DNA from: Liolophura sinensis
Taxonomy: Eukaryota; Mollusca; Polyplacophora; Chitonida; Chitonidae
Reading direction: 5' to 3'
Assembly: GCF_032854445.1 (NCBI RefSeq)
Contig: NC_088306.1
Span: 18,075,764-18,139,763 of the forward strand
Length of the DNA: 64,000 bases
Shown: positions 1 through 64,000 of the stretch, piece after piece
How positions within the stretch are numbered: position 1 is the stretch's first letter
Layout of the letters: each line of letters starts with the position of its first letter
Position numbers and translations under genes: made by a program
The notes under the pieces: model-generated
The model's input: only the letters and a program-made list of their open reading frames with translations
What the model was told of the DNA's origin: nothing
Databases searched by the model: none

Positions 1-479
1 ACAGCCTTACCAGACGGCCACTGACTACACTGCAAACAACACAGCCTTACCTGACGGCCGCTGACAAGGCTGTATGACAACACAGCTTTACCCGACGGCC
101 GCTAACAAGGCTGTATGACAACACAGCCTTACCTGACAACTGCTGACAAGGCTGTATACAACACAGTCTTACCTGACAAGGCTGTATGACAGCACAGCCT
201 TACCTGACGGCCGCTGACGAGGCTGTATGACAACACACGCTTACCTGACGGCCGCTGACGAGGCTGTATACAACACAGCCTTACAACCTGAGGTTGTATG
301 ACAACATACCCTTACCTGATGACCGCTGACAAGGCTGTATGCAACACAACCTTACCTGAAAAGGCTGTATGACAACACAGCCTTACCTGACGAGGCTGTA
401 TGACGATACAGCCTTACCTGACGAGGCCATATGACAACACAGCCTTACATGATGAGGCTGTACGACAACATAGCCTTAC
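1..479 (-). repeat. Minisatellite made of PSMD1 5' splice-site copies
   Basis: Units of about 30-42 bp, with the plus-strand core acaacacagccttacctgac followed by ggccgctgacaaggctgtatg or shortened forms, repeat about 13 times up to the left window edge. On the minus strand (the PSMD1 sense strand) most units contain CAGGTAAGG, the same junction as the real exon end at 480. About ten units keep the donor core; others are broken (ttaccagac, ttacccgac, ttacaacctg, ttacatgat). The array lies in the intron directly downstream of the exon at 480-623. Confidence 0.9.
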
Positions 480-3400
480 CTGACAGACATTGATGTAATC
501 AGCTGTGTCTAGGTTCATGTACAGCTTGGTCAGCACTCTTAACACTGTGTTCCTGAACTGACGATTCTGAATCAGGGCCATGCACACTTTGAGACTGTAT
601 GATAGCATGGCATTGATGTCATCCTGAAAGTAGAAATGAGATGCTTGAAGAGTTCATACTCACATATGATGAGCTTGTTAAAAGGTTATTCTCATAAATG
701 AGGAGCTTGTTAAAAGGTCATCCTCACAAACGAGGAAAATCAGAAGCTTGTTAAAAGGTCATCTTGACAAATGAGGAGAATTATTTATTTATTTGATTGG
801 CATTTTATTGGTATTGTACTCAAGAATATTTCACTTATATGATGACCGTCAGCATTATGGTGGGAGAAAACCAGTCAGAGCCCAAAGGGTACCCGGAGGG
901 AGTATTAAATTTATTCACCACAGGTGCACTTACTGATTTGAGGATTGCATTTTCAAACAGATCTATCCTTCTGGTCTCCAGGGCAATACCCACAGCCTAA
1001 ACAAAAAAAAAAAAAAAACATAAACACCAAGTCAAAAAACACACTCATTTTTGTTTGTATTTATTGATGTGATCAAAGAGCCAAGTGCCTGTGGAAAAAG
1101 CAGCACTTCTGCAGAATGAACTAGCGACTGTTCCCACACCTTCTGATTTACTTATTTATTTGATTTTTATTATTATTATTTGACTGCTGTTTTATGCCAG
1201 ACTCAAAAATATTTCAATTACACGAGGACAGCCAGCAGCATGCTGTGAGGTGTTTTGCGTAAACTGTATTTGTGATTTCAACGTCAATGGTTAACTTAAG
1301 GACTACTCTAATTCATCAACCTTTTTGCATATGAAACAGCAACTTTGAGAACAATTTATGCACATTTTTAATATGATATTGGAGACAAAACTACATTGGT
1401 TAGATTGGCCAATTTCAGGGCTTCAAACAAACGTATACAATTATCAGTCTACACTGACTTAAGCCTTCAGAGTAATGAATAAACACCTTGTAAACATGTG
1501 AAACAGTTGAAGAATTACAGTAGCAAGCCTTATGATAAGGTGTTGCTCACTCATCCCCTCAAGATACTAACATATTATAATCAGCTCAATTAAAAAATAT
1601 TGATTGATTGACTGAATGGTGTTTAATGTTGTGATCCAGAATGTTTCACTTATATGACCGCAGCCAAGTTCAGGGGTGGATAAAACCAGAGGGCATAATT
1701 TTCTTCATTTGGCATAGAAACATAATCTTTGTTTTAGAACTCCTTTTCATGTAAACCAGCTGACTGCCACAATACAAATATCTTGGTCATCAATTTGTTA
1801 TTAGGCAAAATACTGTTATGTTAAACTACACTTTATCCTTACTGTACCTGTTTAAACTGCCTGTCGTCAAAACAGCGCTGAAACATCCTGTTGACAATGG
1901 CCTCAAGTCGTGGATCAATCGGCTTTTGTTCATCTTCCTGAGCCTCAGCATTGCTCACCCTCAGTTTGGTGTAGAAGTCTATACACTTAGCTGAAACACA
2001 TCAGGAACACTTATTTATCTGACCAGAGTTTTATACCACAATTCTAGAATTTTTCACTTGCACAATTTTTTTTTTGGTTTAATAATACCTTTAAAAAGTT
2101 AGAGATATCATTTATTTATAAACACATTATACTGTCTATTATAAACATTATATAAATATAAATATAAACATACAAACATTATATTGTCTACTATAAACAC
2201 CACCATGTAAATTCCACTGAAAATCTGCTATGTCACAAGCTTTAGCCACACAAGCAGACTTCTGTCAGTTGTCTGCAACTGTTATGTGCAACTATATCTA
2301 ATGTGCGACAAAATCTGGTAATATAGCAAAACGTGCAATTTTACTTCCTGTTCTTCATAGCTGGTTTAGTAAGAACTCTTCAAACCAGAATATATTATAT
2401 TATCTTGTTCACATTTTTGTTATTCCTAACAAGCTAATCATCCACAAATGATCGTTTTCTTTTGTTTCTGCTTGAAGTCACTCTGATCATTATTAAAAAT
2501 ATGTGTCTGAAGCAGACCAGTTTCTATGCCAACAGATACATATCCAGGTGCAGCCTCACTGAAAAACATTTGGGCGTGTCCTTGTTTAGGATTGAACACC
2601 CATGTTTCAGTTAGACATCAAACATCCTAACCGCGTAATCCTCACATTATGCACGTGCACAGGTATGTTCTTGAAATGCATCAAATACATACTGCATATA
2701 CAGCACCAATATAACATTACATGCAGGTGCCGAAATGTTCACATTACAATTAATCGAATTCGATGGACTCATGAACTTAAAAGGTTACACCAGAAATTTT
2801 TGGCAAGGACTCCATATTCATTAATCAAATCAGATTTTCTCTATTTGCCAATGATAGCTTAAATTATTGTCTAATACTGTACCTGCACGTAACAGTTTTA
2901 GTGGTAAAATGATTATCAAGTTTGAGAAAAGTTATAAAGCAACTGGCATTATATATTGTATGAACTTTATCACAGATTCTGAACCTTAACGTGCACGGAG
3001 AGACTGGTATTTTGTAAAAGGTAACTGTTAGGCATATTTTAAAGTAAATGCCAAAAATCTCCGGTACAGTCTCTTCTATAATGCAATGCCCTCTTTCCAT
3101 AACAACATGTACATGTACATCCCTTACCAATGATTGTTTCCACGTATTCAGATGTATCATTAACATCGAACAGATCACCAGCCCCCAGGGCATATGTCAG
3201 CGATTCCTCAAATGCCCCTAAATGGTAGTAGACCTTTGAGGCAACCAGAGCAGCCAGTTCACGGAATTTAAAGGTCTCATCCTCATACAATACCTCTCTG
3301 AGGAACACAAATCAATCATAATCACTAACTAGATATGTACAGCTAATATTACCACAGTTATTAAGTGTTCTCTGACAAAATTCAGGATTACTAGTAGATA

Positions 3401-5929
3401 AATTGGTTATATTTATTTATTTATTTGATTGGTGTTTTACACCGTACTCAAGAATATTTCACTTATACGACGACGGCCAGTATTATGGTGGGTGGAAACT
3501 GGGCAGAGCCCGAGGGAAACCCACGACCATCCGCAGATTACTGACAGACCTAAACTGGTTATGAGCTAAAAAAAAAATTGTCATTATCATAGAAACATAT
3601 TTCTTACATACTTGACACAATAAGATTAAATATAATCTTTGTATTTTTCAATCTCTTTAAAAGTTAATTTGGCAGCGGGTCATGCATTGTGATTAGGCTT
3701 ATATATATTCAAATTTTTGAAAGTCAAAAAAAATTCAAAAAAATTTGGAATGCGTAAATTACTTGTAGGAATCAGTATGATTTCATTTTATATCCAGCAA
3801 AAGTAAAAATTGGGAAATACTTATGATTATGAATTATAAGAGGATGCAATCTGAATAAAAGACACTTCAGCTAGCATGTTCTTAAATGATCTTTTAAGAT
3901 GTAAATTAAGCAAACTTGCATTTTGTCCACTGTTTCAGAAATCTCAGCCCAGAACACTCCCACAATCTTGTTTAGCTTTTCAAGGGCAAACACCTAAAAC
4001 AAAAAAAACACCTCAGTAAGTTCACATTTGAATTAATTCGCACCGATTGATTGACAAACACGTTAACATGTATTTTCATCTGTTTTTATCTGGCCAGGGT
4101 CTGATCTCGGGCATTTTTTCCAGCTCATGAAAAGGGATTAGGGGGTCACAAGTTTGGGATCTCAAAGGATCATTTTTTTTGTTATTAGCATATATAAAAA
4201 TAAAAACTGACCGCTTTGTGAATCAAAAGGGTGCCCAACCTATTCTGCTAGATCCAGAATAATAAATCCAAAGACTTTTGAAACACTGTAAAATGGTACT
4301 TCAATTTTTAGCAAAACATAATCATATCCTGATCAATGGCAATGCTTTACCTTAAGCTGGGGCTCTGGTTCATCCAGTAATGATATTACTCCAGCTGAAA
4401 CAAAGCAGAAGAATCAGACAGGAGTATTCACAAAACAAGAACAAGTTACTTGTCTGCCTTGACAAAAACCCTTCCTCAGCTTAACATCAGTGCCATGTAA
4501 CTGCCTGAAAAATCTAGGCACATCGATTTCAGTTTTAAAAGCATTCTCTCTATTGTCATTCAAGTCCCATAACATCCATGTTTTGGGGGTGTTTTTTGGT
4601 CATATTAACGACAAGAAGTTTGATGGTACCAAACTGCCTGCTAACCACCTAAATGCAGTGCAGACATGGTGTATATAGAACTTGATATCCAGTACCCAAC
4701 ATTGCACACCTTAACCATAAACTGGCAATGATATCATCTTCATCACAATTCAAACTCATGGTACCAAGAGCGGAAGATGTTTTGTGAAGACAACATGGTG
4801 ACAAGTCGCCTGTCTATGGTGGGAACTTAATCGACTGCAGGATCCTCTTCTCAAATGTTCATAGTGAAAGGTAACCCCAGGTGGCTACTTCAACTCCTCT
4901 TTTTATATTGAGCTAAACAATGGCTGCAGTCCAAACCAGGTGTCACCTTTGCCTCCAGGTAAATCGCCCACACATGCGTACTATGTGCCACTATTCTCTA
5001 ATGTGAGTCTTGAAACTCATGTGGCTGCGCCACTCGAATAAGTTAAATATTTGCAACTAACATAATAATAATTTCCAGTGATTATCAGCTGTTCTTCTCT
5101 AATGTCGTCTACTGGTGTTCATTTCCCTATACCTTCCTATGTTATCTTTCACCAGTTGTCTGCTAGCCACTGCTGGTGACTTTATTTATTTATTTATTTG
5201 ATTGGTGTTTTACGCCGTACTCAAGAATATTTCACTTATACGACGGCGGCCAACATTATGGTGGGAGGAAACTGGGCACAGCCTGGGGGGAAACCCACGA
5301 CCAACCGCAGGTTGCTGGAGGACCTTCCCACATACAGCCGGAGAGGAAGCCAGCATGAGCTGGACTTGAACTCACAGTGACCGTATTGGTGAGAGGCTCC
5401 TGGGTCATTACGCTGCGCTAGCGCACTAACCAACTGAGGCACGGAAGCCCCTCCCGCGGGTGACTAGTGAAGTGCACGGATGTGCGCTGCCTTAAATAGT
5501 AAAAGTTAAGCGGTTTAGACAGACAAGTTCAGGTGGGATTTAAGTGAATGGAAAAGTGGAGAGCCTTTTGAGAACGTCACGTGATGTGTTCAAATTCCTC
5601 GATAAACAACGAATAAACTTTACAAGCAGAACTTCGATCAGATCAAATTATACTTATATACACTTTCTAAAATGAAAGAAAGGCTACCTCAAAAGCGACT
5701 GCTTAATTTCACCTCTATCAATTATTCAAAATAAAATTTGGTTAAGAGATTGATCACAGGATCTAACAGTGTCGAAAACTAAAACTTGAATAGCCCACAG
5801 TAATACAAAGGCAACAACAACAACAAACGCAAATTTAAAGTTAAATTCCAGCCAAACATAGAGGTTCAAAAGTAAATTACGCCACTGTATAGCTTTGTTC
5901 ATACCTGCAGATGTTATATTCATCCTCAT
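480..5929 (-). CDS. PSMD1: 26S proteasome non-ATPase regulatory subunit 1 (Rpn2), 5' part
   Basis: PSMD1/Rpn2 is the large scaffold subunit of the proteasome 19S base. Seven coding exons are visible on the minus strand: 5929-5905, 4394-4351, 3993-3920, 3297-3128, 1990-1848, 996-934 and 623-480. All phases agree and together they encode about 220 residues. Recognisable segments are [11 protein letters not shown] (exon 2), [19 protein letters not shown] and [20 protein letters not shown] (exon 4), [17 protein letters not shown] (exon 5), GIALETRR (exon 6) and [12 protein letters not shown] (exon 7). These belong to the N-terminal helical part; the PC-repeat toroid and C-terminus lie beyond the left edge. 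The start MRMNITSA aligns with the usual short N-terminus; either of two in-frame ATGs (5929 or 5923) could be used. Intron 3 has a GC donor. A minisatellite abuts the last visible exon. Confidence 0.95.
781..902 (-). repeat. tRNA-derived SINE, 3'-half fragment
   Basis: The AT-rich tail, tactcaagaatatttcactt and the ggtgggag block of SINE family A (see the full copy at 38201) are present in minus orientation. The tRNA-like head is missing. It lies in the intron between PSMD1 exons 6 and 7. Confidence 0.8.
1150..1250 (-). repeat. Degenerate family A SINE fragment
   Basis: The tail, a diverged gttttatgccagactcaaaa block and part of the gccagca block are recognisable; the rest has decayed. It is in a PSMD1 intron. 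Confidence 0.6.
1303..1523 (-). mobile_element. MITE-like element, family M1
   Basis: About 220 bp with imperfect terminal inverted repeats: ctactctaattcatcaacc at the left, and the reverse complement of ctactgtaattcttcaac at the right. The interior (cattggttagattgg, gggcttca) matches the inverse of the copies at 20560 and 52551. It has no coding capacity. Confidence 0.75.
1590..1700 (-). repeat. Degenerate family A SINE fragment
   Basis: A diverged tail and the blocks agaatgtttcacttatatga and gccaagttcaggggtgga resemble SINE family A. It is in a PSMD1 intron. Confidence 0.5.
2005..2072 (-). repeat. Very degenerate family A SINE tail
   Basis: Only the cttatttatctga / gttttatacca / tttttcacttg blocks remain. 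It is next to PSMD1 exon 5. Confidence 0.35.
3409..3553 (-). repeat. Family A SINE, head-truncated
   Basis: The tail to cctgacagacc block is well conserved in minus orientation; the tRNA head is absent. It is in PSMD1 intron 3. Confidence 0.85.
3918..3919 (-). other. PSMD1: GC-AG intron donor in PSMD1
   Basis: The exon ends GACAAAAT and the intron begins gcaagt. Joining here to the exon at 3297 restores DKIEVLYEDE-like coding (DKI then EVLYEDET). The nearest GT alternative, four bases downstream, shifts the frame into a stop codon, so the GC donor is required by phase. Confidence 0.85.
5181..5452 (-). repeat. Family A SINE, nearly full length
   Basis: It runs from the (TTTA)n tail to the tRNA-like head (ctgaggcacggaagcccc) in minus orientation. 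Pol III box A- and box B-like segments are present on the minus strand. A short possible target duplication, ggtgact, flanks it. It lies in PSMD1 intron 1. Confidence 0.9.
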
Positions 5930-5952
5930 CTTGGCGAAATGGAATTTAACAT
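5926..5952 (-). promoter_or_regulatory. uORF overlapping the PSMD1 start codon
   Basis: In the genomic sequence just 5' of the PSMD1 ATG, an upstream ATG opens an 8-codon frame. Its TGA overlaps the main ATG in the arrangement ATGA. It matters only if the mRNA starts upstream of 5952, which the sequence cannot show. Confidence 0.4.
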
Positions 5953-6061
5953 ATGATGTAAACCTTCTTGTCACTGTTGCGAGTGATTGCCACAACTAAA
6001 AACAAGCATGACAAGCAAATAGTGACGGAAGCATGAATGGGTATAACGAATAGCGAGTTGG

Positions 6062-6580
6062 ATGGATCTGAAGAAAATACGGCATACGGACTTTTTCTCG
6101 GTAGGTTTTAACTTTCATTTCAGCTGCCTTAACAGGTTACTGCACTTATTCTTCTCACATTTTTCGTATATTTTCTTATACTGTACACGTTTTCTATTGA
6201 TACAATCTAGAGATTCTTATTTTTTTGTAATACCTGGGTTTAATCATCTTTTAGCAAAGCTGTATTGGAACTGGCATGTAAAAACTAAATCTGAGCATCG
6301 CAATAAATCTAAAGACAAGGCAATAAATGTTTCCATGAATGTATATATAATGAAAAGTGTTTTCTGTGAGGTCCTTGCGGAGGACACGAATTCTCTCTTT
6401 TTTCTTTAAATGTAAAACTAACAAAAAAGCTTATCAGCTTTCTTTTTGCAGCGTAAAAATGACTTTAAACTACAGTTTTCGCAAGGCCCTAGCAGTCAGT
6501 CCGGAAATTATCTAGCCTGCTGTGTTGACGTCAACGATGATAGCTATAAAAACAAAGCCAAGCTATGTTTCATCATGTAG
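6062..6580 (+). CDS. Candidate two-exon small gene, unknown function
   Basis: An ATG at 6062 opens 13 codons (MDLKKIRHTDFFS) ending at a good donor, TCG|gtaggt (6100). At 6452, after a strong polypyrimidine acceptor (tttctttttgcag), an in-phase frame runs 42 residues to TAG at 6578-6580. The spliced product would be 55 aa, with the segments RKNDFKLQFSQGPSSQSGNY and LACCVDVND and a Lys-rich end. I do not recognise the family. It is divergent from PSMD1 with 132 bp between the start codons, a spacing that suits a shared promoter. The start context is weak (T at -3). It could be an artefact or the first exons of a longer gene. Confidence 0.3.
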
Positions 6581-7307
6581 AAAACCATACTTTTCGTTTT
6601 ATAGTATCTTTTCATGTATCTTATGAATACCCGCGGGTATAAGAAGCTTCAGTGGAAAGGACCCAAGTCGCCCTTTTCGGCAGTATGTGCATCGTGAATA
6701 TCGTGCTTGGTAGTTCACTCGTCGTGCACGGAGGTTTCCTCCACCCATATTTACAGTTTCGAGCACCTGCGAAATTATACATAACATGGAGCTAAATGGG
6801 TGAAATGCTGATTTTGCCAATTCATATAAAGCTTAAAGTACTATAAAGGTCACCGAAAGTCTATATTTAAAGGCTAGACACATTGTTTTTACTTTACCAA
6901 AATGAATTTTTACCTAAAAGCTATATTCCACAAAGACATTTTTGATTTACGTCAAAACTGAAAACGTTGTTACGCGCATTATTTACCAAAGGAAAATGAA
7001 ATTTTGACACATTTGTCTTATGATCAGTATGATGAAGTGGTCAAAACTTTAACTTGCAGGGCTCAAAAATAAATTCTAAAATCATATTTCAAATCTTTTG
7101 ATTGAAGTCAGAGCTTTCTTCGTGGAATCGGCCCCAGCACTTTAGTTACGAGTGCTGGTAATTGGCTCAGGGCAACTCTGAAATCACTGCAGAACTATGA
7201 ATACCTGACTGTCGCTATATTAGCGAAAAATTCTTCAAGTCGTCACCGGGTTAAACATTAATATAAACAACAACAACATTAAAAAAATAAATAAAAAAAT
7301 GACTAGT

Positions 7308-7428
7308 TCCCCCAGGGACTTGCTCAGTTTCCTCCCACCATGATGCTGACCGTCGTCGTATAAGTGAAATATTCTTGAGTTCGACGTAAAACAACAATCA
7401 AATAAATCAAATAAAATAAAGTATCTAA
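7308..7428 (+). repeat. Family A SINE, 3' half
   Basis: It runs from tttcctcccaccatgatgct to the tail caatcaaataaatcaaataa; the head is missing. Confidence 0.8.
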
Positions 7429-8920
7429 CTAAATTTCTTTCAGAAAGAAATAATGTTTTGTAAATAGTCTCTCCAGTGTGTGTTTATGTTGTGGTGGAAT
7501 GCGCTGGCGTTGAAGTTGACGCTTGATTCCTCCACAAGATTTGGACAGTATAGTATAATTTCTACACACGTAAATATTATATTGTTACAAGCCTTGTCCA
7601 CTATATAACTAGAACATATACAGTTGTGTTTGCTTTATACGTCAGCAACAATGCTTTTGGGTCCAAACGGCAAGGTCGTTGGAGACATATTTGCCTCCTG
7701 GGACTGCTTAATACTTTCTTTCCAAGCTCAAGAAATACCCGATAAAGTGTTTGTCAAACTAATGTCAGCAAGCTGAAGGCCTCATACTGTCATGACACAT
7801 CATGGAGAGAAATCTTTAACTCCAATGCCCGAAAGCCTGGCTGCTAAAGTGAACAAACGGCAGAATTGGTTGTAGGGTGTGGAAGATTTTACAGGGTTGT
7901 GAAGTTTTATGAGCACTTCCATTGCTCAACCATTCGGCGCCCTTGCTATATAATTGGACCAAGCGCCCGGAAAGAATATGGGTATAGCTCCTAGACCATG
8001 CAAGGGACTATCCAGCATATATAATGTAACATGGGACATTGGAACTAGGAGCTCGTCCTACGAAGCAATCGCAAACTGCACCTTGGGCCATTTCCATGAC
8101 TTACAGCGAAGAGATACGTCGCCATGGTAAATACCCTTGAGTCAGGGTCGGACAGCTTTGTAGAACAGGCCCCTGGCCATCAACAGATCTTAAATGTTGG
8201 AGAAAACAGAAAAATGACATAAAGGTCAGAAGAAAGAGTGCGAAAAGTTATTCCCAACTGTGGTCTTTCCTTATTTTTTTCCGATTTTTTCTTAAGGAGA
8301 AAGACACTTGAAATTAATTTTTGTATGGTTGGTATTTGGGACCACCTTTTGGTATTTATAGTCTTTCCTTCTCCTTTAAGAGACGCCGATCACTATAAGG
8401 CCATACCTTGTAGTTTCAGGTTTTCTGGTTTTATCCGACCAAACCTCTTTCCAGTTACAATGCTAACTACATTGTTGTTGCTGTTGTATAATCCGGGTGC
8501 TGTAGGCTGGGACCGTATGTTCGTCGTGTTGAATTAGATTTCCACGTTGGACATAAGAACAGTTGCAATGAAAGTTTAATTATAGGCGACGTATAAACTA
8601 ACACAGTATACCAGTTCAAAAGTTTCATTCATTCCCCTAGAACATTCCTTGCGTCTATCCAGCATCATTGTAAACTGTTTACATAATTCCGCATTAGTTC
8701 CATTTCTTATAGTTCCTTGGTGTCTTGTGGTGAGCGTTGGTTTGAAAGTTGGCCTTGCGATTATTGACCCGCAGCGTCGAGTTTGGTTGACGGTTGGTAT
8801 ACACATATAAATATCTGTTTGTCACCTTGAAACTGTGGTGTTCCGGTAGTACGAGTTGCAATTTCTTCCCGCAATAAACTTAGCCTATAGCTGAGGATGA
8901 ACCTTCCCGACTGCAAGGTT

Positions 8921-9170
8921 AATTCATTTATTTCATTGGTGTTTTATGCCGTATACTAAAGAATATTTCACTTCTTTGATGGCGGTCCCCACTTTGATGG
9001 AAGTAAACCGAGCACATCCCAGCGGAAGCCCAGGACCAACCGCAAGTTGCCGGCAGGTCTCACAGGAAGCCAGCATAAGCTGGACTTTCACAGCGACCAC
9101 ATTGGTGAGAGGTGCCTGGGTCATTACGCCGCGTTGGCATGGTAATCACCTCGGCCACGGAGGCACCTCA
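8921..9170 (-). repeat. Diverged family A SINE, nearly full length
   Basis: The tail, body and tRNA-like head (gcctgggtcattacgccgcg, ctcggccacggaggc) are all recognisable but have accumulated many changes. Confidence 0.8.
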
Positions 9171-9842
9171 TGGCAAGATAAATAATTCACAAATTCCCAG
9201 TCCACGACCGGGATTGAACTTGCACCGCTTGTGTCCTAATGATTTGAAGACAACCGACTTAACCATGTTCTCAACCCGCTCACGAAACTTGTTGTTAATA
9301 TCTGTACATAAGGTTACGTCTAATGTTCCTTCTTTTTCTGCCAGAAAATCGTCAAAAGCGCCAATAGCCGCCGATAATTACTTAATTAATTAAGACCCAG
9401 TAACGATACCAGGACCCTTCTTGATTAGAACACGTGCTTAGCCTCATCCACCGGTCTAAAGGAACCAGTCCAAAGCATGGATATTCTAAATATAGTGGTG
9501 CATTGAAAGGAAATAAGATCTATATATGCAGAGTATTGTAAACGTGTCGCGCTCGTTGGTGTTCACTTGATGGCAATGGTGTAGGATAATATTAATGCTT
9601 CTCCAAACACTGAAAATTATGATTGTGCATATAGAACTCAGGCTCTGTAAAAGCCTATTAAGTTCCGTGGTTTCATCAGAGTATTGCCAAGAAATTTAAA
9701 TATTCACAAATGAAATACTGTTGAATCTTCAACGATAATATATATTTTAGCTGAAAATTATTGATTCAAGTTTTTTTGGGGATATTTCTACTTTTCTCTC
9801 AGTGGTTGATGTCATCATTTTCTATACTCTGGTGCTTTGAAA

Positions 9843-10107
9843 ATTTATTTATTTGATTGGTGTTTTACGCCGTCCTCAAGAATATTTCACTTATACGACG
9901 GCCGCCAGCATTATGGTGGGAGGAAACTGGACTGAGCCCGAGGAAAACCCATGACAATCTGCAGGTTGTTGGCAGACCTTCCCACTTACGGCCGGAGAGG
10001 AAGCCAGCATGAGTTGGACTTGAACTCACAGCAACCACATTGGTGAAAGGCTCCTGGGTCATTACGCTGCGCTAGCAGGCTAACCAACTGAGCCACGGAG
10101 ACCCCTA
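9843..10107 (-). repeat. Family A SINE, full length
   Basis: All parts are present, from the ttatttgattggtgtt tail to the head ccaactgagccacggag. Confidence 0.9.
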
Positions 10108-10243
10108 AATGACAACAGCCTACAGTACTCGGTGTTCCCAGCTTTGAAAATGGTTGCCCCTCTTGTGACATTACCTACATATAAGGCCTTCTGGTGTACT
10201 TCATTAGAAGAAGGGCCTATACTTCAACCATTGGCCAAAGCAG

Positions 10244-10420
10244 TAAGAGTGCGGGCATGGCGCATTGACCCAGGAGCCTCTGGGTCAACTTTGAGGTTGC
10301 TGTTAGTTCATGCTGGCTTCGTCTCCGGCTCTATGTGGGAAATCCCACCATAATGCTGGCCAGCCTTGCCCAAGCGACATATTCTTTGAGCACGGCTTAA
10401 AACATGAATCAAATCAAATC
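10244..10420 (+). repeat. Degenerate, internally deleted family A SINE
   Basis: Contains gacccaggagcctctgggt, gttcatgctggcttcgtctc and the tail tgagcacggcttaaaac, with a deletion in the middle. Confidence 0.65.
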
Positions 10421-10508
10421 ATTTGAGAAAGTCTTCTACCATTCCCATATGACTTCTTATAGTTTCACAAAGAAATCAACAAAGAATCAAACATACATGT
10501 TGTTATTT

Positions 10509-10514
10509 TTTATT
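10509..10514 (-). terminator. SERP1: Probable SERP1 poly(A) signal
   Basis: AATAAA on the minus strand, about 590 bp 3' of the SERP1 stop codon. It is the nearest good signal I found and implies a 3' UTR of about 0.6 kb. Confidence 0.45.
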
Positions 10515-11103
10515 TCAATTTTATACATTTAAATAAAATTATTCAGAATGCCAGCAAAACAGACTGCTGACACACATACGTATTTGTCACATTTGGTAAC
10601 ATTTTCAACACAATTTGCGTAACAGCACAACGCCACTGGAATTACATGTTTTAAAATGTTACGCAAGAACTATTTAAAAAAAAAAAAATTTCAGCATTTG
10701 TTTTTCTTTTCTAATGGAGCAAGTGGAGAGCATCACTAAAATATCCCTGCATATCCTGACTAAAAGAAAACAGTGGTCTATTTGTGTGTGATGCTAAGGC
10801 CATATGAGCAACAGGTAATTCCAATTCTGGGACTTGCACATCAGAACATTGTCTGAATTGTATGTTGTTTTGAGTCCAGAGCAGAAACAATGAATTTGCG
10901 CAGCAATTCATGTGAACATGAGACATGTGCCGCTCACTGTGCAGCAGAACAAAGGTGTCCTGTATGAAGTCTGAAGTCCATTATCACCAAAATATATAGC
11001 TGAAGTCCTCTCGTAAATCCCTGTGTCTTGATCCCGAAACAAAATGTAGTCATTTTCCCCAAAAAAGTAGTGCGAATGGACACTGATGTTTTCATCAAGG
11101 GGG

Positions 11104-15494
<4,391 letters not shown>

Positions 15495-15875
15495 TTTGAG
15501 TATTCGTTTCGTAAATTTCCTGTGACTGACAAATTCTAAGTTTTTGCAGCACTTGTCGTTTTCGTCTCCTTTTATCAGAGATCGGCGACCGAAAGGGATG
15601 TGATGACGTTGATAACTTTTTAACCTCCTACGCATAGAAAATAGTCCACCGAGTGATCTGCAAGTACGAGAAAACAAACGAAGGTTTCAGCAAAATCAGA
15701 CAACTATTACATGAACAACTTCCTTAAATCCCTTTTCCGCAACATGCACCTTTTTTTAATGTTTGATTTTTGAGACGCGTAGGTATACGTAGCAAACACG
15801 TTGAGAAATCGGTCAAATTTAAATCGCGTGTGACGTGTCAACTGAACGGGATATCACGAGAGTGTCATTTCCAAG
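15495..15875. promoter_or_regulatory. Bidirectional promoter region SERP1/EIF2A
   Basis: 381 bp separate the start codons of SERP1 (minus) and EIF2A (plus). No repeats lie in between, so both promoters and 5' UTRs must share this segment or overlap the first exons. It contains the candidate stress element at 15831. Confidence 0.65.
15831..15840 (+). promoter_or_regulatory. UPR/bZIP-like site TGACGTGTCA
   Basis: TGACGTG is the core of ATF6/XBP1-type unfolded protein response elements, and other CREB/ATF bZIP factors also bind such sites. It lies 36 bp upstream of the EIF2A ATG and about 340 bp upstream of the SERP1 ATG. Short motifs occur by chance; the case rests on position and on SERP1 being a known UPR target. 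Confidence 0.4.
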
Positions 15876-18800
15876 ATGGCAGCCTCCACGGTGCCAAAAC
15901 TAGCGCGTGAGTCCAAAATGTCGATGAATGTCTTTGTTAAAATATGATACATTAGGGTTAATATGGAGTATTTAAGGGGAAACGAATAACCAAGTTTGAG
16001 AAAATAAAGCAAATATTCTATCCTGCTTAATGTCAATGCAACTTTGTGGAATGTAAACTTGCATTTGCACACATGATCATTTTGAATTTGATGTTGTCAT
16101 TTGGACTTCGACTAGTTCGAGATAGCAGGAGTGCTCTGAAGCCGCTAACTTTTGCCTCCCACACCACAAAGTTTGATTTCAAAACATTTGTTGGTCGAAC
16201 CTATTCTAAAATGTAAGGCTGAGTATTCCATGACATTTTATACGTGCACTAACGTGAAGTTCTGGTCATGTTCACGCGGTGTGATTTAACTTAAATCCCG
16301 GGCTCGAATAGGGAATCAAAGAGGGATCAAAACCTATTAGTGTCTGAGGGGCCTTGACCATAAACTATTGACAGCACTTGTGTGAAAGTTTGCTTAGAGT
16401 AGCATTCACTGAAAAAAACTTGTCTTCCACCAATTTGGCGTGCATTTCTGTAAGCCACACATGGAAAAGTTTATTAGCAACGTGTCAACGGTTGTTGGTT
16501 TACCCCACACAGTGCACTTTTCTTTAACCCCAAAAATAAAGCCGCTGTAAGTTGAAAATTCTTGAGTATGGCATTTGATTATACAACAACGAAAAGAGGA
16601 AAAAACAAAATGCATGTTTCCATCAGTAGTGTATCCCTTATAAAGTGTAAAAATGTGATGTTGCGTAGCCAAGATATCCTAGTTCAAGTATTCAGAAAAT
16701 TGCACACATTGGGAAAATCAAACGTGCCCAAAGATGTCATTTTTGAGCAATCAGGCACAAATTATTTCTATAACCTGAGAGCGCAGCTGTTACAGTTGAT
16801 GCCACTCGAACCCTGTTTTGGCACTTAACTATATGACCATAGGGTACGATTGATGCAACATGGCCTTTCAAGTTTCATTATCATGGTGTATGCCATGGCC
16901 TCATTAGATTTCTAGATAATAAGTTAATTTGTGGATGTTGTCGTTTAGCTCGGTTTTACCCCTCTTCCAAAATAACTAATTATTTCTTTTCTTTTTTTTT
17001 AAATAAATAGCGCCTAAAATAAAAGAGTCCTTTCATTGCCAGACTGTATAGGCTGCTCAATCAGTTAAACCATCGTCTTACCGCAGACAGAGGTTCTGCA
17101 TGAAGGGGACAGTGCAACTATAGTTGTCCCGTATCAGTACAAATGCTAGGGCGGGCAGCTTGCTTGCCTTCGGTAAGGCGTCTCAATGAAGAAGCACTAG
17201 ATAAAAAAGTGGTGGAAATCCGTCGTGCAACAAGGAAGCACATCACATGCATTCTAAGGATTCCTTCAAGGTCATATGACTGAAAAATGGTTAAGTGTGA
17301 CATTAAACTCCAAGCACTCACTCACTTACTACTGCAGGCAGATCACAGAGTCCCAGATTCAAAGCCAGCACGCTGCTCGCTGGTTTGACTGCTATTTTAA
17401 GTCAGGAGGAGCTCAAATCATTCTATATAAAGACTATATAAAGAAGTCAAGTCATTGTAATCTTGCCAACAATTTAAACACAACTTAGATGAAAATACTT
17501 CATCTCATCACAAAGTTCATGTGGCTTAAAATCACAGTTTTCGCTCACAAACAAGCAAAAATTCGAACTCCCAATGATTGACTCTTTAGACAAACAGCAA
17601 ACAAAATGTACTGTATTTCACCTAAAGATTGGTGTGCAAAAATACATTTCACACACACACATGTGAAAGCCACAAAGTGATATATTTGATACACTCAAGT
17701 TTTTCTGATAACAAATTAATCAAGATTCACAAAATACTCTTAAAAGTGGCCAAACACAGTGGATGAATCAGTCAGAATCAAGCAAAATATGCCACTTGAA
17801 AAATGCGGAATTTCATGTTTGAATTGTATGAGATGTTTTAATTGCCTTTTCCCATAGCTGTAGAGTCCTGGATTGAGTTTTTCTGTTAGATTAGTAGTTA
17901 AAGGCTGAATATAAACATCTTTATTTTCGTTACTTTTCGTTACAAGCTGCAAATGGACACAGTTGAGAAAAACTTATTTTTCTGAAGTAACTAATAAAAC
18001 CCTGTCCATATTGACTTACTCTGTTTTAACCATTTGACAGACTCTGCAGAAATGTGTTTAGTTCTTAGATTTGGTTCTTTTTGGGATTTTCAGTTCGAGG
18101 ATCTCAAGGATTATGGTTGGCTAATGGATACGCAGACTTTCAGGAAGTTAAAGAGTTTCCAAGGTAACTGTAATATGACATGATTTTGTAATCAGATTAT
18201 AAAGTAGCTGTTCTTCCAGGAGTGCCTAGATTCTGGAAGTGCATGTGAAACCACCCTTAACCTTTGACCCCCCACCCCCGACCCCCACCACCCACCCCCA
18301 CCCCCCCAAAAATCAGATGAGAAGATTTATGATCTGAAGGAAGAAAGGACAGGTTAAAAATCTTACTCTCATTGATTCATTGAATGCCATTGTAAAGGTT
18401 GAGTCCAATACATACAAATGAAGTTGAGTTTTCATCTGTATTGAATTTAATATAAATATCTTATCATTCTGCAATCCACATTGCAGCTGTTAGTTTATTC
18501 TACCTCATTTGCAAATGCTTGCGCATTTGTATGTATGTGAGTGTGGTCGGTGGGGGGGGGGGGGCATATTTGTAAAGACTTAGCACAGTCTGTTGTCATA
18601 AAACACATATAAATATGCTGTTGTTGTCGATGTGACTGGAAATTTTTTTAGATGTGGCTCAGTTTAGGTTGTTGACATCTGTATGATTCAGTTAACCCTA
18701 TTTTTCTGTGAACTACTGACCTAGATTTAATCTCTGACAGCTGAGGGATAAATTTTATGTGAATATGAACAGATGTTTCTAGAGTGTTTATGCAGCATAG

Positions 18801-21800
18801 GTGATACGTTTTTCTTGTTTTCATTTTTCCCCTCATTTGTATATCTGTAATATCTCCCCCCACCCCTTTGATCTTGCAGTTATAAACAGGGTTCTTGGAA
18901 ACATTGAAACTGAAAATAACTTTTCCAGGTTTTAAAATCACTGGTTTTGTTGTTGGGCCTTGTAAAGCCTTGAAATTGATTTATTTTGTTCATTTGTTTG
19001 ATTGGTGTTTTACACCATACTCAAGAATATTTCACTGATAAGATTATTAATCAAACTTAGAAACCAGCATTACGGTAAGGCCATGAAGGGCCCCTCTGAA
19101 AATTGAGTACTAGCTTGGAACATGAACTGAGGGTTGATGAATACAGTCCACAGAAGTAGCCAGACTGCCACAGAAAGCATGTAGACATTCTCTGGCAGAA
19201 ATTTCTTGCTTGACATACTACTCAGTAATGTGTATATGTGAAAAATCAACTAATAAGGCCATTTTGCGTTGCTTTGAGCAATGCAGGAAACAAATTATGG
19301 TTTTAATGGAAATTAAGAAAATTAGCTAATTAAACTGTAGTTTAAAGCCATTTTTACTTCCCAAAAAGAAAGCTATGAAGAATTTTTTTTACCTATGTAT
19401 GTTATGACACATCTTGTGTAAAGACATGAAAACCAGATGTTTCATGCATTTTTTAAGCTTTGAATAAATTGAATATTTATTTGAAGTGGCCTGGAAAATG
19501 TGAATTTTTGGGCCTGGAGAAATCCAGGTAATCCTTTAAATGTTTAATGTGTATAAACCCTGTGTACTAACAAAGTAAAAGGTGTGAGGGATGTCAGAAA
19601 TAAGCAATTGGTGGGGGGGGTGGGGTTGCTCCAAGGCAAAGGTGGTTAGCACCAAGGTTAGCAAGGTGGTTCAAGTCCAGGTCAAGCTGGCTTCCACTCT
19701 ATGTCGCAAGGTCTGTCTTCAACCTGCGGATGGTCGTGGGTTTTCCCCGGGCTTTGCCCAGTTTCCTTCCACCACAATGCTGGCCGCCGTCTTATATGTA
19801 AAATATTCTTAAAATATAAAACACCAATCAAATAAATAGATAAAATAAATAGGTAAGCATTGACTACATTGCCCTGGGTCTGTTAAATTTCTCACACGCT
19901 TGTTGGGTTATGGCAAACCAGAGGGTCAGACTGATATTTTCATTTGTCTACAGTAATAATAATTCATTTCTTATCAGCTTTCCTCTTCCTTGTAGTAATG
20001 CAAGCAAAGTTTTCGTGATATATTTTTTTTATTGCAAATCATAAGGAAGTCTTTTTTATCGTAATATATGGTATGTATGCAGTACGTGTGGTGGAAAATG
20101 GAAAAGTTACTGTTAAATCTACAATTCATTGTTACAAGTTTTGTTGGGCCTTTAACCATAGCTGGCCTTGACTTTAATTTATGTCAGTGATGTCATGTTT
20201 ACATGTTTTATTCATTTTATTGCTTCGTCGAATATTCTAGAACATCGGTTATTTTTCTTTGAAGAATTTTTTTTATCAAAACGTTTTGAGATCTGTTAAA
20301 AGTTAAGTAAAACTGCAAACAGTTTTGTACTGGATTTCATTGGTTTTATGCTTTGAATTTGAATATTAAACGCTAATATTACTGATAACACAAGATTTCA
20401 TTAACTCAGTTTACAGCTCATCGAAGCATGATTAAACTGGAACACATGTCATGGAATAAATTAGCATTATGCTGTGAAACATGAAGTATTTTATGAAGAT
20501 GGAGAGGAAATTTAGATAACACATACATGTACTACATGGTGTCCCAGAGGTTAGGACATTTACTGTAATTCTTCAATCTTTTTGCATATTTGCAAAGTGT
20601 TTATTCCAGTATATTGTGAGGGCAATATTGGGAGTAGACTGATACCATTATACTTTTTGTGAAGCCCTGACAGTGGCTAATCCAACCAATGTAGTTTCCA
20701 AAATCAAAGTTGCTTTTTTTATATGTGAAAAGGTTGATGAATTAAGGTAAGCTCAAAATGGCAGTGAATTACCCACTATCGATGCTGAATTCATGATAAT
20801 GTCTAAAAAGTGAACAGGTGTTTAGGCACAGACACAGTCATATAAGATATCATGAACATATTTCCTTGAAGTGATAGAAAATAGGAAAAAATGACCATGG
20901 TTTGAGAAGAAATACCATTGAAAATTTGGATAATTTAAATGTAGTTTCAAACTTAAGCCTGTATGCATATGAATGGGGGTTGTTTTGGGGTTTCTTTTGT
21001 GGCTGTCTTTTTAATGTTTTGTGTCTCCCCCCCCCCCACACACACACATACATACACACTTAGACCACTTAGTGTAGAAATTTTAAAGGAAGCATGAAAA
21101 GGAACGTTGCATGAAAACAAGCACGGTTTTGCAAAAAAAAAGTTCATTTCCTAAAAAAAAAAATCATTTTATATACATATTTTGTATCTCTTCTTATCCC
21201 ATCCATTTAAAGCATATTTTCAGTAAGGATGTCATGGGATGACAGTTTTTGTTTCTGAAAGGCCTCTTCTTTTAATGAATTGTACACCAAGGTAGAGATC
21301 ATTTGCAGTTCTGATTGGTGAATTCCAGGGTAGGTCAGAATCTCCACCACATTTGCACAGTGTATGTTTTGTGCTCAGCTTTTGGCAGGCAGGGAATCAT
21401 TGTGAATTCTCTGCCTGATTGTCACTGTTCTCGAGGGCCTTGGTGGCAGTAATCAGCTGTGTGTCCTTATGGGGTTGTAGGGTCAGAAATATGGGGTACA
21501 TATATACCCTAGTGCACTGAAAGATTTGTTTGTGCTTGTAGAAAATCTCCACTTTGATATTATAATCTTTGTCTTGCCATTATTTCTTTATAAAAAATGC
21601 AATGTTTCCAAGTTCAGATCATTGATATACCCAGATTTCTTTTTTTTTCTATTTTTTATTATGCATAAATTTGTCCCTGAAACTAGCCAATCCAACCAAT
21701 ATAGTTTTGTCTCCAAAATTAAATTAAAAACATGGATAAATTGCACTAAAAATTCATCTTTTATATGAGAAATTGTTGAGGAATTGGGGTACTCAGGAAT

Positions 21801-24800
21801 ATTTCACTTATACGACTCCTGCAAGCATTATGGTGGAAGGAAACCAGGTCTTTGATAATAATCTGTAAGTTTCAATTTGTAGTGCTTCAAACTCTACTGG
21901 GAATTAAAGTCTTTAAATTTGTCAATAATCACTAACTGCATTTGTTAACGAATTTGTTTATGATTTTCATTTTCCCATTTTCTGTTTAAAAGGGAGAGCA
22001 CTCCGACATGTAAAGGCCTGACATTCAGTGAAGATGGCACTCTGCTAGCATGGACTACAGAACAGAGGTAATGTAAATATAATTCAACTTTTGAGACATT
22101 TTTTCTTTCATCAACTTCAGAAGGATTATCCTCAACCAGATGATGTAGAAATTGTTTGTGGTTCTGATTGGTCAGTATTGGAAATTGTCAGAATGTGCAA
22201 ATGCTGTAGAGACTACTGGTCAGAGAGATTCTTTAGTTGTGTTTTTCCACTTAATATTAAGAAGATCTCAGTACATTGTTTTGAAATGAATCTCTCCTAT
22301 TTTCAAATAAAAGTGGCAAATGTTAATGATCTGTTATCCAAACAACAGTCGTCGTCATATGACTGAAAAATTGTTGAGTACGACGTTAAACCCCAAGCAC
22401 TCACTCACTCCAAACAACAGTTATCATTGAAAACTGATGACCACTTCTCTCTTGTGTGTTACCGGCTTTATTTCTTATTTGTATACTTTCTTACATACAT
22501 TTGTCTTTGGGAGTTAGTGTTAAACGTTGTTTTGGAAATGGATCTTGCGATTATCGACTTGCAACGCCCTTTACGGACTACGAATGGTATATGAATGTCG
22601 GACTTGACGCTTATACTGACTTCTTTCTTGTTTTTCACTATGTTTCAGTTTAAAGATAGTGAAGTTTCCATCTTGTCAGCTGTTGTATGAGAAAGAACAT
22701 CCCAGATTAGCATGTCTCCAGTTCTCCCCAAAAGGAACCTATCTTGCGGCATGGGAACCCTACAGAGGTATATTTCTTACAGTGTAGCAATATGTATAGC
22801 CTATTGTATTACATGCATGGTTCAGCAATAAAATCACCTGTTCTCTGTCAGGTACAAATGTAGCTTGTGGTGTGCAATAGTTTTTCCCCCTGATCTCTTC
22901 CAGATTTCCTCCACTCTAAATCAGCCAGAGATATTCTTTGAAACTATGACTATAAACATGGCCATCAAAGTTTTCCCCCGAAAATGTTAAGTTACGTTAG
23001 AAAACCCCTACGGTCAAATTTTTCAGAGAAATGATCACACCATTTGTGCAAAGCAAAGTGAAGAATACAACATATTGTTTTCACTCTTTTTTTTTTTTTT
23101 TGCTTAGTAAATCGAGAGGCCCAATCAGGGATTCCAAACCTTCATTTCTACAACATGGAGACAGGAGCCCTGGAGAAAAGTCTCTTCCAGAAAAAACAGG
23201 CAGGCTGGTAATGAACAAGATTGCTATTTTACAATGTGTGACAATGAAAGTTTTTTTTTTTTTTTGAGTAGTAACAATGTTTATAATGCTAGTTGTCGTT
23301 CAGAACAACAACAACAATTGTTGACAAAATCTGTTTTCTTTGTTGAATGAACTCTGAATTTTTTTAAGTTTCATTATGCTGATTTTTTTATATGCAATAT
23401 CTTCATAAATGGTTGAAATTTATGTACATTGAGAGGTACGTGTAATAGAAAGTTCATGTTCATCAAAAGATTTGACTGAAACACTGCTGTAGTGTCATAA
23501 AGCTGCAATCGTTCGTTTTTTAGAGTACAAATTTACAAAGATCTGATAATGTAAAGGCCTTTTTATTCGCGTGGTGTTAACATTTGCGGATTTCGCGGCA
23601 AACACATTTCCGCGAAAATAAGTGTCATCGAATATAAAACCCATGTATGTAAATTATTGATGTAGCATGCGTTACAGTTATAAATTCGTAAACAAGCACT
23701 TCAGTTCCAATAATTTTTTCAAGCACGTTAAGTGGAAATACCTAATTAGAATGTATTCCGGCTTTCACAAATCCAGCTTGATTGATGATCAGTTAATCTC
23801 ACTTTCTTCTGAGGAGGCTTAGCTCTGTCTAAGTATCACCACAATGCGATGTTATTGTTGATTTATTGCTGAGGTTAGAGACTTACAAATTGATAATTTG
23901 CACTGGGCCTGTGTATGTGATACGATATACATACGATGAGAGAGGCTGTTTTTGTATCGACTGTACTTGCCTTCCAGTCAGATCACCTTTCCAACATGCC
24001 TGATACATCGCTCGGGGGTTTTCGCATTTAAAACTTCCTTTTCATAATGATGATTTCTGAGAAATTTACTGAAATCAGTCACAGTTCACTCAAAATTTCA
24101 CTCACACTGCTTATGCATGAGAATTAAACAGTGGGATTTATTATATCATATTTAATCCTTCGTCGTTGCCTAGAGTGAGAGACAAAAATATTTGCTCACA
24201 CAGCAGGTAAGGGCTTCATCTTATAAAGATTAACAGTCTTCAAGAGATTAAAAGCTTAGGAGGATTAACTTCCTTTGTCTGATCAAGTTAATGTATTGTA
24301 TAGAATTTTTGTCACATCTTACAGGTACAAACAAGTTTAAATGATAACATTGTTACTTGAATGCTTGAGTTGTTACTTGACGTTTCTGTATTGAAGTTTG
24401 AATTTTCGTTTATCAAAAATTCTGTGAAGATCCGTGAAAGTTGATTCCCATGAATGTTTCTTCTTATCAAATCCGCGAAAGTTTATACCCGCGAATAAAA
24501 AGGCATTTACAGTATATTCCTAGTTAGCAGGTAGTGCGTGTAAATTAGAAATCTTACTGGCGGACGGCTCTTGCTAACATCAGACATTCCTGTGTATTCT
24601 AAACATAGAGAATCATGCTCCACAGGTTCAAAGCTGTGTTTATGACTCATATTTAATGGTTTGTGCTGCTGTTCTTTTTTCAACCAGGGCACCCCAATGG
24701 AGCCAGGATGAAGGGATCATGGGAAGGAGTGTAAATAATGAATTACAGTTTAATGAAAACAACAACCTGGGTAAAGGCCAATTGTGTATTAATGTTTTAT

Positions 24801-27800
24801 GAAGGAAATGACAAAAACAGAAAAATGGTTGTCATCATTAGAGATAAAAGTGAAAACTAAAAACACCATCCCTTGTGTCATCAGTAGAATAAGATGTGTT
24901 TAAATATTCGAATTCTGTGGTAGAAATAATGGACCATTTTGCAAACGATGTCATTTGTGACGCTAACGATATAATTTTTAACGTTAACCATATAATTTTA
25001 GCACTAACCATATCATTTTAATGCTAACCATATCATATTTAATGTTAACCATATCATTTTAATGCTAACCCTATCATTTAAGCGCTAACCATATCATTTT
25101 AACATTAACCATATCATTTTTAATGCGAGCCATGTCATTTTTAACTCTAACCATATTTTAATGCTAACCATATCATTTTTAAAGCTAACCATATCATTTT
25201 GTTGATAACCATATTATTATTAACTCTAACCATATTTTAATGCTAACCATATCATTTTGAGCACTAACCATATCGTTTTTAATGCTAACCATATCATTTT
25301 TAACTCTAACCATATTTTAATGCTAACCATATCATTTTTGAAGCTAACCATATCATTTTAATGCTAACCATATCATATTTAACTCTAACCATATTTTAAT
25401 GCTAACCATATCATTTTTAACTCTAACCATATCATTTTTAATGCCAACCTTATCATTTTAACTCTAACCATAATTTAAAGCTAACCATATCATTTTTAAA
25501 ACTAGCCGTATCATTTTAAATGCTAACCATATCATTTTTAAAGCTAACCATATCGTTTTTAACTCTAACCATATTTTAATGCTAACCATATCGTTTTTTA
25601 ACTCTAACCATATTTTAATGCTGACCATATCGTTTTAAACTGTAACCATATCATTTTAATGCTAACCATATCATTTTAATGTTAACCATATCACTTTTAA
25701 CTCTTGTAACATCATGAAAACTTCTTTATATCTTTACATGGTATTGCTCTATTCTTTGACACATATGTTGCACGTGGCAAAAATTTGTTTTCACAAAACA
25801 GCTAAAATAAGAATATTTCGTATTTGAGAAAAAGTACGACTGTACAGGATGTGAAGTTTAGTATCTGTTTTGGAATGTGAATGAAAGGTAGTACATGGTT
25901 GTCAAATTAGCGTATTTGTTTTGAAGACTACTTGTTGAATGTACTTTATTCCAGCATCCTCTTTTCTCCTGTAGATAAAATCACTCAAAAGCTCCATGTG
26001 CAGAAAGTGACAGAGTTCAGTATATCCCCGTGTACAGAGAAATATTACGTAGCTGCATATGTCCCAGGATCTAAGGTACGTCCTGTAAATGTGGTGTTAT
26101 GTTACATTTGTTGTTTTTTTTTTTTTTGTTTTTATTTTCCTTTTAGAAATTATGCTTACCTCTGCCATTTTTCTCTTCTCAGGGTCAACCATCGTTTATG
26201 CGTGTTTATCAGTACCCAAACTTTGGAGGCCCTGAAATTGCCCTAGCTAACAAGAGCTTCTTTAATGCGGACAGAATCAATTTCCACTGGAACCCAAAAG
26301 GTATATTTTCAGTGTGCCCTGCTGTAATGATTTATAATAGTTTGGCTCAAGTTCTAATTCAAATGAAAGTAAACAAAAAATTTCATAAGAACTGGGAGAA
26401 ATCCCACTGAAAACTATCTTTAGAACCATCTTTATTTCTCTGTTAAATGCATTAAATTCAGCCAAATGGTTGAAGTCTAAGGTGTGCTGTATGGACCAAT
26501 TTTGGGTTGCTATTAAACTGAATGTACAAAGTTTTTATTTGATCAGTTTATTAATCTTTTTTTTTAAAAAATGATTTAGTTAATATTTCCACTTTGTCTT
26601 TTTATCCTCTTTGTTATGTTTTAGGCACCTCGTTCTTACTGCTGACATCAACCGAGAGCTCAGACTCTTCCTATTATGGAGATCAAAAACTTCACTACCT
26701 CAGCACAAATGGTGAAACTAGCATGGTTCATTTGGGTAAGAAATCAGTTTTATTTTTAGTCCATTTTGTGATAGTTTAGTGTTTGCAGGCCCATAAAGCA
26801 AAATAAAATTGGTGTCACCTTACCCTCAAGCATTAAATGAACACACATTTTCAAGGGGAGATAACTTTGAAGTTTTTGTCTTCCCCATGTAGGTAAAAAC
26901 GGCCCAGTATACAGCATCCAGTGGAGCCCGGAGTCGAATAACGAGTTCACAGTTGTGTATGGATGTATCCTCTGACAAACTTTGCAGTTTTGGTACTTTA
27001 ATTATTTTTTTCCGGCGTATGTGGGAAGGTCTTGCAGCAACCTGCAGATGGACATGGGTTTCCCAGGGCTTTGCTCGGTTTCCGCCCATCATAATGTTGT
27101 CAGCTGTTGTAATAGTGAAATATTCTTGAGTACGTCAGAAAACACTAATCAGATAAATAAATAACTAATTATTTGGAATAAGGGTGAGAGGCAAATAGAT
27201 GAAGGAATTGCTTACCATGATTATAACTGTACATAACTGAGTTTAGTTATCAAGGGCTGATTTTATAGATTCATTTTAGGCTTTACTGGTTTGTCAAAAT
27301 TTAAACCATGTCACAATGTGTTGATTTTGGGATTTAAAGTTGAAACTTAGACTCACTGTTTGAAGATAAGATTGATGAGGTTGGAAAATTTTGATTACGA
27401 GGGCAGATAAATAAGCTCTAAAAATCATATTTTAAATTTAAACTAATTTTGTGAGATTGACTTTGTGAGTATTTTGTGCTGTTGTGAAAACAAATTTACC
27501 CTATGCTTACTTCATCTGTTAGTTTGTAAGTGTTGCAGAAAAACTCTGCGAGAAAAAAAGATGTTGCTGTATTAACATGAAAGAAAAGAGAGTTGATATT
27601 TTCAAGTTGAGTCCAGTTCCTTGACTCGTGTCAGACATGCCCGCCAAGGCCACCATTTACAACAGCAAGTGTGAACCTTTATTTGATTTCGGCACAGGCC
27701 CCCGCAATGAGATATATTACAACTGCTTTGGCAATAATATCCTTTGACATTAAGTTTAATCATAATATGACTTTGTGTCCGTCTCATTCATGGGACAATC

Positions 27801-30800
27801 TGTTAGAAATGACTGTCACATGTATCAGTGCTTAATTCTGTTATTAGTTTGAGACTATTTCTCATGGGAACACCCCGCCTGTCCTTCAAGTCATCACAAA
27901 ATAGTGTTCAGGACATTTTTTTCAAAACAGTTCATAGTATTGGATGGAAAGTTGGAACATGGCTTCTTCACGAGGATTTACAGAGAGTCGGGCTTTCCTT
28001 CAGGCCCATTTGGAGCATTGTAGACAAAATTACAGCCATTTTTGTCCAGATTCAACAGTTTTCTGGAGTTATAGCAAAACACTTCAACATTTTGAATTTA
28101 AACTGCTTAACAGGTTACTGATCAGGTTGAAGATTTCATTCCATTTTGGACAAAACTACGTCTTTGATCTTTCACTTACAGATCAAGGTTGAGGCTATTT
28201 TATCACTTTTCCAAAAAATTAGGGCCTTTTTGTTTTCATTCAAAAAGCGGTACATGTACTTCAAAAATGTTTGTATAAACTTTAGTGTTTGTTAAAATGG
28301 TCATACATGGGAAGGTCTTCCAGCAGCCTGCGCATTGGTGTGGGCTTCCCCCCTGGATTGTCTAGTTGTTGTCGTATAAGTAAAATATTCTTGAGCAGAT
28401 GTATGGTGTAAAACTCTAATCAGATAAATAAATAAATAAATCTTTGTTAAAATGCCCATTAGTGAATCTGGTCCTTGTATGTAGTTGAAAATGGTCAGCC
28501 CAGAGACTTATAAACTGAGCAATACAAAAATCAGTGAATGTTATGTTTCCCCTTAACATGTCTACTTCTGTGTCTCTGTGGATTCGGAAACCTGCGTGGG
28601 AACATGGAATTCTGGGATGCTAAGAAACACCGTCTGATTTGTCAAATGCGAGCAGAAGATACCACGTTCTTCTCCTGGTGCCCCGACGGAGAGCATGTTG
28701 TCACAGCAACCTTGGCTCCAAGGTTACGGGTAGGAAATGGGTAAGCTGATATTTGAAGTGACAATCAAATAAAATGTTATATACTAGAACAAACAAGATT
28801 AAAAAAAAAAATCACGAGAATAAAAAGCTCATTGACATTGTGTTTTAACTGATGATGTTTATAACTCCTCCACAGGCACAAGATTCAACACTTTTAACTG
28901 ATGATCTTTATATACTCTCCACAGGCACAAGATTTGACACTTGTAACTGATGATCTTTATATACTCTCCACAGGCACAAGATTTGACACTTGTAACTGAT
29001 GATCTTTATATACTCTCCACAGGCACAAGATTTGACACTTGTAACTGATGATCTTTATATACTCTCCACAGGCACAAGATTTGACACTTGTAACTGATGA
29101 TCTTTATATACTCTCCACAGGCACAAGATTCGACACTTGTAACTGATGATCTTTATAACTCCTCAACAGGAACAAGATTTGACACTTGTGACATAATCTT
29201 TATAACCTCTCCACAGGCAGAAGATTCAACACTTATAACGGATGATTTTCACAGGCACAAGATTTGACACTTGTAACTGATGATCTTTATATCCTCGCCA
29301 CAGGCACAAGATTCGACACTTGTAACTGATGATCTTTATGACCCCTCCACAGACACAAGATTTGACACTTGTAACTGATGATCTTTATAACCCCTCCACA
29401 GGCGCAAGATTCGACACTTGTAACTGATGATCTTTATAACCCCCCCCCCCCCACAGACACAAGATTTGACACATGTAACTGATGATCTTTATAACCCCTC
29501 CACAGGCACAAGATTCGACACTTGTAACTGATGATCTTTATAACCTCTCCACAGGCACAAGATTCGACACTTTTAACTGATGGTCTTTATGACCCCTCCA
29601 CAGACACAAGATTTGACACTTGTAACTGATGATTTTTATGACCCCTCCACAGACAGTAGATTTGACACTTGTAACTGATGAACTTTATAACTCCTCCACA
29701 GGCACAAGATTCTACACTTGTAACTGATGATCTTTATGACCCCTCCACAGACCCAAGATTTGACACTTGTAACTGATGATCTTTATGACCCCTCCACAGA
29801 CACTAGATTTGATACTTGTAACTGATGATCTCTATAACCCCTCCAAAGGCACAAGATTTGACACTTGTAACTGATAATCTTTGTAACCTCTCCACAGACA
29901 CAAGATTCAACACTTGTAACTGATGATCTTTATAACCCCTTGACAGATACAAGATCCGGTACTGCACAAGCTCTCTGTTATCTCATAGCTCATGATCTGT
30001 ATAACCCCTCCACAGATACAAGATCCGGTACTACACAAGCTGTCTGTTATCTCATAGCTCATGATCTGTATAACCCTTCCACAGATACAAGATCTGGCAC
30101 TACACAGGTTGTCTACTACACCATGAGAAGGTTCCATCAGATCAGGCACTGTGGCAGGTTATGTGGCAGCCAGTCCCAGGTGGAGTCTTCAAACAACAGC
30201 CAACCAAATACAAACCCATCGATAGCTCTCTTGTGCCTACAGAAGGTTAGTTTTTTTGTGTACCTGTACACAGTATGTGAAAAACCTAAATCCATGATGT
30301 CTCGTTGAATGTTGTATTTTAGGCCAGTTAAATTGTTCTAATTTTAAAGATAAAGGGTCATTCCATTGTTTCCTGTTTTGAATAAGTGAGCTGAAACCAT
30401 TTTAATTTGCAACAGTGTACGAGACATAAAGCAGACAAATGCTGATCCCATAGCCTTCTCAGACTTGAAATGTATATTTGATATATCTTGCTTGTGTTAT
30501 GTGCACATCATGCTTGTGTTATGTGCACATCATGCTTGTGTTATGCCCACATCATGCTTGTGTTATGGGCACATCTTGCTTGTGTTATGTGCACATCTTG
30601 CTTGTGTTATGTGCACATCTTGCTTGTGTTATGCCACATCTTGCTTGTGTTATGTGCACATCTTGCTTGTGTTATGTGCACATCTTGCTTGTGTTGTGTG
30701 CACATCTTGCTTGTGTTACGCGCACATCTTGCTTGTGTTACGCACACATCTTGCTTGTGTTATATACACATCTTGCTTGTGTTATGCTCACATCTTGCTT

Positions 30801-33800
30801 GCGCCATGCGCACATCTTGCTTGTGTCATGCGCACATCTTGCTTGTGTTATGTGCACATTTTGCTTGTTACATACACATCTTGCTTGTGTTATGTGCACA
30901 TCTTGTTTGTGTTATGTGCACATCTTGCTTGTGTTGCTTGCACATCTTGCTTGTGTTATGCACACATCTTGCTTGTGTTATATACACATCTTGCTTGTGT
31001 TATGCTCACATCTTGCTTGCGCCATGCGCACATCTTGCTTGTGTCATGCGCACATCTTGCTTGTGTTATGTGCACATCTTGCTTGTTACATACACATCTT
31101 GCTTGTGTTATGTGTACATCTTGCTTGTTACATACACATCTTGCTTTTGTTATGTGCACATCTTGCTTGTGTTATGTGCAATTCTGCAATTCTGATCATC
31201 GCTGTATTTTATGCACACAAAGTTTTAATGCAAGAAAATGTATGTGCAATTTTTCCTCCTTGAGAAAATGATTATCCTTTCGCCATTTGATGTTTCCACT
31301 GTTGAGGAGAAGTGACAGAACATGGCTGTGAGGGGCAAATATTTTTCTTATAGCAATCAAGACACTCCAGAAATTAATAAGTATGGAATTAAAGGTGCAG
31401 TCCTATGTGAGAGAATCAATGTTGAGTCCTGATCAGGGGTTGTACTTAAGATGTAACATATTCTGTCATGATAATTCGGAGTATCCAGTGTTTGACAAGA
31501 AGAATTAGTGTGCAGCCCATAGCAGGAGATTATAATTATAGCCCTGATTATAGTTGCATTCAGCAGAAATTGATAGGCTAATTACTGGCTGATCCAGTAT
31601 CCATATACCCAATTTTGTGACAGGGTAGAGTTTTATGCAAAAAAATAACAATTTTGTGACAGGGTAGAGTTTTATGCTTGGTATCGTCAGCATGGCATTG
31701 CTGTGGGGTAGCACCTGAAACATGTCCCAATGTTACATGACTGTGGTTAGTGTGAAGTAATGTTGAAAGCAGACTAGAGTTTAGAGAAAGCCCAAACTTT
31801 ACTAGGTATTAAATGTATACATTAGTTATTTCATAGAACTGTGTTTCTTGGTTGATAGCAAAGACAGAAGCTTATCGTGCCCCGATGTCTAAAGGTAGAC
31901 CTAGTCAACCTCTCCACACATACGAGCCTGCGTCTAACGCTAAGCCGGCACAGAATCCAGAAAACATGTCCAAGGCAGCACTAAAAAACAAGAAGAAGAG
32001 AGAGGCTAGAAAGGCCAAGCAGGAAGAGGTATGTCAAGGGCAATAACTGATTACTTACAATGGTGGAGGAGATGTGTGGTCTGAGAGTTTTCTGTTAAGA
32101 TATGAGAAAAGCCTTGGCTTATAATTTACTGCATCAAGCAGGCCAAGGGTAATGGTAGCAAGCTTGTAGCTCACTTCTAGCACACAATTTGGAAAGTTTT
32201 GCAATACTCCAGGCAAGCTACCGTAATTTTACCGTAGCATTAATATTACCGAACATTGAAATGTCTTTGTGTTCAGAGATACAACTTGTGCGATTGGGTA
32301 AGGAATCTATTATAACATATTTTTAACATATTTTCTCAGGAGGCAGGTGCAGAAAGGGCAGAAGTTCCGCCCACATCTCAAGGCTCCTCCCAGGGGGCAG
32401 GATTTGTCATACCATCCACAGGCAACCCAGAGATTGATAAGAAAATTAAAAACCTTGTAAAGGTGAGGTTTAATAACGAACTTGTGAAGCGTGTGTTTTT
32501 TCGGCGGAACCAATCAAAGGCTTTATTTGACTCTAGGTAACAGTTTGAGAAAATGTTTTTGGTTTCATAGTGAAGATGCTATGTGTAACAGCTTGTATGT
32601 ACCGATACCGAAGTGAAAACTAATATATCTGATATTCTATATCATTTCTAAGAGGACTATGGATAAAGAAGTCAGCGTTTGAAAGATTATCATGAAGTTG
32701 TTAGCCATGATGCGGAAAATGTGGAGGCTCACTTTGACAGGCGCTTGTTCAGTAAGGTCACAAGTTCAAATCCAGCTCTTGCTGTTTCAGCTGCGGCTTA
32801 AAATCTGGAGGTTTGTCAGGTACCAGGCATAGGTCGGTAGGCTGGTCCAGGCATTGTGGTTTCCCATAAAGCTGATTGCTGTCGTATAAGTGAAGAGTTA
32901 TTAAGGAAGGTGTTAAACTTCCTTGCAATTTTTTTGCATAATGAGCAGTCTCTTTGTGATGTATTAAAAATGCTGTGAAAAGTAAATAATCTGGTTTAAA
33001 ATTGTTTTTTTTTTCCCTTCAGAAATTACAACAAATTGAAAAGTTAAAGGAGCAGCAAAGGGAAGGAAAAACACTGGAGAAAAATCAGGTTAGTTTTTAT
33101 GTTTATTTTACAGGATTATCTTCAGCTCAGGTTTATGTGATCTCACTGACCAAGTGGTCTAAAGTGTTTTAATTGAGACAGCTAGCCATTTCATATCCAG
33201 ACTAAGGTGGATGATGTCAGTTTCAAAATATGTTCTTATAATTGACTGTAATTGCATTTGGCCGTTTTTCATAAATATTTTGGGGGGCCTCCGTGGCTCA
33301 GTCGGTTAGCGCGCTAGCGCAGCGTAGTGACCCAGAAGCCTCTCACCAATGCGGTCGCTGTGAGTTCAAGACCAGCTCATGCTGGCTTCCTCTCCGGCCG
33401 TACGTGGGAAGGTCTGCCAGCAACCTGCGGATGGTCGTGGGTTTCCGCCGGGCTCTGCCCGGTTTCCACCCACCATAATGCTGGCCGCCGTCGTATAAGT
33501 GAAATATTCTTGAGCACGGCGTAAAACACCAATCAAAAAAAAAAAAAAAAAAAAAAAATAAATAAATATTTTGATTTGCTCCCACTGTAATGCTGGTTGC
33601 CATCGTACAAGAGAACTATTTTTGAGTATGGTGTAAAACACCAATCAAAAAAATCAATAAATATTTAGATGTAGCTTGGTAAGACTTGCAATCAAATATT
33701 TATTTATTTGATTTATTTGATTGATGTTTTTACGCCGTACTCAAGAATATTTCACTTACATGACAGCGGCCAGCATTATGGTGGGAGGAAACCGGGCAGA

Positions 33801-34238
33801 GCCTGGGGGAAACCCACAACCATTCGCAGGTTGCAAGCAGACCTTCGGTCAAATATTGAAGATTGTTATCTGTAATAGTTTGTGATGTATCATTTAGATT
33901 TAGTAATATCCTCACCCTAACCAGTTGGCCTCAGACCAATGCTAAAAAACAAGGCTCAAAAACAGCTTTTTGCTGTGCTAGGTGAGGCTCTAAGACAGGA
34001 GGTTTGTCAGGAATCTGGTGAAGGTAGGTGGTATACTTAGGGATCCAAGGTTCCTCCTGCCATAAATTTGACTATTCTAATAATAGTGAAAAGTGATTGT
34101 GTACAGCTTTAAAAAAACAATCAAATATAATGTAAATAGATCTAAATAAATCTGATTTGTTGTATTTTACAGCTGGACAAACTGAAGACAGAAGATGCGT
34201 TGATGAAGGAGCTACAAGACCTGACCATAAATTCCTAG
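15876..34238 (+). CDS. EIF2A: Eukaryotic translation initiation factor 2A
   Basis: eIF2A is a cytosolic factor linked to GTP-independent delivery of initiator tRNA and to initiation at non-AUG or stress-regulated starts. The 17 coding exons are 15876-15906, 18094-18163, 21993-22067, 22649-22767, 23108-23207, 24688-24770, 25975-26075, 26183-26300, 26625-26735, 26893-26964, 27635-27736, 28566-28740, 30085-30245, 31859-32028, 32340-32462, 33023-33088 and 34173-34238. They sum to 1743 bp (580 aa; the human protein has 585). Residues 10 to about 415 form the WD-like beta-propeller (AAYVPGSK, RVYQYPNFGGPEIALANKSF, CGFGNLRGNMEFWD, WCPDGEHVVTATLAPRLRV). A flexible linker follows, then charged helices (NPEIDKKIKN, EKLKEQQREGKTLEKNQ). 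Start context caagATGG is good. Introns 10 and 11 are U12-type; intron 12 carries a minisatellite of its own acceptor. Confidence 0.97.
17100..17332 (+). repeat. Family B SINE, head-truncated
   Basis: Matches the inverse of 59255-59602: gtatcagta, cttgccttcggtaaggcgtc, gaagcactagataaaa, and the tail gtgacattaaactccaagca followed by ctcactcac. It is in EIF2A intron 1. Confidence 0.8.
17693..17830. repeat. Dispersed repeat C, partial
   Basis: Shares tttttctgata, aaattaatcaa, aaaatactc, gtggcca, tggatgaatc and agcaaaa blocks with 43350-43560, and weaker ones with 50070-50220. It is in EIF2A intron 1. Confidence 0.6.
18982..19042 (-). repeat. Family A SINE tail fragment
   Basis: tttgattggtgttttacacc and tactcaagaatatttcact. 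It is in EIF2A intron 2. Confidence 0.75.
19635..19848 (+). repeat. Family A SINE, head-degenerate
   Basis: The remnant ggttcaagtccaggtcaagc, then the body and tail caccaatcaaataaataga. It is in EIF2A intron 2. Confidence 0.8.
20560..20748 (+). mobile_element. MITE-like element, family M1
   Basis: Left end tactgtaattcttcaatc, right end aaaaggttgatgaattaagg, and the interior gctaatccaaccaatgtag. About 190 bp. It is in EIF2A intron 2. Confidence 0.75.
21675..21791 (+). mobile_element. MITE-like element, family M1, 3' half
   Basis: ctagccaatccaaccaatat through attgttgaggaattggggta. It runs directly into a SINE fragment. It is in EIF2A intron 2. Confidence 0.65.
21787..21850 (-). repeat. Family A SINE fragment
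   Basis: ggtactcaggaatatttcac and gcattatggtggaaggaaac. Confidence 0.7.
22350..22411 (+). repeat. Family B SINE tail
   Basis: gtcgtcatatgactgaaaaa, then the tail gttaaaccccaagcactcac followed by tcactc. It is in EIF2A intron 3. Confidence 0.75.
23551..24510. mobile_element. Non-autonomous DNA element with terminal inverted repeats
   Basis: Left end gtaaaggcctttttattcgc; right end gcgaataaaaaggcatttac, close inverted copies of each other. Subterminal gcggatttcgcgg-like and ccgcgaaagtt-like blocks are also inverted. About 960 bp with no ORF of note, so it is a non-autonomous (MITE-type) copy. It is in EIF2A intron 5. Confidence 0.75.
24945..25715. repeat. Minisatellite, about 20-bp unit
   Basis: About 35 copies of taaccatatcatttttaatg, many ending in actc or gct variants. 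It is in EIF2A intron 6. No splice-site motif is evident in the unit. Confidence 0.92.
26965..27634 (+). other. EIF2A: U12-type GT-AG intron (EIF2A intron 10)
   Basis: The donor gtatcctct matches the minor-spliceosome GTATCCTTT consensus at most positions. The branch-site motif ttccttgac is a perfect match to TTCCTTRAY, and its branch adenosine is about ten bases from the acceptor gtcag. Phase 1 joining gives VVYGYMPAKA. Confidence 0.85.
27011..27166 (+). repeat. Family A SINE, head-truncated
   Basis: cgtatgtgggaaggtcttgc through cagataaataaataa. It lies inside the U12-type intron 10 of EIF2A. Confidence 0.8.
27737..28565 (+). other. EIF2A: U12-type AT-AC intron (EIF2A intron 11)
   Basis: The donor atatccttt is a perfect U12 AT-AC 5' splice site. 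Branch motif ccccttaac lies nine bases before the terminal AC (atgtctac). No GT-AG pairing gives the correct frame; the AT-AC junction gives NILCLCGFGNLRG, the expected propeller strand. Confidence 0.9.
28304..28442 (+). repeat. Family A SINE, head-truncated
   Basis: tacatgggaaggtcttccag to cagataaataaataaat. It lies in the AT-AC intron 11 of EIF2A. Confidence 0.75.
28850..30084 (+). repeat. Minisatellite made of EIF2A exon 13 acceptor copies
   Basis: About 24 units, mostly 48-52 bp, with core ctttataacccctccacag then gcacaagatttgacacttg then taactgatgat. The core repeats the authentic intron end (taacccttccacag) and the first bases of exon 13 (atacaagatctggcactac). The last two units (acceptors at 29945 and 30015) are about 70 bp and closest to the real junction at 30084. 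It fills most of EIF2A intron 12. Confidence 0.92.
30487..31190. repeat. Minisatellite, 22-bp unit
   Basis: About 31 copies of tgtgttatgtgcacatcttg plus ct. As 22 is not a multiple of three and the unit lacks stops on the plus strand, all three plus frames stay open. It is in EIF2A intron 13. Confidence 0.93.
32690..32935 (+). repeat. SINE-like repeat D
   Basis: cacaagttcaaatccagctc resembles a pol III B box; the tail gctgtcgtataagtgaagag resembles family A tails, but the body differs. It is in EIF2A intron 15. Confidence 0.5.
33283..33561 (+). repeat. Family A SINE, full length, with target duplication
   Basis: Intact tRNA-like head (ccgtggctcagtcggttagc, box A; gtgagttcaagaccagctc, box B), body and tail ending in a long A run. 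Perfect 12-bp duplication ataaatattttg at 33271-33282 and 33562-33573. It is in EIF2A intron 16. Confidence 0.95.
33574..33665 (+). repeat. Family A SINE 3' fragment
   Basis: cccactgtaatgctggttgc through caccaatcaaaaaaatcaat, an older copy just downstream of the full-length one. Confidence 0.75.
33697..33852 (-). repeat. Family A SINE, head-truncated
   Basis: Tail to gcaggttgcaagcagacctt in minus orientation. With the copies at 33283 and 33574 it forms an inverted pair in EIF2A intron 16. Confidence 0.85.
33975..34130 (+). repeat. Degenerate SINE-like repeat D
   Basis: gtgaggctctaagacaggag, gtttgtcaggaatctgg and a family A-like tail. It ends about 40 bp before EIF2A exon 17. Confidence 0.4.
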
Positions 34239-34559
34239 CAGTTGAGAGAAGATCCGAGCAGAAAAGCTGATTGGTTAAAACCCTAGGCTCATTTTCTGAT
34301 GTTGTTTTTGTTTCAAACTTTTGATGAAAGATCATGTGAGCTTCTTGCAGGAAAATGGGTCCTAAACATGATGTAACATAAAGATAGGCATGAGAAGGAT
34401 TTATGTTGAGGGAGGTCTTGTTCGATGGATATTTCAACCAGTGCTATTATATGTCTAAAACATCATATGTTTCTAGTGCTAAAGATGCCATTCTTGGTGG
34501 TCTTCTCATTTATAGGACTTTTGTTCTGATTACTCATGTACTCAGCATTGCCCAAGGAC

Positions 34560-34860
34560 ATTTTCACCTAATTATCCTGGAACTACTCAGACATTTGAAC
34601 ATATTATGGCAGGATTGTCCAAGGACATTTCACGGTATTATGGTAGGATTGCCCAAGAACGTTTCACTGGATTATCAGGGGTCTTCAGAAATGTAAAATG
34701 TTTCATGGAATTATGGCAGAATTTCCAAGTATATTTCACCAAATTAAGTCAAAAGTGCCCAAGGACAACCAAATTACAAGAGAATTCCTCCGGATTATGG
34801 CAGGGGTGTCCAAGGACGTTTCATAATGTCATAGCAGGATTTACCCAAGGACTTGTAACC
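34560..34860. repeat. Degenerate tandem repeat downstream of EIF2A
   Basis: Diverged units of about 35-50 bp built on attatggcaggattgtccaa then ggacatttcac recur about six times. Confidence 0.7.
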
Positions 34861-35265
34861 TGAAATATTCAAGATCATAAAGCATCCATGGGAGTGGTGA
34901 ATTCTGACCATATGTCCTGGCAGAATGTCATTAACTACCTTGAAGATTATTTTCCAGAAGTAATGCTGATTGGCTCGGGGTGGAATAGTAGATCTTGGGT
35001 GAAAGATCAAAATTTGATCACTGTGTCTCTTTATAAAGAAATAGGTAAAAGCTCTGTTAAAGTTTTGTGTTATTTACTCTTCTTTTCTGTTTTTGGAATT
35101 TAATGTGACCTTTGAGGGAGCTAGGTACACATGAACCCAAAGCTGTAATTGGCATATTGAAGACATCAAACATGATGGCCTTAATAAGCCATAATTTCTC
35201 TGTAGAAAAACCAAAAGCGATCAAAGCAGATGGAGATAACCACAGGCATCAGTTACTGAATGGGT

Positions 35266-35271
35266 AATAAA
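35266..35271 (+). terminator. EIF2A: Candidate EIF2A poly(A) signal
   Basis: First AATAAA I find after the stop codon, about 1.03 kb downstream. Confidence 0.4.
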
Positions 35272-35984
35272 ATTTAATTGAATAAGCAGTGTAAATGGAA
35301 AGATATCACATGTGCCATCTTGGCAAAATGCAAAAATTAATTCCGCTATTCGAAGCTTAAAACCACTATCTATGATACACCACTTATCCATACAAACCAA
35401 AAACATTTGTTTACTGACACCTTAATATTTCAATTGCTCGTGTTTATTAAAAAAGAACTTGTTGTCAATGTCAAATCCCGTCACCTGACTGCCATTAAGT
35501 AAGGTGGCAGCGGTGACGAGCCCCCCGAGGAAGAAATTTAGTACGGCCTTCCTTTCATATATATATCGTATTAAAACAGAATTTGATTACTGGGTCTTTG
35601 GTGAAGGAAAGATTTATAGCCATCAAAAACGTCATTTGAGGGAATATGACCACACGATTTTGGCAAAATCTGTCTGCAAATCACATCGGTAAGTAATCTC
35701 CTGCCAGCATTGGAATTTTTTGTCTCCCGTCTTCTGAAAGAATCAATGTTTGGTTTGGAAAGATCAGCTACACGTATGTATCAGTTTTGTGGATCCTTTC
35801 ATATTTAAAAAAAAATACATCATTTTAAACATGTGTGTTTACTTTTCTTTCTGGTACCTGTTTCTGTTTGTGGGAAATTTTAACTTTTGACATAGTTAAA
35901 TGGTTGAAGTTTATGTGGAACTTAAAATTGCTTATGGTATACAGGAGTTCAGGATGCAAGTTTTAATGTAATTTTTAACTGAAA

Positions 35985-36090
35985 ACCCTTGTTTTAATTT
36001 ATAATGGTGGAAAACTACAGTTCTCTGGGTAAAGCATCCTTGTTTTAATTTATAATGGTGGAAAACTGCAGTTCTCTGGGTAAAGCGTCC
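35985..36090. repeat. Two-copy 51-bp tandem duplication
   Basis: Two nearly identical copies of ttgttttaatttataatggt then ggaaaactacagttctctgg then gtaaagcatcc. Confidence 0.85.
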
Positions 36091-36130
36091 AGTTTTGCAC
36101 AAGTTACTGACAAACTTTACCACATGTGAC

Positions 36131-36352
36131 TTTATTTATTTGATTGGTGTTTTACGCCGTACTCAAGAATATTTCACTTATACGACGGCAGCCAGCATTA
36201 TGATGGAAGGAAACCAGGCAGAGCCCATGGGAAACCCACGACCATCCGTAGGTTGCTGGCAGACTTTCCCCCTTACGCCCAGAGAGGAAGCCAGCATGAG
36301 CTGGACTTGAACTCACGGTGACTGCATTGGTGAGAGGCTCCCGGCTCTACGT
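36131..36352 (-). repeat. Family A SINE, head-truncated
   Basis: Tail to actgcattggtgagaggctc; the head beyond it is lost. Confidence 0.85.
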
Positions 36353-36690
36353 GACTTAAAGAAACACTGATATTCACACCATGTTGGATGTCGACAATCA
36401 GTCTTCAAACGAACAAATACATGTGAAAATGGCCACGATCTACTGCATATTTTTATCAAGGCTCTCAAGAAATCTACAAATTCACATCCTGGGATTGAAC
36501 GCGACCACGACTTTCCTTTTGGTTTAAAAATGCAGACAAAGGGTTTTCCCTGAAGGCCTACATTCATATCCTAGTACACACACCCAATAGATTGTAAATG
36601 TTACAAAGATATGAACGAACTGAAGACAATGCCACTAAGCAGAACTGTGATGAAAAAAACAAGATCAGAAGAGTAACAGTTAAACAAAAT

Positions 36691-36696
36691 TTTATT
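36691..36696 (-). terminator. CENPI: Candidate CENPI poly(A) signal
   Basis: AATAAA on the minus strand, about 2.07 kb 3' of the CENPI stop. I saw no closer AATAAA, so the 3' UTR may include the repeats at 37684-38690. This is inferred from sequence only. Confidence 0.35.
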
Positions 36697-37683
36697 GGAT
36701 TTACTGTTACCAGTAAGCTTTTGACCTCTTAAACCTAATCTTTCACATGCTGCATAACGTATAAATATGTTCCGCACATGACGATCTAGTTTTATTTTAC
36801 CAGAATTGTGAAAATATGGGATACAGAAAACAAACTGTGTCTAAAGTTATCTCCCCTGTAAAATCTGGTCACATAAATTTATCTGTATTAAATGAACCTG
36901 ATGATTTGTAATCATTGCATAACTCCATGATTTTACAGGTTAGCAATATCCTCCAGGGGAAGTGGGGGTGAGAATGAGGAAAAAAAATTATTTACCTGAA
37001 AATCCAGTAAAATTGTAAGGAACAGATGATTTGGACCCAACTATCATAAGCCACATGTAGACTGATCGTAATTTCCAGATTAACATAAGTTCTTAACAGG
37101 TATTGCAATGGTACAGTGTAGTTACAAATTTGAGTGTTCATGCAACTAAGATATAAGCACATCCTTAAGGTATTCTGAGAGTGGGGCCATGGCTGAAAGG
37201 TTAACGTTCTTGACCCTTTATCTCTAGCCCAAACGAGACGTGCTACACGAGCAGCAAATATTCAGGTAAAAACATACCTAACTGAAATATTAGATATCAT
37301 ACAATTGTCATTTACGGCATTGAAATAGTGGGAAATGGACAGCTTCATACATAGATGTGGATGATATGAACAATATATACAGAAGTATTAATGTACAACT
37401 ATTTACACCTGTACAACTGGCCTGAACTTATTTACAATTAAAACTCTAAAGCTGTGACAAAAAACAAAACAAAAAACCATGAGATTACATATTTGTGCCA
37501 AAAACAGATAACTAATGTTCTAGGTTTACACTGATTGATGCAATGAACAGTAGAGGCAGTTTCATATCTAAAGCTGATCTTATACACATATGTACTTGTG
37601 GTTCATACAAGCCCAGTGTGAATACAAACCACCAAGTGCTGGGTTTGAACCTGTGACCACAGCATTATGATACAAGGTAACAT

Positions 37684-37935
37684 GTAGTTGTGATGAGGCA
37701 TCACACAGTTGCTACAATGTACCATGTGGTTTCTGGAAGGTATCGCACAATTGCTACAAGGTTCCGTGTAGTTGCCATGAGGAATCACACAGTTGCTACA
37801 AGGTACCATGAAGATGCCATGAGAAATCACAGAGTTGATACAAGGTACAATGTAGTTGCCATGAGATATCACATAATTGCTACAAAGTACCATGAAGATG
37901 CCATGAAGTATCGCATAGTTGCTACAATTATACAT
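37684..37935. repeat. Minisatellite, about 40-bp unit
   Basis: About six units of ttgctacaaggtaccatgta then gttgccatgagaaatcaca, somewhat diverged. Confidence 0.85.
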
Positions 37936-38200
37936 GTACTTGCTACAAGTACAATCTTATTAATACAAAGTAGCACACAGCAGCTTCTTATCATTCAGAT
38001 CCTACCATATACTTGCTGCATAGTACTCATGCTCTCAAAAAAAAAAGCTATTATGAACCATAAAACGTGTTGCATGTTTCACACATGTAGCACAAATTGC
38101 TACTAATTATCAAGCAGTTGATACAACATGCCATGTAGTTACCACAAAGTTCCATTTTGTTGCTGCACAGTTTATCATGCATAATTTTATGATGCATGAG

Positions 38201-38466
38201 GGGGGCCTCCGTGGCTCAGTTGGTTAGCGCGCTAGCGCAGCGTAATGACCCAGGAGCCTCTCACCGATGCAGTCGCTGTGAGTTCAAGTCCAGCTCATGC
38301 TGGCTTCCTCTCCGGCCTTAAGTGGGAAGGTCTGTCAGCAACCTGCGGATGGTAGCGGGTTTCCCCCGGGCTCTGTCCGGTTTCCACCCACCATAATGCT
38401 GGCCGCCGTCGTATGAGTGAAATATTCTTGAGTACGGCGTAAAACACTAATCAAATAAACAAATAA
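38201..38466 (+). repeat. Family A SINE, full length, with target duplication
   Basis: Used here as the family A reference. Head with box A (ccgtggctcagttggttagc) and box B (gagttcaagtccagc); body (cgtatgagtgaaatattctt); tail caaataaacaaataa. The duplication atgatgcatgag flanks it at about 38189-38200 and 38467-38479. Confidence 0.95.
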
Positions 38467-38480
38467 ATGATGCATGAGGT

Positions 38481-38690
38481 AGGGTGTTTTATGCTGTACT
38501 CAAGAATATTTCACTCATATGGCGGCATCCAACATTCTTGTGAGAGGAAACCGGGAAGAGCAGGGAACCCCACAACCATCTGCGGTTTCCTCGCAGATCT
38601 TCCCATATATGTCTAAAGAGGAAACCAGCACGAGGTGGAGTTGAACTCCCGGCGAGCCATTCGGACATGGAGGCCCCGGTTAATGATAAG
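38481..38690 (-). repeat. Family A SINE, diverged
   Basis: tgctgtactcaagaatattt through gacatggaggcccc. It lies tail to tail with the full-length copy at 38201, forming an inverted repeat. Confidence 0.8.
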
Positions 38691-38764
38691 TGATGGTAAG
38701 GTTCACAACATGTCAGTGTAGTGAGCAAAATGTATTGAGAGTTTTCCCCTAAATGACACAGGAT

Positions 38765-41700
38765 TCAGACTTCTTCCATGATCATTGTTGACACTTCCCT
38801 TGATGCGTCTTTGCGTGTTTTCCGCCTGATAAATGTTGCTACAAACTGCACAATGCCATGAAGGTGCACCCTCTGTAGGAACTTGAGGTACATCTGCTTG
38901 GTGTTTTGACTCGCCTGAAAAACAACAACAAAAGAAGTAAGCAAAATGAAGACTGGAAAAACAGCAAAATCAGGAGAACTGTAAATGTCAGGGCAATTCC
39001 AGTATTCCAACCAAAACTTGTATGTTTAGATTTTTATGTCATACTGAACAATTTTTCGGTCACGTGACGAGGAGGTATTTGTGTGTGTACATACACTGTG
39101 TCTTCTTGTCTATGCTGCCAAATTGCTTCTGCCAGCGAATATCATGCCGAAGACACCAGACGTGACACCCACCCAGTTACATTACACTGACACCGGGCCA
39201 ACAAGTCCTGTTTCCTTGCTTTAATCTCTCAGTGCTGAGTGTTGCAACAAGTAAGTTTTTTAATGAATTTGGTTTGACCCCACCTGGGTTTGATCTTCGG
39301 TCTCCTGACTTCAAGGAAGGGTGCTCTAATCATTTCGCTACCGCGTTAAATAAAAATCTTAAACACAATTTTGCAGTTGTGGGGCATCATTCCCTATATG
39401 CTTAGAATACATATGAATGTTTCATGTAAGCAACAGCTATCTAACAGTAAGGTTTCCAACATGCACTACCTGTACTGCTGGCTAGAAAAACATTCTATGT
39501 AAAATGGAAACCCTGATTGCATTGCAAGTGCATGTAGTAAAGCATGTCTTTTCATCAGCAGATTTATTTATTTATTTGAATGATGCCATACTCAAGATTT
39601 ATTTCACTACGACGGCAGTCAGCATTAGGACATCTGTGGGAGGAAAGTGGGCAGAGCCCTGGGGGAAACCCACAACCATCCACACACTGCTGGCAGACAT
39701 TCCCATGGACGGCCAGAGAGGAAACCAGCATGAGCTGGACTTGAACTCGTAGCGACCACCTTGTTGGGAGGTTCCTGGGTCAATGTGCCATGCTGGCGTG
39801 CTAACCCCATCTGCCACGGACCCCCTCTCCCCCCCCCCCCCCCCACCATCCCCGAAGTAATGTCTTACCTTGATGGAATTAGGGTGGACCACACTTCCTT
39901 CTGGCTGAGTCTGCAATGACAGAAACACAACACATCTTATACAAGTCTAAACAACTTTTGAGAGAAAAGCCTTCTTGCTTTGCTTCAAAAACAAATTCAT
40001 CGATCATCTTGACCTCCGAAATTTGATGGAGCGGACATGATACGAAGACAGAGTGGAATAACTGGCACATTTTTATTATTGGTATCCGACATGTTTGATA
40101 TGCTAAATACCCCATCGCTGGTGCAGACACACTAGGAAGATTTATAGAAATTTATACGTCTATACGAAAAAACTGTGTCCCTGCAACGTACTCCGAGAAA
40201 CTTGACAGTCTCAAATTCTGAGTACTTCAACCCACATCATGACATTATAGTAAGTTAAAGTGCATGCATACACCAAATTTCAAAATCAGCCCTGTAAACT
40301 AACCTCCTGTAAGAACTGCGCCACAAACCCCAGCAGGCTCTGGTGACTATGAATGGAGAGGCACGCACTGGGATGAGGAACATCCAGGGCCTGGATGACC
40401 TCAGGGTCAAAGGTGAATGCCGCTGACGGACGGGATGACTGGAAGGCTTTGTACTGCCACAGAGACGTAGCAAAGTCCGTGATGTATAGATTCAGGTCAT
40501 CTATCTGGCTCAAGCCGGTCTCCTCAGCTGTCACATTGAGATGCTGTAGTGATGATTTGAGCTGGTCGAAAGCCGTTTTGTACCTGTAGAAACAAGGCAG
40601 AAAACAAGCAAGTTTATATTCTGTGCTAAACTTACAAAACCATGCCTCAAAATCATTTCCGATCTTGATCTGACGGGACACAAAAGTAATCCGCACACAC
40701 AATTCAGTCAAAATCTGACAATAAACATGTAAACCTAATGGAGAGCAAGTCCAGCACTGTTTGATCTCCAAAATTCTACAAATTCTACTAGATGATATTG
40801 TTTCTAGACTGTATTCAACAGGAAAATTGAGTAGAAACCTACTACAAAAGCTTAATTGCATTCCTAATGAGAAAACAAACACCAGTTTAAGAAAAACTTT
40901 ATCATTTTTGTTTTGCTTAAGGTTATACCTAGTCATATTTGGAGGCTACTGTTATAGAAGAGGAAACAGAACAAAGTCCCTGAGATCTGACTTGAGTTAT
41001 TTCTTTCCTGTATCTCGAATACAACAGTCTAAAACCGGGAACAAAGTAATCCCAATACATATATTTCAAATTCATTTATTTATTTATCTGATTGATCTTT
41101 TACGCTGTATAATATTTCACTATACGACAGCAGCCAGCATTATGGTTGGAGGAAACCAAACAGAGCCACAACAACTGCATGTTTCAAGCAGGACTTCCCA
41201 TGTAGGTCTGGAGAGGAAGCCAGAATGAACTCAAGGCGATTGTATTAGTGTGCCTTCAACACAATTTCTTGGCCCAGTGCACAGTGAAAGGTAAATTCCA
41301 GTAGAGACCATGAAATTCTTCTGTCAGTGATCCCACATGGCCGCGAGAGCAAGTCATCGATGAGCATAAATAAGCTGGCCACTTGGCTTTTATGTCCTAA
41401 TTACTGGCTGGCAACATAATACTCACGAGCATAGAAGACCACAAATCCTGGACGTGGGCATTGCACTCACTCCTAACAACATTCTATATACAACAGAGCG
41501 AGATGGCAGGCAGATCACAGGTATGCTATACTTGGGAAGCTGACACACCTGAAAATATATGTATATTTGAGTAAGAACGCAGGTGATTCATTTTAGTTTG
41601 ATTACCATGAATGTATTTGGCTCATCCTAAAACATTTATTTATACACGGTATTTATTTATTTGGTGTTTTACGCCTTACTGGTACTCAAAAATGTTTCAT

Positions 41701-44700
41701 TTATACGATGATGGTTATGTGAAAACAGGACTGACATAAAATGAATAAAACATCCATGTAAAAAACATCGAAAACTACATATATCCAAAATCACCATTTA
41801 TTTTATGAATAAAATGCAGCCAAGTGTTCATATTCAACGATTCATAAGAATTTGCTTGAAAGATTAAAACAAAAGTTGAAAAAAACATGCTTCATGTCAG
41901 TAGCATCCAGTATTATCAATAATAATTAAACATTTTGACTGCATTTTTGTTAGTCCAAAAAAATATGAAAATAGCTTTTCCACAGTCTTTTCGTCATATT
42001 TTGTTTTGTTTCTTTTCTAGTTTTACTTTAAATTATTTTAGCAGTAATCTAAAAGTTTGTCTTACCCACCTGCTCATAAAAACACAGGATGTAGTTCATG
42101 AGGAGAATGTTATCTGCTTCCACCAGTAAAGCAATGCAGCATATTCTGTCTACGTATTCTATCAATCGCTGGATTGTGTCCCTTGGCAGGAACTCTTCAA
42201 CACCTTCATCAAATAGGCTCATACTGTTGATTGAAAAGGACAGGAGTTAATGCATTATCATGCTAAAAAAATATTCATGACATCTAAGAAATACTGTGCT
42301 GGATAATCATTAGGACTTCTTTAATTAAGATACCTTTTCACAAACTGTGCCCACAAGTTGACACCAAAGTCAATAGTCTTAAGAACATAAATTTACATAT
42401 TTTAACTAAAATTAAAAGGATCTTGGCCTAGTTTTTTTATCGTACATTTGTCATGCGATATTACCGTACCATTGTCCTATATGTGCAATTATCATACATT
42501 AACGACATTTTGGGGAAACTGGGCCCTGATTCAGAAGTACAAGTCATTCCCACTGGGCATCTCGGTCACAAACAGTCGGTGCATGGAGAGAACTACATGT
42601 AAATTCAAAACTTTTGAAACTATTTTATGACGCCATACCCGAGGCGTTTGTCAGGTGAGGTAATGAAAGTGGTGTACCCCTTGAGAACCTGCCTAACCAG
42701 GTTGTATAGGAATAAGTCAACCTATTACTTATACATGACCATTTCTTTGTTCATCACTGTGAACTTATATTTCACTTATGCAACAATGGACAGCTTTAGA
42801 GTGGGAGGAAACCGGTCACAGCCTGGGGAAAACCCACAACCATTGGAGATTGCTGACAGACCTTCCCAAAGAGGAAGCCAGCATGAGCTGGACTTGAACT
42901 CCCAATGACTGCACTGATGAGAGACTCCTGGGTCATTGCGCTATGCTGGCACACTAACCACCTCGGCCACCATTGGGAGGTTTAAATGTGAGAACTAACA
43001 TTACTATCACACAAATAACAAGCAACAGAGAAACAAAGAAGAACTCTGTCATCTATAGGCAATAAATGCATGTTGTGGCCTTAGGTCATGTTGACTTAAT
43101 CAAGACCCATGTACCAACTTTTGCATGCCAGTCGAGGAAGGTTATGTATTACAAGTAAGAACTGACTATTTCCTCTTGCTGGTCCCATCCTCCTGTAAGC
43201 TGTTCTCATCCTCAGACTGGGGCAGGTACCTCCTCCACTCCACCAAGCAGTAGTTCCTCAGCAGACTGGTCAACGATACAAGCACCTGACACTGCAACAA
43301 CAACAAACACACAGGTCAACTCAACAGCTTGAGTGCTGTGTAGTGTACAAGATATTGTACTTCACCTGAAACTGGATTTGTAAAAATGCATTTTCAGGAG
43401 CACATAAAGGCCATAAAATAACAGTTTTGATACTTAAGTCTTTCTGAGAATTAATCAAATTTCCCCAAAATACTCTGAAGTGGCCACGTAAGGTGGATGA
43501 ATCCATTAGAGCCAAGCAAAACGTATCAGTTGAAAAACGCTAAACTTTACGTCAAATACATTAATCATCTAAGGTCTCAAAAATGTAAACATCATATGTA
43601 AAGTAAACAAAATAATTGTATAAGAGTCCGAAGAACAAAGCCACACTGTGATTAATTTATGCAGTCTACAGCTGTTATGCTGGCACCCTGGCCTCCATGT
43701 TTTTCTGTCTCAATTTAGCACCCAACACCTTCTCTAGTTTACTCGATTTACTTTTGACTGCGAAATATTATCATTTTAAAAATTTAGAGAAAACAAATAA
43801 AACATACAAATTTTTTTTTATTAGTCAGTCCCACAACAGCTACACTATAAACCAGGGCCATATCTAGAAAAACAGTAAAGGCTCTGATCTCAAACTTCAA
43901 TGGTGACAATGTGACTGTGCATAAGTAAATTTTCAAAATGATGCTTTCTAAGAAATTTTAAGTCTGTGAAAGAAATTTACATGAAAACTTAAAAATTTTA
44001 TTGCTAAACCATCATACTTTTGTTTAATTTACTTCTTAATTTTAATACCGGTAGTTTGGGCAGCCAGCAGCCAACTATCGCCACAAAAAGACTTAAAACA
44101 CAGAGATTAAAATATACTTGTAATGTAATGAGAAATAACACTCATATTTATATTGATGTTCATGCTGAAGACCAGACCTAAGTCTCAGCCACCTATGATA
44201 AAGTAAAAGAAAGCTAATATGTGAAGTAAAGTTCATCACACAAATGAAAATTATGCATTAAAATACTTTCATTTATTTTTTCAGATTTTTTAAAGTGTTG
44301 AATAGTAAGGTGGGCTTTATGAGCCATACTGATGGTATCTAGGAACTCTGACGTCACATCACCTTTTTTTCCTGATGTTCACTAGAAGGAAAGTATTTTT
44401 AGGAACAGTATTTCAGTACCGTTTCACTCAAGGAGAGATATTCCAACATTCAGTGTCGTGATTAGAGTTGGAAAAACTTCCTATGACATCAGAGTTCCTA
44501 AACCCTGATAGTAAGGTCCATAAAGCCCACCTTAGAGTTCAAATGTTTGAACGTCTTTCACCCTTTTCACGAAAATCTAAAGAAATAAATGAAAGTATAT
44601 TTGCACATAGTTTTAAGTGGTCTATTTAGTGATCCCTACTTCAACTTTTAGAGGTCTTCATCTTTAAAGACAAACGACAAGCTGTTGCAATTCCCTCCCT

Positions 44701-47700
44701 CTGCAAAATCTCTAGTATGTGTAAAACAAGTCTTCTTGGTACGCACAAACATTTGAAGGTATATGTCTGCTGGTATTATTCTGCTCTTCAAGTCACAATT
44801 TTTTTTAGGTTTAAAAATTTTTAAATCAACTTTTCGTAACTTTTCTCGGAAGTAATGTCGCCTAATGGCACTATAACGTAAACATCAACATTAGCTTTTA
44901 CAAAAAAAGGAATGCGACTTAGTGAGTTTTGTGAAAGTGATCACTGGTGTACGTATGAGTGTGTATGATGGAATAGCAAACAGATCCAGAGACTTTAACC
45001 TCTACAGATACATGTATCTTCTACATGTATCATGTCAATATGATTTTTTTTTTTTTTTTTTGATTGGTGTTTTACACCGTACTCAAGAACATTTCCCTTA
45101 TACGACGGCGACCAGCATTATGGTGGGTGGAAACCGAGCAAAGCCCAGGGGAAACCCACGACCATCCGCAGGTTGCTGGCAGACCTTCCCACGTACGGCC
45201 GGAGAGGAAGCCAGCATGAGCTGGACTTGAACTCACAGCGACCGCATTGTTGAGAGGCTTCTGGGTCACTACGCTGCGCTAGCGCGTTAACCGACTGAGC
45301 CACGGGGGCCCCTCATGTCAATATGGTTTTGTGGGTGGTGGGTGATTAACTTACCTTAAAATAAACAGATGAACTGAAAAACAAACATCGCAGTGGCTCT
45401 AGCACGGTTTCTTCTAATCCTGAAACAGAGCGAAAAAAAGGAGACAAACCCCACTATTATAATGTAACAATTAACAGAATGACTGAAAGAGTAAGAGTTC
45501 GGTGAGTTTCTCTACAAAAAGGCCTGGTATGTTACACAAAAACAGGTGGAAAGGGGGATAAATTTCGAGAGGAAGACGATGGATTAGGAAGGATAAATTT
45601 CAATGGTTGTTCAGTTTTAGGGGATTTTCTTCTACCAAAACAGACATACAGGTGTCCCCTTTTCAGAGATAGTTCTACAGGTAACTTTACTTTCCTTATT
45701 TTTTGTGAAGTGATTTTGACACTTTTAACAGTTCCCTGGGCTGCAGATGATATCTGGGACAGAAATGCAGCACACTCGTCAGATCATGTGAAAGAAACCA
45801 TCAACCTGTTGCAATTATGTTGCAATTTACTAGAAAATCAACTCCTTTGCCCAACAAATATTTAAAATTGTGTAGCCAATGGAAGTCTAGGAAAATGTTT
45901 TCAAGCCTTTTTTAAAAGTTTGATACATTTACATGCTCTACAGAGTGCCTGTACCGTACTTACTTGAAAAGGGACACATCCTGTACCTCGCTATCAGCTC
46001 AAATATATGACGTTTGTAATCCTGACCATTCCACGAAATTAAATATTTCTCCAGAAACCTTTCACATGCTGGGATGCCTTCCTGTAAAGATACAAAACAA
46101 ATTATCAAAAACAATGGCAATGTTGGTCTGATTTCCTGAAACTCAAGCTTTTTAAGGGATTAGATGATTCATGAAACGTAACTGATAAACAGTGTTTCTA
46201 AACGTTCAGTGTTCATGAAGCTGATGATACGGAAATGATATGAAAATTTGGGCACACTGTATTAGCTGAATTGTTTTACTTCACATCTACATAACAAAAC
46301 GTGAGTACAGGGACCAGCTGACTGATCTGACTTTTCAATATGATTTAGGCTCTGCATTTGACCCCCTGTGACAACTTTTTTCACCAATAGGGATCCCTTC
46401 AATTACAAACAGGCTGGCTCCTCAAAAATATATCCATTAAAAGAAAAGACACCAGACCAGATGTATATATGCATCAATAAAGCATCCCACATAAAGCATC
46501 CCCACATAAAGCATAGAGTATCCCCACATAAAGTATCCCCACATAAAGTATCCCCACATAAAGTACCCCACATAAAGTATCCCACATAAAGTATCCCATA
46601 AAGTATCCTCACATAAAGTATCCCCACATAACATATCCCACATAAAGTATCCTCATATGAAGTATCCCCACATAAAGCTTATAAAGCCAATCTTTTTATT
46701 TCTGTGATGTTGCATAATCGAGATACTCAGTTCAAAGTTAGCAAAATCCTACACGTCATCAATTTGAACCAATCAGGCATGAGTTACTTCTCTAACCCCA
46801 GAACGCACCTGCTAGAGGATGTTAGAGGCCCCATATTAGAGAAACGGGGAAACCCGATATCACATCACACATACCTCAGACTCATATGGACAAAAGGTCA
46901 GGTTTCCCTAACATGGCGCCTCCCACTCTTTGTAAGAATTCCAGATCTGATCTGCAGAGTTGCCAAGCTCATCAGAATAAAATTTCTGTGTCTAATTAGG
47001 TTTATTTCTTCGAAATAATTATAGTGAAATTATTTCTTATCTTTCCTATTGAAACCAAAAGACAATGGTAAACTAACCTGAAGAAAGTTTGAGTATTTGA
47101 TGACTAAGTGGAGCAGTTGCTCTTTCTGCTTCACAGCTGTCACATCTGGACTGTTAATAAACTCTGAAATAAAGAAAACCCGTTAGCCAGTTATCTGATC
47201 CTATTTAAGTTCATATTTTAAAGCTGCACTGAGGGATATTTCACTAGTTAGAAAGCAATCTGGTACATGAGGGGTGGTGCCTGAATTGCTGTTTGCTATA
47301 ACCTAATGAGCCTCTCGACAATAAGTTGCCGCTGAACCAAAAGGATTCTAGTCTACATTTTCAAGGGCTAGCCTTAAAATGCCTTAGGACATTTCTCTAT
47401 GGTGTCTCCTAGTAGGACCTGTTTAACAAAACTTCTGTAGTTAGTTGGCTAAGGATCATTTAGATGACTACCGTAAAGTTTGTTACAAAAATACTTGACT
47501 CAGCCGATGCACAAAAGTGACTCTGAAGCTTTTTTGCCGGTCAGGTGGCCACTCTGCAGCAATCTGATTGGTTTAAACAATGGATATAATGGTTAAACTA
47601 GCTTCCAAAATATTAATCATTTAAATCACTAAGCATAAATCATACATCGAAAGGTCTGTCAGCAACCTGATGGTCGTGGGTTTCCCCCTACAGGTTGCTC

Positions 47701-50700
47701 AATTTCCTCCCACCATAAAGCTGGCTACCTTTCGTATAAGTGATATATTTGTGAGTGCACCATAAAATTCCTATCAATAAACTAAAAAAATAAATAAACT
47801 AAACATAATCAGAAAATGGTGATAACGTACTTTTCATTTTTGTTTTTAACAGTTTGTAAACAGCAGCCGATAGCTCTCACAATAGAAAGTTCAAAACAGA
47901 TGCATTTTGAAGGTTTTATGAAAATGGCACTTTCATGTGCCGAAAGAAGCTGATTCATTTCTGTTTTTCTTCAATCAACAAATAAACTGTTTGAAAAATG
48001 AAGCACATAACGAAGATATTCTACTGTGTTGACACCAGAAGGTTTTGAAGACCTTCAGAAACACATGTACATGTCGTCGTCTTTACTGACCTTCCAGTAG
48101 GGCATGTTGTAACCACATACTGAAACGGGCTGCTGTCGTTCTGCTGTGTTGACAAGACACCACGTGCTGTAATAAGGGGTTCTGAAGTACTGCAGCGATC
48201 TGACCAGGCATCTGTGTAGGGAAGAAAAGTGTTTCCAAAACAATAAATAGTAGCTGAGAACAAGTACTCCTGAGCCTGCACGTTCAGCAAGGTTAAAGCA
48301 AGTAGCAGTAATTGTTTATTTATTTATTTTTGTGTTTGGTGTTTTACGCCATACTCAAGAATATTTCACTTGTACGGCGGTGGCCAGCATTATGGTGGGA
48401 GGACACGGGGCAGAGGTTGGGGGAAACCCACGACCAGCTGCATGGTTGCTGGAACATCTTTTCACTTACGGCAGGAGAGGAAGCCAAGCAGTAATTGTAA
48501 TCTCATGGCAATAAGAAAGGTAAAATCATCAAAATAGGACCATTACTCCAATACTTACTTGTTTATTTTTTTATTTGACTGGTGTTTTACACCGTACTCA
48601 AGAATATTTCACTTTATAAGACAGCAGCCAACAATATGGTGAGAAGAAAGTAGGCAGAGCCCTGGGGAAACCACAACCATCTGCAGGTTGCTGACAGACA
48701 TTTTCATATACAGCCAGAAAGGAAGTCAGTTGGACATGAACTCACAGTGACAGCATTAGTGAGAGACTCTAAAAGTAAAAGTGTAAATCTAACGGGTTGC
48801 TTGATTAAACTTGGGGGTAAATTTACCACATCGAAGCAAGGCTTTTATACATTTTCCTTCTTCCAATACTGAAGAGGTTACGTGAAATCAGATTTATATC
48901 ATTTTTGTGGAAGTTGTTCCTTGAAATATAATTCTTTTACTACTGCATTCCCATGTAACTTTGATACATACCTCGATTCTTTCCAGGTTCTCCACCATTT
49001 CCGTGAAGTCTTTGATGTGAGAAAATGGGATGGGTGTCCTGTGGAAGTGCAGGATCAGGGCTTCTGCCTCTGGCCTTGCCTCCACGTCTACACTCGTGCT
49101 CACTGCAGGGATCTCCAACCTCACTCGCTTGGACGGCTGGAATATATTTAATCATACATCAAGGTGAAATATCACAATTTATATCAGAGACAGAAGTGAT
49201 GTATGTTATCACATTTTACATATATTATGCCACTTTATGCCATTATAACTTAAAAAACATCATTCCCCTAAAATATTAATGTTCCAAAAAATGGCATAGA
49301 CTTGTGAATGTGGTCCAAGGTCAACAACAGGTAACACTTTATCCATATCTATGAACACTAGTATTTCAAACTTTTCAACTGTCTCCGCAACCAATATTTT
49401 GAAACATTCTAAGAGAACTATCAGGTGTGGAGAAATCATTTGCTCAGTTTTACGAATCTTGCATCATTAGTAACACAAATGAGTCATTTTAGTGTCATTT
49501 TCAGAATAATTGTAAGCCTAATTGCACTGCTTAAAAGAGTTTAAAAAGAGTGCTTGAAAATGTTGAATGCCACCTATAATTTAGCATCTTTCAAGAGACA
49601 CATTGTGTTTTAAATTCATCGTCTTTCACTTCACATAGAGGTCTACTGCCCCTTATAAGATTTAAGATTTCCGTTAGGTCTGATGGGATATGTCAGGTAG
49701 GAATCCCCTTATGTCAGAGGGAATTCCCCTTACATCAGACGGAATTCCCCTTACATCAGACAGAATTCCCCTTACATCAGATGGAATCCCCATAACATCA
49801 GACAGAATTCCCTTTACATAAGCTGGAATTCCCCTTATGTCAGATAGGTTTTCCTTATGTCAGATGGAATTCCCCTAAGATGACACAGAATTCCCTTTGT
49901 CAGATGGGATTTCCCTTATGTTAGATGGAATTCCCCTTATGTCTCTTAAGTAAGCCAGCTAAGATGACTGCCCTCAAGATCTACAACAAGCAACAGTTTC
50001 TCTTTAACTTGTACACGTTTTAAATTCGTCAACATACCTGACCTTGTATTCTAATACAAATATAGTATCTTATCTGAAGTTTGGTACCTAAAAACGCGCT
50101 TTTAGAAGCACATAATGACCTTAAAATGACACTTTTGATGTCACTATTTTTTCTGATAAGAAATTAATCAAACTTGAGATGGGTCACTGGAAAAATGCCA
50201 AACTCTGGGTGAAATATAAATATTTATATGTTAAAAAAAAAAAGATTAACCAAAGACTTCCCACGCGTCACTGCTCAGAGAGCACATAGATGGATGACAT
50301 AATACATGGCTTCTTTAAATTGTACCCTGGCAGAGCTTGTCAAAGACTTGTTGGCCCTCAATCTTGACGTATCCATATCAACACTGATTTCCTCTATGGA
50401 TCGATTCTTTTCCCGAACACGACGAATGGCAGCTGCCCACTGAACATCAACCGAACGGAACAATATCTGTAAGAAAAAGCAACTAAGACAACTGAAACAA
50501 CAAAGAATAGGTCCATAGTACAACTCAAGAATATGTCAACCATGAAGGAAATGACGGCAAAAAAAAAAACAAAAAAACGTCTGCAAATACTTCTTTTATT
50601 TATATGAACTATTTACCTGATTGGTGTTTACGCCGTACTCAAGAATATTTCACTTATATGACAACCAGCATTATGGGTGGGGAGGGGCTGGATGAACCAG

Positions 50701-53700
50701 AGCAATTACTTGATTTATTTTTTTTTTGCTTTTTTCTATGTCATACTCAAGACTATTTCAGTGACTTATAAGGCAGTGGCCAGCAATATGATGGGAAGAA
50801 TCCGGGCATAGTCCAGAGGACACCCACGACCATTCCGACGTTATTGGTAGGCCTTCCAACGTATAGCCAGAGAGGAAGCCAGCATGGAATCGACTTAAAC
50901 TCACACTAATCACATTGGTGTGAGGCTCCTAGGTCATGGCATTGCACCCGCACGCCAGCCCCGAATACAAAACAGTTACCCTAATTCTTCTGATTTTGGG
51001 GACAGATATTAGCAGTGCTGAAAGCAGAATATTACATTTCTTTACCAGCCTTTTGGAAAAGCAAACATATGAGTATGTTGTTCATTAAATGGTTTCACCA
51101 TCTGAGAAAAAAAAAGTAAATATTCCTGCTACAATTACATGTATATTGGCTAAAAAGATCAGACCAGGTGTCCCCAAAATTAGAAGAAATAGGGTACATG
51201 GTTGTGTTTTAGGACATATGTTCTATAAAGATGACACTAGACCCATATATCTGCTATTATTTTGGAGAAATTTCCTTTTTTTCTTAAGTAACTTTAACTT
51301 CTCAGTTATAGTACTTTACTTGCAAGCCAGTGGCACACCTCATGCAATCCACAAGTATATCTCAGGCAAGCCACTGGCAAGCTTGTGGCTTGCTAATAAG
51401 CTCCCTGTAAAGACAACTTTCAGTGTGGTTTGAACCATATTTTCTCTTTAGAAATGTGCTGAACGTGCACATGGATTCAAACAGGATACCCCTCAAGTCA
51501 GGTGGGATTCCCGTAATGTCAGGTGCGATTTCCCTTGAAACGCCTGGTGGAATTCCCATACGTGTCAGGTAGGAATCCCCTTAAATCAGACGGGATTCCG
51601 CCCTTACAAAAGACTGAATTACCCTTATGTGTGATGGAATTCCCCTATGTCAGATGGGATTCCCCTAACATGAGATGGAATTCCCCTTATATGAGATCAT
51701 ATTCCCCTTACATTAGACAGAATTCCCTTATATCAGATGGGATTCCCCTTATCTCACATGAGATTCCCCTTACATGAGATGGGATTCACCTTATGTCACA
51801 CAAGAATCCCCTTACATGAGATGGAATTCCCATTATGTCAGATGGGAGTGTTATTATGTGTGTGTGTGTATGCTTGGGGTTTAACGTCATACTTAGAGTG
51901 TATTATGTCCAAAAGGATTCCCTTTAAAAATAGGCAAAATTCCACTTGTGTCAGATTGAATTTCCCTTAGGTCAGGTAAACTATGATTACTCCTTATGTC
52001 ACAGGAGATTCCCCTTATGTCAGACAGGATTTCACTTATGTTCCGTAGTCCAGGGTTCCCCTAATGACAGATGGGATTCCCCTTATGTCTGAAAGAGCTC
52101 CCATTATATCAGATGGAATTCCAATGAGTCAGACTGGATTACTCTTTCCGCAGACAGAATTCCCTCATGTCAGATGGGATTCCTCAAATTTCAGATGGGA
52201 TTCCCCTTTTGTTGCTCAGGGACTCCCATCATGTCAGACAGGACTCACATCATGACAGACAGGATTCAGAAAATGACATTTTCAAGCAGCCAGTCAATAT
52301 GTATTACCGAAATGATTAAGCCATACTATATCCCCGAGAAACCAACAAATTATTTTCATCCATCAGACACAATTAAAGTAGATGGAGAACTGTTACATAC
52401 CATTCGTTGCCTTGGAATTGCTATGGTAACCAGATTGGGATAGAAGAGTTTATACAATGATAGCAGGCCCATCAAGTATGGTTGTGAACCCTGCAATAAA
52501 GGAAAGAAATTTTAACAATAACAATAAAGAAAATACTCAATTTACTAGATTACTGTAATTCTTCGACCTTTTCAAATGTTTGCAAGGTGCTTATTCAAGC
52601 ATATTTTGAAGGAATTATTCTGTGTAGTCTGATAAAATTATACTTTTGTGAAACCCTGAAACTTGCCAATCCAACCAATGTAGTTTTGTCTCAAAAATCA
52701 ATTTAAAAATGTGCATAGTTTGCACTAAAAGTTGGTCTTTCATATGCCAAAAGGTTGAGGAATGGGGGTATAAGCTGAAAAAAGTTTTCAAAGCGCTGAC
52801 ATGAAAGAAAACAGGGTGCTCTAAATATTTGTTGGGATTAAGTGATGTTCTGAATGATTTTACAAGCATTCGAAATCTTTTTTTTTTTTCTTGGCTTACC
52901 AAAAAGGGAACTTTGGGGAGAGGTTACTGTGTAGTAATTGCCTGCAGAAAAGGACTGGATTGGCCCTGCTTGTTACAAAATTCTTTCAATGTTCAGTATT
53001 GTAAAGACATGCCTTCTAAGTCGCTAAATCATCTGGAAACTTGAAGAAACTAAAACCAGGGTTCCTCGCTGATCGCAAACCATTAAACCATTTCCTGGAA
53101 AAATTTGAGACTGCTATTATCACTTTGGTGACTTTATAGTCCTGAAACTAAATGGGAAAGCTGTGCCAGCAGGTAAAGGTTGGACAGCCACAACATATTT
53201 TGGATGAGATCATTATGTGTTGGCGTAAAGTACGCATAAAATCAGCCTCATTATCTATCGACTTTGAGTGTCATACTATTCAGATTCAAGTGCCCTGTTT
53301 TTAATTTCACTGTCTTAATCTGATGATACATACTGGGTTATCCAATTATGAATTAAATAATAAATCTGGACACTAATCCTTTAAAGAGAATACACATACA
53401 ACAGATGCCTGGAGTTTCAGAAGGTGTCGAACTCGAAACATGCGAACATCCTCCCTCTGGGTAAGTTGATACAGCAAGTAACAGACATGGGGCATCTGCA
53501 GCATAGGGAAAGTTCATTTAGGTTTAGCCTGAACAATGACAAACCCGACGTGAAAATATTTTTTTACTTATTTCATTAAAGTTCAATGCTATCCAGAAAA
53601 TGGTTAGGAACAGATGAAATAAAGGTATTGTAACACATTCATTTTTGAGGTGATATGTTCAGTCACGAAGAAATAAGAATTATTGTCACTAGTATGTACA

Positions 53701-56700
53701 AGTTGATATAAGTATGTCATCGGGGCCAAGCTTAATACATGTACAAAGACATCCACTCACTCCAGCAGCACATTTGCAATGTTTTAAAACAGCAGTAGCT
53801 TTAAAAATAACGAAATCAAAGAACTTAGAAAGCACAGAGCATAAATAATACATGTATTTATCAATTCTGAATAGAATAAAATCACAACTGAATTCCCACT
53901 GGCATTTGTGGTAAACAAGGATTACCATCACTCCCTTAAATTGTTTTTTAAAGAGGCTATACCGGAGACAGCGGGCAAAAAAAAATCCATACTCAATAAT
54001 CAAATATTCTGCATTTACCAAGAACAGCTCAAATTATTGTCGCCCGGTTTCCTCCCACCATAATGCTGGCCGCCGTCGTATAAATTTAATATTCTTGAGT
54101 ACGGCGTAAAACACCAATCAAATAAATAAATAAATCAAATTAATGTCTTTCATTAAATATCAGACTTATGCCAGTACTATTTACTGAATTATAATAAACC
54201 AAAAAGTTATAATGCAACCCACTTTCTACATTTTAGGAACTTTATTGTCAATTTTGAACAGTACAGCATTCAGAGACAAGCCTGATATTTTTCTGAACTG
54301 TTATTATTTGGGCTCTTATAAAAAAAAATACAATAAATTTGCTTGGATTTCTGTTGATCTGTTAATTGGCAAAAATATCTGGTATAGCTTCTCTATATAA
54401 ACCAAACTGACATAGCCTTACTGATATGTAACTGACACAGCCTTACTGATATGTAAATGACAGTCTTACTGACATGTAACTGTCACAGCCTTACTGATAT
54501 GTAACTGACACAGCCTTACTGATATGTAACTGCCACAGCCAGAGAGCATGCTGCACATCACTATACACCAACAACACACTATACAGAACTTACTCAGAGA
54601 AGAAGTCCTATGAATTGCATGAAAACAGGGTGTACACAAAAGTCATACATTTATCCCATAGATATGTTATTATTATTTACTATTAGATATATATAAAGTA
54701 AAAGAGATAGAATGTATATTTCCCAAAATGCCTTCATCTAAAGTCAACATTTTTCAAAAATAACCATGTTGGTTTCTGTAGAATATGATGTTGTATTGAC
54801 TACATGTATGTCGTTCTAATAAACATGAGGCGGAGTGGGAGAGTAGGGGGTGCTGAACCTTGGTGTCTGAACTGCCTGGTCTGTGCTGAACACCCATACA
54901 GCTTGTGCCAGATAAACCCGATAAAGCTGATAGCATTCTCAGGCCACCCCAGTTTAAATTATTGTTTCATGGACAAAACAAATCTTTCTGCCATCTTTTT
55001 GAGGAGAGTATAAAATCAGGCTTGATAAATCATGTAAATTGTGGAAAATATGGACTATCCAATATGTCCTGTTCAAGACATATTCACATAATCTGGAATC
55101 CTTGAAAAAAAAGGAAAATTCACATAAACCTCAAAATTGGACTTAAACCACAAAATAATGTTGGCATTGCCTGACTTCAATTAAATGTACATGTAATGTT
55201 AATAAAATCTGAATTGTATTTGAATATTTTAATTCAACCACTGAGTGGACATACCAGTACACTGCTGTCCAGGAAGTAGAAGATAATCCCATAGAGAGCG
55301 TGAATCTTGTCTTTGCCATCGATGTAGTCAAAGACGAGGTTTATCCACCGAATTAACAGTGCCTTTGAAAATACAACAGACAAGCAAAAGAAATTAGAAA
55401 AATTAGAGCAACCTCCCCACACATGCATACTAAGAAAACAATTTCTTTACTTTTCCAAAGATAAATTAAACCAACAAGCATATTGACCTGTTTGATAAGA
55501 TTTGAACACTGTGCCAGCACTGTGGTTGGAAGCTAACAGCGTTTAAGTTCTAGTCCAGTATATTACATTTTATCATTACATATCATTACAGAGTTCATCC
55601 TATTAATGAGAAAATGCCCATCCTTGATACCTGTGTATTGACTGAGGGTATGTTGGTGCACATCCATGATATGGCCTTCAGCACCGCATCTTGAGGCACC
55701 ACCGTCTCTGGTATCAGGCATTTGATCAGCTTGCTGCTCACGGTCTCCGCTACGACAAATCACATATAACATATCACATAGGTCTGTCACATATAACATT
55801 TCATGATCATAATCACACAAGACTCTCATAAATATAGCATATCACATAGAAGTGTCACATAAGACATATCAAGTATAACTGTCATATACAACACAAAACG
55901 AATAGGAATTAACCTCTGCTACACAGAACACATATACACCAAAAAAACATGCTTATCTTGGCCAAATCTAACACATTTCGACTGAGTGTCACATATAACT
56001 TAGCAATGATCATACTAATAAAATGTCACTCACCAAACTTTTTGCTGGCTGCCACATCTACAATTTTGGAGAAGAAATTTTCAGGTAATCCAGACTCCTT
56101 GGCTTGAGTTTCTATAATCTGAATATCAAGTGATAGCTGCACAGAGTTTCTCTGCCTGGATGTTTGGCCAGCAGCTGAAAGAGACAAAACTGATATAGTC
56201 AATACACTGTATATCAATGGTTCACTCTTGTGTCAGTTCAGTTGTTAAACTTAGTTCAAATGCTGTGTCGATGTCTGGCTACTTAAAGCTACTAGTATTT
56301 TGCTTATTAACTCTTAACCCAAATTTTACTCCTGCACCCAAAATTTGAGAGATATTCTGCGCTCATGCAGATTTGTTGTTGAGAGAGATAGATAAAGTTT
56401 GCCTTTCTCCGCATTAAGAAACATTACACAATATGACTCTAGCAAGTCAAACTGAAGGCTATAAAAACACAGCATTATACTGCAAGGTTCGTCAACTGGC
56501 ATTTCCTAAATTTTACAGGCCTTTTGAAATAGAAATTAAAGGCACATGAATATGATTTAACACTAGGTTTCTTTCATATATTATATCTCTGTTCAGTGAA
56601 TTACATGTGACTGGTTAACGAAAAGACGAAAGAATATTTTCAAGAATATCAGGTACTAGAGGGTTGTTCCAGATTAGCTTTGGGCCACGTGGGTCCCAGA

Positions 56701-57339
56701 TTTTTTGGTAATACATGGTCAAAGCCAGCCGCTGTACTGACAGCCACAACATATTTGACATGAGCAGTTATCTACATCAGGTTTTAAATGGGGCACGCTG
56801 TGATGTTGGTTGCGGACCTAACGTCAGAGTAATCTGGAAGTATAAGCCGAGTCAGCATTTCAGGAATCTCGCAAGTTCACACTGGTTGAGATGAGACAGG
56901 GCAGAGGCTCTGGCCAGCTAATGCGGCTAAAAGGTGTGATTTTACAGTATTTCCTTACCACGCCCTCAAGCCAAAAAGACTCCAAAATCTCACCTTTTAG
57001 CTGTGTTACTTTGTAAGCGCCCCCACGCTGTCTTGTCCATATCTGAGTAAATTCGAAAGACTCCTGAGATGCAGACTCGGCTTATTGCACACAGGGCTAT
57101 GTTTGCGCATAAACATGGCCAAATATAGCTAGGTGTGATGAATGTCAGAATTTAAATATAACACAGTGATGGAATAACCCCCAACTCGTTACAACATGAT
57201 GAAAGAGTCAACATTTAACTTATTTCAAAGGTTATTTCAGTAACATGGTGGTGTTGTTGTACTTGCCAGTGATAACACCTTTCAATGCATCTTGCAGCCG
57301 AGATGTACCACTCTTTCCTTTAGATCTTGGAGTCGCCAT
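38765..57339 (-). CDS. CENPI: Centromere protein I (CENP-I, Mis6 family)
   Basis: CENP-I is a subunit of the CENP-H/I/K part of the constitutive centromere-associated network at kinetochores. The 18 exons on the minus strand are 57339-57267, 56174-56034, 55749-55631, 55362-55255, 53495-53400, 52490-52401, 50466-50326, 49136-48972, 48211-48091, 47163-47078, 46081-45964, 45419-45355, 43291-43167, 42223-42070, 41548-41428, 40583-40304, 39910-39869 and 38914-38765. Phases fit, giving about 731 aa (human 756). Landmarks: KLIKCLIPETVVPQDAVLKA, FDYIDGKDKIHALYG, MFRVRHLLKLQ, CLFFSSSVYFK, and the C-terminal LWQYKAF and DPEVIQALDVPHPS. The length of the exon at 41548-41428 needs one base more than I count, so its edge or one base is uncertain. 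The donor of the exon at 43167 (ata|gtcagt) was chosen by phase and length. Intron 1 is GC-AG. Confidence 0.93.
39060..39346 (-). repeat. Family B-related SINE
   Basis: Contains atgccgaagacaccagacgt, acactgacaccgggccaaca and the tRNA-like end ctgggtttgatcttcggtct. Similar elements are common in mollusc genomes. It is in CENPI intron 17. Confidence 0.75.
39561..39826 (-). repeat. Family A SINE, full length, diverged
   Basis: Tail to tgccacggacccc. It lies directly next to a poly-C run, about 30 bp from CENPI exon 17. Confidence 0.85.
41070..41255 (-). repeat. Family A SINE, head-truncated
   Basis: tttatttatctgattgatct through gagaggaagccagaatgaac, with a deletion in the body. It is in CENPI intron 15. 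Confidence 0.75.
41648..41735 (-). repeat. Family A SINE tail fragment
   Basis: ttatttggtgttttacgcct and actcaaaaatgtttcattta. It is in CENPI intron 14. Confidence 0.65.
42757..42980 (-). repeat. Family A SINE, diverged
   Basis: cttatatttcacttatgcaa through ctcctgggtcattgcgctat and cctcggccacc. It is in CENPI intron 13. Confidence 0.75.
43350..43560. repeat. Dispersed repeat C
   Basis: Shares agcacataa, ccataaaat-like, ttttgat, tttctgaga-like and aattaatcaa blocks with 50070-50220, and further blocks with 17693-17830. It is in CENPI intron 12. Confidence 0.6.
44261..44602. mobile_element. Foldback MITE with long inverted repeats
   Basis: The two halves are inverted copies. aaatactttcatttatttt pairs with the end block aaataaatgaaagtatattt. 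aaggtgggctttatg (44310) pairs with cataaagcccacctt (44519). ctaggaactctgacgtca pairs with tgacatcagagttcctaa. About 342 bp with a short unpaired centre. It is in CENPI intron 12. Confidence 0.85.
45042..45312 (-). repeat. Family A SINE, full length, with target duplication
   Basis: All parts present, including a homopolymer T tract (A tail) and the intact head (ccgactgagccacgggggcc). Perfect 13-bp duplication tcatgtcaatatg at 45029-45041 and 45313-45325. It lies in CENPI intron 12, 30 bp from the next exon. Confidence 0.95.
46480..46680. repeat. Minisatellite, about 15-bp unit
   Basis: About 13 copies of cacataaagtatccc with small indels. It is in CENPI intron 10. Confidence 0.9.
47648..47802 (+). 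repeat. Family A SINE, head-truncated
   Basis: gaaaggtctgtcagcaacct through the AT-rich tail. It is in CENPI intron 9. Confidence 0.75.
48315..48490 (-). repeat. Family A SINE, head-truncated
   Basis: Tail to cggcaggagaggaagcc. It is in CENPI intron 8. Confidence 0.8.
48562..48775 (-). repeat. Family A SINE, head-truncated
   Basis: Tail to cagcattagtgagagactct. It is in CENPI intron 8. Confidence 0.8.
49685..49948. repeat. Satellite-like array S, about 21-bp unit (first block)
   Basis: About 12 copies of cagatggaattccccttatg plus t, with variants. It is in CENPI intron 7. The same unit reappears at 51480. Confidence 0.9.
50070..50220. repeat. Dispersed repeat C, diverged
   Basis: agaagcacataatgacctta, tttttctgataagaaattaa and tcactggaaaaatgcc match the copy at 43350. 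It is in CENPI intron 7. Confidence 0.55.
50598..50685 (-). repeat. Family A SINE fragment
   Basis: ctgattggtgtttacgccgt and tactcaagaatatttcactt. Confidence 0.75.
50706..50970 (-). repeat. Family A SINE, diverged, nearly full length
   Basis: catactcaagactatttcag through gagaggaagccagcatggaa and ctcctaggtcatggcat. It is in CENPI intron 6. Confidence 0.75.
51480..52275. repeat. Satellite-like array S, about 21-bp unit (second block)
   Basis: About 35 copies of cagatgggattccccttatg-type units, interrupted near 51860 by tgtgtgtgtg and near 52040. It is in CENPI intron 6, across exon 7 from the first block. Confidence 0.9.
52551..52770 (+). mobile_element. MITE-like element, family M1
   Basis: Left end tactgtaattcttcgacct; right end aaaaggttgaggaatggggg; interior gccaatccaaccaatgtagt. 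220 bp. It is in CENPI intron 5, 60 bp from an exon. Confidence 0.8.
54036..54137 (+). repeat. Family A SINE 3' fragment
   Basis: ggtttcctcccaccataatg through caccaatcaaataaataaat. It is in CENPI intron 4. Confidence 0.85.
54408..54542. repeat. Minisatellite, about 25-bp unit
   Basis: About six copies of tgacacagccttactgatat then gtaac. It shares acacagccttac with the array at 1-479. It is in CENPI intron 4. Confidence 0.88.
57265..57266 (-). other. CENPI: GC-AG intron donor in CENPI
   Basis: Exon 1 ends ATCACTG and the intron starts gcaagt. Joining to the exon at 56174 keeps the frame (GVIT then AAGQTS). The GT two bases further on (aa|gtacaa) would lead to a stop within exon 2. Confidence 0.85.
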
Positions 57340-57884
57340 ACTTCAATTGACCTGGCGATCTTATGACAATTTTCAAAACTAAATCCTTCAGACGGTAACA
57401 TCCCTCGTTGACTGGCTAACTACTCCCGACGTAAGGGAAAATCCATTGATTCGGATAAAGCAGAAGAATTCCGCCAACTTGGTTCAAACCAAATCTCGTT
57501 ACATCCCGGGTGATTCAAACCCATAACCCAACCAAGATAATTGCAAAATAAGGACGCGGACTTCTTTTTAAATAAAACATATGCAGATAGTAAACAGAAT
57601 AAATAAAGACCACTTGATTTCATTTATAGTCTAGGTGTTATATATAGTATGTTAATGACAGTTATATACGTTATAAATATTTAACGCTTTCTTTTTTTAA
57701 CTCCGTTTTCATATTTTCCACGATCTGTCTGTTGCCTCTTGTTAAGCTCTACCAGAATCAGCAATCACTTGATGTCACCACTTCACACAAGCTTTACACA
57801 CTTTCTTTCAGCAAACATTGTTTCTTTCAGTATTGTGTACCAGAATTTTGTTTGCACTTGCTAGAATTTTCATCTGTTTTCAAA
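57340..57884. promoter_or_regulatory. Divergent promoter region CENPI/IMPA1
   Basis: 545 bp between the start codons of CENPI (minus) and IMPA1 (plus), free of recognised repeats. It must hold both promoters unless an upstream non-coding exon exists. Confidence 0.55.
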
Positions 57885-58706
57885 ATGGCTGCAGATATGG
57901 CGAAGATTTATGAGGTAGCCGTGAAGATAGCCAAAGATGCCGGCGGTATGATCCGAGAGGCATTCCGCTTAGACCAAGTGATCCAAACGAAAGAGGGGGC
58001 CATGGACTTAGTGACTGAAACTGATCAAAATGTCGAAAAATATATCACAGATATGGTAGAAGAAAGCTTTCCCACCCATTCTTTCATTGGAGAAGAATCT
58101 GTGGCTGCTGGGAAGAAGTGTGAATTAACAGATAATCCCACGTGGATAGTTGACCCCATAGATGGAACAACCAATTTTGTGCATAGATTTCCATTTGTGG
58201 CAGTCTCCATTGCAGTAGCCGTAAATAAAGATATAGAAATAGGAGTTGTCTACAACCCTATACAAGACCAGCTGTATACAGCAAGAAAAGGCCAAGGAGC
58301 ATTTGTCAATGGGAAGCCATTAAAAGTTTCTGGGAAAGAAAATTTGGGCGAAGCATTGCTGCTAGGAGAATTTGGTGCTGACAGGAATCCAGAAAACTTT
58401 AAGACCAAAATGGACAATTTCCATAAAATCATGCTCCAGGCTCGAGGAATGAGAAGTTTAGGGTCGGCAGCACTGAACATGTGCATGATCGCTTCAGGAG
58501 TCAATGACGGCTATATTGAATATGGAATACATATTTGGGATATAGCAGCAGGGTACCTTATCCTTCGTGAAGCTGGGGGTGTGGTCTTAGACCCCAGCGG
58601 GGATGCTGTGGATCTCTGCAGTCGTTCGGTTTTGTGCGGGTCGACAGACAAACTGTGTCGAGAGATTGCCAGTAAAGTAAATCATGTTCGTTACGAAAGG
58701 GACTAG
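57885..58706 (+). CDS. IMPA1: Inositol monophosphatase 1, intronless CDS
   Basis: It hydrolyses inositol monophosphates to free myo-inositol in the cytosol, needs Mg2+, and in this family is inhibited by lithium. The frame is a single 273-codon exon; human IMPA1 has 277 residues and a multi-exon gene. The metal-binding motifs are intact: E70 in GEES; D90, D93 and T95 in WIVDPIDGTTNF; and D219 in WDIAAGYLILREAGG. The start MAADMAKIYE at 57885 was chosen because it matches the family length. An in-frame ATG at 57732 would add 51 residues without family features, though the frame is open. No poly(A) remnant or flanking duplication is visible, so a recent retrocopy is not supported. The gene is divergent from CENPI. 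Confidence 0.96.
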   Translation: MAADMAKIYEVAVKIAKDAGGMIREAFRLDQVIQTKEGAMDLVTETDQNVEKYITDMVEESFPTHSFIGEESVAAGKKCELTDNPTWIVDPIDGTTNFVHRFPFVAVSIAVAVNKDIEIGVVYNPIQDQLYTARKGQGAFVNGKPLKVSGKENLGEALLLGEFGADRNPENFKTKMDNFHKIMLQARGMRSLGSAALNMCMIASGVNDGYIEYGIHIWDIAAGYLILREAGGVVLDPSGDAVDLCSRSVLCGSTDKLCREIASKVNHVRYERD

Positions 58707-59254
58707 TAGAATGATTGACACATGTACCAGTTCTGTCAAAACTGTGAATTGGCTCAAATCAGGAATTTATCAAAATCAGCTCCATGAAATAACTGATTAT
58801 TAATTTATGTGAAATTATATGTTAATTTAAATTTACATTTATTAACCTGTATAAATTGTAATTATTGTCTATTACTTATTGTATGTGTTTTGATTAAGAG
58901 GAAGTTGTTAAACTATACTCAGGCATTTTTAAAATATGTTGCATGTATAAACATTTTAGATTAGCACTGTAACACAAGTCTGTAAGTAATTTTTAGGTTG
59001 TTGAGGATATGATTGGCAAAGGAAAGGCAGAGAATCAGCCCCATAGAGGTATGATAAGAAAGTGCAAATTTCAAAATCGCAGCAGAATTCTGAAAGTTTC
59101 AGAATCGAAAGTATTAAACTTGGTCGAAGCACTCATTAAAGTTATAATGCCATTAAAGAGATGGTTGCTTAATGAAAACTCTCCAAAAATGCACTCTTGA
59201 TCAAAAACACCAATTTTCCGTTAAACAGAGGCGCTGTGTTTTTAAAATACAATA

Positions 59255-59602
59255 TGAGTGAGTCAGTGAGTACTTGGGGTTTAACCTTTAATTTTTCAGC
59301 CGATGAAGGAATCTTAAGAGTGCATGTGATATGCCTCCGTGTTGCAGGACGGATTTCCATTGCTCTTTTATCTAGTGCTGCTTCACTGAGACGCCTTACC
59401 GAAGGCAAGTAAGCCACCCCGCCCAAGCTATTATACTGATACGGGTCAACCAGTCGTTGAACTATCCCCTTCATGCTGAATGCCAAGCAAGGAAGTTACA
59501 GCTTCCTGTTTTAAAGTCTTAGGTGTGACTCGACCCAGGATTGACTCTGGATCCACCGCTCCCGAAGCGGACGCACTATCAAATGTGCTATCGGGCCAGT
59601 CC
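59255..59602 (-). repeat. Family B SINE, full length
   Basis: Tail gagtgagtcagtgagtactt at the left; body with agacgccttaccgaaggcaa; tRNA-like head at the right (minus-strand ggactggcccgatagcac and tcctgggtcgagtc, box A/B-like). About 350 bp. Confidence 0.85.
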
Positions 59603-60074
59603 ACAGTATGAAGATTAAACCACGTTAAACAGATAAATATCTTCACTGAAATCGTTGTGTGCATTTCTGCTTGCTGTAAAAGTTTCATTTTGTTTAACGT
59701 TTGTTCTCATATACGTAAAACATAAACTTTATAATGTGCTGTATTTTGTCATATTTTAGCAAGTTTAAAATCTATTTCTGCCATGATCAGGCATCCTCCA
59801 CATTACAGTGGACTAACAAAGGAGAAAGGGCTACATGTAGAGTAAGAGTTTGAATCTTTGTGGCCCTGTATTTTTTTTGTGAGTAAAGATAAAGGACGCC
59901 TTTCATTAAATAAGTGTTATCATGAATTAGAATGGATAAGCTATGATATTACGTAACATTTGGCGTAACATTTATAGTGATATCATACACGAATCCTGGT
60001 TGAGAGCATACATGTGGTCCTCTAGCTTTCATTAACATGTTGTGCATAGGGAAAGGATAGGGCTGAAAGTTTGT

Positions 60075-60132
60075 TATATATTTATTTAATTGAATGGTGC
60101 ATAACTGCGTGCTCAAGTATTTTTCAGAAAGT
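60075..60132 (-). repeat. Degenerate family A SINE tail
   Basis: tatttatttaattgaatggt and gctcaagtatttttcag. Confidence 0.5.
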
Positions 60133-60880
60133 TACATTTATAGTGGAGTGATTTTCATAGCTCTAGTGTCTAATACAAAAAAAAAAAAAGAGATATTTCA
60201 GTGCGACTGCATCCGGCAACAATTTTTTTATTTTGTTGTTGTTGAAGTTTTATTTTTTAACCTATACATTGCTTCATTGCATGTTTGGAGCTTTATACGC
60301 CATATGCGTGACATATAACAAGAAAAGACAAGTAAAATAGAACTGAAAAAAAGAAGTAGCCTTACAAGAGTGTAGTCGGTTTTGCGACTCGAGGTCCACA
60401 GATTGGTGCTTTGCGGCTGATTCCCCGCCTTACCATACCAGGTCCTTTTCCATCTATCCATATTAATAAAAGCGTGACTGTTATTCAGCTGGCAGTCTGG
60501 TGCTGTACCAAGTGGTATGCCGTATCAGGGTACTGTTTGATGCAGGACATTATCCTTGTTCTGCTTATTCACAGGTGATGTTGTACACGGTTTAGATGAA
60601 TTTTGATGAGACCTTCATCGGCTTTAACTGCTCCATTGAAACAACAGATAACGATTATTGGACTTGAATATATGTATGAATTTTAGTAACAACACGACCA
60701 ACTGAATGGGAATGAGTACAGAGTACAAAAATTGAAAGGAATCATACATCCAGATAACAATTTTAAAGATTTTTTTTTTTTTCTTTTGGTTAAATGTATT
60801 ATTAACACTACTATCTAAGAACGACTGCACCAGCAGTACGCACATATATACACAACCCACTGTGGATGTGTTACATGAAT

Positions 60881-60961
60881 TACACAATTTGTGTACTTCT
60901 GGTACACAAAATTATGTGGATGTGCATTTTTGCCACAATACTGTGTACCACAAGTACACAG
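60881..60961. repeat. Cluster of GTGTAC palindromes
   Basis: TACACA/TGTGTA around att at 60881-60895. TTGTGTAC/GTACACAA with a 5-base spacer at 60889-60909. CTGTGTAC/GTACACAG with a 5-base spacer at 60941-60961. Confidence 0.6.
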
Positions 60962-62787
60962 CAGTTTTTAGAGAGTTGTGTTAAGTTTCTATGTTCAGCA
61001 TATACATTTAGTTGATGTACGCAACATAGAATTTATATATAACCTGAATAATTACTGGTTGTTAAGTGTGTAAAATGTTCTAAGTACAGTGTATTTATTA
61101 CAAAGTTTAATGACAAATGCAGGTATGATATTATTCGTATTTATGTACTAAACTGCGCACTAATAAATTTGTTATGAATGTAAAAACAATGTCGTAATTA
61201 TAAAGGTGAATAAATGTAAATATCATTTCAAGAGAGATTCCAGTGAAACAGGAAATCATGGTTCATGTACAAGCTCGCATTTCATTTCAGTCCACAACTA
61301 TGTGCGACTTTGTCCATTAATTTAGTGATCATAAAGTATTTCAATTTTTAAACCACAAACTTGTGAAATTCTGTTTTAAAGTATGAAGAAAGCTTACACT
61401 GAAATAAATTTTCATAATAAATATGGAGAGTTAATGTGGAAATTTTTTGTTTTTCAGCTGAGGATGTCCCTCTTTGCTTAAAACATACCTTGTACGTCTC
61501 GGCTAAATGTGTTGTTTTTGCAAACATGATGATGCATTTTCCTAGTCTAGTTGTGATGTCACTAAATATCATTCCCGGACATGGTATGTAATTGAAATAT
61601 TTACATCAAAAACCCTACGGCTACCCTCTATGTGTGACCAACAGACTGGGGTGATTGTTATGCAATGCTGCCTCACTGTATTGCTATGTTCAAAACACAC
61701 GGCCTAGTTGCTCAGAACTGTCTGAAGGCATAACCAGATTTAACTTTGAAGCAAAGTCTTCAGTGCTGAACTCAACCCCACCATTATTGTGTAACACTAT
61801 ACCGAGTATTATTAAATCATAACTAAATCTGTTAGTGTTATTCCTGGTCTTAGCACAACTGCATAATGACTGACTTAGAAACCTGTATTGGCTCTTACCC
61901 TTTATTATGAAAGACCAATCCCAGACATAAAACCCAGACCAATGAATAAAGTCAAGTCTGAAGGTGGCCTTTTGTTTGCAGTCAGAGGGAAAAAAAGACT
62001 GGTTGCTTTGCTTTTATGCTTGGGGTTAACTTTGGCATTCATCATTACATGAGTGTATCAGAAATGTCAGTGAAGATGAAGGCAGTGTAGCCTCACATTG
62101 CATGTTGTTCATCACTACACTGAAGAGTTCTTTTTTCATTTCTGTGATGCTATACAGCTTATGGATTAACGAAACCAGCTTGCCTGAGTAAACCACTGAT
62201 GTTTGGCAATTAATTTAATGACGAACTTTCTCAAGTGATGTACGGGTACATGTATATGCTCATCTTACTGGTGGAAGACTTGCGATTACGTACTCTTCAA
62301 CAGATGCTCTGTTCTGCAAACAGCATTGTTGACCCAAACCTCTGCGCAACTCTCATGTTTGTAGTGTACACATAGATTGCGTTTGGGTTTGTTAGTCCCT
62401 ACATAATTTGTGGGTAAGAGGGAAAAGAAACACTAAAGACTTGAAATTATTAAGTTTTATTTGGTTCATGTGTTGTCTTATGTAAGGTCTGTAAGGTCTG
62501 TTGAATCACCTGCGAGACTGTCGGGTGGACACGTGACTAGCTTTTGGGAAAACAAGTATTAAATGTATGCTGGACAAAGAAACGCAAATGCTCTAGTGGA
62601 TTTTCACTAATGCCACAGCCTGGGATTTTATTACATGAGACAGAGGTAAGCGGTATAAGAATTGGAGTATTTGTAAATATGTTTCTTCCCTTCCTTCCTT
62701 CCGAGTTTGGAAAGTGTTGCCGCTGAGGGATTCACAAGGAGACGCAGCCTAAAGGATAACGTCTGGCTGTCAAGACAGTACAGCACC

Positions 62788-62960
62788 AGGTTGAAATGTA
62801 TGAACGAAGACTGGCTGTGATCTTGGCAAAACACGTCTTGACTGCTCGGCTGTCTTGGAGGGAATGGGCGAGCTACTAGAGCTGGGTGAAATGTATGAAC
62901 GAAGAATGGCTGTGATCTTGGCAAAACACGTCCTGACTGCTCGGCTGTCTTGGAGGAAAC
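62788..62960. repeat. Two-copy tandem duplication, about 92 bp period
   Basis: gaaatgtatgaacgaagact then ggctgtgatcttggcaaaac recurs with few changes (copies from about 62793 and 62886). Confidence 0.88.
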
Positions 62961-63492
62961 AGGGCTAAACCAAGGGCCGCACGGCAAAGCTGGGGTGTGG
63001 AGGTCATGTGACCTCCAACCCCATCTCAGGCCATGGGCACTCCTCTACCAGCATAAGGCTTGGTTACTGATGTGACTAGCTTACTGGTGAACACCCAGAG
63101 CAGATCTAACCTGGAGATTCGGGCAGATCTGACCTGAGGGTTTACACTTACATGTGATAATATTTATGGAAAACGCACCCCTCCAACACCCACCCACCCA
63201 CCCACCCAATTAGACTCAATCCTCTCAGCCCTGGCCACAACTCTGTATTAACTCTACTGGCATTTCAGACGTTTGAATTAATAATTTGACCTACAATTTG
63301 TTACATTACATCTGAACTCTGGAATTTAATGTTATGTAAAACATAATTCACACTTTTGCTCAACTGATTCCTTTGCTCATTTTCAAAGCACGTGTTGAGT
63401 CTGGTTCGGAAAATTTCCGGAAACAGCCGAATGACGAACGCGGGAACGGCGGGGTCAGAGGTTACAGCTATCTCTTCCGCCAATGTGGAAAC

Positions 63493-63573
63493 ATGGCCGA
63501 TGATCAGGATAAGTTCCATTCATTGTTAGAAGGGCTTATGAACCCTGATAACAATGTTAGGACAGCTTTCGAG
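63493..63573 (+). CDS. IPO5: Importin-5-like (karyopherin beta) first coding exon, partial
   Basis: The ATG at 63493 opens 27 codons ending at a good donor, GAG|gtaggt. MADDQDKFHSLLEG then LMNPDNNVRTAFE resembles the start of importin-5/RanBP5, where a short acidic/Gln leader precedes LL..L.SPDN.VR..AE, the first helix of HEAT repeat 1. Importins carry proteins such as ribosomal proteins and histones into the nucleus. Only this exon is in the window, so a related importin-beta (such as importin-4) is possible. The frame is also open upstream without an ATG in comparable context. No other exon is visible before the right edge. Confidence 0.6.
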
Positions 63574-64000
63574 GTAGGTATAAACCCACAGATACTCACT
63601 TGTTATCAGGATGGAATGTTAATATGGTAAAGAGAAGATAAGTGGAACTTTCGCTGGTCGCCATACCGGTGCTTAATCTTAGACGGTTCGCACATGTGCA
63701 TTTCTGCGCATGCTGAGGCAGTGGTGGAAGTCGAGACTAGTGAGTGAAACAAAATACACCAGGACGGCATTAAAGTTAACATTGTCGGCACATAGTTACA
63801 AGCCGTACTGAACTGTAAACTTATTTAGTTTCTTGATAAATTCTTATTCTGATACGCAAGAGAAATATGGCGCGAGATTCATTACTATATTAGTATTTGT
63901 GAAAAAAAAAAAATTTCTGTAGTTGTGGATTTCAAATTTTATGTTGCTGTCTCGATCGGTGCTAGATGACATGGGATCACATTCACTGAAAAGGTTGGTT
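63574..64000. other. Start of intron 1 of the importin-5-like gene
   Basis: No repeat or exon recognised. Confidence 0.4.

Follow-up and report, generated by a model that had tools for sequence, protein, structure and literature searches.

A mirage minisatellite copied from the 3' splice site of an EIF2A exon in the chiton Liolophura sinensis, and the occurrence of similar arrays in its genome

One intron of the EIF2A gene of the chiton Liolophura sinensis is filled with tandem repeats that carry copies of the intron's own acceptor. How did such an array arise, and is it peculiar to this gene? The intron lies in a window of 64,000 nucleotides (NC_088306.1, positions 18,075,764 to 18,139,763, forward strand), and window positions are counted from the first letter of this stretch. 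The upstream exon (28565..28740, plus strand, 64% in tblastn to human EIF2A) ends in phase 1 with the residues RLRVGNG and is followed by the donor GG/GTAAGC at 28741. Almost all of the following 1344-bp intron (28741..30084, plus strand) is tandem array, the non-array part comprising about 105 bp. The next exon (30085..30245, plus strand), which opens with YKIWHYTGCLLHHEKVPSDQALWQVMWQP, is bordered by the acceptor CCACAG/ATACAAG and the donor GAAG/GTTAGT; its peptide YKIWHYTG... matches human eIF2A (8dys_A, E 7e-12), and 13 other EIF2A exons were found in order around it. Homology thus confirms the gene named in the original prediction, while the number given to the exon, 13, is plausible, as 12 exons were detected as far as this one and a first exon would have escaped detection. 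In the array intron, neither an Rfam family nor inverted repeats were detected. The next EIF2A intron contains an array of its own (window 30485-31180, 32 copies of 22 bp), which is open in three frames; these ORFs of 237-293 codons are probably not coding. Elsewhere in the window, a 352-codon open frame (57648-58706, plus strand) resembles an intronless inositol monophosphatase gene, as judged by eye only.

Two overlapping arrays were detected by TRF, one of 49-bp units at 28846-29955 (22.8 copies, 86% match) and one of 69-bp units at 29923-30114 (2.8 copies, 91% match). Together they provide exactly 24 decoy acceptors, where about 24 had been predicted: 22 units of about 49 bp are followed by two of 69 bp, and the first exon-like bases of the decoys range from 28876 to 30016. 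The array was found where it had been placed, but single positions were off by one or two bases, the last two decoys starting at 29947 and 30016 and the true exon at 30085. Each unit consists of the intron's own 3' splice site and 17-33 nt copied from the start of the following exon. The mostly 49-bp units (28846..29946, plus strand), which we delimited by TRF and a unit-by-unit table, contain in this order a branch-point-like CTGAT, a weak pyrimidine tract, CACAG and about 17 nt resembling the exon start. The units were correctly described as copied from the 3' splice site of this exon, but in the 49-bp units the copied exon start is limited to these 17 nt or so. The first 69-bp unit (29947..30015, plus strand) begins with the exon-like bases that follow the decoy acceptor whose last base is 29946 and reaches the decoy acceptor ending at 30015; the second (30016..30084, plus strand) begins behind the latter and ends in the true acceptor. 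Compared with the true junction, decoy 29947 is identical at 21 of 26 positions on the intron side and 29 of 40 on the exon side, decoy 30016 at 25 of 26 and 31 of 40, respectively. Inner units reach 14-21 of 40 exon positions. The units adjoining the exon are thus the most exon-like ones and are set apart from the homogenised inner units, among which adjacent units at 28925-29072 are nearly identical, a mark of recent turnover.

Since the inner 49-bp units match only 9-13 of 16 exon bases, an unrelated intronic minisatellite might by chance resemble a splice site. This is contradicted by the close match of the last two units on both sides of the junction as well as by a strict junction-copy test, in which 16 exon and 20 intron bases were compared and at least 26 of the 36, including at least 10 of the 16 in the exon part, had to be identical. 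This 36-mer test practically never matches non-self introns: 49 matches were obtained in 10,982 non-self comparisons, and those inspected were overlapping loci of one gene, so that a junction match is not due to chance. A fortuitous resemblance can hence be given practically no credence. The peptide YKIWHYTG is conserved and the same in human, indicating that the exon gave rise to the array and not the reverse, and a genome search found the repeat unit at one locus only.

Alternatively the array might be an artefact of assembly or of collapsed haplotypes, because it is known from a single assembly whose mitochondrial contig is a concatemer, making a mis-assembly of repeats possible. This contig, C99 (L002-L007, L009), contains seven head-to-tail copies of COX1 at intervals of about 15.5 kb. 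The mitochondrial gene order nad3-nad2-cox1-cox2 and the use of AGA as serine agree with a mollusc; a search for the GFP family, taken as a marker of amphioxus, gave no match, a negative of little weight. However, most EIF2A units differ from one another, and the HiFi reads average 8.3 kb (PMC11068029), compared with 1.2 kb for the array. We regard an artefact as extremely improbable.

A second array is found at the edge of the window. The PSMD1 exon at 480..623 (minus strand, 67% in tblastn to human PSMD1) ends in the donor TGTCAG/GTAAGG, which is copied in an array of 31/41-bp units with CAG/GTAAGG (1..479, minus strand) running past the window into L079. Of its 17 decoy donors, 15 kept the GT. 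It had been described as mirroring the EIF2A array by copying a donor, and it is indeed a donor-side analogue, but the exon contributes only 4-9 nt to the unit. On the other side of this exon a 32-bp tandem repeat (window 654-781), ending about 30 bp before the exon boundary at 623, copies a branch-point-like TTTTAAC stretch without an acceptor.

The original prediction saw in the two arrays two independent genes with an amplified splice junction. That these two genes are a special case is not supported, because the arrays belong to a known kind of minisatellite, the mirages (PMC3087553), and such arrays are widespread in this genome. Mirage minisatellites are known from amphioxus Adh3 and the globins BflGb6 and BflGb9 (PMC3087553); PGBD5 and troponin C of amphioxus carry them, too (PMC3902484). 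The chiton arrays share with them the tandem copies of an exon/intron boundary, 5' or 3', in the adjacent intron, the AG or GT signals in most copies, units within 10-160 bp and the distinction between boundary units and homogenised inner ones. The EIF2A structure is a mirage minisatellite.

To estimate the frequency of mirages, we sampled 60 exons that matched one of two Pfam families (CCT chaperonins or myosin heads) and 40 kinesin exons, the latter at 285 bp per edge; all 100 were picked by score and blind to repeats. By the strict junction-copy test, five of these unselected exons (95% interval 1.6-11%) had a mirage, mostly at the donor: three CCT exons (L024, L032 and L035) and one myosin exon (L065) at donors, and one kinesin exon (K5) at the acceptor. 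A further clear mirage with 17 copies was found at the myosin exon C12:684214, and L073, with 8 exon nt, is a weak case. An acceptor mirage at L033 was dropped, since its HMM match extended into an array that only abuts the acceptor. Two different mirages in one gene were seen twice, in the CCT gene at C8:53.40 Mb (L024, L032) and in the myosin gene at C12:0.68 Mb (L065, L058); mirages are thus possibly clustered by gene, though the sample is small. With about 1 in 20 sampled exons carrying one, mirages look like a common and mostly neutral accident of the DNA, one that splicing would have to ignore.

The decoys in these genes are of different kinds. The decoy copies of L035 are identical to the true junction at all 36 positions. 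At L024 (C8:53405971-53406162, minus strand) the reading frame continues beyond the true donor for 432 nt without a stop, and read-through to the in-frame decoy donors would insert repeats of a 22-amino-acid block. The myosin exon C12:684214-684339 (minus strand, in L058) has a strong true donor, GTGAGT, with G at +3; 16 of its 17 decoys have a pyrimidine at this position and only the last one reads GTGAGT. Comparing EIF2A, L024 and the C12 myosin exon, the fate of decoys differs by gene, and they share no sign of being either favoured or disfavoured by selection.

In EIF2A the AG is intact in 24 of 24 decoys. On a home-made matrix of 85 heuristically picked acceptors of this genome, which serves as a rough guide only, the true acceptor is weak (6th percentile) and is outscored by 15 of the 24 decoys. 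Splicing to any of the decoys would bring in a stop after 2-16 codons; for acceptor 30016 the predicted addition of 69 bp with an in-frame TGA was borne out, the TGA being located at 30062 (codon 16). These properties would be expected if the decoys were functional, upstream acceptor use putting a stop into the EIF2A mRNA and lowering EIF2A output like a poison exon switch. However, AT-rich, out-of-frame unit copies give stops anyway and the copies are not independent, and since invariant neighbouring column pairs make up 19% of the unit, the intact AG is unremarkable. The open frame behind the L024 donor furthermore argues against poisoning as a general property, and in amphioxus RT-PCR showed normal splicing (PMC3087553). 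A regulatory role of the decoys is therefore very unlikely in our view.

The breakpoints of the units bear on the origin of the arrays. In the majority of the sampled mirages the same piece of the exon (44, 16, 93, 23 or 8 nt) is present in nearly every copy, as would be expected after a single founding duplication; in EIF2A and PSMD1 this piece varies more. Between genes, the exonic share varies freely from 8 to 93 nt, and the exonic fraction of the unit, ranging from 0.22 to 0.86, is not different from uniform (KS P 0.70, n=9), indicating that the position of the splice site does not determine where the units break. Such a spread is compatible with DNA slippage or unequal exchange; it speaks against reverse splicing and against any other RNA step that cuts at the junction.

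Do exon edges nevertheless attract such duplications more often than chance? The comparison of exon-edge overlap with chance, asked for in the original prediction, was run in part. Under a naive null, in which arrays fall uniformly anywhere in 1.5-kb flanks, four donor arrays overlapped an exon vs 0.56 expected, a 7-fold excess (P 0.003). Uniform placement had to be replaced, as many introns prove short once the array is subtracted, and a random duplication will for this reason often touch an edge; in the EIF2A intron without its array, a random 49-bp seed has a chance of 0.44 of doing so. Under a null aware of intron length, for which pre-expansion lengths were estimated manually and in which the genes of the window form the discovery set, 5 of 10 arrays were at an edge vs 2.2 expected, about 2-fold (P 0.036). 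Restricted to the unselected introns, the values were 3 of 4 vs 1.1 (P 0.056). An annotation-free count was made of three strong donors with minisatellite-like spacing, the reversed motif serving as control. Genome-wide there were 4284 such triple-donor arrays vs 1170 for the reversed motif (3.7 times), while single donor motifs numbered 105,692 vs 68,789 (1.54 times), so that the triple-donor arrays exceed what motif abundance predicts by a factor of about 2.4. A preferential placement of minisatellites in gene-rich DNA could account for this excess. These whole-genome match ratios take the place of a count of array loci with donors, 15 in 3.8 Mb vs 12 in 40.5 Mb; the apparent 13-fold excess in that count was discarded because the same 3.8 Mb contain 4 control loci.

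The overlap and motif excesses might mean that amplification is directed to junctions, exon edges favouring junction-spanning duplications through transcription- or splicing-linked breakage, R-loops or an RNA intermediate. On the other side, the unselected introns taken alone exceed P 0.05, the breakpoints are spread and do not coincide with the junction, a concentration of minisatellites in genes would likewise raise the number of donor-bearing arrays, and 15 vs 4 array loci listed in the same 3.8 Mb of C1 is a modest excess. Directed amplification is thus unlikely, and the excess of junction overlap, about twofold over random seeding, is small and not proven. The wider proposal that exon edges are a hot spot of tandem duplication, that thousands of genes contain identical competing sites and that the outermost is picked by a rule other than strength, we consider unlikely.

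We therefore favour with good confidence a neutral tandem duplication spanning the junction, followed by repeat expansion, as the best explanation of the EIF2A array. A tandem duplication by slippage or unequal exchange would by chance have spanned the intron/exon junction of a then-short intron of about 140 bp. One junction copy would still have been used as the true acceptor, the other having become intronic and free to diverge; as such a duplication leaves one good junction, it could drift to fixation like an intronic one. Ordinary repeat turnover may then have expanded the intronic copy to 24. The array would be tolerated, the spliceosome still picking the outermost junction, probably via exon definition from the intact exon and not by site strength; that splicing occurs at the outermost site we infer from the conservation of the exon. 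The same process may recur across the chiton genome at donors and acceptors. Against neutral duplication we count the roughly twofold excess at edges and the motif ratios of 3.7 vs 1.54, and splicing fidelity is assumed in it.

Compared with amphioxus, the host is a mollusc and not a cephalochordate, EIF2A has 24 copies where the amphioxus globin case has 3-6, and mirages occur in about 5% of sampled exons, the chiton being known here from the sequence of one assembly. A literature search, which missed most subscription journals, found no report of mirages outside amphioxus. In the Rogers model, in which introns are gained by tandem genomic duplication (potato RdRp, PMC4974935), the process reportedly likewise starts with a duplication carrying splice signals; unlike there, the EIF2A intron pre-existed and we found no new intron position. 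In C. elegans, CeRep25B and further minisatellites near alternative exons are also intronic and a link to splice choice was proposed for them (PMC4039745), but these units are dispersed families with regulatory motifs, whereas the chiton units copy the adjacent junction.

Mirages, formerly a curiosity of few amphioxus genes, are thus not special to cephalochordates but frequent in a mollusc. The chiton arrays represent many natural experiments in which a single intron offers several to more than 20 near-identical splice sites in competition. They bear on the question how the right splice site is chosen, the decoys being equal to the true site in L035 and better by matrix in EIF2A, and on whether such arrays feed intron gain.
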